Shown one piece after another: positions 1 to 37,259 of a stretch of 37,259 nt of DNA (the stretch's first letter is position 1; every line of letters begins with the position of its first letter). The notes beneath the pieces were generated by a model, which did not search any database, had not been told where the DNA came from, and worked only from the letters and a program-made list of their open reading frames with translations. The translations under genes were made by a program, and so were the position numbers. This DNA comes from Oscillospiraceae bacterium (GTDB taxonomy: Bacteria > Bacillota > Clostridia > Oscillospirales > Oscillospiraceae): NCBI GenBank assembly GCA_902767915.1, contig CACXJE010000011.1:1-37259 (forward strand), written 5' to 3'.

Positions 1-1
1 G

Positions 2-754
2 GACATCATGTCCCACTACACCAACGACATCGACACCCTGCGGCAGCTGATCAGCCAGAGCCTGCCCCGGATTTTGCAGTCCGGCGTGATGCTGGTGGGT
101 TTGCTTGGCATCATGCTCTGGTTCTCCATGGATCTGATGGCTGTGGTTCTCATCGGTGTCTTCGGCATGACCTTCGCCGTCAAGCACATCGGCGGCAAGT
201 CCGCCTCCAACTTCATCCGCCAGCAGAAGGCCATCGGCAGGCTGGAGGGCTTCGTGGAGGAGCAGATGAACGGCCAGAAGGTGGTCAAGGTCTTCTGCCA
301 CGAGGCCGCCAGCGAACGGGACTTTGACCGGGTCAACGGCGAGCTCTGCGAGGCCGCCACCAAGGCCACCCGCTTCGCCAACATCCTGGGCCCGGTGATG
401 AACAACATCGGCAACATGCTCTACGTGATCATCGCCATTGCCGGGGCCGCCTTCATCACCCTGAAGATCCCCAACGCCTCTCTGAACGGTCTGCTCCGGG
501 GCAGCTTCGGCTCCGTGCTGGAGCTCTCCGTGGTCATCGCCTTTCTGAACATCGCCAAGCAGTTCACGGGCCAGGTCAACGGCATCGCCCAGCAGTTCAA
601 CTCCATCGTCATGGCCCTGGCCGGCGCGGACCGGATCTTCCGGCGAGGCCGACGAGGGCTACGTGACCCTGGTGAACGCCGAGGAGCTGCCCGACGGGAC
701 CCTCCGGGAGGCGGACCACCGCACCGGCGTCTGGGCCTGGCGGCATCCCCATAA
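2..754 (+). CDS. ABC exporter half-transporter, membrane-domain part (5' truncated, frameshifted)
   Basis: The reading frame enters from outside the window (Asp-Ile precede the first ATG at 8), so the N-terminus is missing. The visible part is the second half of a type I exporter transmembrane domain, with the MSHYTNDIDTLRQL segment, the GKSASNFIRQQ and VKVFCHE coupling region, and hydrophobic stretches around residues 25-55, 130-155 and 170-185. Homology-like sequence runs to about base 640 (ADRIF). After that the frame reads Arg/Gly-rich nonsense and stops at 754, while the proper continuation lies in another frame (next entry). With the next entry this should be one half-transporter fusing membrane and ATPase domains, normally one of a heterodimeric multidrug/lipid exporter pair. 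The family call is firm. Whether the break is biological or a sequencing error cannot be told here. Confidence 0.8.
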   Translation, partial: DIMSHYTNDIDTLRQLISQSLPRILQSGVMLVGLLGIMLWFSMDLMAVVLIGVFGMTFAVKHIGGKSASNFIRQQKAIGRLEGFVEEQMNGQKVVKVFCHEAASERDFDRVNGELCEAATKATRFANILGPVMNNIGNMLYVIIAIAGAAFITLKIPNASLNGLLRGSFGSVLELSVVIAFLNIAKQFTGQVNGIAQQFNSIVMALAGADRIFRRGRRGLRDPGERRGAARRDPPGGGPPHRRLGLAASP

Positions 755-1517
755 GGCCGACGGCACCGTGACCTATGAGCGGCTCCGGGGCGACGTGCGG
801 CTGTTCGACGTGGACTTCTCCTACGTGGAGGGCAAGAAGGTGCTGGAGGACATCACCCTCTGGGCCGAGCCCGGCCAGAAGATCGCCTTCGTGGGCGCCA
901 CCGGCGCCGGCAAGACCACCATCACCAACCTGATCAACCGGTTCTACGACATTGAGGACGGCAAGATCCGCTACGACGGCATCAACATCACCAAGATCAA
1001 AAAGCCCGACCTGCGGCGGTCCCTGGGCGTGGTGCTCCAGGACGTGAACCTGTTCACCGGCACCGTGATGGACAACATCCGCTACGGCAAGCTGGACGCC
1101 ACCGACGAGGAATGCGTCAAGGCCGCCAAGCTGGCCAACGCCCACGACTTCATCACCCGTCTGCCCCAGGGCTACGACACCATGCTCACCGCCAACGGGG
1201 CCAACCTGTCCCAGGGCCAGCGGCAGCTGATCTCCATCGCCCGGGCGGCGGTGGCGGATCCCCCGGTCATGATCCTGGACGAGGCCACCTCCTCCATCGA
1301 CACCCGTACCGAGGCGCTGGTGCAGAAGGGCATGGACGCGCTGATGCACGGCAGGACCGTCTTCGTCATTGCCCACCGGCTCTCCACCGTCCGGAACTCC
1401 GACGCCATCATGGTGCTGGACCACGGCAGGATCATCGAGCGGGGCAGCCACGAGGATCTGATCGCCCAGAAGGGCACCTACTACAAGCTCTACACCGGCG
1501 CCTTCGAGCTGGAGTAG
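663..1517 (+). CDS. ABC exporter half-transporter, ATP-binding part (second half of frameshifted gene)
   Basis: This is a complete nucleotide-binding domain: Walker A GATGAGKTT at about residues 77-85, Q-loop VVLQD, signature LSQGQRQ, Walker B VMILDEATSS with the catalytic Glu, D-loop and the switch histidine in VIAHRLST. It ends YTGAFELE, usual for this exporter group. No ribosome binding site precedes 663. The in-frame codons just upstream read EADEGYVTLVNAEE, the inter-domain linker expected to follow the membrane domain. This is therefore the 3' half of the gene starting before the window, not an independent gene. The linker expected between RIF and EADEGY (something like LLDEEP) is missing at about 640-647, so the event looks like a short deletion that also shifts the frame. 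Confidence 0.8.
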   Translation: MTLVNAEELPDGTLREADHRTGVWAWRHPHKADGTVTYERLRGDVRLFDVDFSYVEGKKVLEDITLWAEPGQKIAFVGATGAGKTTITNLINRFYDIEDGKIRYDGINITKIKKPDLRRSLGVVLQDVNLFTGTVMDNIRYGKLDATDEECVKAAKLANAHDFITRLPQGYDTMLTANGANLSQGQRQLISIARAAVADPPVMILDEATSSIDTRTEALVQKGMDALMHGRTVFVIAHRLSTVRNSDAIMVLDHGRIIERGSHEDLIAQKGTYYKLYTGAFELE

Positions 1518-1553
1518 CGCCGAGGCCGTATTGTTCGGAGGACTGCAAGCCGG

Positions 1554-1580
1554 GATTTGTCGAGCTCCGCTCGACAAATC
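1554..1580. repeat. 12-bp hairpin with TCC loop
   Basis: Arms 1554-1565 (GATTTGTCGAGC) and 1569-1580 are perfectly complementary around a TCC loop, 36 nt after the exporter stop codon. No T-tract follows on the plus strand, so it is not a standard intrinsic terminator. It directly abuts the heptamer/palindrome repeat beginning at 1577 and shares that family's 12-bp stem and three-base loop. Confidence 0.6.
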
Positions 1581-1672
1581 AATGAAAATATGAAACTATG
1601 AAAAAATGAAAAAATTATGGTATTTTCCATATCTCCGATATGGAAAATGAACCCCGATCTGCAAAACACAAT
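1577..1672 (+). repeat. Heptamer-flanked palindrome element, copy E1 (partial)
   Basis: A run of AATGAAA-like units (7-8 bp) leads into a 12-bp stem hairpin at 1622-1648 (ATTTTCCATATC, loop TCC, perfect complement), followed by a CCCGATCTG stretch. The hairpin and the preceding GT are identical to copy E2 at 11138-11279, which lies in the opposite orientation. The right-hand heptamer array is absent, so this looks like a left half. The 1518-1764 interval otherwise holds only the hairpin above and the promoter below. Confidence 0.65.
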
Positions 1673-1701
1673 CATCCCTTGTCTTCCCGGAACCTTTTTT
1701 T

Positions 1702-1731
1702 CTGACAATCGTCTGTACTATCGGTTACAAT
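1702..1731 (+). promoter_or_regulatory. Predicted SigA-type promoter of the first lipoprotein
   Basis: A CTGACA -35-like hexamer (1702-1707) and a TACAAT -10 hexamer (1726-1731) are separated by 18 bp. They lie 33 bp upstream of the start codon at 1765. The match is weaker than at the two paralogous lipoproteins. Confidence 0.5.
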
Positions 1732-1764
1732 CATACAAAATAATATACAGAAAGGAAATGACAG

Positions 1765-2592
1765 ATGAAACACTTTGCAAAACTGATCGCCCTGGTGCTT
1801 GCCCTGGTATTCGTGTTGTCTTTGGCCGCCTGCAAAAAGGCCGAGGAAGTCAAAGCCCCCGCTGCCGTTCCCGCAACCGCCGCTCCCGAAGCGGAAACAC
1901 CCGAAACCCAGGCCCCCGAGACCGAGGCCCTCACCGAACCCGCGGACACCGAGCCCCCGGTAACCGAAGCCCCCGCGCCCGAGACCCAGGCCCCGGAGCC
2001 CGTCAACGGCAGCGGTCTTCCCGCGCAGACCGATCCCGCGCTGATCGGCCTCTGGCAGGGCAGCGTCCCCCTGGACCTGATGATGAACGACGACAACGCC
2101 AGCGAATCCACCCTGGCCTTCCTGTCCCTGGTGCCCGACGCGGACATGAAGATGAATTTCGAGTTCAAGCAGAACGGCGAGCTCGCCTTCTCCCTGGACG
2201 CGGACTCCATCCACAGTCTGTTTGAAACCATGTTTGAAAATCTGCCCGCCATCCTGCCCAGCCTTTACGGCCTTACCGAGGAGGAATTCGCCCAGATGCT
2301 GGAGGCCCAGGGCATGACCATGGACGACCTGATCGAGCTCATGCGCCAGCAGATCAATTATGAGGATCTGGCCTCCGAGCTCACCGAGGCCTCTGCCACC
2401 GGCTGCTACACGGTCTCCGGCGACCGGATCTATGTGGACAATTCCCCTGAGGCGCTTTCCGACCAGTCCAACTACATGGTCTACCGGGTCGACGGCAGCA
2501 CCCTGACGCTGTTGGAGCTTGTGGGCGATAACAACGACAGCGTTTCCGAATTGGAAGCCCTGCTCCCCTGGAAGCTCACAAAAATGGACTGA
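1765..2592 (+). CDS. Secreted lipoprotein, paralogue 1
   Basis: 275 aa. The N-terminus is a lipoprotein signal peptide: a short basic n-region, a hydrophobic core, and the lipobox LAAC with the lipidated Cys at about residue 22, so the mature protein should be anchored outside the cytoplasmic membrane. A low-complexity Pro/Glu/Thr/Ala linker (residues about 25-90) spaces a folded C-terminal domain that starts near IGLWQGS and ends LLPWKLTKMD. The domain has the look of a small beta-rich, lipocalin-like fold with an acidic helical insert (EAQGMTMDDLIELM). GAAAGGA lies 8 nt upstream of the ATG. The C-terminal domain aligns along its length with the next gene, so the two are tandem duplicates. 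No substrate or partner can be named. Confidence 0.85.
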   Translation: MKHFAKLIALVLALVFVLSLAACKKAEEVKAPAAVPATAAPEAETPETQAPETEALTEPADTEPPVTEAPAPETQAPEPVNGSGLPAQTDPALIGLWQGSVPLDLMMNDDNASESTLAFLSLVPDADMKMNFEFKQNGELAFSLDADSIHSLFETMFENLPAILPSLYGLTEEEFAQMLEAQGMTMDDLIELMRQQINYEDLASELTEASATGCYTVSGDRIYVDNSPEALSDQSNYMVYRVDGSTLTLLELVGDNNDSVSELEALLPWKLTKMD

Positions 2593-2638
2593 CCCTTTGC
2601 TGCAAGCTGCGTCCCCCGGCTAAGGTCTGTTTTTCCTC

Positions 2639-2666
2639 TTGACAGACGCAAAAAAATCTGTATAAT
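2639..2666 (+). promoter_or_regulatory. Consensus SigA-type promoter of the second lipoprotein
   Basis: TTGACA (2639-2644) and TATAAT (2661-2666) are perfect hexamers separated by 16 bp. They lie 49 bp upstream of the proposed start at 2716. The same arrangement, with identical hexamers and spacing, precedes the third lipoprotein at 8744. Confidence 0.85.
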
Positions 2667-2715
2667 AACACTGATTCCGATAATCCGGAAATCTCACCTG
2701 AAAGGATGAATGATT

Positions 2716-3486
2716 TTGAAGAAATTTGCAAAGCTGATCGCTCTGATTCTGGCCCTGGTTCTGGTTCTGTCTCTGGCCGCCTGCAAGAAGAGCGGCGACG
2801 CCGAGACCCAGGCCTCCGCTCCCGCTGCTGACGAAGGCAAGCAGAGCACCGACGCCAATGCTGAGACCGATGCTCCCGCCACCGAGGCTCCCGCTGCTGA
2901 GGGTGACATCGTGGGCAAGTGGACCTGCGAGCTCTCCATCGAAGGCCTGATGCAGGCCAACGCCGGCAATACCGACGAGCAGTCCATGGAGATGGTCAAG
3001 ACCCTCTTCGGCGATGGCTCCATCATTGTGAATCTGGAGTTCAACGCCGACGGCACCACCGTCTTCTCCATGGATCAGGAATCCATCAAGGCTCTGATGA
3101 ACAACATGATCAACAACATCGACGCGATCATCCCCCAGATCGTGGAAGCTCAGGGCATGACCCAAGAGGACTTTGCCGCTGCTCTGGAGCAGCAGGGCAT
3201 GACCATGGATCAGTTCAAGGAGCAGCTTGCCGAGCAGTTTAAGGACGAGGACCTTCTCGGCGATCTGGACAACACCTCCACCACCGGCACCTATAAGCTG
3301 GAGGGCGACAAGCTGTTCATCACCGCCGAAGGCAAGGAAATCAACGATTCCCAGTACCTGGTGATCGACCTGACCGCCAACACCCTGGTCATCAAGGAAG
3401 TTGTCGGCATCGAGGATCTGGGCAACGACATGGATCTGGAAGGCATGGAGAAGATGCTTCCCTGGACCTTCAACAGAGTCGGCTGA
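2716..3486 (+). CDS. Secreted lipoprotein, paralogue 2 (probable TTG start)
   Basis: 256 aa from TTG at 2716. An ATG at 2710 is in frame but sits only 3 nt after AAAGGA, whereas TTG sits 9 nt after it. Starting at TTG gives the N-terminus KKFAKLIAL, matching the paralogue at 1765 (KHFAKLIAL), and the leader (CTGAAAGGATG followed by a TTGAA start region) is nearly the same as at 8744. Features are a lipoprotein signal peptide with LAAC lipobox at about residues 19-22, an Ala/Glu/Thr-rich linker to about residue 60, and a C-terminal domain from GKWTCELS to MLPWTFNRVG that is clearly paralogous to the upstream gene. The segment EAQGMTQEDF...EQQGMTMDQF is an internal short duplication. It is a single-gene transcription unit with its own promoter and terminator. 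Function unknown. Confidence 0.85.
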   Translation: MKKFAKLIALILALVLVLSLAACKKSGDAETQASAPAADEGKQSTDANAETDAPATEAPAAEGDIVGKWTCELSIEGLMQANAGNTDEQSMEMVKTLFGDGSIIVNLEFNADGTTVFSMDQESIKALMNNMINNIDAIIPQIVEAQGMTQEDFAAALEQQGMTMDQFKEQLAEQFKDEDLLGDLDNTSTTGTYKLEGDKLFITAEGKEINDSQYLVIDLTANTLVIKEVVGIEDLGNDMDLEGMEKMLPWTFNRVG

Positions 3487-3510
3487 TTTTCGAATCCCCA
3501 AAACACAAAG

Positions 3511-3546
3511 CGAACCCCCGGCTGCGCCGGGGGTTCGTTCTTTTTT
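3511..3546 (+). terminator. Rho-independent terminator
   Basis: A perfect 12-bp GC-rich stem (CGAACCCCCGGC at 3511-3522, loop TGC, complement at 3526-3537) is followed by TTCTTTTTTC. It lies 24 bp after the stop codon of the second lipoprotein. Confidence 0.95.
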
Positions 3547-3634
3547 CAAATTTCAAAGCGTCTGACGGAAGTTCCGCGTTAACACAATCTTAATTCCGGC
3601 CGGGCACTGCTTAACACCGTTTTTGCGTTCCCGG

Positions 3635-3643
3635 TGCTATGAT
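3635..3643 (+). promoter_or_regulatory. Predicted extended -10 promoter for ktrBA
   Basis: TGCTATGAT is an extended -10 element (TGn plus TATGAT). No good -35 hexamer is present, as expected for an extended -10 promoter. It lies 30 bp upstream of the ktrB start at 3674 and makes any start codon upstream of about 3650 unlikely. Confidence 0.5.
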
Positions 3644-3673
3644 AGGGCTGCAAACAGGACAGGAGGGATGGCA

Positions 3674-5008
3674 ATGGGCCGGCGATCTTTCAGAATAAAG
3701 CTGTCATCCTCCCGGATCATCCTTGCGGGCTTCCTTGGGACGATCCTGCTCGGCGCGCTGCTGCTGGCGCTGCCGCTGTCCTCCAGGGCCCGCCAATGGA
3801 CCTCCTTCCGGGATGCGCTTTTCACCTCCACCTCCGCGGTCTGCGTCACCGGTCTGGTGGTCCACGACACGGCCACCTATTGGTCCGTCTTCGGTCAGGC
3901 AGTCATCCTGCTTCTGATTCAGATCGGCGGCCTGGGGGTGATCTCCGTGGCGGCCTTCCTTGCCGGTCTGTCCGGAAGACGGATCTCTCTGCTGCAGCGA
4001 AGTATGCTCCAGGACACGATTTCCGCCCACCAGATCGGCGGCATCGTGCGCATGACCGGCTTCCTGTTTCGGACGGTATTTCTCGTGGAGCTGGCCGGCA
4101 CCCTCCTGCTGCTGCCCGCCTTCTGCCGAGCATACGGGCCGGCCGGGATCTGGATGGCAGTCTTTCACGCGGTTTCCGCTTTCTGCAACGCGGGCTTTGA
4201 CATCATGGGCAGCAAAACCGGCCCCTATTCCTCTCTCACAGCCTTTCGCGGCCACTGGGGGGTCGTGCTTCCCATCTGTCTTCTGATCCTGATCGGCGGG
4301 CTGGGCTTTCTGACCTGGGACGATATCGCCGTCCACAGGCACCGCCTGCGAAAATACCGGATGCAGAGCAAGGCCATCCTGCTGGCCACCCTCCTGCTCA
4401 CGGTGATTCCCGCCCTGCTGCTGTTTTTGCTTGACTTTTCAGGCTTTCCGCCGGGGGAACGGATCAGCCTGGCCCTGTTTCAGGCGGTGACGCCCCGGAC
4501 GGCAGGCTTCAACACTGCGGAGCTCACCGCCGTCAGCGGAGGCGGCAGGGGCCTCCTCATGGCTCTGATGCTGATCGGCGGCGCTCCGGGCTCTACAGCC
4601 GGCGGCATCAAGACCACGACCCTGATGGTTCTGCTGGCAAACGCCTCGGCGATCTTCCACCGGCGTAAAAATGCCCGGCTGTTCGGACGTCGGATCGAGG
4701 ACGCCACTGTGAAAACCGCCGCCGCCCTGCTGGTGCTGTATCTTTCCCTGATTCTTGCCGGGGCCTTTGTGATCGGCGCCGTCGAGGGGCTTCCCTTCAG
4801 CGCTTGTCTGTTCGAGACCTTCTCCGCCGCAGGAACCGTCGGTCTCAGCCTCGGCATCACCCCCTCTCTGGGGCTGCTCTCTCATTTGATTTTGATCGGA
4901 CTGATGTTCTTTGGACGGGTAGGCGGGTTGACGCTGATGTCCGCCGCCATCAACCAGAAGGACGCAGAGGTCGCACAGTGTCCCGTAGAAAAAATCAGCG
5001 TCGGATAA
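3674..5008 (+). CDS. ktrB: Potassium uptake protein KtrB/TrkH family (membrane pore subunit)
   Basis: 444 aa from ATG 3674, which has AGGAGGG 6 nt upstream; an ATG at 3668 directly abuts the Shine-Dalgarno and was rejected. Integral membrane protein with the four M-P-M repeats of the superfamily of K+ transporters. The four selectivity-filter loops are visible as TSAVCVTGL (about 52-61), SAFCNAGFD (about 167-176), VTPRTAGFNT (272-281) and SAAGTVGLS (384-392), each with its key Gly. The gating-loop motif GGAPGSTAGGIKTTT (about 302-316) is also conserved. It carries K+ (usually with Na+) into the cell, gated by the cytosolic RCK protein encoded 13 bp downstream. The length fits KtrB (about 450 aa) rather than the longer TrkH. 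Confidence 0.93.
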   Translation: MGRRSFRIKLSSSRIILAGFLGTILLGALLLALPLSSRARQWTSFRDALFTSTSAVCVTGLVVHDTATYWSVFGQAVILLLIQIGGLGVISVAAFLAGLSGRRISLLQRSMLQDTISAHQIGGIVRMTGFLFRTVFLVELAGTLLLLPAFCRAYGPAGIWMAVFHAVSAFCNAGFDIMGSKTGPYSSLTAFRGHWGVVLPICLLILIGGLGFLTWDDIAVHRHRLRKYRMQSKAILLATLLLTVIPALLLFLLDFSGFPPGERISLALFQAVTPRTAGFNTAELTAVSGGGRGLLMALMLIGGAPGSTAGGIKTTTLMVLLANASAIFHRRKNARLFGRRIEDATVKTAAALLVLYLSLILAGAFVIGAVEGLPFSACLFETFSAAGTVGLSLGITPSLGLLSHLILIGLMFFGRVGGLTLMSAAINQKDAEVAQCPVEKISVG

Positions 5009-5021
5009 CGGAGGTACGGTT

Positions 5022-5669
5022 ATGAAATCCATTTTACTGATCGGATTGGATCATTTCGGGTCTATGCTTGCCCGACAGCTCCATGACCGCGGGCACCAGA
5101 TCATGGCGGTCGACAAGGATGAGGAACGGGTCAACGCGATCCTTCCCCTGGTCACAGACGCCAAAATCGGCGACAGCAGGAGCCCCGCTTTTCTGAAATC
5201 CCTGGGCATCAACAACTACGACGTGTGCATCGTGGCCATCGGGAAGGATTTCCAAAGCTCCCTGGAGACCACCTCTCTGCTGAAGGAGCTGGGAGGCAGG
5301 CTCGTAGTCTCCCGTTCGGACCGGGACGTACAGGAGAAATTCCTGCTGCGAAACGGAGCGGATGAGGTCATAGACCCGGAAAAGCTGATCGCGGAATGGG
5401 CCGCCATTCGATACGCATCCAATCATATCCTCGACTATATCAAGCTGGACGAGGCCCACGGGATCTTTGAGGTCCCTGTGCCCTCCGCCTGGGCCGGAAA
5501 AACCATCGGCCAGATCGATATCCGCAAAAAATACGGGATCAATATCATGGCCGTGAAGGAGGATGGCAGAATGAACCTCACCGTCACCCCCGATACCGTC
5601 CTGACCAGTCAAAAAACCCTGCTGGTATTGGGGGAGCACCGGGCCATTCAAAAATGCTTCCGCATTTAG
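5022..5669 (+). CDS. ktrA: Potassium uptake regulatory protein KtrA/TrkA (RCK domains)
   Basis: 215 aa, the usual length for KtrA. An RCK_N Rossmann fold covers residues 1 to about 125 (beta-strand MKSILLIG, acidic VDKDEERV after strand 2, IGDSRSP loop) and an RCK_C domain about 130-213. In this family an octameric ring binds nucleotide and gates KtrB from the cytosolic side. The usual Gly-rich turn GxGxxG reads G8-L-D10-H-F-G13, so the middle glycine is Asp. That change could weaken or alter nucleotide binding and deserves modelling. GGAGG lies 7 nt upstream, partly inside the ktrB stop region, so the pair is tightly linked. Confidence 0.92.
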   Translation: MKSILLIGLDHFGSMLARQLHDRGHQIMAVDKDEERVNAILPLVTDAKIGDSRSPAFLKSLGINNYDVCIVAIGKDFQSSLETTSLLKELGGRLVVSRSDRDVQEKFLLRNGADEVIDPEKLIAEWAAIRYASNHILDYIKLDEAHGIFEVPVPSAWAGKTIGQIDIRKKYGINIMAVKEDGRMNLTVTPDTVLTSQKTLLVLGEHRAIQKCFRI

Positions 5670-5719
5670 CCGCGTTCGTTCCGCCCGCGCCCTGACGTTT
5701 TCCGAAGGAGGTGTTCGGT

Positions 5720-5902
5720 ATGCTTGTGGTCCTGCTGGTATCGGTTGTGATCGGAGAACTGCTGCTCTGCTATTTTGCGCTGGGTCGTTTCAGCCTGTTT
5801 CTGAAAAAGCACTACCGCAGCACCCGCCGCATCATCTTCAAAAAACAGGACCCCTGGATCCGGCAAGACGAGGAGCAGAAAAATAACCACGAAAACTGGT
5901 AG
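5720..5902 (+). CDS. Small single-pass membrane protein in the potassium cluster
   Basis: 60 aa from ATG 5720, with AAGGAGG 8 nt upstream; an in-frame GTG at 5711 overlaps that Shine-Dalgarno and was rejected. One transmembrane helix (about residues 1-20, LVVLLVSVVIGELLLCYFAL) is followed by a strongly basic segment (KKHYRSTRRIIFKK) and a polar tail ending ENW. By the positive-inside rule the tail should be cytosolic. It sits between ktrA and the KdpD-like kinase, 50 bp after ktrA. I do not recognise the family. By context it may be a small accessory or regulatory subunit of KtrAB or of the kinase. The strong ribosome binding site and the clean single helix argue that it is real. Confidence 0.72.
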   Translation: MLVVLLVSVVIGELLLCYFALGRFSLFLKKHYRSTRRIIFKKQDPWIRQDEEQKNNHENW

Positions 5903-5919
5903 AATTCTCAGGGGCACTG

Positions 5920-5928
5920 TGCTATAAT
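5920..5928 (+). promoter_or_regulatory. Predicted extended -10 promoter before kdpD-like gene
   Basis: TGCTATAAT, a perfect extended -10, lies 35 bp upstream of the kinase start. No convincing -35 is visible. It could give the kinase/regulator pair transcription separate from ktrBA. Confidence 0.55.
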
Positions 5929-5962
5929 CAATCATATTCATCTGAGAACAGGAGGCGGAGGC

Positions 5963-7939
5963 ATGCATCAAGCGACGAATACGCATGAACGGATCCTGGT
6001 CTGTGTTTCTCCCGCTCCGTCCAATCAAACTGTCATCGCGGCGGCTGTAAAGCTGGCAGAAGCCTTTCATGCCGCTCTGACCGCGATCTACATCAAGCCG
6101 ACGAGCTACGATTCCATGTCGGACAAGGACCGGGCCAGGCTGCAGAACAACATCCGCTTTGCCGAGCGGCACGGGGCTTCCGTCGCCACCATTGTGGGCA
6201 ACGACGTCCCGGCGCAGATCGCGGAATATGCCCACATCTCCGGGACAACCAAAATCGTTCTGGGACGCAGCGGAGCGCCGAAACGGTTTTTCTGGAACAA
6301 GCCCACGCTGACGGAGCAGGTGATCCTCAATGCGCCGGATATCGACGTTTATATCATTCCGGATTCCTCGGTGGATCTGAAGCATAAACGGCAGCGGGAC
6401 CACCTGGCGGATCGGATCCGTCCCACCTGGAAGGACACGCTGATCACCGTCCTGCTTTTGCTGGCGGCAATTCTGATCGGCCTGCTGTTTGACCGTGTGG
6501 GGTTTTCCGAGGCCAACATCATCACGGTATTCATCCTCAGCGTTCTGATCATCTCCGTCATGACGGTAAGTCCCCTGTACGGTATTCTGGGCTCTCTCGC
6601 CTGCGTGCTGCTGTTTAACTGGTTTTTTATCAAGCCCCGCTTCAGCTTCCACACCTATGAGCCGGAATACGCCGTGACCTTCGGAATTATGCTGATCGCT
6701 TCCCTGATCACCGGCACCCTGGCAAACAAGCTGAAGGAAAACGCCAGGCAGTCCGCCCGGGAGGCCTATCGGGTAAAGGTCCTGCTGGACACAAATCAGC
6801 TTTTGCAAAAGGCCGACAGCGCCCGGGCCGTCCTGCAGATCACGGCAGATCAAATCATCTCCCTGCTGGACTGCCCGGTGACGGTCTATCCCCTGTCCCC
6901 GGGCGGGAACATCGGGACCGGGCTCCGGTTTTATCCCCGGGATTCCGAGGCCCGGGATGAAGCGCCCGGCAAAAAGGAACTGGAAATCGCCGCCTGGGTC
7001 GCCGCCAACCGGCAATCCGCCGGTCGGCGGATGGAGAAGTACGGCTCCGACAGCGCCCAGTATCATCCCATCTGCATGGGGGAAAACTGCTACGGTGTGA
7101 TCTCCGTCCGTCTGGACGGCAAAGCGCCGGAGAGCTTTGTATACAGCATGACTCTGTCGATCCTGGGCCAGGCTGCCCTGGCTCTGGACAATCTGCGCAA
7201 CGCAGCGGAGAAGGAGGAAGCCACGCTGATCGCCCGCAACGAACAGCTTCGCTCCAACCTGCTTCGCTCCATCTCCCATGACATCCGGACGCCCCTGACC
7301 TCTATCTCCGGAAACGCCAGCAACCTGCTGGCCCGGGATCAGCAGCTGGACCCGCAAACCCGAAGGCAGATCTTTTCAGACATCTCCGATGACGCAGAAT
7401 GGCTGATCGGCCTTGTGGAGAATCTGCTCTCCATCTCCCGGATCGAAAACGGAAGGATGAAGCTGAGTCTTTCCACGGAGGTCATGAACGACGTGCTGAC
7501 CGAGGCGATCCGGCATGTGGACCGGAACGCCAAGGACCATTCTCTTTCCCTTCAGAACAGCGACGAGCCCCTGCTGGTCCGAATGGACGCCCGGCTCATC
7601 ATGCAGGTGCTGATCAATCTGATCAATAACGCCGTGAAATACACGCAGCCCGGGTCGGAGATCCGGGTCCGATGCGAAAAGCAGCAAAAGGCGGCCTGCG
7701 TCAGCGTCTGTGACAACGGCCCCGGCATTCCGGATGAGATGAAAGCCCATGTGTTCGAGTTGTTTTACACCGGCAGCGGCATGGTTTCAGACGGACGGCG
7801 GGGGCTGGGGCTGGGCCTTCCCCTCTGCAAATCCATCATTGAGGCCCATCACGGGGTGCTGACCCTGGCGGACAATCGACCCACAGGCTGCTGCTTCTCC
7901 TTTTGTCTGCCCTTAGAGGAGGTTGAAATCCATGAATAA
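5963..7939 (+). CDS. kdpD: Short KdpD-like sensor histidine kinase lacking the N-terminal KdpD domain
   Basis: 658 aa, against about 850-900 for full-length KdpD. It begins directly at the Usp-like domain (ERILVCVSPAPSNQTV, about residues 9-130). The usual first domain of about 210 aa with its P-loop is absent. Four transmembrane helices of the DUF4118 type follow (about 155-260), then a GAF-like region (about 270-420) and the kinase core. The H-box is SISHDIRTPLTSI with phosphoacceptor His439, the N-box INLINNAVKYT, and the ATP lid DNGPGIP...GLGLGL. The start has AGGAGGCGGAGG upstream. The 3' end overlaps kdpE by 8 nt. Classical KdpD senses K+ limitation and controls kdpFABC, but no kdp ATPase genes are here, so the likely target is ktrBA or a distant locus. 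Confidence 0.9.
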   Translation: MHQATNTHERILVCVSPAPSNQTVIAAAVKLAEAFHAALTAIYIKPTSYDSMSDKDRARLQNNIRFAERHGASVATIVGNDVPAQIAEYAHISGTTKIVLGRSGAPKRFFWNKPTLTEQVILNAPDIDVYIIPDSSVDLKHKRQRDHLADRIRPTWKDTLITVLLLLAAILIGLLFDRVGFSEANIITVFILSVLIISVMTVSPLYGILGSLACVLLFNWFFIKPRFSFHTYEPEYAVTFGIMLIASLITGTLANKLKENARQSAREAYRVKVLLDTNQLLQKADSARAVLQITADQIISLLDCPVTVYPLSPGGNIGTGLRFYPRDSEARDEAPGKKELEIAAWVAANRQSAGRRMEKYGSDSAQYHPICMGENCYGVISVRLDGKAPESFVYSMTLSILGQAALALDNLRNAAEKEEATLIARNEQLRSNLLRSISHDIRTPLTSISGNASNLLARDQQLDPQTRRQIFSDISDDAEWLIGLVENLLSISRIENGRMKLSLSTEVMNDVLTEAIRHVDRNAKDHSLSLQNSDEPLLVRMDARLIMQVLINLINNAVKYTQPGSEIRVRCEKQQKAACVSVCDNGPGIPDEMKAHVFELFYTGSGMVSDGRRGLGLGLPLCKSIIEAHHGVLTLADNRPTGCCFSFCLPLEEVEIHE

Positions 7940-8630
7940 ACCGCTTGTTTTGGTTGTAGAAGACGATTTGCCCGTCCGCAACCTGATGACGACCACATTA
8001 AAGACCCGGGATTATCGGTATCTCACCGCAAAGAACGGCGCGGAAGCGCTCCTGCTGGCATCTTCCCATAATCCGGAGGCGGTCTTCCTGGATCTCGGCC
8101 TGCCGGATATGGACGGAGTCGACGTGATCCGCAACATCCGAAGCTGGTCCAACATGCCCATCATTGTGATCAGTGCCCGCAGCGAGGACTCCGACAAGAT
8201 CCAGGCCCTGGACGCCGGCGCGGACGATTATCTGACAAAGCCCTTCTCCGTGGAGGAGCTTTTGGCGCGCCTGCGGGTCACGATGCGGCGGCTGACCCTG
8301 ATGAACGGCGTCGGCGCGGAAACCGCGATCTATGAGAACGGAACCCTCAAAATCGACTATTCCGCCGGCTGCGCCTATCTCCGCGGCGAGGAGCTGAAGC
8401 TGACTCCCATGGAATACAAGCTGCTCTGTCTGCTGGCCAGGAACACCGGAAAGGTCCTGACGCACACCTATATCACCCAGCATATCTGGGGCAGAAGCTG
8501 GGAAAACGACGTGGCGTCCCTGCGGGTGTTCATGGTAGGCCTCCGGAAGAAGCTGGAGGCCGGCCCCGATTCGCCGCAATATATCCAGACCCACATCGGG
8601 ATCGGCTATCGGATGCTCCGGGTGGAATAA
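7932..8630 (+). CDS. kdpE: KdpE-type response regulator (OmpR family)
   Basis: 232 aa from ATG 7932, with GAGGAGG 9 nt upstream. Receiver domain residues are all present: acidic pair Asp11-Asp12, phosphoacceptor Asp54 in VFLDLGLPDMDG, Ser81 in VISAR, and Lys103 in DYLTKPF. A C-terminal winged-helix DNA-binding domain follows (about 130-232, with LTPMEYKLLCLLARNTGKVLT and GIGYRM). The start overlaps the end of the kinase gene (ATGAATAA), which suggests translational coupling and an obligate pair. Sequence and partner support KdpE rather than another OmpR member. Its operator is not evident in this window. Confidence 0.93.
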   Translation: MNKPLVLVVEDDLPVRNLMTTTLKTRDYRYLTAKNGAEALLLASSHNPEAVFLDLGLPDMDGVDVIRNIRSWSNMPIIVISARSEDSDKIQALDAGADDYLTKPFSVEELLARLRVTMRRLTLMNGVGAETAIYENGTLKIDYSAGCAYLRGEELKLTPMEYKLLCLLARNTGKVLTHTYITQHIWGRSWENDVASLRVFMVGLRKKLEAGPDSPQYIQTHIGIGYRMLRVE

Positions 8631-8665
8631 AGGCAGGACGACAGCATATTTCGAGGGTCTTTTCC

Positions 8666-8693
8666 TTGACAGGCCGGGAAAAAAGGCTATAAT
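8666..8693 (+). promoter_or_regulatory. Consensus SigA-type promoter of the third lipoprotein
   Basis: TTGACA (8666-8671) and TATAAT (8688-8693) with a 16-bp spacer, 50 bp upstream of the TTG start at 8744. Hexamers and spacing are identical to the promoter at 2639-2666. Confidence 0.85.
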
Positions 8694-8743
8694 CAAAGAT
8701 GCTTCCCGTACGGGGAAAACCCAGTCTGAAAGGATGTTTGAAT

Positions 8744-9184
8744 TTGAAAAAAACTGCGAAGCTGTTTGCCCTGATCCTGGCTCTGGCGCTGGTGCTGACC
8801 CTGGCCGCCTGCAAAAAGGATGCGACGGAAGCGGAATCCGTCGACGTGACCGAGCAGTATTTGGGCGCCTACCGGATGGACTCCATCAACGGAGTCTCCG
8901 TGCGGGACGCCATGCTGCTGGAATACGGCAGCGAGGACAAGTTTATTGCCCAGAACGGCATGGACATCCAGACCGCCGTGGAAAAGACCACCCTGACGCT
9001 GAAGGCGGATTTCTCCTATGTGATTGATACCGACGGCACTGCCGCCACCGGCACCTGGACCGTCGAAGAGGACCGGATCACCCTGACCTCCGGCGACAGC
9101 CGGGCCACCGGAACCCTGAAGGACGGGGCCCTGTCCGTGGTCGACGACGCCACCGGAGAGGTCCTGGTCTGGGTCCGGAAATAA
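8744..9184 (+). CDS. Small secreted lipoprotein (lipocalin-like), probable TTG start
   Basis: 146 aa from TTG 8744. GAAAGGA lies 9 nt upstream, the same spacing as for the TTG start at 2716. An in-frame ATG at 8699 lies only 5 bp past the -10 hexamer, before the likely transcript has a ribosome site, and is rejected. Signal peptide KKTAKLFAL to lipobox LAAC (Cys at about residue 22) is near-identical to the two lipoproteins at 1765 and 2716. The mature part is shorter, lacks the Pro/Thr linker, and looks beta-rich: GAYRMDSINGV, LTLKADFSYVID, GTWTVEEDRITL, and a final VLVWVRK. This resembles small lipocalin-like domains found repeatedly in Clostridia. Function unknown. Confidence 0.85.
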   Translation: MKKTAKLFALILALALVLTLAACKKDATEAESVDVTEQYLGAYRMDSINGVSVRDAMLLEYGSEDKFIAQNGMDIQTAVEKTTLTLKADFSYVIDTDGTAATGTWTVEEDRITLTSGDSRATGTLKDGALSVVDDATGEVLVWVRK

Positions 9185-9186
9185 TG

Positions 9187-9236
9187 CCAAACAACAACCG
9201 GGCCTGTGCTTTCGCACAGGCCCGGTTGTTGTTTGG
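9187..9236. terminator. Bidirectional terminator, 23-bp perfect stem
   Basis: Arms 9187-9209 and 9214-9236 are perfectly complementary around a TTTC loop. The outer part of each arm is A-rich on the 5' side and T-rich on the 3' side (GTTGTTGTTTGG), so it can act in both directions. It separates the convergent lipoprotein (ends 9184) and ilvE (ends 9242). Confidence 0.92.
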
Positions 9237-9241
9237 ATTGA

Positions 9242-10318
9242 TTAAATGTGACCGATCTCGACGGACCAGCCCTCGGGGCCCTTGGCCCGGCCCCACTGGA
9301 TGTCGGTGAGGGTCTTGTAGGCGTACAGGGAGATCTCGCCGATCTCGCCGTTGTTGATCTTCATGACCTTGTCGCCCCACTCCAGCTGGCCGACGGGAGA
9401 GATGACAGCGGCGGTGCCGGTGCCAAAGACCTCCTGCAGCTTGCCGGCGTCATAGGCGTCGGCGATCTCCTGGATGGTGATCTTCCGCTCGGTGACCTTG
9501 TAGCCCTTCTCCCGCAGGATCTGGATTATGGACTTCCGGGTGATGCCGGAGAGGATGGAGCCGTCCAGCTCGGGGGTCAGGACCTCGCCGTCCACCACGA
9601 AGAAGATGTTCATGGCGCCGACTTCGCCGATGTACTTCTTCTCCACGCCGTCCAGCCACAGGACCTGGGAGTAACCCTTCTCGTGGGCCTCGGACTGGGC
9701 CTTCATGGAGGAGGCGTAGTTGCCGCCGGTCTTGGCAAAGCCGGTGCCGCCGCGGACCGCGCGGACGTAGTTCTCTTCCACGTAGATGGGCACGGGCTTC
9801 AGGCCGTTTTCATAGTAGGCGCCGGAGGGGCTCAGCAGGACGCAGTAGATGTAGTTGTCTGCTTCCTTGACGCCCAGCTTGGGCTCGTTGCCGATGACGA
9901 AGGGACGGATGTACAGGGAAGCTTCCTTGTCCTCGGGGATCCAATCCTTATCGAGCATGACCAGCTCCTTCAGGGTCTCGATGCAGAAGTCCACGTCCAG
10001 CTCGGGAATGCAGAGCCGCTCGTTGGACTTGTTCAAACGCTTGAAGTTCTCTTCGGGCCGGAACAGCAGAATGCGGCCGTCCTCGGCACGGTAGGCCTTC
10101 ATGCCCTCGAAGGTCTCCTGGGCATAGTGGAAGACGGTGGCTGCGGGGCTCAGGGAGATGGGGCCGTAGGGGACGATGCGGGCGTCATGCCAGCCGATGC
10201 CGCGGGTGTAGTCCATCAGCAGCATGTGGTCGGTGAAGACAGCGCCGAAGCCTAACTTCGCGCCCTTGGCGGGCTTTTCCTTGGGATGCTCGGTTTTGGT
10301 AATGGTAAGACCTTTCAC
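9242..10318 (-). CDS. ilvE: Branched-chain amino acid aminotransferase
   Basis: 358 aa from GTG at 10318, which has AAAAAAGGAG 8 nt upstream; upstream in-frame codons lack a ribosome site. PLP fold-type IV enzyme of the longer BCAT form. The Schiff-base lysine is Lys196 in FAKTGGNYASS. Other hallmarks are FEGMKAYR, RLNKSNERLCIP, YIRPFVIG, GEVGAMNIFFV and FGTGTAAVISPVG. It interconverts Leu/Ile/Val and their 2-oxoacids with 2-oxoglutarate/glutamate in the cytosol. It is the last gene of the minus-strand cluster carrying a 2-oxoacid:ferredoxin oxidoreductase and a CoA-transferase, which favours a degradative direction here, though the enzyme is reversible. A repeat at 10352-10421 separates it from the regulator gene. 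Confidence 0.93.
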   Translation of the reverse strand: MKGLTITKTEHPKEKPAKGAKLGFGAVFTDHMLLMDYTRGIGWHDARIVPYGPISLSPAATVFHYAQETFEGMKAYRAEDGRILLFRPEENFKRLNKSNERLCIPELDVDFCIETLKELVMLDKDWIPEDKEASLYIRPFVIGNEPKLGVKEADNYIYCVLLSPSGAYYENGLKPVPIYVEENYVRAVRGGTGFAKTGGNYASSMKAQSEAHEKGYSQVLWLDGVEKKYIGEVGAMNIFFVVDGEVLTPELDGSILSGITRKSIIQILREKGYKVTERKITIQEIADAYDAGKLQEVFGTGTAAVISPVGQLEWGDKVMKINNGEIGEISLYAYKTLTDIQWGRAKGPEGWSVEIGHI

Positions 10319-10351
10319 GATGATTACTCCTTTTTTGCAAACGGTAGTTTC

Positions 10352-10421
10352 GTAGGGGCCGATGCCCACATCGGCCCTTTTTCATGACAGGGGGAGGGCC
10401 GATGTGGGCATCGGCCCCTAC
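10352..10421. repeat. Double-hairpin GTAG...CTAC element, copy R1
   Basis: A perfect 26-bp inverted repeat (10352-10377 and 10396-10421) with an 18-nt spacer. Each arm is itself a hairpin (GGGCCGATG, loop, CATCGGCCC), so the element can fold as two hairpins or one long stem. It lies between the regulator and ilvE. The outer ends GTAGGG/CCCTAC recur in copies R2 and R3. Confidence 0.8.
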
Positions 10422-10432
10422 AGGGTTGTGGG

Positions 10433-11119
10433 TCAGTCCAGCGGGATGTGAAATGCCCGCATGGTGTTGATGATGTGCAGGTACATGGCGGTTTTGGCGC
10501 CCTCGGGGTTTCGCTCCCGCAGATACTCCATCAGCAGCCTGTGGTCGTGGAGGGTCATCTCCGAGACCTCGGGGCTCTCGTTGGCCAGGATGATGCCCTG
10601 GTGGATGGCCCGGTTGAAGATGGGCAGCAGCGCCGTGATGAACTGGTTGTGGGCGGCGGAGGCGATGGAGTTGTGGAATTTCTGCTCGCACTCGTCCCAG
10701 AGGGGATCCCGGCGGCGGATCATCTGCTCGTCCAGCTCCCCATAGCGGAAGATGGTCTCCAGCTCCTCGTCGCTGGCCCGCAGGCAGGCGTAATAGGCGG
10801 CCTGGGGCTCGAACATAAGCCGCATTTCATAGAGATCCTTGCTGCTGACGTTGGTGTTCTGGATCTTCAGCACATCGTAGTCCGCATGGATGCTCTTGCT
10901 TTCGGTGACGAAGGTGCCCACGCCCCGGCGGACCTCCACCAGGCCCCGGGTGGTCAGGATCCGCAGGGCCTCCCGGAGGGTGGTCCGGCTCACCTGCAGC
11001 TCCTCGGCCAGCGCTGGCTCGTTGGGCAGCTTGTCGCCGGGGAGAAAGCGCTTTCGGGCAATCAGATCCGTCATCTGGTCCGCGATCCGGACCGACAGGG
11101 CATTGCCGGCATGGGGCAT
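10433..11119 (-). CDS. FadR/GntR-family transcriptional regulator
   Basis: 228 aa from ATG at 11119, preceded by GGAGGTGA. An N-terminal GntR winged helix (residues about 8-72; helix-turn-helix NEPALAEELQVSRTTLREAL, then the wing RRGVGTFV) is joined to a C-terminal all-helical FCD effector domain (about 95-220: YEMRLMFEPQAAYYA, FHNSIASAAHNQF, LHDHRLLMEYL). FCD domains bind small carboxylic acids or acyl-CoAs, often through metal-held histidines; candidate His residues are visible in the last two motifs. It is embedded between the CoA-transferase and ilvE on the same strand, so it probably controls this cluster in response to an acid intermediate. Candidate operators of the expected form lie at 16410-16441. 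Confidence 0.88.
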   Translation of the reverse strand: MPHAGNALSVRIADQMTDLIARKRFLPGDKLPNEPALAEELQVSRTTLREALRILTTRGLVEVRRGVGTFVTESKSIHADYDVLKIQNTNVSSKDLYEMRLMFEPQAAYYACLRASDEELETIFRYGELDEQMIRRRDPLWDECEQKFHNSIASAAHNQFITALLPIFNRAIHQGIILANESPEVSEMTLHDHRLLMEYLRERNPEGAKTAMYLHIINTMRAFHIPLD

Positions 11120-11137
11120 GGTGTCACCTCCGGTTCC

Positions 11138-11279
11138 AATGAAAGAATGAAAAAATGAAGAATGAAACAATGAAACAATTGAGGTGTCCCTTCGGGACGA
11201 ATTATAATCATTTTCCATATCGGAGATATGGAAAATACCCCAATTTTTTCATAATTTCATTTTTTCATTCTTTCATTCC
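11138..11279 (-). repeat. Heptamer-flanked palindrome element, copy E2 (complete)
   Basis: Read on the minus strand it begins immediately after the CoA-transferase stop codon. AATGAAA-like heptamers come first, then a 12-bp stem hairpin (11210-11236, loop GGA on the plus strand), then a core containing ATTCGTCCCG with a small GTCCC/GGGAC hairpin, then complementary TTTCATT-type heptamers. The hairpin equals that of copy E1. It occupies the whole gap between the CoA-transferase and the regulator's ribosome binding site. Confidence 0.75.
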
Positions 11280-12818
11280 CTAAAACTCCATTTCCTTGAG
11301 TTCCGGCGCGACCTCCACGGGGAAGGGCAGCAGGTCCAGAATGTCCTTCTGCACGTCGATGCCCTTGGCCACCTCGGTGAGGACCAGGCCCTTCTCGCCC
11401 AGCTTGAAGACGCAGCGCTCGGTCACGTAGGTGATCTCCTGCTGGTTTTCGTGGGCGTTCTGGGCCGAGAAGCTCAGGGCGGTCACATGGGGGGCCAGCT
11501 TGAGGAACTTGCCCTCCTTGACGATCTTCACGCCCTCGTTCTCGTCGTAGGCGATCTCAAGGCCGCCGGCGGAGAAGGTGGTGCAGAAGACCACCCGGTG
11601 GGTAAACTGGGTGATGTTGATGAAGCCGCCGATGCCGGAGAGCTTCTTGGGGTTGTAGTGGCCGTTCACGTTGCCGGCGGCGTCCACTTCCAGCGCGCCG
11701 ATGAAGCAGATGTCCAGGCCGCCGCCGTCGTAGAGGTCGAACTGCTCGGCGGTGGTGCAGACCGCCTGGGTACCCATGGCTGCGCCGAAGGCCAGGCCGC
11801 CCATGGGCAGGCCCTTCATGGAGCCGGCCTCCACGGTCAGCGCCACCTTGGGCAGCATGCCGGTGCGGGCCGCCTCCACCGCCACAAACTCGGGGGCGCC
11901 CACGCCGATGTTGACCACGTCGCCCTCCTTGAGCTCCTTGGCGGCACGGCGGGCAATCAGGCGCTTGGCCAGGTCCTTGGGATTGGTGGAGGCGTGGCTC
12001 TTGGCGTACTCCACCAGCTCCTCGTCGGTCATGGGCATGTCGCCGGAATAGTGGACGTCGGTGCCGGGGATGCCCTGGATCTGGGTCTGCTCCGGGGTCA
12101 GGCAGACGTAGTCCACCAGAACTGCGGGAATCGACACCTCGATGGGGCGGCGGGGCTGGTCCAGCTTCCGCTCCACCTGGACGATGACGATGCCGCCCCG
12201 GCGCTTGGTGGCCTGGGCGATGGACAGGGGGTCGCCGATGACGGGCTCATTCTCCATGGAGATATTGCCCCGGGAATCCACGCTGCTGGCCTTGATCAGA
12301 GCCACGTCGGGCTGGGGAACGGCGTATTTCAGATGACGCTTGCCGTTGATCCAGATCTCCTCCACCAGCTCCTCCTTGGAGCGCTCGTTGAGCTGGTAGC
12401 CCTTGTACTTCGGGTCCACAAAGAGGTTCAGGCCCGCGTCGGAGATCACGAAATCGTGGCCGGCGGCAGCGGCGCGAACCGCGTGGGACATGACGCCGAA
12501 GGGCAGGTTATAGGCCTCGATCTGGTTGTCCAGCACCATCTGGGCGGTGACGGGCATGGAGGCATAGTGGCTGAGATAGAGCTTCTTGACCGCGCCCAGG
12601 GTCACGATCTGCTCGCAGACCGTGTTGGGCACCCAGCCGCCGAGACCGGCGGTGCAGTAGATGGTCAGATCCTTGGGATGGCACTCTGCGCGGAACCGGT
12701 CGTTGAGGGCGATGGACAGCTGCTCGCAGTTGTACATGCCCAGGAAGTTGTTGTAAATGACGGTGTCGCCGTCCTTGATCAGCTTGACGGCTTCCGCTGT
12801 GGTGATGAATTGGGGCAT
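11280..12818 (-). CDS. Class I acyl-CoA:acetate CoA-transferase (propionate/3-oxoacid CoA-transferase family)
   Basis: 512 aa from ATG 12818, with AGGAGG 6 nt upstream. A single chain contains both halves of a family I CoA-transferase: an N-terminal alpha-like domain (FITTAEAVKLIKDGDTV, TIYCTAGLGGW, FGVMSHAVRAA, SSVDSRGNISME) and a C-terminal beta-like domain (LIARRAAKELKEGDVVNIGVGAPEF). Glu330 in LTVEAGSMKGLP is the expected catalytic glutamate forming the glutamyl-CoA thioester; its position is close to that known for the YdiF/Pct branch. It moves CoA between short-chain acyl-CoA and a free acid such as acetate. Next to a Vor-type oxidoreductase and IlvE, the likely donors are isobutyryl-, isovaleryl- or 2-methylbutyryl-CoA. 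Exact specificity is inference. Confidence 0.9.
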   Translation of the reverse strand: MPQFITTAEAVKLIKDGDTVIYNNFLGMYNCEQLSIALNDRFRAECHPKDLTIYCTAGLGGWVPNTVCEQIVTLGAVKKLYLSHYASMPVTAQMVLDNQIEAYNLPFGVMSHAVRAAAAGHDFVISDAGLNLFVDPKYKGYQLNERSKEELVEEIWINGKRHLKYAVPQPDVALIKASSVDSRGNISMENEPVIGDPLSIAQATKRRGGIVIVQVERKLDQPRRPIEVSIPAVLVDYVCLTPEQTQIQGIPGTDVHYSGDMPMTDEELVEYAKSHASTNPKDLAKRLIARRAAKELKEGDVVNIGVGAPEFVAVEAARTGMLPKVALTVEAGSMKGLPMGGLAFGAAMGTQAVCTTAEQFDLYDGGGLDICFIGALEVDAAGNVNGHYNPKKLSGIGGFINITQFTHRVVFCTTFSAGGLEIAYDENEGVKIVKEGKFLKLAPHVTALSFSAQNAHENQQEITYVTERCVFKLGEKGLVLTEVAKGIDVQKDILDLLPFPVEVAPELKEMEF

Positions 12819-12848
12819 ATTGGGCCTCCTGTATGACATGAATGGGGA

Positions 12849-12898
12849 TGTAGGGACAAGCCGTGCTTGTCCGCGGACGAGCAGGGCTCGTCCCTACA
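12849..12898. repeat. Double-hairpin GTAG...CTAC element, copy R2
   Basis: TGTAGG, hairpin 1 (GGACAAGC, loop CGT, GCTTGTCC), GC, hairpin 2 (GGACGAGC, loop AGG, GCTCGTCC), CTACA. It begins 7 bp after the gamma-subunit stop (minus strand) and ends before the ribosome site of the CoA-transferase. Confidence 0.78.
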
Positions 12899-12905
12899 GG
12901 CGTGT

Positions 12906-13442
12906 TTATTCGATGCAGCCGGCGCCCCGCTTCAGAGCCTCGCGGTTCAGGGGGATCAGCTTGGCCTTGCGCTCGCCCAGCTTCTCCAGCAGGGCTTCGA
13001 GAACGGTCTCGATGTCCACGCACTTGGACTTGCCGATGTAGGCGCCCAGCATGATCATGTTGGAGACCTTGGGGTTGCCCAGCTCGGTGGCGATCTCGGT
13101 GCAGGGGACGTAGTAGGCATTCACGTCGGTCCGCTTGACCTTGATGTCGATCATGGAGGAGTTGACAAAGATGGAGCCGCCGGGAACGACAGCGTCCTCA
13201 AACTTCTCCAGAGAGGGACGGTTCATGACGATCAGCGAGGTGGGACGGGTCACCAGGGGGGAGTCGATCTCCTCCTCGGAGAGCATGACGGAGCAGTTGG
13301 CGGTGCCGCCGCGCATCTCGGGACCGTAGGAGGGGATCCAGGAGGTGTTCTTGCCCTCCTTCATGCCGGCAGCCGCCAGCAGCTGGCCCATGAGCAGAAC
13401 GCCCTGGCCGCCGAAGCCCGCGAAAATATTTCTTTCAACCAT
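12906..13442 (-). CDS. 2-oxoacid:ferredoxin oxidoreductase, gamma subunit
   Basis: 178 aa, the usual length of a separate gamma subunit. The start motif NIFAGFGGQGVLLMGQLLA, then SYGPEMRGGTANCSVMLS and NMIMLGAYIG, are standard for this subunit, which contributes to CoA binding and assembly of the complex. It starts 3 nt after the beta-subunit stop. With the alpha, beta and ferredoxin genes upstream it completes a four-subunit enzyme that oxidises a 2-oxoacid with CoA to acyl-CoA, CO2 and reduced ferredoxin in the cytosol. Confidence 0.92.
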   Translation of the reverse strand: MVERNIFAGFGGQGVLLMGQLLAAAGMKEGKNTSWIPSYGPEMRGGTANCSVMLSEEEIDSPLVTRPTSLIVMNRPSLEKFEDAVVPGGSIFVNSSMIDIKVKRTDVNAYYVPCTEIATELGNPKVSNMIMLGAYIGKSKCVDIETVLEALLEKLGERKAKLIPLNREALKRGAGCIE

Positions 13443-13445
13443 GAC

Positions 13446-14180
13446 TTATACCTCCTTAAAAGTGCCCAGAGGATAGTAGGGGATCATGTTGTCCTGCAGC
13501 CAGTCCATGGCCTCGGCAGGAGACTTGCCCCAGTTGGTGGGGCAGGGAGACAGGACCTCCACCAGGGAGAAGCCCTTGCCCTCGATCTGGCACTGGAAGG
13601 CCTTCTTGATGGCGGCCTTGGTCTTGCGGATGTTGGCCGCGTTGTTCAGGGCGCAGCGGGCAATGTAGGCGGAGCCGTTGATGGTGGAGAGCATTTCGGC
13701 AATGCGGATGGGCTCGCCGCAGTGCTCCTTCTGCCGGCCGTAGGGAGAGGTGGTGGTCACCTGGCCCACCAGGGTGGTGGGGGCCATCTGGCCGCCGGTC
13801 ATGCCGTAAATGGCGTTGTTGATGAAGATGGTGGTGATCTTCTCGCCGCGGTGGGCAGCGTGGACGATCTCGGCGGTGCCGATGGAGGCCAGGTCGCCGT
13901 CGCCCTGATAGGTGAAGATGTACTTGTCGGGATGGACCCGCTTGAAGCCGGTGGCAACCGCGGGGGCGCGGCCGTGGGCGGCCTCGTACATATCCACGTT
14001 CATATAGTTATACATGAACACCGCGCAGCCCACAGGGGCGACGCCGGCGCACTTTTCCTGAATGCCCAGCTCCTCAATGACCTCGGCAACCAGACGGTGC
14101 ACGATGCCGTGACCGCAGCCGGGGCAGTAGTGGAAGGGGACGTCCGTCAAAACGGGAGTTTTCTGAAATACAACAGCCAT
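13446..14180 (-). CDS. 2-oxoacid:ferredoxin oxidoreductase, beta subunit (thiamine diphosphate-binding)
   Basis: 244 aa. The thiamine diphosphate/Mg site is visible as GDGDLASIG...NNAIYGMTGGQ, and the N-terminal CPGCGHGIVHRL is typical of the beta subunit of the ferredoxin-linked enzymes. This subunit carries the cofactor for decarboxylation. The ribosome site GAGGAGGG lies inside the end of the alpha gene, with 2 nt between stop and start, so translation is likely coupled. The short form (about 245 aa) matches the Vor/Kor split-subunit type rather than the fused pyruvate enzyme. Confidence 0.93.
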   Translation of the reverse strand: MAVVFQKTPVLTDVPFHYCPGCGHGIVHRLVAEVIEELGIQEKCAGVAPVGCAVFMYNYMNVDMYEAAHGRAPAVATGFKRVHPDKYIFTYQGDGDLASIGTAEIVHAAHRGEKITTIFINNAIYGMTGGQMAPTTLVGQVTTTSPYGRQKEHCGEPIRIAEMLSTINGSAYIARCALNNAANIRKTKAAIKKAFQCQIEGKGFSLVEVLSPCPTNWGKSPAEAMDWLQDNMIPYYPLGTFKEV

Positions 14181-14182
14181 TC

Positions 14183-15253
14183 TTATGCCCTCCTCATGAT
14201 CTTCATGACGCGGTCAGCTATCTCTTCCGCGGTGGGAATGATGCTGCCGCCCTTGCCCATGAACTCCACGGGCTTCTCGCCGTTGACGGCAAGGCGGATG
14301 TCCTCCACCATCTGGCCGTTGGAGATCTCCACGGTCAGCGCGCCCTGCACGGATTCCTGGGCGATCACGTCGTGAACCTCCTTCGAGGGGAAGGGCCACA
14401 GGGTGATGGGACGGACCAGGCCGCACTTGATGCCGTTCTCCGCCAGGATGCGGACGGCTGCCTTGCAGACACGGGCCACAGTGCCGTAGGCGCAGAGCAC
14501 GAAGTCGGCGCCTTCGGTCTTGTAGGTTTCCACCATGACTTCGTTCTTGCGGATCTCGTCATAGCGGGCGTTGAGCCGGGTCATCAGGTCGTCCAGGATC
14601 TCGGTCTCAATGTACAGGGAGTTGATGACGGCGCGGGGACGCTCGCCCTTGGGATCCCAGCCCTGGCAGGCCCAAGGCTTCTCGGGCATGGTGGGATTGT
14701 CGTTCATCTTCAGCTCCACGGGCTCCATCATCTGGCCGATCAGGCCGTCGGCGAGGATGATGACCGGGGTGCGATACTTGTCGGCGGTGTCGAAGGCCCT
14801 GGGCATCAGGTCGCAGGTCTCCTGGATGGAGGAGGGCGCGTAGACCACGCAGCGATAGTCGCCGTGGCCGCCGCCCTTGGTGGCCTGGAAGTAGTCGCCC
14901 TGGGAGGCCTGGATGTTGCCGAGGCCGGGGCCGCCGCGCATCATGTTGACGATGACGCAGGGAACCTCAGCGGCAGCGCAGGTGGAAATGCCTTCCTGCT
15001 TCAGGGAGATTCCGGGAGAGGAGGAGGAGGTCATCGCTCTGGCGCCGGCGCCGCCGGCACCGTAGACCATGTTGATGGCAGCCAGCTCAGACTCGGCCTG
15101 CAGGAAGCAGCCGCCCACCTGGGGCATACGGCGGGACATGTACTCGGGGATATCGTTCTGCGGGGTGATGGGGTAGCCGAAGAAGTAGCGGCAGCCCGCC
15201 TGGATTGCGGCTTCGGCAATGGCCTCGCAACCCTTCATCAGTTTCTTAGCCAT
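14183..15253 (-). CDS. vorB: 2-oxoacid:ferredoxin oxidoreductase, alpha subunit, VorB-like (branched-chain 2-oxoacids)
   Basis: 356 aa from ATG 15253, with AAGGAGG 8 nt upstream. The pyrimidine-binding and transketolase C-terminal domains are recognised from KGCEAIAEAAIQAGCRYFFGYPITPQ, QAESELAAINMVYGAGGAGARAMTSSSSPGIS (an S-rich loop), MRGGPGLGNIQASQGDY and FKM-type ends. The overall pattern, including ADGLIGQMMEPVE and RAVINSLY, is the one I associate with 3-methyl-2-oxobutanoate dehydrogenase subunit VorB of Clostridia. 2-oxoglutarate or an aromatic 2-oxoacid remain possible substrates. Linkage to ilvE and a CoA-transferase supports branched-chain substrates. It starts 13 bp after the ferredoxin-subunit stop. 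Confidence 0.88.
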   Translation of the reverse strand: MAKKLMKGCEAIAEAAIQAGCRYFFGYPITPQNDIPEYMSRRMPQVGGCFLQAESELAAINMVYGAGGAGARAMTSSSSPGISLKQEGISTCAAAEVPCVIVNMMRGGPGLGNIQASQGDYFQATKGGGHGDYRCVVYAPSSIQETCDLMPRAFDTADKYRTPVIILADGLIGQMMEPVELKMNDNPTMPEKPWACQGWDPKGERPRAVINSLYIETEILDDLMTRLNARYDEIRKNEVMVETYKTEGADFVLCAYGTVARVCKAAVRILAENGIKCGLVRPITLWPFPSKEVHDVIAQESVQGALTVEISNGQMVEDIRLAVNGEKPVEFMGKGGSIIPTAEEIADRVMKIMRRA

Positions 15254-15266
15254 ACACGGTTCCTCC

Positions 15267-15473
15267 TTATTTCTCGATGATGATGGCAACGTCCGGGCAG
15301 GTCATTGCGCAGGACAGGCAGCCGATGCAAGCCTCAGGATTCGCCACCACGACAGGGTAATAGCCCTTGACGTTGAGGTGGTGGGTCTGGGTTGCCAGCA
15401 CGCCCTTGGGACACAGACGCACGCAAAGGCCGCAGCTCTTGCATACATCTTCTTGGATGGTGACTTTCGTCAT
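15267..15473 (-). CDS. 2-oxoacid:ferredoxin oxidoreductase, delta (2[4Fe-4S] ferredoxin-like) subunit
   Basis: 68 aa from ATG 15473 (GAGGAAA upstream). Two classical cluster motifs are present, CKSCGLCVRLCPKG (about residues 10-23) and CIGCLSCAMTCPDV (about 47-60), for two [4Fe-4S] clusters. KGYYPVV in between is typical of the delta subunit of Vor/Kor enzymes. It passes electrons from the beta-subunit active site to free ferredoxin. It is the first gene of the compact oxidoreductase run. Confidence 0.93.
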   Translation of the reverse strand: MTKVTIQEDVCKSCGLCVRLCPKGVLATQTHHLNVKGYYPVVVANPEACIGCLSCAMTCPDVAIIIEK

Positions 15474-15513
15474 AGCATTTCCTCGCTTTCGTTTTCGTTT
15501 ATTTCCTGTTGAA

Positions 15514-15530
15514 TTGGTTGACGGAACCAA
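15514..15530. promoter_or_regulatory. Candidate operator upstream of the oxidoreductase genes
   Basis: TTGGTT-GACGG-AACCAA is a perfect 6-bp inverted repeat with a 5-bp centre, 41 bp upstream of the delta-subunit start. It resembles an elongated GntR-type site but has wider spacing than the sites at 16410-16441. I see no clear promoter hexamers beside it. Confidence 0.3.
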
Positions 15531-15544
15531 AAAACGACTTGAAA

Positions 15545-15670
15545 ATAGGGATCAGGGAACAGGGAACAGGGAACAGGGAACAGGGAATAGGGAACAGGGT
15601 CGGAGTTTTGCAGATTGCAATCTGCAAAACACAATAAATTCTCAATTCTCAATTCTCACTTCTCAATTCC
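15545..15670 (-). repeat. Heptamer-flanked palindrome element, copy E3
   Basis: On the minus strand it starts directly after the TAG stop of the ParA-like gene. GAGAATT heptamers come first, then a perfect 26-nt palindrome at 15605-15630 (half GTTTTGCAGATTG), then CTCC, then an array of CCCTGTT-type heptamers (GGGAACA on the plus strand). The central 40 or so bases are the same as in copy E4. It fills most of the 198-bp gap before the ferredoxin-subunit gene. Confidence 0.78.
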
Positions 15671-16387
15671 CTACAGCCCCTCTGCCAGGAACTTATCCCA
15701 GCTGCGGTGCATCATGACCTGAATGGGCTGATACCTGCCGATATAGGCGGGGTCCAGGTTATTTGCTTCGGCGTACCGGGCGAAGCTGTCCAAAATCTCC
15801 TGTCTGCCGCAGGTGCCCCAGACCGGGATCCCGGTCTGCTCCGACAGGCCCTTCACCAGATCGTAGCCCAGCTTCAGATGGCTCACGTCCGTCTCCCCCG
15901 CCAGGTTGGCGTTGTTGACGATGCCGGTGACGGCCATGCGGGAGACGTACTGGATCTTGTACAGGGTGTCCAGGGCGCTGGGCAGGTCCGCGGCGGTGGG
16001 CCGCAGGGGATTCACAATGAACAGCACATGGACCTTGTCCTGAGGGAGCTGCTCGAACCGGGGCTTATACTGACCCAGGGCAATGGAGCCCACGTCGTCG
16101 CCGCCGATGTCGAAGATCACCGTGCCCTCCCCGGGGGCAAAGGCCGAATAGACCCGGGCGGACAGGGACATGATCTCGATTTTTTCCAGGGCAAAGGGCG
16201 GCATAATCAGCTCCACGCCGGCGGGCTCCAGCACGTCCCCCCGCTCGCTGATGCGGAAATAGGGGTTGATCACGTCCAGATCCACCACGGTGCAGGGGCC
16301 CTCCTTGGCCTTTTCCACCGCCAGGTTCAGCCCCAGCTCGCTTTTGCCGCTGCCGAAGCTGCCCAAAAGCACCCAGTATTCCTTCAC
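15671..16387 (-). CDS. ParA/MinD-like P-loop ATPase linked to the oxidoreductase cluster
   Basis: 238 aa from GTG 16387, which has GGGAGG 7 nt upstream; in-frame ATGs at 16420 and 16408 lack a ribosome site and overlap the operator. Walker A is GSFGSGKSELGLNLA (about residues 7-21). The switch region DLDVINPYFRISERGD resembles the deviant-Walker/SIMIBI class, and FDIGGDDVGS is the Walker B/switch II region. Guanine- or base-specificity-like motif: GIVNNANLAGET. SIMIBI ATPases of this kind often load metal or Fe-S cofactors, or position partner proteins. Being first in a transcription unit leading into an Fe-S oxidoreductase, a maturation or chaperone role for that enzyme is my inference. No more specific family can be named. 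Confidence 0.75.
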   Translation of the reverse strand: MKEYWVLLGSFGSGKSELGLNLAVEKAKEGPCTVVDLDVINPYFRISERGDVLEPAGVELIMPPFALEKIEIMSLSARVYSAFAPGEGTVIFDIGGDDVGSIALGQYKPRFEQLPQDKVHVLFIVNPLRPTAADLPSALDTLYKIQYVSRMAVTGIVNNANLAGETDVSHLKLGYDLVKGLSEQTGIPVWGTCGRQEILDSFARYAEANNLDPAYIGRYQPIQVMMHRSWDKFLAEGL

Positions 16388-16409
16388 GCGACCGCCTCCC
16401 TTCCGCATG

Positions 16410-16441
16410 TTGTCTGACATCTTCTTCAGGTTGTCAGACTA
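16410..16441. promoter_or_regulatory. Two tandem GntR/FadR-type operator candidates
   Basis: TTGTCTGACAT (16410-16420) and TTGTCAGACTA (16431-16441) fit the TTGTC-N-GACAA type of near-palindrome bound by FadR-subfamily regulators. Their centres are 21 bp apart, two helical turns, on the same DNA face. They sit just downstream of the minus-strand -10 hexamer, where a bound repressor would block the start of transcription. The regulator encoded at 10433-11119 is the obvious candidate. Confidence 0.55.
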
Positions 16442-16449
16442 TCATCTTC

Positions 16450-16478
16450 ATTTTACCAAAACAGCAGACAAAAGTCAA
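16450..16478 (-). promoter_or_regulatory. SigA-type promoter driving the ParA-like gene and probably the catabolic cluster
   Basis: On the minus strand TTGACT (16478-16473) and TAAAAT (16455-16450) are separated by exactly 17 bp. The predicted start of transcription near 16443 falls at the edge of the operator pair. The leader is about 55 nt. Confidence 0.75.
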
Positions 16479-16529
16479 TCGAGTTTTGTGCCTTTTTACA
16501 TCTTTTTTGTAGCCTTTTCGGATCCGGTG

Positions 16530-16538
16530 TGCTATAAT
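16530..16538 (+). promoter_or_regulatory. Predicted extended -10 promoter of the M20 amidohydrolase
   Basis: TGCTATAAT, identical to the extended -10 element at 5920-5928, 38 bp upstream of the start at 16577. It is divergent from the promoter at 16450-16478, about 50 bp away. Confidence 0.6.
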
Positions 16539-16576
16539 ACGGTCCGAACGAAACCAAAGCCGGGGAGGAATGGAAC

Positions 16577-17680
16577 ATGGAGCCGGAAATCAAGCAGGAA
16601 ATCATCCGGGCAAGGCAGGCGCTTTGGACGCTGGCGGAGCGCTCCGGGCAGGAGCGGCGGACCCAGGCCTGGATCCGGGACTTTTTGCAGACCCGCACCG
16701 ATCTGCAGGTGGTGGACCGGGGGACCTGGCTCTACGCCAGGCATGACGAGGGCGCTGCCCGGACGGTCGTGGTCCGGGCGGACCACGACGCGGTGCCCGT
16801 GGGGCAGGAGGCCCGCCATCTCTGCGGCCACGACGGCCACACCGCCGCTCTTTTGGGCCTGGCCTGTCTGATCAGGGGCAGGACCCTGGGGAAAAACGTG
16901 ATCCTCCTGTTCCAGCACGCGGAGGAGACCGGCTACGGGGCCCCCGCCTGCTGCGAGCTCTTCGCTTTGGAGGGCCTTACCCGGGAAAACACCCGGATGA
17001 TCGGCTGCCACAACATCCCCGGCGAGCCCTTGGGCACGGTGCTGCTGCGGCGCGGGACCTTTGCCTGCGCCTCCTGCGGCGTGGAGATCGGTCTGACGGG
17101 CCGTCCCACCCATGCGGCCTACCCGGAAAACGGGCTGAATCCCACCGGTGCCGCCGCCCGGCTGGCCCTGGAGATCCCCGGGCTCGCCGCCGGGACGGCC
17201 CGGGAATTTGACTGCATGGCCCTGGCCACGATTGTGGGCATGCGGACCGGAGACCGGGCCTTCGGCGTGGCCGCCGCCGAGGGGAAGCTCTGGGTCACCC
17301 TCCGGGCGGAGAAGGCCGCCGCCTTCGAGGCGCTGAACCGGCGGGTGGACGCGGCCGTTCGACGGGAGGCCGAGGCAGAAGCCCTGGGCTGGTCTCTGGA
17401 CCGGGAGGACCTGTTCCCCGCCACGGAGAACGACCCTGCCCTGCTGGCGGATCTGGAGCGGATCTGCGCCGAAGCGGGCCTGCCTTATAAATACCTGGAC
17501 GTGCCCTTCCGCTGGTCCGAGGACTTCGGCCACTACGGCCGCTACGTCCCTGCCTGCTTCTTCGGCGTGGGCTCCGGCCCGGAGACCGCCCCCCTGCACA
17601 CGGAGGGCTACTGCTACCCCGACGCTCTGGCCCCGGTCACCGCGGAGATTTTCCTCCGGCTCCTCACGGGGGGAATTTGA
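16577..17680 (+). CDS. M20D-family amidohydrolase/peptidase
   Basis: 367 aa, with GGGAGGA upstream of the ATG. The di-metal site of M20D hydrolases is visible: CGHDGHTA (about residues 83-90), HAEETGYG (about 114-121, with catalytic Glu), the CHNIPG His, THAAYPE in the dimerisation domain, and the final PLHTEGYCYPD. The family includes N-acyl-amino-acid deacylases and aminobenzoyl-glutamate or hippurate hydrolases. Substrate cannot be read from sequence. It is transcribed away from the amino-acid fermentation cluster, so it may supply free amino acids from acylated ones. It ends just before a repeat-filled gap. Confidence 0.85.
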   Translation: MEPEIKQEIIRARQALWTLAERSGQERRTQAWIRDFLQTRTDLQVVDRGTWLYARHDEGAARTVVVRADHDAVPVGQEARHLCGHDGHTAALLGLACLIRGRTLGKNVILLFQHAEETGYGAPACCELFALEGLTRENTRMIGCHNIPGEPLGTVLLRRGTFACASCGVEIGLTGRPTHAAYPENGLNPTGAAARLALEIPGLAAGTAREFDCMALATIVGMRTGDRAFGVAAAEGKLWVTLRAEKAAAFEALNRRVDAAVRREAEAEALGWSLDREDLFPATENDPALLADLERICAEAGLPYKYLDVPFRWSEDFGHYGRYVPACFFGVGSGPETAPLHTEGYCYPDALAPVTAEIFLRLLTGGI

Positions 17681-17690
17681 AAATCGTGCG

Positions 17691-17797
17691 TTGAGAATTG
17701 AGAGTTGAGAATTGAGAATTGAGAATTTATTGTGTTTTGCAGATTGCAATCTGCAAAACTCCACAATTATTCATTATTCACTATTCACTATTCACTG
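17691..17797 (+). repeat. Heptamer-flanked palindrome element, copy E4
   Basis: Begins 10 bp after the amidohydrolase stop. GAGAATT heptamers, TTGTG, the perfect 26-nt palindrome at 17734-17759 (same as E3), CTCCAC, then ATTCACT heptamers. It has the same orientation relative to the upstream gene as E2, E3 and E8. Confidence 0.78.
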
Positions 17798-17811
17798 AAT
17801 GAAACCCCTCC

Positions 17812-17910
17812 ACCATGCTTCGCATGGTCCCCCTCCCCTAAAACTGCTTCGCAGCGTTAGGGGAGGTTTGGCCGCTTCCCTGGTGCCTGGTGCCTGGTGC
17901 CTGTTGCCTG
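17812..17910 (+). repeat. GC-rich hairpin cluster and GTGCCTG heptamer array
   Basis: Three structured pieces: ACCATGC-TTC-GCATGGT (17812-17828); CCTCCCCTAA (17832-17841) pairing with TTAGGGGAGG (17857-17866) around an inner CTGC-TTC-GCAG hairpin; and four 7-bp GTGCCTG-type repeats at 17882-17910. With copy E4 this leaves the 390-bp gap before pyrC almost entirely repetitive, apart from the promoter at 17999. Confidence 0.65.
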
Positions 17911-17998
17911 ATACGTTGGCATTTTGCCCACTTTCCAAAACGGATTTCGGCGGATTCCGGCAGATTCCACAAACTTCCCCTGACCCCGGGTTTGTTTC

Positions 17999-18028
17999 TT
18001 GACAGAACCCGGGGGTTTATGGTAAAGT
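17999..18028 (+). promoter_or_regulatory. Predicted promoter of the pyr(-pur) cluster
   Basis: TTGACA (17999-18004) and an extended -10 TGGTAAAGT (hexamer 18023-18028) with an 18-bp spacer, 45 bp upstream of the pyrC start. No PyrR-type attenuator or other long leader fits in this short distance. Confidence 0.6.
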
Positions 18029-18073
18029 ATAGGGGACAGGCGATCCGACTCCCGCTGATTGTGAGGGCATGCT

Positions 18074-19272
<1,199 letters not shown>

Positions 19273-19276
<4 letters not shown>

Positions 19277-19312
19277 CGGCGCGCAGTGCGCGCCACAGGT
19301 CGGTTTACCGAC
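19273..19312 (+). repeat. Double-hairpin element, divergent copy R4
   Basis: GTAG followed by hairpin GGCGCGC-AGT-GCGCGCC (19278-19294) and hairpin GTCGGT-TT-ACCGAC (19299-19312). The CTAC end is not present. The left GTAG supplies the pyrC stop codon. It occupies the pyrC-pyrK gap. Confidence 0.5.
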
Positions 19313-19331
19313 AGCGCTGAAAGGAAACACC

Positions 19332-20066
19332 ATGAACGACACGCTTTTTACGGTTCTCTCTCAGCGGAAGCTGACGGACCACGTATATGAACTCCGGCTG
19401 CAAGGGGATACTTCCCATATCACCCGGCCGGGACAGTTTGTGAATCTGAAGCTGGATGGTCTCTACCTCCGGCGGCCCATCTCGGTCTGCAATCTGGAGG
19501 GGGACGTGCTGACCCTCATTTATAAAGTCGTGGGCAAGGGCACCGAGCAGCTCAGCCGGATGGCCCCCGGGGAAGCCCTCCCGGTGCTGACCGGCCTGGG
19601 CAACGGCTACGACGTCAGTCTTTCCGGCCCCGCTCCCCTGCTGATCGGCGGGGGCGTGGGGGTGCCGCCCCTGTACCTGCTTGCAAAGCGGCTGCGGGCA
19701 GCGGGCAAAGCTGTCTCCGTGATTCTGGGCTTCAACACCGCCTCGGAGGTCTTCTACGAGGCCGAATTCCGGGCCCTGGGCTGCGAAGTCACCGTCACCA
19801 CCGTGGACGGCTCCTGTGGCGTCAAGGGCTTCGTCACCGACGCCCTGCCGGAATCGTATTCCCACGTCTACACCTGCGGCCCGGAGCCCATGCTCAAGGC
19901 CGTGTACCGCAGCATCCCCACCGGCGGCTCCTTCAGCTTTGAAAAGCGGATGGGCTGTGGCTTCGGCGCCTGCATGGGCTGCAGCTGCAAAACCGTCACC
20001 GGCTACAAGCGGATCTGCAAGGAGGGCCCCGTGCTGCAAAAGGAGGAGATCCTATGGGAAGGCTGA
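19332..20066 (+). CDS. pyrK: Dihydroorotate dehydrogenase electron transfer subunit
   Basis: 244 aa from ATG 19332 (AAAGGA upstream). Ferredoxin-reductase-like: FAD-binding RRPISVCN (about 51-58), NAD-binding GGGVGVPPLYLLAKRL, and a C-terminal [2Fe-2S] motif with four cysteines in CGFGACMGCSCK and RICKEGP. It passes electrons from dihydroorotate, oxidised in PyrD, to NAD+. It overlaps pyrD by 13 nt, consistent with a heterotetramer made in step. Confidence 0.95.
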   Translation: MNDTLFTVLSQRKLTDHVYELRLQGDTSHITRPGQFVNLKLDGLYLRRPISVCNLEGDVLTLIYKVVGKGTEQLSRMAPGEALPVLTGLGNGYDVSLSGPAPLLIGGGVGVPPLYLLAKRLRAAGKAVSVILGFNTASEVFYEAEFRALGCEVTVTTVDGSCGVKGFVTDALPESYSHVYTCGPEPMLKAVYRSIPTGGSFSFEKRMGCGFGACMGCSCKTVTGYKRICKEGPVLQKEEILWEG

Positions 20067-20962
20067 GCGTGAATCTCTGCGGTATAGAGCTGGACAACCC
20101 CGTGATCCCCGCCTCCGGCACCTTCGGCTACGGCTGGGAGTTCGCGGAATTATACGATATAAATATTTTAGGCAGCTTCTCCTGCAAGGGCACCACCCGG
20201 GAGCCCCGGTTCGGCAACCCCACCCCCCGGATCGCGGACTGCCCCGCCGGCATGCTGAACGCGGTGGGTCTGCAGAACCCCGGCGTGGACCGGGTCATCG
20301 ACACAGAGCTGCCGAAGCTGGCCCGGGTCTTCCATAAGCCCGTCATGGCCAACGTCAGCGGCTTCTCCCTGGAGGAATACGCCGAGACCTGCGCCAGGCT
20401 GGACCGGGAGCCCCAGGTGGGCTGGCTGGAGGTCAACATCTCCTGCCCCAACGTCCACGGGGGCGGCATGAGCTTCGGCACCGACTGCGGCCAGGCCGCC
20501 GCGGTGGTCCGGGCGGTGAAGGCCGTCACCACCAAGCCGGTGCTGATCAAGCTGACCCCCAACGTGACCGACGTGGTCTCGGTGGCAAGGGCCTGCGAGG
20601 ACGCCGGCGCCGACGGCATCAGCCTTATCAACACCCTGCTGGGGATGCGGATGGATCTGAAAACCCGGAAGCCCGTCCTGGCCAACACCATGGGCGGCTA
20701 CTCCGGCCCCGGCGTCTTCCCGGTGGCCCTGCGGATGGTCTGGCAGGTGGCCCACGCCGTCAAAATCCCCGTGGTGGGCATGGGCGGCGTCAGCTCCGCC
20801 GAGGACGTGCTGGAAATGCTGATGGCCGGGGCTGCGGCCGTAGAGGTCGGCGCCGCCAACCTGGTGGACCCCTGGGCCTGCAAACGCATCATCGAAGATT
20901 TGCCCGCCGCAATGGATCGATACGGGATCAGAACGCTAACTGAATTGAAAATTGAAAATTGA
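20054..20962 (+). CDS. pyrD: Dihydroorotate dehydrogenase, type 1B catalytic subunit
   Basis: 302 aa. FMN-binding TIM barrel with active-site Cys131 in LEVNISCPNVHGGG, early motifs NPVIPASGTFGYG and KGTTREPRFGNPTPR, and late motifs PVVGMGGVSSAEDVLEMLMAGA and VGAANLVDP. It makes orotate. The C-terminus is odd: after YGIRTLTE, the last residues LKIEN and the TGA stop are encoded by AATTGAA heptamers of repeat E5, so the repeat has replaced or extended the natural end. This probably does not affect catalysis. Confidence 0.95.
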   Translation: MGRLSVNLCGIELDNPVIPASGTFGYGWEFAELYDINILGSFSCKGTTREPRFGNPTPRIADCPAGMLNAVGLQNPGVDRVIDTELPKLARVFHKPVMANVSGFSLEEYAETCARLDREPQVGWLEVNISCPNVHGGGMSFGTDCGQAAAVVRAVKAVTTKPVLIKLTPNVTDVVSVARACEDAGADGISLINTLLGMRMDLKTRKPVLANTMGGYSGPGVFPVALRMVWQVAHAVKIPVVGMGGVSSAEDVLEMLMAGAAAVEVGAANLVDPWACKRIIEDLPAAMDRYGIRTLTELKIEN

Positions 20963-21112
20963 AAATTGTGGTATTTTTCAATTCTGCGAATTGAAAAATG
21001 ACTTCAAATCGTCCCGATCTGAGGGCAATTGACAATTGAAATATATCGGAGTTTTTCAAATTATAATTTGAAAAACACATTCATTTTCCACTTTCCATTT
21101 TCCATTTTCAAC
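20942..21112 (+). repeat. Heptamer-flanked palindrome element, copy E5 (two palindromes)
   Basis: AATTGAA heptamers overlapping the end of pyrD, a hairpin at 20973-20999 (ATTTTTCAATTC, loop TGC), a core with AAATCGTCCCGATCTG, a perfect 26-nt palindrome at 21051-21076 (half GTTTTTCAAATTA), then TTTCCAT/TTTCCAC heptamers to 21112. It has the same order of parts as E7. It forms the whole pyrD-pyrF gap except the last 40 bp. Confidence 0.75.
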
Positions 21113-21135
21113 TTGGTACGTACACAGTTTATAAA
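21107..21135 (+). promoter_or_regulatory. Weak candidate promoter before pyrF
   Basis: TTCAAC (21107-21112) and TATAAA (21130-21135) are spaced 17 bp apart, at the right edge of repeat E5. The -35 match is poor. Confidence 0.25.
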
Positions 21136-21151
21136 TGATAGGAGGATATAC

Positions 21152-21850
21152 ATGGGACGTGACGTCATCATCGCCTGTGACTTTCCCAGCGGGGAACAGA
21201 CCCTGGCGTTTCTGGATCAGTTTCAGGGCAAAAAGCCCTTTGTGAAAATCGGCATGGAGCTGTTCTACGCCGAGGGCCCCGACATTGTCCGGGCCATCAA
21301 GGCCCGGGGCCATCAGATCTTTCTGGATCTGAAGCTCCACGACATCCCCAACACCGTGAAAAAAGCCATGGCGGTGCTCTCCCGGCTGGACGTGGATATC
21401 TGCAACCTCCACGCCGCCGGCACCGGCGAGATGATGCGGGCCGCCCTGGAGGGCCTGACCCGGCCCGACGGCACCCGGCCCCTGCTGATCGCCGTGACCC
21501 AGCTCACCTCCACCAATCAGGAGGCTCTGGAAAACGAGCTGCTGATCGACCGGCCCATGGATGAGGTGGTTATGGCCTACGCCGAAAACGCCAAAGCCGC
21601 CGGTCTGGACGGGGTGGTCTGCTCCCCCCTGGAGGCGGAAAAGGTCCACGCCCGCTGCGGCGCAGACTTCCTCACCGTCACCCCCGGGGTCCGGTTCGCC
21701 GACGGGGACAAGGGCGACCAGAAGCGGGTCATGACCCCCGCGCAGGCGAAGGCCGTCGGCTCGGATTACATCGTGGTGGGCCGCCCCATCACCGCGGCGG
21801 CAGACCCTGTGGCAGCGTATGAGCGGTGCCTGGAAGAATTCGTGGTTTGA
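21152..21850 (+). CDS. pyrF: Orotidine 5'-phosphate decarboxylase
   Basis: 232 aa from ATG 21152 (AGGAGG 6 nt upstream). The catalytic tetrad region [10 protein letters not shown] is present, with Asp59, Lys61 and Asp64. [23 protein letters not shown] and YIVVGRPI form the phosphate-binding end. This is the PyrF group I form of normal length, converting OMP to UMP. The gene order, decarboxylase before phosphoribosyltransferase, is common in Firmicutes. Confidence 0.95.
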
Positions 21851-21852
21851 TG

Positions 21853-21929
21853 CGTAGGGCGGCCAGACCCCTGGCCGCCGGGAAAAGCATTCGAAAAACA
21901 GCGGCGGCCTGAGGTCAGGCCGCCCTACG
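21853..21929. repeat. Double-hairpin GTAG...CTAC element, copy R3
   Basis: CGTAGGGCGGCC at 21853 and its exact complement ending at 21929. The left hairpin is GGCGGCCAG-ACCC-CTGGCCGCC and the right hairpin GGCGGCCTGA-GG-TCAGGCCGCC, with an A-rich middle. It starts 2 bp after the pyrF stop and ends 18 bp before pyrE. Stem sequences differ from R1 and R2 while the ends are shared. Confidence 0.78.
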
Positions 21930-21947
21930 GAAGAAAGGAAACGTAGT

Positions 21948-22592
21948 ATGGATCTTTCCACAACAATCGCAACCGATCTGCTCTCCATCCGGGCCGTGTT
22001 CTTCCGGCCGGAGGAGCCCTTCACCTGGGCCAGCGGCATCAAAAGTCCCGTCTACTGCGACAACCGCCTGACCCTCACCGCCCCGGCGGTCCGCAACCAC
22101 GTGGAAAACGGCCTGGTACAGCTGATCCGGGAGCACTACCCGGAGGCGGAGGTCCTGATGGGCACCTCCACCGCCGGCATCGCCCACGCCGCCATCGCCG
22201 GCCACATCATGGGCCTGCCCATGGGCTACGTCCGCTCCGGCAACAAGGACCACGGCCGCCAGAACCGGATCGAGGGCCGGCTGGAGCCGGGCCAGAAGGT
22301 GGTGGTGGTGGAGGATCTGATCTCCACCGGCGGCTCCGTCATCGAGGTGGTGGAGGCCCTGCGGGAGGCCGGGGCCCAGGTGCTGGGCGTGGTCTCCATC
22401 TTCACCTACGGCATGCAGCGGGGTCTGGACCGGCTGGCCGCCGCCGAGGTGGAAAACCATTCTCTCACAAATTTTGACTGCATCGCCGCAGTCGCAGCCC
22501 GGGAGGGCTATATCAAACCGGAGGACGTGGAGCGGCTCATCGCCTTCCGCAACAACCCCTCCGACGAAAGCTGGATAGGAGGTACCAAATGA
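21948..22592 (+). CDS. pyrE: Orotate phosphoribosyltransferase
   Basis: 214 aa. PRPP-binding motif [17 protein letters not shown] (about residues 117-133), with the early [11 protein letters not shown] and the flexible-loop basic segment [13 protein letters not shown]. It joins orotate and PRPP to OMP. The stop overlaps the pyrB start (ATGA at 22589). Confidence 0.95.
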
Positions 22593-23515
22593 AACGCAGC
22601 ATCATCGACATCCTGGACCTGAGCACCGAGGAGCTGGAGGCGCTGGTCGCCACCGCCGAGGACATCATCGCCAACCCCGACAAGTATGCCCACGCCTGTG
22701 ACCGGAGGATCCTGGCCACCCTGTTCTTCGAGCCCTCGACCCGCACCCGCATGAGCTTTGAGGCGGCCATGTACGAGCTGGGCGGACACGTGATTTCCGT
22801 GTCCAGCGCCATGTCCTCCTCCGCCGCCAAGGGCGAGAGCGTGGCCGACACCGCAAAGACCGTCTCCTGCTATGCCGACATCATCGCCATGCGCCATCCC
22901 AAGGAGGGCGCGGCCTATGTGGCGGCCACCAACGCTTCCATCCCCGTGATCAACGCCGGCGACGGCGGCCACTGCCATCCCACCCAGACGTTGGCGGACC
23001 TGCTCACCATCTGGCGGGAAAAGCGCCGCTTTGAGGGCCTGACCATCGGCCTGTGCGGCGACCTGAAATTTGGCCGCACCGTCCATTCCCTGATCAACGC
23101 CATGTCCCGCTACAACGGCAACAGGTTCGTGCTGATCTCCCCCGAGGAGCTGAAGGTGCCCTCCTACGTCAAGAAGGGCAGCCTCAAGGAGCACAACATC
23201 CCCTACACCCAGACCACCGATCTGGAAGCCGCCATGCCGGAGCTGGACATTCTCTATATGACCCGGATCCAGCGGGAGCGGTTCTTCAACGAGGAGGACT
23301 ACCTCCGGCTGAAGGACAGCTACATCCTGACCCCCGACAAGCTGAAGAACGCCAAGCCGGATCTGGCGATCCTGCACCCCCTGCCCCGGGTCAACGAAAT
23401 CAGCGTCGCCATCGACGACGATCCCCGGGCCTGCTACTTCAAGCAGGTGCTCAACGGCAAATACATGCGTATGGCATTGATTCTCAAACTTCTCAAGGAG
23501 GCAGGCAGATTATGA
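22589..23515 (+). CDS. pyrB: Aspartate carbamoyltransferase catalytic subunit
   Basis: 308 aa. The carbamoyl phosphate loop is [13 protein letters not shown] (STRT at residues 50-53). Other motifs are SSAAKGES with the lysine of the neighbouring subunit's 80s loop, HPTQTLADL, and HPLPRVNEI near the C-terminus. It makes carbamoyl-aspartate, step 2 of the pathway. ATGA overlaps link it to pyrE before and pyrI after, and pyrI implies an E. coli-like c6r6 holoenzyme. The partner making carbamoyl phosphate (carAB/pyrAA-AB) is not in the window. Confidence 0.96.
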
Positions 23516-23931
23516 ACATTGATTCCATCCAGAACGGCGTGGTCATCGACCACATCCAGGCGGGCCAGGGCATGAAGCTCTACCACCTTTTGAAGCTCGA
23601 CGAAACCGACCTCTCCGTGGCCATCATCCGGAACGTCAACAGCCGGAAGATGGGCAAGAAGGACATCATCAAGATCGACGCGGACATCCCCGTCAATCTG
23701 GACGTGGTGGCCTACGTGGACCCGGGCGCCACCGTGAACATCATCCGCAACGGCGCGCTGGTGGAGAAGCGCCAGATGGCCCTCCCCGAGACCCTGACCG
23801 ACGTGCTGTTCTGCAAGAACCCCCGGTGCATCACCTCCACCGAGCAGGAGCTGCATCACATCTTCCGGCTCACCGACCGGGAGAAGAAGGTCTACCGCTG
23901 CCTCTACTGCGAAACCAAGGCCGGCGGCTGA
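23512..23931 (+). CDS. pyrI: Aspartate carbamoyltransferase regulatory subunit
   Basis: 139 aa, slightly short of the usual 150. An N-terminal allosteric nucleotide-binding domain ([17 protein letters not shown]) is followed by a C-terminal zinc domain with four cysteines as CKNPRC and CLYC. It allows CTP/ATP control of PyrB. The start overlaps the pyrB stop (ATGA). Stop is followed within 3 nt by repeat E6. Presence of pyrI suggests enzyme-level feedback in place of a PyrR attenuator, none of which is seen. Confidence 0.95.
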
Positions 23932-23934
23932 GAG

Positions 23935-23989
23935 CAATTGAAAATTGAAAGTTGAAAATTGATAATTGATAATTGACAATTGGCAATTG
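23935..23989 (+). repeat. AATTGAAA-type heptamer array (E6, no central palindrome)
   Basis: About seven degenerate AATTGAA/AATTGAT/AATTGAC units directly after the pyrI stop and up to the purE ribosome site. It looks like an element that has kept only its heptamer array. It marks the boundary between the pyrimidine and purine genes. Confidence 0.65.
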
Positions 23990-24006
23990 TTCTGCTTGGA
24001 GGACAC

Positions 24007-24501
24007 ATGAAAAAAATCGGTATTGTCATGGGCAGCAAGAGCGATCTGCCGGTGGTGCAGAAGGCCATCGACGTTCTCAAGGAGCTGGAGATCCCCTTTG
24101 AGGCCCACATCTATTCCGCCCATCGGACCCCCCTGGAGGCCGCGGACTTTGCCCGCACCGCCCGGGACCGGGACTTTGGAGCCATCCTGGCCTTTGCCGG
24201 CATGGCCGCCCATCTGGCGGGGGCCATGGCCGCCAACACCACGCTGCCGGTCATCGGCGTGCCCTGCAAGGGCCCGGTCTTTGACGGCATGGACGCTCTG
24301 CTGGCCACCGTGCAGATGCCCTCCGGCATCCCCGTGGCCACGGTGGCCGTGAACGGCGGCGCCAACGCCGCCCTGCTGGCCGCCCAGATCCTGGCCGTCA
24401 CCGACGAAGGCCTGGCCCGCCGTCTGGCGGAAAAGCGGCAGACCGCCGCCGCCGCGGTCCTGGAGCAGGACGCGGCGCTGCAGAATGAAATCATGAAATG
24501 A
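24007..24501 (+). CDS. purE: 5-(carboxyamino)imidazole ribonucleotide mutase (class I PurE)
   Basis: 164 aa from ATG 24007 (GGAGG upstream). [16 protein letters not shown] and [13 protein letters not shown] are class I motifs; class II enzymes carry SAHKT and AGRSNA. Class I enzymes convert N5-CAIR to CAIR and normally need PurK to make N5-CAIR, but no purK is present in this otherwise nearly complete cluster. First gene of the purine run. Confidence 0.94.
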
Positions 24502-24512
24502 GGTATTATAAT

Positions 24513-25199
24513 ATGGAAAACAAGCTCGTATACACCGGCAAAACCAAGAACGTCTACGCCCTGGAAAACGGCAACTATCTGCTGAAATTCAAGGACGACT
24601 GCACCGGCAAGGACGGCGTCTTCGATCCCGGCGAGAACTCCGTGGGTCTCACCATCGACGGCGTGGGCGACGTGAATCTCCGGATGTCCATCTACTTCTT
24701 CGAGAAGATCAACGCCGCCGGCATCCGCACCCACTACGTCTCCGCCAACCTGCAGGACACCACCATGGAGGTCCTGCCCGCCAAGGTCTTCGGCAAGGGT
24801 CTGGAGGTCATCTGCCGCTACAAGGCCGTGGGCTCCTTCCTGCGGCGCTACAGCGAATATATTGAAGAAGGCGCCGATCTGCCCGCCTACGTGGAGACCA
24901 CCTTCAAGAACGACGCCAAGGGCGACCCCCTGGTCACCAAGGACGGCCTGGTGGTGCTGGGCGTCATGACCGAGAAGCAGTATGACGACATCAAGGCCAT
25001 GACCCAGAAGATCACCCAGATCGTGGCCGACGACATGAAGGAAAAGGGTCTGGTGCTCTACGACATCAAGTTCGAGTTCGGCTACGACCCCAACGGCGAG
25101 GTCATGCTGATCGACGAGATCGCCTCCGGCAACATGCGGGTCTACAAGGACGGCAAGTACATCGACCCCATGACCCTGTCCAAGCTGTTCTTCGCCTGA
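24513..25199 (+). CDS. purC: SAICAR synthetase
   Basis: 228 aa from ATG 24513 (GAGG 9 nt upstream). An in-frame ATG at 24498 overlaps the purE stop but lacks a ribosome site of its own; both give the same protein otherwise. N-terminal [39 protein letters not shown] and the acidic C-terminal [12 protein letters not shown] are family hallmarks. It ligates aspartate to CAIR using ATP. Confidence 0.93.
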
Positions 25200-25230
25200 C
25201 ATTCTATTCAGGCAGTATGCCCGCTCGCAG

Positions 25231-25261
25231 GGGCGGCTCTTGCCCGCAGGGTGAGCCGCCC
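25231..25261. repeat. GC-rich 9-bp hairpin after purC
   Basis: GGGCGGCTC (25231-25239) pairs with GAGCCGCCC (25253-25261) around a 13-nt loop. No T-tract follows. It precedes element E7. Confidence 0.5.
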
Positions 25262-25271
25262 GCACGCAGCG

Positions 25272-25555
25272 AAAGGGAACAGGGATCAGGGAACAGGGAA
25301 CAGGGAATGTGTATTTCAAATTGCCATTTGAAATACGGATATCGAAATCCCACATCGTCCCGCTCGTGTTTATTTCATTTTCTTTTCCATATCGCCAGAT
25401 ATGGAAAACCCCACCCCTGTTCCCTCGTCCCTGTTCCCTGTTCCCTGGTACCGGAGATTGCCACGGCCGCAAGCGGCCTCGCAATGACGCAGCAGGCTGT
25501 TCCCCAGTCTCTATTCCCTATTTCCAACCCCTAACCCCATCCCCAATCCCTATCT
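25272..25555 (+). repeat. Heptamer-flanked palindrome element, copy E7 (two hairpins, long right array)
   Basis: GGGAACA heptamers (25272-25308), hairpin 25311-25336 (GTATTTCAAAT/ATTTGAAATAC), a core with CACATCGTCCCG, hairpin 25383-25408 (TTTTCCATATC, loop GCCA), then complementary CCCTGTT heptamers to 25448. A GGCCGC-AA-GCGGCC hairpin flanked by GATTGCCACG and CTCGCAATGAC follows, then degenerate CCCTATT/CCAACCC-type heptamers up to the purF ribosome site. With the previous hairpin it accounts for nearly all of the 370-bp purC-purF gap. Confidence 0.72.
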
Positions 25556-25569
25556 CAGGAGGAACCCCC

Positions 25570-26994
25570 ATGGGAGGCTTTTTCGGCATCACATCCACCC
25601 GTGACTGCATGGCTGACGTGTTCTTCGGCACCGACTACCATTCCCACCTCGGCACCAGCCGGGGCGGCATGGCGGCCTATGACCCGGAGATCGGCCTGCA
25701 GCGCAAGATCCACAGCATTGAAAACGCGCCCTTCCGGACCCGTTTCGAGCATATCTTTGAGGAAATGCAGGGCACGGCGGCCATCGGCTCCATCAGCGAC
25801 TCCGAGCCCCAGCCCCTGCTGATCCGCTCCAACCACGGCACCTACGCCGTCTGCATGATCGGCCGGATTAACAACGCCGACGAGCTCATCGACCGGTATC
25901 TCTCCTTCTCCGGCGGCCACTTTGACGCCAAGACCGGCGGCAAGGTCAACGCCGTGGAGCTGCTGGCGGCCCTGATCGACCAGAAAACCAGCTTCGCCGA
26001 GGGCATCCGCTTTGCCCAGAAGTCCATTGAAGGCACCGCCTCCATTCTGATCCTGGAGGACGACGGCACCCTCATCGCCGCCCGGGACCGGCTGGGCCGG
26101 CTCCCCGTCACCGTGGGCAGGCGGGAGGACGGCTACGCGGTGTCCTTTGAGTCCTTCGCCTATGAAAAGCTTGGCTTCACCTTTGAAAAGGAGCTGGGCC
26201 CCGGGGAGATCGTGGCCATCACCCCCCAGGGCATGACCCAGCTCCGGGCCCCCGGCAAGGAAAAGCGGATCTGCTCCTTCCTCTGGAGCTACTACGGCTA
26301 CCCCACCTCCACCTATGAGGGGGTCAACGTGGAGGCCATGCGCTACCGCAACGGCGCCCTTCTGGCCAAGGCCGACCGGAACCGGGAGGACGTTCAAAAC
26401 GTGGACTACGTGGGCGGCGTCCCAGACTCCGGCACCCCCCACGCCATCGGCTACGCCAACGAAAGCGGCAAGCACTTTGCCCGGGCCTTCATCAAATACA
26501 CCCCCACCTGGGCCCGCAGCTTCATGCCCCCCGCCCAGGTGGACCGGAACACCATCGCCAAGATGAAGCAGATCCCCGTGAAGGAGCTCATCAAGGATCA
26601 GAATCTGCTCTTTGTGGACGACTCCATCGTCCGGGGCACTCAGCTCCGGGAGACCGTGGAATTCCTCTATGAAAACGGGGCCAAATCCGTCCACATGCGC
26701 TCCGCCTGCCCCCCCATCATGTTCGGCTGCAAGTATCTGAACTTCTCCCGGGCCACCTCCGACCTGGAGCTGATCGCCCGGCGGGTGATCCTGGAGCTGG
26801 AGGGCGAGAAGGGCTTTGACCACCTGGAGGAGTATTCCGACGGCGCCACCGAACGGGGCAAGCGGCTCCGGGAGGCCATCTGCGAGAGGTTCCACTTCTC
26901 TTCTCTGGATTTTCAGTCGCTGGAGGGGGTCATTCAGGCCATCGGCCTGCCCGAATGCGACCTTTGCACCTACTGCTGGAACGGAAAGGAATAG
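25570..26994 (+). CDS. purF: Amidophosphoribosyltransferase homologue lacking the catalytic cysteine
   Basis: 474 aa from ATG 25570 (AGGAGG 7 nt upstream). The N-terminal Ntn domain (HLGTSRGGMAAYD, TAAIGSISDSEPQPL, TYAVCMIGRINNADEL) and the phosphoribosyltransferase domain with PRPP loop LLFVDDSIVRGTQLRETV are intact. The protein begins MGGFFGI where active PurF has Cys right after Met (or after a propeptide): the glutaminase nucleophile is replaced by Gly. The four cysteines that in Bacillus PurF hold a [4Fe-4S] cluster appear conserved (RICSFLW, FGCKYLNF, LCTYC). It may use free ammonia, be regulatory, or depend on another PurF. Length and operon position fit a purF. Confidence 0.9.
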   Translation: MGGFFGITSTRDCMADVFFGTDYHSHLGTSRGGMAAYDPEIGLQRKIHSIENAPFRTRFEHIFEEMQGTAAIGSISDSEPQPLLIRSNHGTYAVCMIGRINNADELIDRYLSFSGGHFDAKTGGKVNAVELLAALIDQKTSFAEGIRFAQKSIEGTASILILEDDGTLIAARDRLGRLPVTVGRREDGYAVSFESFAYEKLGFTFEKELGPGEIVAITPQGMTQLRAPGKEKRICSFLWSYYGYPTSTYEGVNVEAMRYRNGALLAKADRNREDVQNVDYVGGVPDSGTPHAIGYANESGKHFARAFIKYTPTWARSFMPPAQVDRNTIAKMKQIPVKELIKDQNLLFVDDSIVRGTQLRETVEFLYENGAKSVHMRSACPPIMFGCKYLNFSRATSDLELIARRVILELEGEKGFDHLEEYSDGATERGKRLREAICERFHFSSLDFQSLEGVIQAIGLPECDLCTYCWNGKE

Positions 26995-26997
26995 ACC

Positions 26998-28041
26998 ATG
27001 AACGAAATTTCCAGATCTGAAGCCTACGCCGCCGCCGGCGTAGACATCACCGCCGGCTACAAGGCCGTGGAGCTGATGAAGCGCCACATTGCCCGGACCA
27101 TGACCCCCGGGGTCTGCTCCGACGTGGGCGGCTTCGGCGGCCTGTTCGAGCTGGATCTCGAAGGCATCCGCAAGCCGGTGCTGGTTTCCGGCACCGACGG
27201 CGTGGGCACCAAGCTCAAGCTGGCCTTTTTGATGGACAAGCATGACACCGTGGGCATCGACTGCGTGGCCATGTGCGTCAACGACGTGATCTGCTGCGGC
27301 GCCAAGCCCCTGTTCTTCCTGGACTACATCGCCTGCGGCAAAAACGTCCCCGAACGGATCGAGAGCCTGGTCAAGGGCGTCTGCGACGGCTGCGTCCAGG
27401 CAGGCTGCGCCCTGATCGGCGGCGAGACCGCCGAAATGCCCGGCTTCTATCCCGTGGACGAATACGACCTGGCGGGCTACGCCACCGGCCTTGTGGACAA
27501 GGACCGGATCCTCCGGAACGAGACCATGGAGCCCGGGGACGTGGTGATCGCCCTGCCCTCCAGCGGCGTCCACTCCAACGGCTTCTCCCTGGTCCGCAAG
27601 GTCTTCGACGTGGAGCACGCGGAGCTCAAGGCCCCTGTGGCCGCCCTGGGCGGAAAATCCCTGGGCGAGACTCTGCTGACCCCCACGAAGATCTACGTCA
27701 AGCCCGTGCTGGCCCTGCTGGAGCAGGTCCGGGTCCGGGGCATTTCCCACATCACCGGCGGCGGCTTCTATGAAAACATTCCCCGGATGATCCCCCAGGG
27801 CCTCTGCGCCCGGATCCGGGAGGCCGACGTCCGGGTCCTGCCCATCTTCGACCTGATCGCCGAGACCGGGAAGATCTCCCGCCGGGACATGTTCAACACC
27901 TTCAACATGGGCGTGGGCATGGCCATTGTGGTGCCGAAGGCCGAGGCGGAGCTGGCCCTGTCCATCCTCCGCGAACAGGGCGAGGACGCCTACTGCATCG
28001 GTGAGATCACCGAGGGCGACCAGAGGATCGTCCTATGCTGA
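26998..28041 (+). CDS. purM: Phosphoribosylformylglycinamidine cyclo-ligase (AIR synthetase)
   Basis: 347 aa, normal length. Signature [11 protein letters not shown] (about 41-51), [39 protein letters not shown] and [12 protein letters not shown] form the ATP-binding core of the PurM fold. [14 protein letters not shown] is in the C-terminal domain. It closes FGAM to AIR with ATP. Starts 3 nt after purF and overlaps purN by 7 nt. Confidence 0.96.
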
Positions 28042-28649
28042 GCCAAACGTGCCGGGTCGCGGTGCTGGTCTCCGGGGGCGGCACCAATCTCCAGGCCATT
28101 CTGGACGCCCAGGCCGCCGGGAGCATCTCCCACGGGGAGGTGGCTCTGGTGGTCTCCAACAACCGGCACGCCTACGCCCTGGAGCGGGCGGCCAAGGCCG
28201 GCATCCCCGCCAAGGTCCTGCTGCGGCAGGAGCTGGGGGGCCAGGCAGGCTTTGAGGCCGCCCTGGAGCAGGCCCTCCGGGGGGCCCGGATCGACCTGAT
28301 CGTGCTGGCGGGCTTTTTGACCATCCTCTCTCCGGACTTTGCCCGCCGCTGGGACCGGCGGATCCTCAACGTCCACCCGGCCCTGATCCCCGCCTTCTGC
28401 GGCAAGGGCTATTACGGCCTGCGGGTCCACGAGGAGGCCCTGCGCCGGGGCGTGAAGGTCACCGGCGCCACGGTACACTTTGTCAACGAGATCCCCGACG
28501 GGGGCGAGATCCTGCTGCAGAAGGCGGTGGAGGTCCTCCCCGGGGACACCCCCGAAACCCTCCAGCGCCGGGTCATGGAGCAGGCGGAATGGATCCTGCT
28601 GCCGAAAGCAATCGAAATAGTATCCGCTGAAATCCTTTCAGGAGCATGA
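28035..28649 (+). CDS. purN: Phosphoribosylglycinamide formyltransferase
   Basis: 204 aa. [15 protein letters not shown] (about 10-24), catalytic Asn/His pair in [25 protein letters not shown] and the catalytic Asp in [10 protein letters not shown]. Uses 10-formyl-tetrahydrofolate to formylate GAR. It overlaps purM and is followed within 1 nt by the next gene, whose ribosome site AGGAG is in the purN 3' end. Confidence 0.95.
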
Positions 28650-28650
28650 T

Positions 28651-29391
28651 ATGAGCGAAATGAACATTTACGAAACTCCTTCCATTGCGGAACGGGTCCG
28701 CGGCAATTCCTATCCCGGCCGGGGCATCGTTCTGGGTCTGACCGCCGACGGCACCCGGGCCCTGGCCGCCTATTTCATCATGGGCCGCAGCGCCAACTCC
28801 CGGAACCGGATCTTCACGGTAAAGCAGGGAGAGGTCTTCACCGAGCCCTTCGACGTTTCCAAGGTCCAGGACCCCAGCCTCATCATCTACGCCGCCATCC
28901 GGCAGCTGGATAACCGGCTGATCGTCACCAACGGCAACCAGACCGACACGGTCTACGCCGGCCTTGCCGCGGGGAAGTCCTTCTCCGAGGCCCTGGAATC
29001 CCGGTGCTTCGAGCCGGACGGCCCCAACTTCACCCCCCGGATCAGCGGTCTTCTGACCCTGGATCCGGAGCAGCCCCGCTATGAGATGAGCATTCTCAAG
29101 AGCATCGACGCCGCGGGCTCCGACTGCGCCCGCTACACCTTCTCTTATCCCGCCAAGCCGGGCCTGGGCCACTTCCTCCACACCTATCTGGGGGACGGCA
29201 GCCCCATCCCCACCTTCTGCGGGGAGCCGGAGCGGATTTCCCTGGGCAACGACGTGGACGGCTTCACCGCCGCGCTCTGGGAGGCCCTGGATCCGGACAA
29301 CAAAATCTCCCTCTACGTCCGCACGGTGGAGCTGAAAACCGACTGGACCGAGGAGCGGCTGATCAACAAGAACCAACAGGAGGCCCTATGA
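28651..29391 (+). CDS. purO: IMP cyclohydrolase, archaeal-type PurO
   Basis: 246 aa. Motifs include YPGRGIVLGLTADG (about 21-34), AYFIMGRSANSRNR and NGNQTDTVY, characteristic of the PurO-like IMP cyclohydrolase family, a relative of Ntn hydrolases. It is unrelated to the N-terminal cyclohydrolase domain of bacterial PurH. It closes FAICAR to IMP, the last step. The stop overlaps the next gene (ATGA at 29388), which makes FAICAR, so the two consecutive reactions are encoded as a coupled pair. Confidence 0.88.
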   Translation: MSEMNIYETPSIAERVRGNSYPGRGIVLGLTADGTRALAAYFIMGRSANSRNRIFTVKQGEVFTEPFDVSKVQDPSLIIYAAIRQLDNRLIVTNGNQTDTVYAGLAAGKSFSEALESRCFEPDGPNFTPRISGLLTLDPEQPRYEMSILKSIDAAGSDCARYTFSYPAKPGLGHFLHTYLGDGSPIPTFCGEPERISLGNDVDGFTAALWEALDPDNKISLYVRTVELKTDWTEERLINKNQQEAL

Positions 29392-30572
29392 AGGAATTTG
29401 AACTGAAATACGGCTGCAACCCCAACCAGAAGCCCGCCCGGATCTTTATGGCGGACGGCTCCGACCTCCCGGTGGAGATCCTCAACGGCCGCCCCGGCTA
29501 CATCAATTTTCTGGACGCTCTGAACTCCTGGCAGCTTGTCAAGGAGCTGAAGGAAGCCACCGGTCTTCCGGCGGCCGCCTCCTTTAAGCATGTGAGCCCC
29601 ACCTGCGGCGCTTTGGGTCTGCCCCTGCCGGAGCCGCTGAAGCGGGCCTGCTTTGTGGACGACGTCCCGGGGCTGGACGAGAATCCCCTGGCCTGCGCCT
29701 ACGCCAGAGCCCGGGGCGCCGACCGGATGTGCTCCTTCGGCGACTGGGTGGCCCTCTCCGATCCCTGCGACGCCCTCACCGCCAGCCTCATCAAGCGGGA
29801 GGTCTCCGACGGCGTCATTGCCCCGGGCTATACCCCGGAGGCCCTGGAGATCCTGAAAACCAAGCGCAAGGGCGGCTACAACGTGATCCGCATCGACCCG
29901 GCCTATGTGCCCGCGGTGCAGGAACGGAAGCAGGTCTTCGGCGTCACCTTTGAGCAGGGCCGGAACAACTTCAAGATCGACCGGGACCTGCTGCATCACA
30001 TCGTCACCGAGAACCAGGACCTGCCGGAAGCGGCGGCCCGGGATCTGCTGGTGGCCCTGATCACCCTGAAATACACCCAGTCCAACTCCGTCTGCTTCGC
30101 CTATGACGGCCAGGCCATCGGCGTGGGAGCGGGACAGCAGTCCCGGATCCATTGCACCCGGCTGGCGGGCTCCAAGGCGGACACCTGGTTCCTGCGGCAG
30201 TCCGAGCAGGTGCTGAACCTGCCCTTCCGCCCGGATCTGGGCCGGCCGGACCGGGACAACGTCATCGACGGCTACATCAACCAAAATGAAGAGGACGTCT
30301 GCGCCGAGGGGATCTGGCAGCGGTATTTCACCCGCCGGCCCGAACCCTTCACCCGGGAGCAGCAGCGGGCGTATCTGGATACGGTCCGGGGCGTGGCCCT
30401 GGGCAGCGACGCCTTCTTCCCCTTCTCCGACAACATCGAGCGGGCCTTCCGCAGCGGCGTGACCTACGTGGCCGAGCCCGGCGGCTCCATCCGGGACGAC
30501 GCGGTGATCGAGGCCTGCAACCGCCACGGCATGGTGCTGTGCTTCACCGGGATGAGACTGTTCCACCACTAA
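29388..30572 (+). CDS. purH: Stand-alone AICAR formyltransferase (PurH C-terminal domain only)
   Basis: 394 aa, against about 510-530 for bifunctional PurH. Only the transformylase part is present: LKYGCNPNQKPA at the start, catalytic Lys67-His68 in SFKHVSPTCGA, LKTKRKGGYNVIRID, LKYTQSNSVCFAYDGQAIGVGAGQQSRIH, and the closing SDAFFPFSDNIERA...GGSIRDD. The N-terminal MGS-like cyclohydrolase domain is missing and is supplied by the separate purO gene just upstream. It formylates AICAR with 10-formyl-tetrahydrofolate. Repeat E8 begins 2 bp after the stop. Confidence 0.92.
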   Translation: MKEFELKYGCNPNQKPARIFMADGSDLPVEILNGRPGYINFLDALNSWQLVKELKEATGLPAAASFKHVSPTCGALGLPLPEPLKRACFVDDVPGLDENPLACAYARARGADRMCSFGDWVALSDPCDALTASLIKREVSDGVIAPGYTPEALEILKTKRKGGYNVIRIDPAYVPAVQERKQVFGVTFEQGRNNFKIDRDLLHHIVTENQDLPEAAARDLLVALITLKYTQSNSVCFAYDGQAIGVGAGQQSRIHCTRLAGSKADTWFLRQSEQVLNLPFRPDLGRPDRDNVIDGYINQNEEDVCAEGIWQRYFTRRPEPFTREQQRAYLDTVRGVALGSDAFFPFSDNIERAFRSGVTYVAEPGGSIRDDAVIEACNRHGMVLCFTGMRLFHH

Positions 30573-30574
30573 TT

Positions 30575-30684
30575 CAATTGATAATTGAGAATTGAGAATT
30601 GAGAGTTGAAAAGTTAATGTGTTTTTCAGATTGCAATCTGAAAAACTCCACAATTCTCAATTCTCACTTCTCAATTCTCAATTC
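30575..30684 (+). repeat. Heptamer-flanked palindrome element, copy E8
   Basis: AATTGAGA heptamers, AATGTG, the perfect 26-nt palindrome 30621-30646 (half GTTTTTCAGATTG), CTCCAC, then complementary TCTCAATT heptamers. Relative to E3/E4 the palindrome differs by one base in each arm (G-C pair to T-A pair), a compensatory change. It fills most of the purH-purD gap. Confidence 0.78.
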
Positions 30685-30724
30685 GAAGTCTGTCTGCTTT
30701 TCGATAGAAGGAACTGGAGAGAAT

Positions 30725-31993
30725 ATGAAAATCTTAGTCATCGGCGGCGGCGGCAGAGAGCACGCCATCGTCAAAAAGCTGAAGGAAAATCCCGCGGTCA
30801 CGGCGCTGTATTGCCTGCCCGGCAACGGAGGCATCGCCCGGGACGCGGTTTGCGTCAATATTTCCGCCACGGATCTGGAGGGCATCCTGGCCTTCGCCCG
30901 GGCGCAGAACATCGACTATGCCGTGGTGACCCCCGACGATCCCCTGGCCCTGGGGGCGGTGGATCTGCTGGAGGCGGCGGGGATTCCCTGCTTCGGCCCC
31001 CGGAAAAACGCCGCCGTCATCGAAGCCAGCAAGGTCTTCGCCAAGGAGCTGATGAAGCGGTACGGCATCCCCACCGCCCGCTATGAGACCTTCGAGGATC
31101 TGGAGGCCGCCCTGGCCTATGTGGAGACCGCGCCCCTGCCCACGGTGGTGAAGGCCGACGGTCTGGCCCTGGGCAAGGGCGTGCTGATCGCCCAGACCCG
31201 GGAGGAGGCCCGCGCCGCGGTCCGGGCCATGCTGGCCGACAGGCGGTTCGGCAAGAGCGGCGAGCGCATCGTCATCGAGGAATTTTTGGAGGGGCCGGAG
31301 ATCTCGGTGCTCTCCTTCACCGACGGCAGGACCCTGGTGCCCATGGTCTCCTCCATGGACCACAAGCGGATCGGCGAGGGCGACACCGGCCTGAACACCG
31401 GCGGCATGGGCACCGTGGCCCCGAACCCCTATTACACCCCCGAGGTGGCCCGGCGCTGCATGGAGGAGATCTTCCTGCCCACGATCCGGGCCATGGCCGC
31501 GGAGGGCCGGCCCTTCAAGGGCTGCCTCTACTTCGGCCTGATGCTGACCAAGGACGGGCCCAAGGTCATCGAGTACAACTGCCGCTTCGGAGACCCGGAG
31601 ACCCAGGTGGTGCTGCCCCTGCTGAAAACCGATCTGCTGACGGTGATGCAGGCGGTCACCGCCGGCCGGCTGGCGGACTGCCCCGTGGAATTCGACACAG
31701 GGGCCGCGGCCTGCGTGATCATGGCCTCCAGGGGCTACCCGGAGCACTACGAAAAGGGCTATCCCATCACGATCCCCGACGAGCTGACCGACGCGGTCTA
31801 CGTGGCCGGCGCCAAGGAACAGAACGGTCAGCTTGTCACCTCCGGAGGCCGGGTGCTGGGCGTCACCGCCACAGCCCCGGACCTGCAGGCCGCCCTGGAC
31901 CTGGCCTACGCCCGGGTGGCCTCCATTCACTTTGACAACGCCTATTATCGCCGGGACATCGGCAAACGCGCCCTTGCGGCCAAGGAGAACTGA
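30725..31993 (+). CDS. purD: Phosphoribosylamine-glycine ligase (GAR synthetase)
   Basis: 422 aa from ATG 30725 (GGAGAG upstream); longer in-frame starts would run through repeat E8. MKILVIGGGGREHAI at the N-terminus, the ATP-grasp region PTVVKADGLALGKGVLIA, GEGDTGLNTGGMGTVAP and GPKVIEYNCRFGDPETQVVLP are standard. It joins glycine to phosphoribosylamine with ATP. TGATG overlap with purL (1 nt) indicates coupling. Confidence 0.96.
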   Translation: MKILVIGGGGREHAIVKKLKENPAVTALYCLPGNGGIARDAVCVNISATDLEGILAFARAQNIDYAVVTPDDPLALGAVDLLEAAGIPCFGPRKNAAVIEASKVFAKELMKRYGIPTARYETFEDLEAALAYVETAPLPTVVKADGLALGKGVLIAQTREEARAAVRAMLADRRFGKSGERIVIEEFLEGPEISVLSFTDGRTLVPMVSSMDHKRIGEGDTGLNTGGMGTVAPNPYYTPEVARRCMEEIFLPTIRAMAAEGRPFKGCLYFGLMLTKDGPKVIEYNCRFGDPETQVVLPLLKTDLLTVMQAVTAGRLADCPVEFDTGAAACVIMASRGYPEHYEKGYPITIPDELTDAVYVAGAKEQNGQLVTSGGRVLGVTATAPDLQAALDLAYARVASIHFDNAYYRRDIGKRALAAKEN

Positions 31994-34900
31994 TGGTTTA
32001 CAGAATTTTTGCAGAGAAAAAGCCCCCCTTTGCCCAGGAGGCCCAGGGCCTTCTGCGGGAGCTCACCGGCTTTTTGGGGGTCACCGGCCTGGAACAGGTC
32101 CGGATCCTGAACCGCTACGATGCGGAAAACATCACCCAAGCGCTCTTTGAAGCGGCGATCCCCACGGTCTTTTCCGAGCCCCAGGTGGACGTCGCCTGCC
32201 GGACCCCGGCCCTCGACGGCGCCGCCGCGGTCTTCGCGGTGGAATTCCTGCCCGGTCAGTTTGACCAGCGGGCGGATTCCGCGGCCCAGTGCATCCAGCT
32301 CATGGCCCAGTGTGACCGGCCCCTGATCCGGTCGGCCAAGGTCTACGCCCTCTACGGGTCCGTGTCCCAAGAGGAGCTGGCCCGGATCAAAAAGCACGTC
32401 ATCAACCCGGTGGAGGCCCGGGAGGCCGCGCTGGACCTGCCCGAGACCCTGAAAACCGACTACGCCGTCCCCCCCGCCGTGAAGACCCTGGAGGGCTTCC
32501 GGACCCTGGACGAAGCGGGTCTGGCGGGGATGATCCGGGACTACGGCCTGGCCATGGACGAGGCGGACATCGCCTTCTGCCGGGACTGGTTCCGCAGGGA
32601 GGGCCGGGATCCCACCGTCACCGAGCTGAAAATGCTGGACACCTACTGGTCCGACCACTGCCGCCACACCACCTTCCTCACCGTCATCGACGAGGCCCGG
32701 TTCGCGGACCCGGAGATCCAGAAAACCTACGAGGACTACCTGGCCCTGCGGAAGACCCTGGGCAGGAAAAAGCCCGCCTGTCTCATGGACCTGGCCACCA
32801 TCGCGGCCAAGGCCCTTCGCAGGCAGGGCAAGCTGGACAGCCTGGACGAATCCGAGGAGATCAACGCCTGCACCGTGAAGATCGACATCACGGTGGACGG
32901 GGAACCCCAGAAATGGCTGCTCCTCTTTAAGAACGAAACCCACAACCATCCCACGGAGATCGAGCCCTTCGGCGGCGCCGCCACCTGCATCGGCGGCGCG
33001 ATCCGGGACCCCCTCTCCGGCAGATCCTACGTCTACGGCGCCATGCGGGTCACCGGCGCGGCGGATCCCACGGCCCCCGTGTCGGAGACCATCCCCGGCA
33101 AGCTGCCCCAGCGGAAGATCGTCACCTCCGCCGCGGCAGGCTATTCCTCCTACGGCAATCAGATCGGCCTGGCCACCGGCCTGGTGGAGGAGCTCTACCA
33201 TCCCGGCTACGCCGCCAAGCGGATGGAGATCGGCGCGGTGATCGCCGCTGCCCCCCGGGAAAACGTCCGCCGGGAGCGGCCCATCCCCGGGGATCTGGTG
33301 ATCCTGCTGGGCGGCTCCACCGGCCGGGACGGCATCGGCGGCGCCACCGGCGCCTCCAAGGCCCACAACGCCCACTCGGTGGAGACCTGCGGGGCCGAGG
33401 TCCAGAAGGGCAACGCCCCCGAGGAGCGGAAGCTCCAGCGGCTGTTCCGGAATCCCGAGGCCGCCCGCCTCATCAAGCGCTGCAACGACTTCGGCGCCGG
33501 CGGCGTCAGCGTGGCCATCGGCGAGCTGGCTGACGGCCTGGAAATCGACCTGAACGCCGTCCCCCGGAAGTATGAGGGTCTGGACGGCACCGAGCTGGCC
33601 ATCTCCGAATCCCAGGAGCGGATGGCCGTGGTGGTGGACAAGGCTGACGCGGCCCGCTTCCTGGAGCTGGCCGAGGCCGAAAACCTCCAGGCCTGCGTGG
33701 TGGCCTCCGTCACCGAAGCCCCCCGGCTGGTGATGCACTGGAACGGCCAGACCGTGGTGGATCTGAGCCGGGAATTCCTGGACTCCAACGGGGCCGACAA
33801 GCACATCGAGATCGAGGCCGCCGCTCCCAATTGGCAGGCGCCCGCAGCCCCGGCGGATTTCGCCGCCGCCTGCGGCCGGATCGCGGAGGATCTGAACCTC
33901 TGCTCCCACCGGGGCCTGTCGGAGCGCTTCGACGCCACCATCGGCGCTGGCACCGTGCTGATGCCCTTTGGCGGCAAATATCAGCTGACCCCCATCCAGG
34001 CCATGGTCCACAAGATCTCCGTGGAGCGGGGCCATACCGACGACTGCTCCCTGATGGCCTTCGGCTTCGACCCGTATCTCTCTGAACAGAGCCCCTACCA
34101 CGGGGCCTATCTGGCGGTGGTGGACTCCGCTGCCAAGCTGGTGGCCTCCGGCGCGGCCTTCGAGGACGTGTGGCTCACCTTCCAGGAGTATTTTGAAAAG
34201 CCGGGCCACGATCCAAAGCGCTGGGGCAAGCCCCTTTCCGCCCTGCTGGGCGCCTACCGGGCCCAGCTGGATCTGGGCATCGCCGCCATCGGCGGCAAGG
34301 ACTCCATGTCCGGCAGCTTCGAAAAGCTGGACGTGCCGCCCACCTTAGTGAGCTTCGCCGTCACCACCGATCAAGTCCAACACATGCAGTCGCCGGAGTT
34401 CAAGGCAGCGGGCCACCACGTGGTGCTGCTGGCCCCGGATCGGGACGAAAACGGCCTTCCCAGACCCGAATCCCTGCTTTCCCTCTTCCGCCGGATCACC
34501 GCCCTGCAGCGGGCCGGACAGATCTGCGCCTGCTGGGCCGTCGGCGCCGGCGGCATTCTGGAGGGCGTGGTCAAGATGGCCTTCGGCAACGGCCTGGGCT
34601 TCCGGTTTGAAGCCGGCCTCTCCCCGGCGGAGCTGCTGAAGAAGCAGTACGGCTCCTTCCTTGTGGAGCTGACGGAGCCCATCTCCGAAGGGACCCGCCT
34701 GGGCGTCACCACCCCGGAGCCGGACTTCGTCTGCGGGGAAACCCGGGTGGACGGCAAGGCCCTGCTTCGCCGCTGGGAGGACCGGCTGGAGGACGTCTAT
34801 CCCTGCAACATCGAACAAAAAGCGGATCCGATCCCGGAGCTGGCCTATGAAACCAGGGAGCGCCGGGCCCCGGCCCTCCGCTGCGTCCGGCCTCGGGTTC

Positions 34901-35691
34901 TGATCCCCGCCTTCCCCGGCACCAACTGCGAATACGACAGCGCCAAGGCGGTGCTGGACGCCGGCGCGGAGCCGGAAATCTTAGTCATCAACAACCGGAC
35001 CCCCGAGGGGATCCGTCGGTCTGTGGACCGGTTCGCCCAGCGGCTGAAGGAAGCCCAGATGATCTTCATCCCCGGCGGCTTCTCCGGCGGCGACGAGCCC
35101 GAGGGCAGCGGCAAGTTCATCACGGCCTTCTTCCGGAACGCCGCGGTCAAGGCCGGGGTCACCGACCTGCTGGACCGCCGGGACGGCCTGATTCTGGGCG
35201 TCTGCAACGGCTTCCAGGCCCTGATCAAGCTGGGTCTGGTGCCCTACGGAAAAATCCTGGAGACCGACGAGACCATGCCCACCCTGACCTACAACGTCAT
35301 CGGCCGGCACCAGTCCCGGATCGTCCGGACCCGGATCGTCTCCACCAAGTCCCCCTGGCTGTCCAAGCTGCAGGTGGGCGAGATCGTGAACGTGCCCATC
35401 TCCCACGGCGAGGGCCGGTTCATCGCCTCCGACGAGGTGCTGTCCCGGCTGATCCAAAACGGCCAGATCGCCACCCAGTACGTGGACCTGGAGGGCCGGG
35501 CCACCTCTGACATCCGCTGCAACCCCAACGGCTCCGTGCTGGCTGTGGAGGGCATCACCTCCCCCGACGGCCGGGTCCTGGGCAAGATGGGTCACTCCGA
35601 GCGCATCGGCGCGGGCCTGTACAAAAACGTCCCCGGCAACTATGACGCGCATCTGTTTGAGGCTGCCGTCGCATACTTCAAGGGTATCTGA
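31993..35691 (+). CDS. purL: Phosphoribosylformylglycinamidine synthase, large single-chain form
   Basis: 1232 aa, fusing PurS-like linker, two PurM-like synthetase halves and a C-terminal class I glutaminase. Visible motifs are [13 protein letters not shown] (about 215-227), [55 protein letters not shown], then [13 protein letters not shown] and the glutaminase nucleophile Cys1071 in [14 protein letters not shown], with ISHGEGRF carrying the His side. It converts FGAR to FGAM. Firmicutes often split this into purS-purQ-purL; the single chain here explains the absence of purQ and purS. Confidence 0.96.
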
Positions 35692-35704
35692 AAGGAGAAA
35701 GAAC

Positions 35705-37210
35705 ATGGCAACCTTTATCACCGAACCCTCCCGTACCTTCCATGAGTATCTGTTGATTCCCGGCTATTCCTCCGCGGAATGCATCCCCGCCAACGTCAGC
35801 CTCAAGACCCCTCTGGTCCGGTATCGCAAGGGTGAGACCCCCGCCATCTCCCTGAACATCCCCATGGTCTCCGCCATCATGCAGGCGGTCTCCGACGACC
35901 GGATGGCCGTGGCTCTGGCCACCCAGGGCGGCGTCAGCTTCATCTTCGGCTCCCAGTCTGTGCAGAGCGAGGCCGCCATGGTCAAGCGGGCCAAGGACTA
36001 CAAGGCCGGCTTCGTCCGCAGCGACTCCAACCTGCGGCCGGATCAGACCCTGGCGGACGTGATCGCCCTCCGGGAACGGACCGGCCACTCCACCATGGCC
36101 GTCACCGACGACGGCACCCCCGAGGGGAAGCTGGTGGGCATCGTCACCAGCCGGGATTACCGGGTCAGCCGCATGGGCCCCGAAACCAGGGTGGAAACCT
36201 TTATGACCCCCCTGGAAAAGCTGATCTGGGCCCCGGAGGGCACCAGCCTCAAGGAGGCCAACGACATCATCTGGGACCACAAGCTGAACTCCCTGCCCAT
36301 CATCAACAAGGCGGGCCAGCTCTGCCATCTGGTGTTCCGGAAGGACTACGACTCCCACAAGCAGAACCAGAACGAGCTGCTGGATGACCACAAGCGCTAT
36401 GTGGTGGGCGCCGGCATCAACACCCGGGACTATGAGACCCGGGTCCCGGCTCTGATCGAGGCGGGCGCGGACGTGCTGTGCATCGACTCCTCCGAGGGCT
36501 TCTCCGAGTGGCAGAAGCGGACCCTGGCCTGGATCCGGGCCAACTACGGCGACAGCGTCAAGGTGGGCGCCGGCAACGTGGTGGACGCCGAGGGCTTCCG
36601 CTTCCTGGCGGACTGCGGCGCCGACTTCGTGAAGGTGGGCATCGGCGGCGGCTCCATCTGCATCACCCGGGAGACCAAGGGCATCGGCCGGGGCCAGGCC
36701 ACGGCTCTGATCGACGTCTGCAAGGCCCGGGACGAGTATTTCCTGGAAACCGGCGTCTACGTCCCCGTCTGCTCCGACGGCGGCATCGTCTATGACCATC
36801 ACATCGCTCTGGCCCTGGCCATGGGCGCGGACTTCATCATGCTGGGCCGGTACTTCGCCCGGTTTGACGAGAGCCCCTCCAACAAGGTCTCCATCAACGG
36901 CACCTACTACAAGGAATACTGGGGCGAGGGCTCCGCCCGGGCCCGGAACTGGCAGCGCTACGACATGGGCGGCGAGAAGAAGCTGTCCTTCGAGGAGGGC
37001 GTGGATTCCTACGTACCCTACGCCGGCACCCTGCGGGACAACGTGGCCATGACCCTGAGCAAGGTCAAGTCCACCATGTGCAACTGCGGCGCCCTGACCA
37101 TCCCGGAGTTCCAGCAGAAGGCCAAGCTGACCCTGGTCTCCGCCACCTCCATCGTGGAGGGCGGCGCCCACGACGTGATCCGCAAGGAAGCGGGCCCCAC
37201 GGTGAAATAA
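35705..37210 (+). CDS. guaB: IMP dehydrogenase
   Basis: 501 aa from ATG 35705 (AAGGAG upstream). TIM barrel with a CBS pair inserted (about 95-215: [34 protein letters not shown]). NAD/IMP-binding DSSEGFSEW and the catalytic loop [23 protein letters not shown] with Cys319; the canonical loop is GIGPGSICTTR, so the Pro-to-Gly and Thr-to-Ile changes are slightly unusual. [17 protein letters not shown] and [10 protein letters not shown] follow. It oxidises IMP to XMP, the first step to GMP, and lies 13 bp after purL, so guanine synthesis is tied to the IMP operon. Confidence 0.94.
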
Positions 37211-37237
37211 CCCTACAACCGCACGGCAAAAACAGGC

Positions 37238-37259
37238 CGGTTTCCCCATTGGGAAACCG
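37238..37259 (+). terminator. Probable terminator hairpin at the window edge
   Basis: CGGTTTCCC (37238-37246) pairs with GGGAAACCG (37251-37259) around CATT, 27 bp after guaB. Any T-tract would lie beyond the window, so termination is not confirmed. Confidence 0.5.

Follow-up and report, generated by a model that had tools for sequence, protein, structure and literature searches.

The window, by which we mean the whole stretch of 37,259 nucleotides that was analysed, is contig C11 of a 2.23 Mb assembly that comprises 99 contigs and is 78% complete. Short gaps between its genes are occupied by elements built from tandem arrays and hairpins: in the gap between pyrD and pyrF, for example, the first array starts at the end of pyrD. 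The original prediction had listed seven such loci (1577, 11138, 15545, 17691, 20942, 25272 and 30575) together with an array-only copy at 23935, and all of them were found, the tandem arrays and hairpins being present at every coordinate named. Their parts are as follows, alpha and beta denoting the two core types described below:

1551..1650, + strand: hybrid unit with a left terminal repeat, octamer array at 1581-1615 and beta hairpin at 1622-1648
1554-1580: hairpin of the left terminal repeat of the 1551..1650 unit, GATTTGTCGAG..CTCGACAAATC
11138..11179, + strand: left (purine) array, period 8, AATGAAAA-like
11186..11198, - strand: small GC hairpin GTCCC-TTC-GGGAC of the beta core, with covariation
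11210..11236, - strand: beta hairpin, 12 bp with a 3-nt loop
11243..11278, + strand: right (pyrimidine) array, period 8
15547..15599, + strand: left array AGGGAAC, period 7
15605..15630, - strand: alpha palindrome, 13 bp
15637..15669, + strand: right array AATTCTC, period 7, not complementary to the left array
17691..17727, + strand: left array TTGAGAA, period 7
17734..17759, + strand: alpha palindrome, 13 bp
17766..17796, + strand: right array TATTCAC, period 7, not complementary to the left array
20942..20968, + strand: left array AATTGAA, period 7, starting at the pyrD end
20973..21026, + strand: beta-type hairpin (20973-20999) and TCGTCCCG core, a second cassette within the left array
21051..21076, - strand: alpha palindrome, pair 12 from the outside T-A (C-G in the orthologue of the same-genus genome G019)
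21085..21114, + strand: right array, TTTTCCA/TTTCCAC-like, period 7
23936..23989, + strand: array without hairpin
25274..25307, + strand: left array AGGGAAC, period 7
25311..25408, + strand: compound core with hairpin 25311-25336, TCGTCCCG spacer and hairpin 25383-25408
25415..25447, + strand: right array CCCTGTT, period 7, complementary to the left array
30576..30609, + strand: left array AATTGAG, period 7
30621..30646, + strand: alpha palindrome, 13 bp
30651..30684, + strand: right array CAATTCT, period 7, complementary to the left array

Neither the arrays nor the hairpins are matched by chance controls: 14 arrays of period 7 or 8 were observed in the window against none in any of 20 first-order Markov simulations, and 13 hairpins of at least 11 bp against none in 16 and one in 4 of the 20 simulations. 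A scan of the window over periods 4 to 15 returned ten arrays of period 7, two of period 8 and five of period 14, the last overlapping those of period 7, and arrays of no other period. The 7-bp period that had been described as constant thus holds at most loci, but gives way to period 8 at 1581-1615 and at 11138-11179/11243-11278. Likewise, most loci share a single architecture, but the locus at 1577 does not: it possesses a left array only, and in place of its right half stands one half of an alpha palindrome, the other hairpin type, at about 1655-1672. An additional period-7 array with the unit CCTGGTG, missing from the earlier description, lies at 17879-17910 beside the 17691 element.

Two core types, alpha and beta, recur among these elements. 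The alpha core is a 26-nt palindrome with little or no loop (consensus GTTTTTCAAATTG/CAATTTGAAAAAC), flanked on one strand by GT before and TCC after it in an alignment of 19 copies, whilst the beta core is a 27-nt hairpin with a 3-nt loop that is preceded by GGT in an alignment of 21 copies. Complete beta copies consist of this hairpin, a spacer, a small GTCCC-GAA-GGGAC hairpin (the TCGTCCCG motif) and then ACC; compound elements contain two hairpins some 30-105 bp apart. The core motif and second hairpin that had been noted at some loci correspond to the TCGTCCCG motif of beta cores and to the two hairpins of compound elements. Both alignments were picked by hand, the beta rows as near-full-length profile hits together with L279 (truncated hits such as 20966 being excluded) and the alpha rows partly from hairpin lists, which biases the latter towards pairing.

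The cleaner examination of stem covariation therefore comes from 96 copies that were anchored on the central 14 nt, with outer pairing not used to find them and with copies near a locus end or in identical context dropped beforehand. Here, outer pairs 1-6 were complementary in 84-88 of the 96 copies, compared with shuffled means of 48-75, while pair 7 was complementary in only 5 and pair 8 in 57 of 96: the stem ends sharply, with a retained mismatch just beyond it. In 80 copies outer pairs 1-5 were all intact, and these copies together display 13 different outer hexamers; the remaining 16 include partial, split and probably chance matches. Amongst 20 distinct beta copies, 8 pairs were changed on both sides (shuffled mean 4.3; none of 500 shuffles as high), with further pair types not exceeding the shuffles (410 of 500 as high), and the 19 alpha copies, picked in part as hairpins, showed 7 such pairs against a shuffled mean of 2.6. 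The change between the palindromes at 15605/17734 and that at 30621, with its matching change in the other arm, is real, and the proposed covariation of the palindromes is borne out by an excess of compensatory changes over shuffles in all three sets. Such changes could be explained by template switching between the arms as well as by selection.

Rules governing the arrays were derived from 124 distinct elements (131 clusters minus duplicates) that a profile based on sequence alone picked out; most of the loci searched had been retrieved through their similarity to the 20942 element and are hence biased towards array-bearing copies. The left flanks of these elements have period 7/14 in 78 of 122 cases, period 8 in 17, period 9 in 1 and no period in 26; the right flanks have period 7/14 in 88 of 123, period 8 in 15, period 9 in 0 and no period in 20. 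In control flanks, 229 of 235 displayed no period, 5 had period 7/14 and 1 had period 6. A scorable array on both sides was present in 71 of the 124 elements, and in this two-armed set two regularities are almost without exception: the purine-rich strand runs inward from both sides, such that the arrays converge on the core, in 70 of 71, and the period is equal on both sides in 70 of 71 (7/7 in 55, 8/8 in 15, 8/7 in 1). Convergence also dominates in the sampled part of the window's own genome (210,377 bases in 27 stretches picked around matches, so that densities are not genome-wide), where array pairs no more than 250 bp apart comprise 20 convergent, no divergent and 5 same-strand pairs. In named relatives with 77-79% pyrD identity, which probably represent other genera, all 8 neighbouring array pairs were convergent once arrays of at least 60% G+C had been excluded; these pairs have other units and other or no hairpins, and correspond to about five independent sites after orthology is taken into account.

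The arms of an element had been described as often complementary across the core, and this is what we observe: at least 15% of 5-mers are common to one arm and the complement of the other in 61 of 71 two-armed elements, and are not in the other 10. Sharing of 5-mers between arms within an element reaches 0.57 compared with 0.31 for permuted arms (maximum of 0.40 in 2000 permutations), and the arm duplex energy is -18.4 compared with -12.8 kcal/mol, the best of 2000 permutations being -15.2. The fold of 15547-15669 had suggested that pairing is kept even with unrelated arms; this was rejected, given that only one of the 10 unrelated-arm elements (L009) beats shuffles at the 5% level and only one (15599) ranks within the best 5% when compared against the arms of other elements. 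As nine of these ten pair no better than shuffled sequence at that level, a foldback stem is not required. Several relatives natively carry GAATTGA, a match to the commonest unit, where pyrD and dnaN end, and given this some arrays may have grown from local sequence.

Orthologous gaps were read at four of the eight sites in the window (20942, 23935, 25272 and 30575), the relatives with pyrD at 75-89% protein identity being mostly rumen or gut metagenome-assembled genomes (MAGs) of Oscillospiraceae/Clostridia. Gap extraction yielded 7 of 16 loci, the window's own among them, the rest being truncated or in reverse orientation; G005 and G006 were then included as well. The pyrD-pyrF gap measures 26 bp or less in 66 of the 78 named relatives that possess both genes; of the 12 longer gaps, one (L053) contains a period-7 array without hairpin, and none contains an alpha centre or a hairpin of at least 10 bp. 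Within the genus, G019 carries a simple alpha element at this site, G005 an array without hairpin and G012 neither, while the window carries a G019-like alpha element with a second, beta-type cassette inserted in its left array: this 20973 cassette, which is absent from G019, was either gained in the window or lost in G019. In the same gap of other genomes, L051:2427-2580 and L176 display three tandem repeats of about 55 bp with a GTAGCGGCGCACAGTGTGCGCC palindrome, and L070:3780-3930, from another lineage, three tandem repeats of about 50 bp. The inserts at 23935, 25272 and 30575 are missing from the orthologous gaps of G019, G012 and the named relatives shown, with no array seen at the 23935 site in G019, G012, L075 and L069. 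The 25272 element occupies the gap preceding purF, in which arrays are found in 3 of the 27 relatives with a readable purF start. These three, from other lineages (L064:6829-6952, L065:8280-8410 and L066:9871-10004), hold convergent heptamer arrays of different units and a GGCGGGC/GCCCGC hairpin in opposite orientations.

A single site with many states is the gap between the S4 gene and recF, readable in 22 of 24 loci: alpha-like elements are present in 5, a broken alpha element in 1 (G002), beta elements in 2 (G000 and G019) and arrays without hairpin in 2 (G021 and G004), with the gap being 21 bp or less in 10 and filled by other sequence in 2. The alpha core points one way in G012 and G016 and the opposite way in G005, G007 and the diverged G013. 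Around the beta element, G000 and G019 are identical over 235 of 240 bp (L020:3681-3920 versus L323), while their flanking genes here are only 78-84% identical; the first 110 bp of recF are 97% identical between the two, the corresponding figure being 74-88% for the 18 other loci that matched in full or in part (4 loci gave no match). Such a near-identical tract within genes of 78-84% identity suggests, judged from these alignments, that short-tract recombination has probably also carried elements from one species to another, and so the same site filled in two species can reflect recombination of this kind. A phylogeny was tried as a means of ordering the events at S4-recF and was abandoned, as it placed the window's own genome apart from G019, its nearest relative in pyrD: recombination thus blurs the order of events. 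In the flanks of the copies shown and in four empty-site comparisons no clear direct repeat was apparent as a target-site duplication, the junctions having drifted; for the butyrate-kinase copy an empty-site reading was rejected, since the G012 gap is unrelated sequence in which no target duplication is readable. The comparison of orthologous gaps proposed in the original prediction has hence revealed empty, filled and different states, but neither clean ends nor a target-site duplication. The gaps of close relatives do not simply hold unrelated repeats: the hairpin is shared with G019 at pyrD-pyrF and among G012, G016, G005 and G007 at S4-recF, and some gaps hold arrays alone.

The hybrid at the 1577 locus belongs to a separate group of copies. 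The stretch 1540-1660 has six further copies in the window's own genome at 92-100% identity, arrays included, and we read this identity in seven places as recent copying. The unit has imperfect 17-bp terminal repeats of the form AATCGGGATTTGTCGAG around a beta core with octamer arrays; it is in these that inverted repeats of the MITE type are found, whilst in the simple elements it is the arrays that form inverted arms (in 61 of 71). Six of the seven copies were viewed with their flanks (the window copy and those amongst L262-L267), one being cut by a contig end; the window copy is without its right end, and in three copies internal deletions affect the hairpin. GTAG-type repeats, too, can be bounded by a terminal repeat of similar form, and in L308 and L314 a terminal-repeat unit lies nested within an alpha-like palindrome, separating its two halves, with heptamer arrays alongside. 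Out of 20 terminal-repeat hits, the 10 loci viewed (about 320 bp each, from an incomplete genome) showed no autonomous element. The seven-copy unit is possibly a mini-element of its own, and with its own terminal repeats it may have been moved by something unrelated to the simple heptamer elements.

The elements are largely a feature of one genus. With the 20942 element as query, matches were obtained in the window's own genome and in 20 of 22 further genomes of the same genus, but outside the genus in only 2 of 16 (G027 and G038, one weak match each, E of about 3.5e-4), and there was no match in plasmid or phage records. Of 120 genomes sampled from the family, two contain an exact four-unit AATTGAR array: the window's own and one other with a single site, at which no facing array lies in the 500 bp viewed. 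No Rfam family reaches threshold in the window, and amongst the open-licence papers listed by the literature searches there was none on such elements in Oscillospirales.

Taken together, we consider it probable that these are non-autonomous foldback mini-elements of about 100-240 bp, in which a structured palindromic core lies between convergent 7- or 8-bp arrays; for the broader statement, that they are mobile foldback elements of a non-autonomous kind, our confidence is high. The hairpin and its conserved flanks would act as a signal that is processed as single-stranded DNA by an enzyme acting in trans, in the manner of REP or IS200/IS605 ends, although we put forward a transposase acting in trans on the hairpin only tentatively. 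The arrays would grow and shrink by slippage, and the arms would remain complementary either through copying of the whole element as a single palindrome or through templating of one arm by the other on foldback; as to how the arrays arose, we give arm templating or slippage about even chances. Array-only sites would mostly be remnants left after loss of the hairpin and one arm.

No autonomous relative or cognate transposase was found, and one candidate mobiliser was the RAYT (REP-associated tyrosine transposase), of which homologues occur in 17 of the 23 genus genomes (54 match rows). RAYT transposases are common and diverse in the genus (for example L020:1619-2116, - strand), and those read adjoin GTAG-type repeats. 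REPINs are short intergenic palindromes in inverted pairs with compensatory changes, and the GTAG/CGTC tags of REPs are unpaired, at least in the portions of the sources consulted (PMC3116915, PMC3733652); the compound elements described here likewise consist of two hairpins inverted relative to each other. Membership of the REP/REPIN class, with movement by a RAYT of the same genomes, would further agree with the correlation between RAYT and element matches (Spearman 0.67, n=23, falling to 0.45 after rank-based correction for genome size), but element counts per genome are "at least" values from incomplete MAGs, and genome size alone gives 0.59 (completeness -0.42), so that this correlation is a hint and not a link. 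RAYTs are present in all 11 genomes with at least 20 element matches compared with 6 of the 12 others, and AT-rich hairpins of the element type lie within about 1.5 kb of four RAYT loci: at L141 a beta element lies just upstream of the RAYT, the only one within 400 bp on each side, and those at L136, L142 and L150 lie further away. However, elements are dense here and such proximity may be due to chance, and all 23 distinct RAYT genes read by eye (about half of the 54 rows) adjoin GC-rich GTAG repeats. The aligned copies, 21 beta and 19 alpha, bear no GTAG tag where their stems end, and although CGTC does occur in the beta core, its GTC lies in the covarying small stem, whereas the published tags, as far as the consulted text goes, are unpaired. 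A 2013 survey of GTAG repeats lists Proteobacteria, Cyanobacteria, Chloroflexi and the PVC group, and its main text, in the version consulted, does not contain "clostridi" (PMC3733652). The RAYT was thus rejected as the mobiliser, given that copy number correlates but the genes read adjoin other repeats, and is retained as a rival that we regard as unlikely. Far more remote is the addition of arrays by templated terminal synthesis of a reverse-transcriptase or telomerase-like kind, which we judge highly improbable: the fixed period, the free sequence and the single strand polarity facing outward from the core would suit it, but no RVT_1 domain was found in the window's own genome (78% complete) despite its abundant elements, nor is a reverse transcriptase domain present in 3 of the 11 high-copy genomes, and a reverse transcriptase was rejected as the maker of the arrays.

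Two further readings dispense with mobility or place function at the level of RNA. Template switching would yield compensatory changes without selection, and there might be no mobile element at all, with the arrays arising by slippage from local sequence (some relatives have a native GAATTGA where pyrD and dnaN end, which matches the commonest unit) and the palindromes by quasipalindrome correction. This reading, which we hold to be a little less likely than movement by a RAYT, could draw on the over-representation of heptamers among bacterial repeats, for which polymerase slippage has been proposed (as cited in the part consulted of Rehm 2015, PMC4692102), but it does not readily account for the same 26-27-nt cores with asymmetric flanks at unrelated loci with unrelated units, or for a unit that is found with its arrays at 92-100% identity in seven places. 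Less likely again is a structured RNA under selection, acting as an mRNA stabiliser, processing site or attenuator between the genes of an operon: elements do lie between co-directional genes such as pyrD and pyrF, and their RNA folds exceed those of shuffled sequence, with z values of -8.6 (30576), -7.4 (11138), -5.3 (15547), -2.9 (25272), -2.8 (20942) and -2.6 (17691), but an inverted repeat is expected to fold whatever its role, there is no Rfam match, and presence at any given gene is erratic between species.

Where do the foldback mini-elements stand amongst known repeats? STRRs are heptameric repeats of cyanobacteria, and the likeness drawn to them is apt with respect to the tandem 7-bp units, but period 8 occurs on both sides in 15 of 71 elements. 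The accompanying statement that no named family fits was too strong, as the small dispersed repeats (SDRs) that Elhai et al. are said to have described in 2008 (Genome Res) from Nostoc punctiforme and relatives appear close in kind: these are reportedly intergenic hairpins, 21-27 nt in length, that show compensatory changes and commonly lie within tandem heptamers, with nested insertions and no known mobiliser. By this description, the present elements share cores of 26-27 nt with compensatory changes and flanks that are mostly of period 7; they differ in their convergent complementary arrays, 8-bp arrays and two-hairpin cores, which are not known to us from SDRs, and in a host that belongs to a Bacillota lineage and not to the cyanobacteria. 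Since the structural features are shared and the cyanobacterial host is not, we regard the element as like an SDR, not an SDR: by analogy, the SDRs of Nostoc seem to be the closest in kind, in another phylum. Foldback (FB) elements of Drosophila have inverted arms of short tandem repeats around a core; they are eukaryotic, far larger and made of different units, and serve as an analogy only. To our knowledge, there is no agreed origin either for the cyanobacterial hairpins in heptamers or for the heptamer arrays of several phyla. The GGGAATC heptamers of Xanthomonas, mostly intergenic, form 70 convergent pairs among 186 patterns in Xcc and 75 among 183 in Xac (Rehm 2015, PMC4692102); their period of 7 and convergent pairs fit the polarity seen here, but they have one heptamer motif with no shared hairpin core reported in the part of the source consulted, while here the unit varies and a core is usually present. 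The BrickBuilt MITE of Porphyromonas gingivalis, as described in the consulted part of PMC4596501, is intergenic and contains one array of a 23-nt unit between a leader and a tail: it also places a tandem repeat inside a miniature inverted-repeat element, whereas here two short-unit arrays form the arms.

Overall, the structure is real and well ordered and, in our view, mobile over evolutionary time. We believe that the inward-purine rule with matched periods is new here, as are the exchange of core and orientation at one orthologous site together with nesting, and the occurrence of such elements in a gut Bacillota lineage. It is also conceivable, although rather doubtful, that they represent a class of foldback DNA whose ends are set by period and strand polarity and not by sequence, and whose cores can be swapped, inverted and nested. 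If this were true, the class would be widespread and mostly unseen, given the convergent pairs in other lineages of the order and in Xanthomonas. The genus itself offers many related genomes in which the same sites are empty, hold arrays alone or carry other cores, and it is such series of sites that allow comparison to address which events came first, what polarity contributes and what mobilises the elements.
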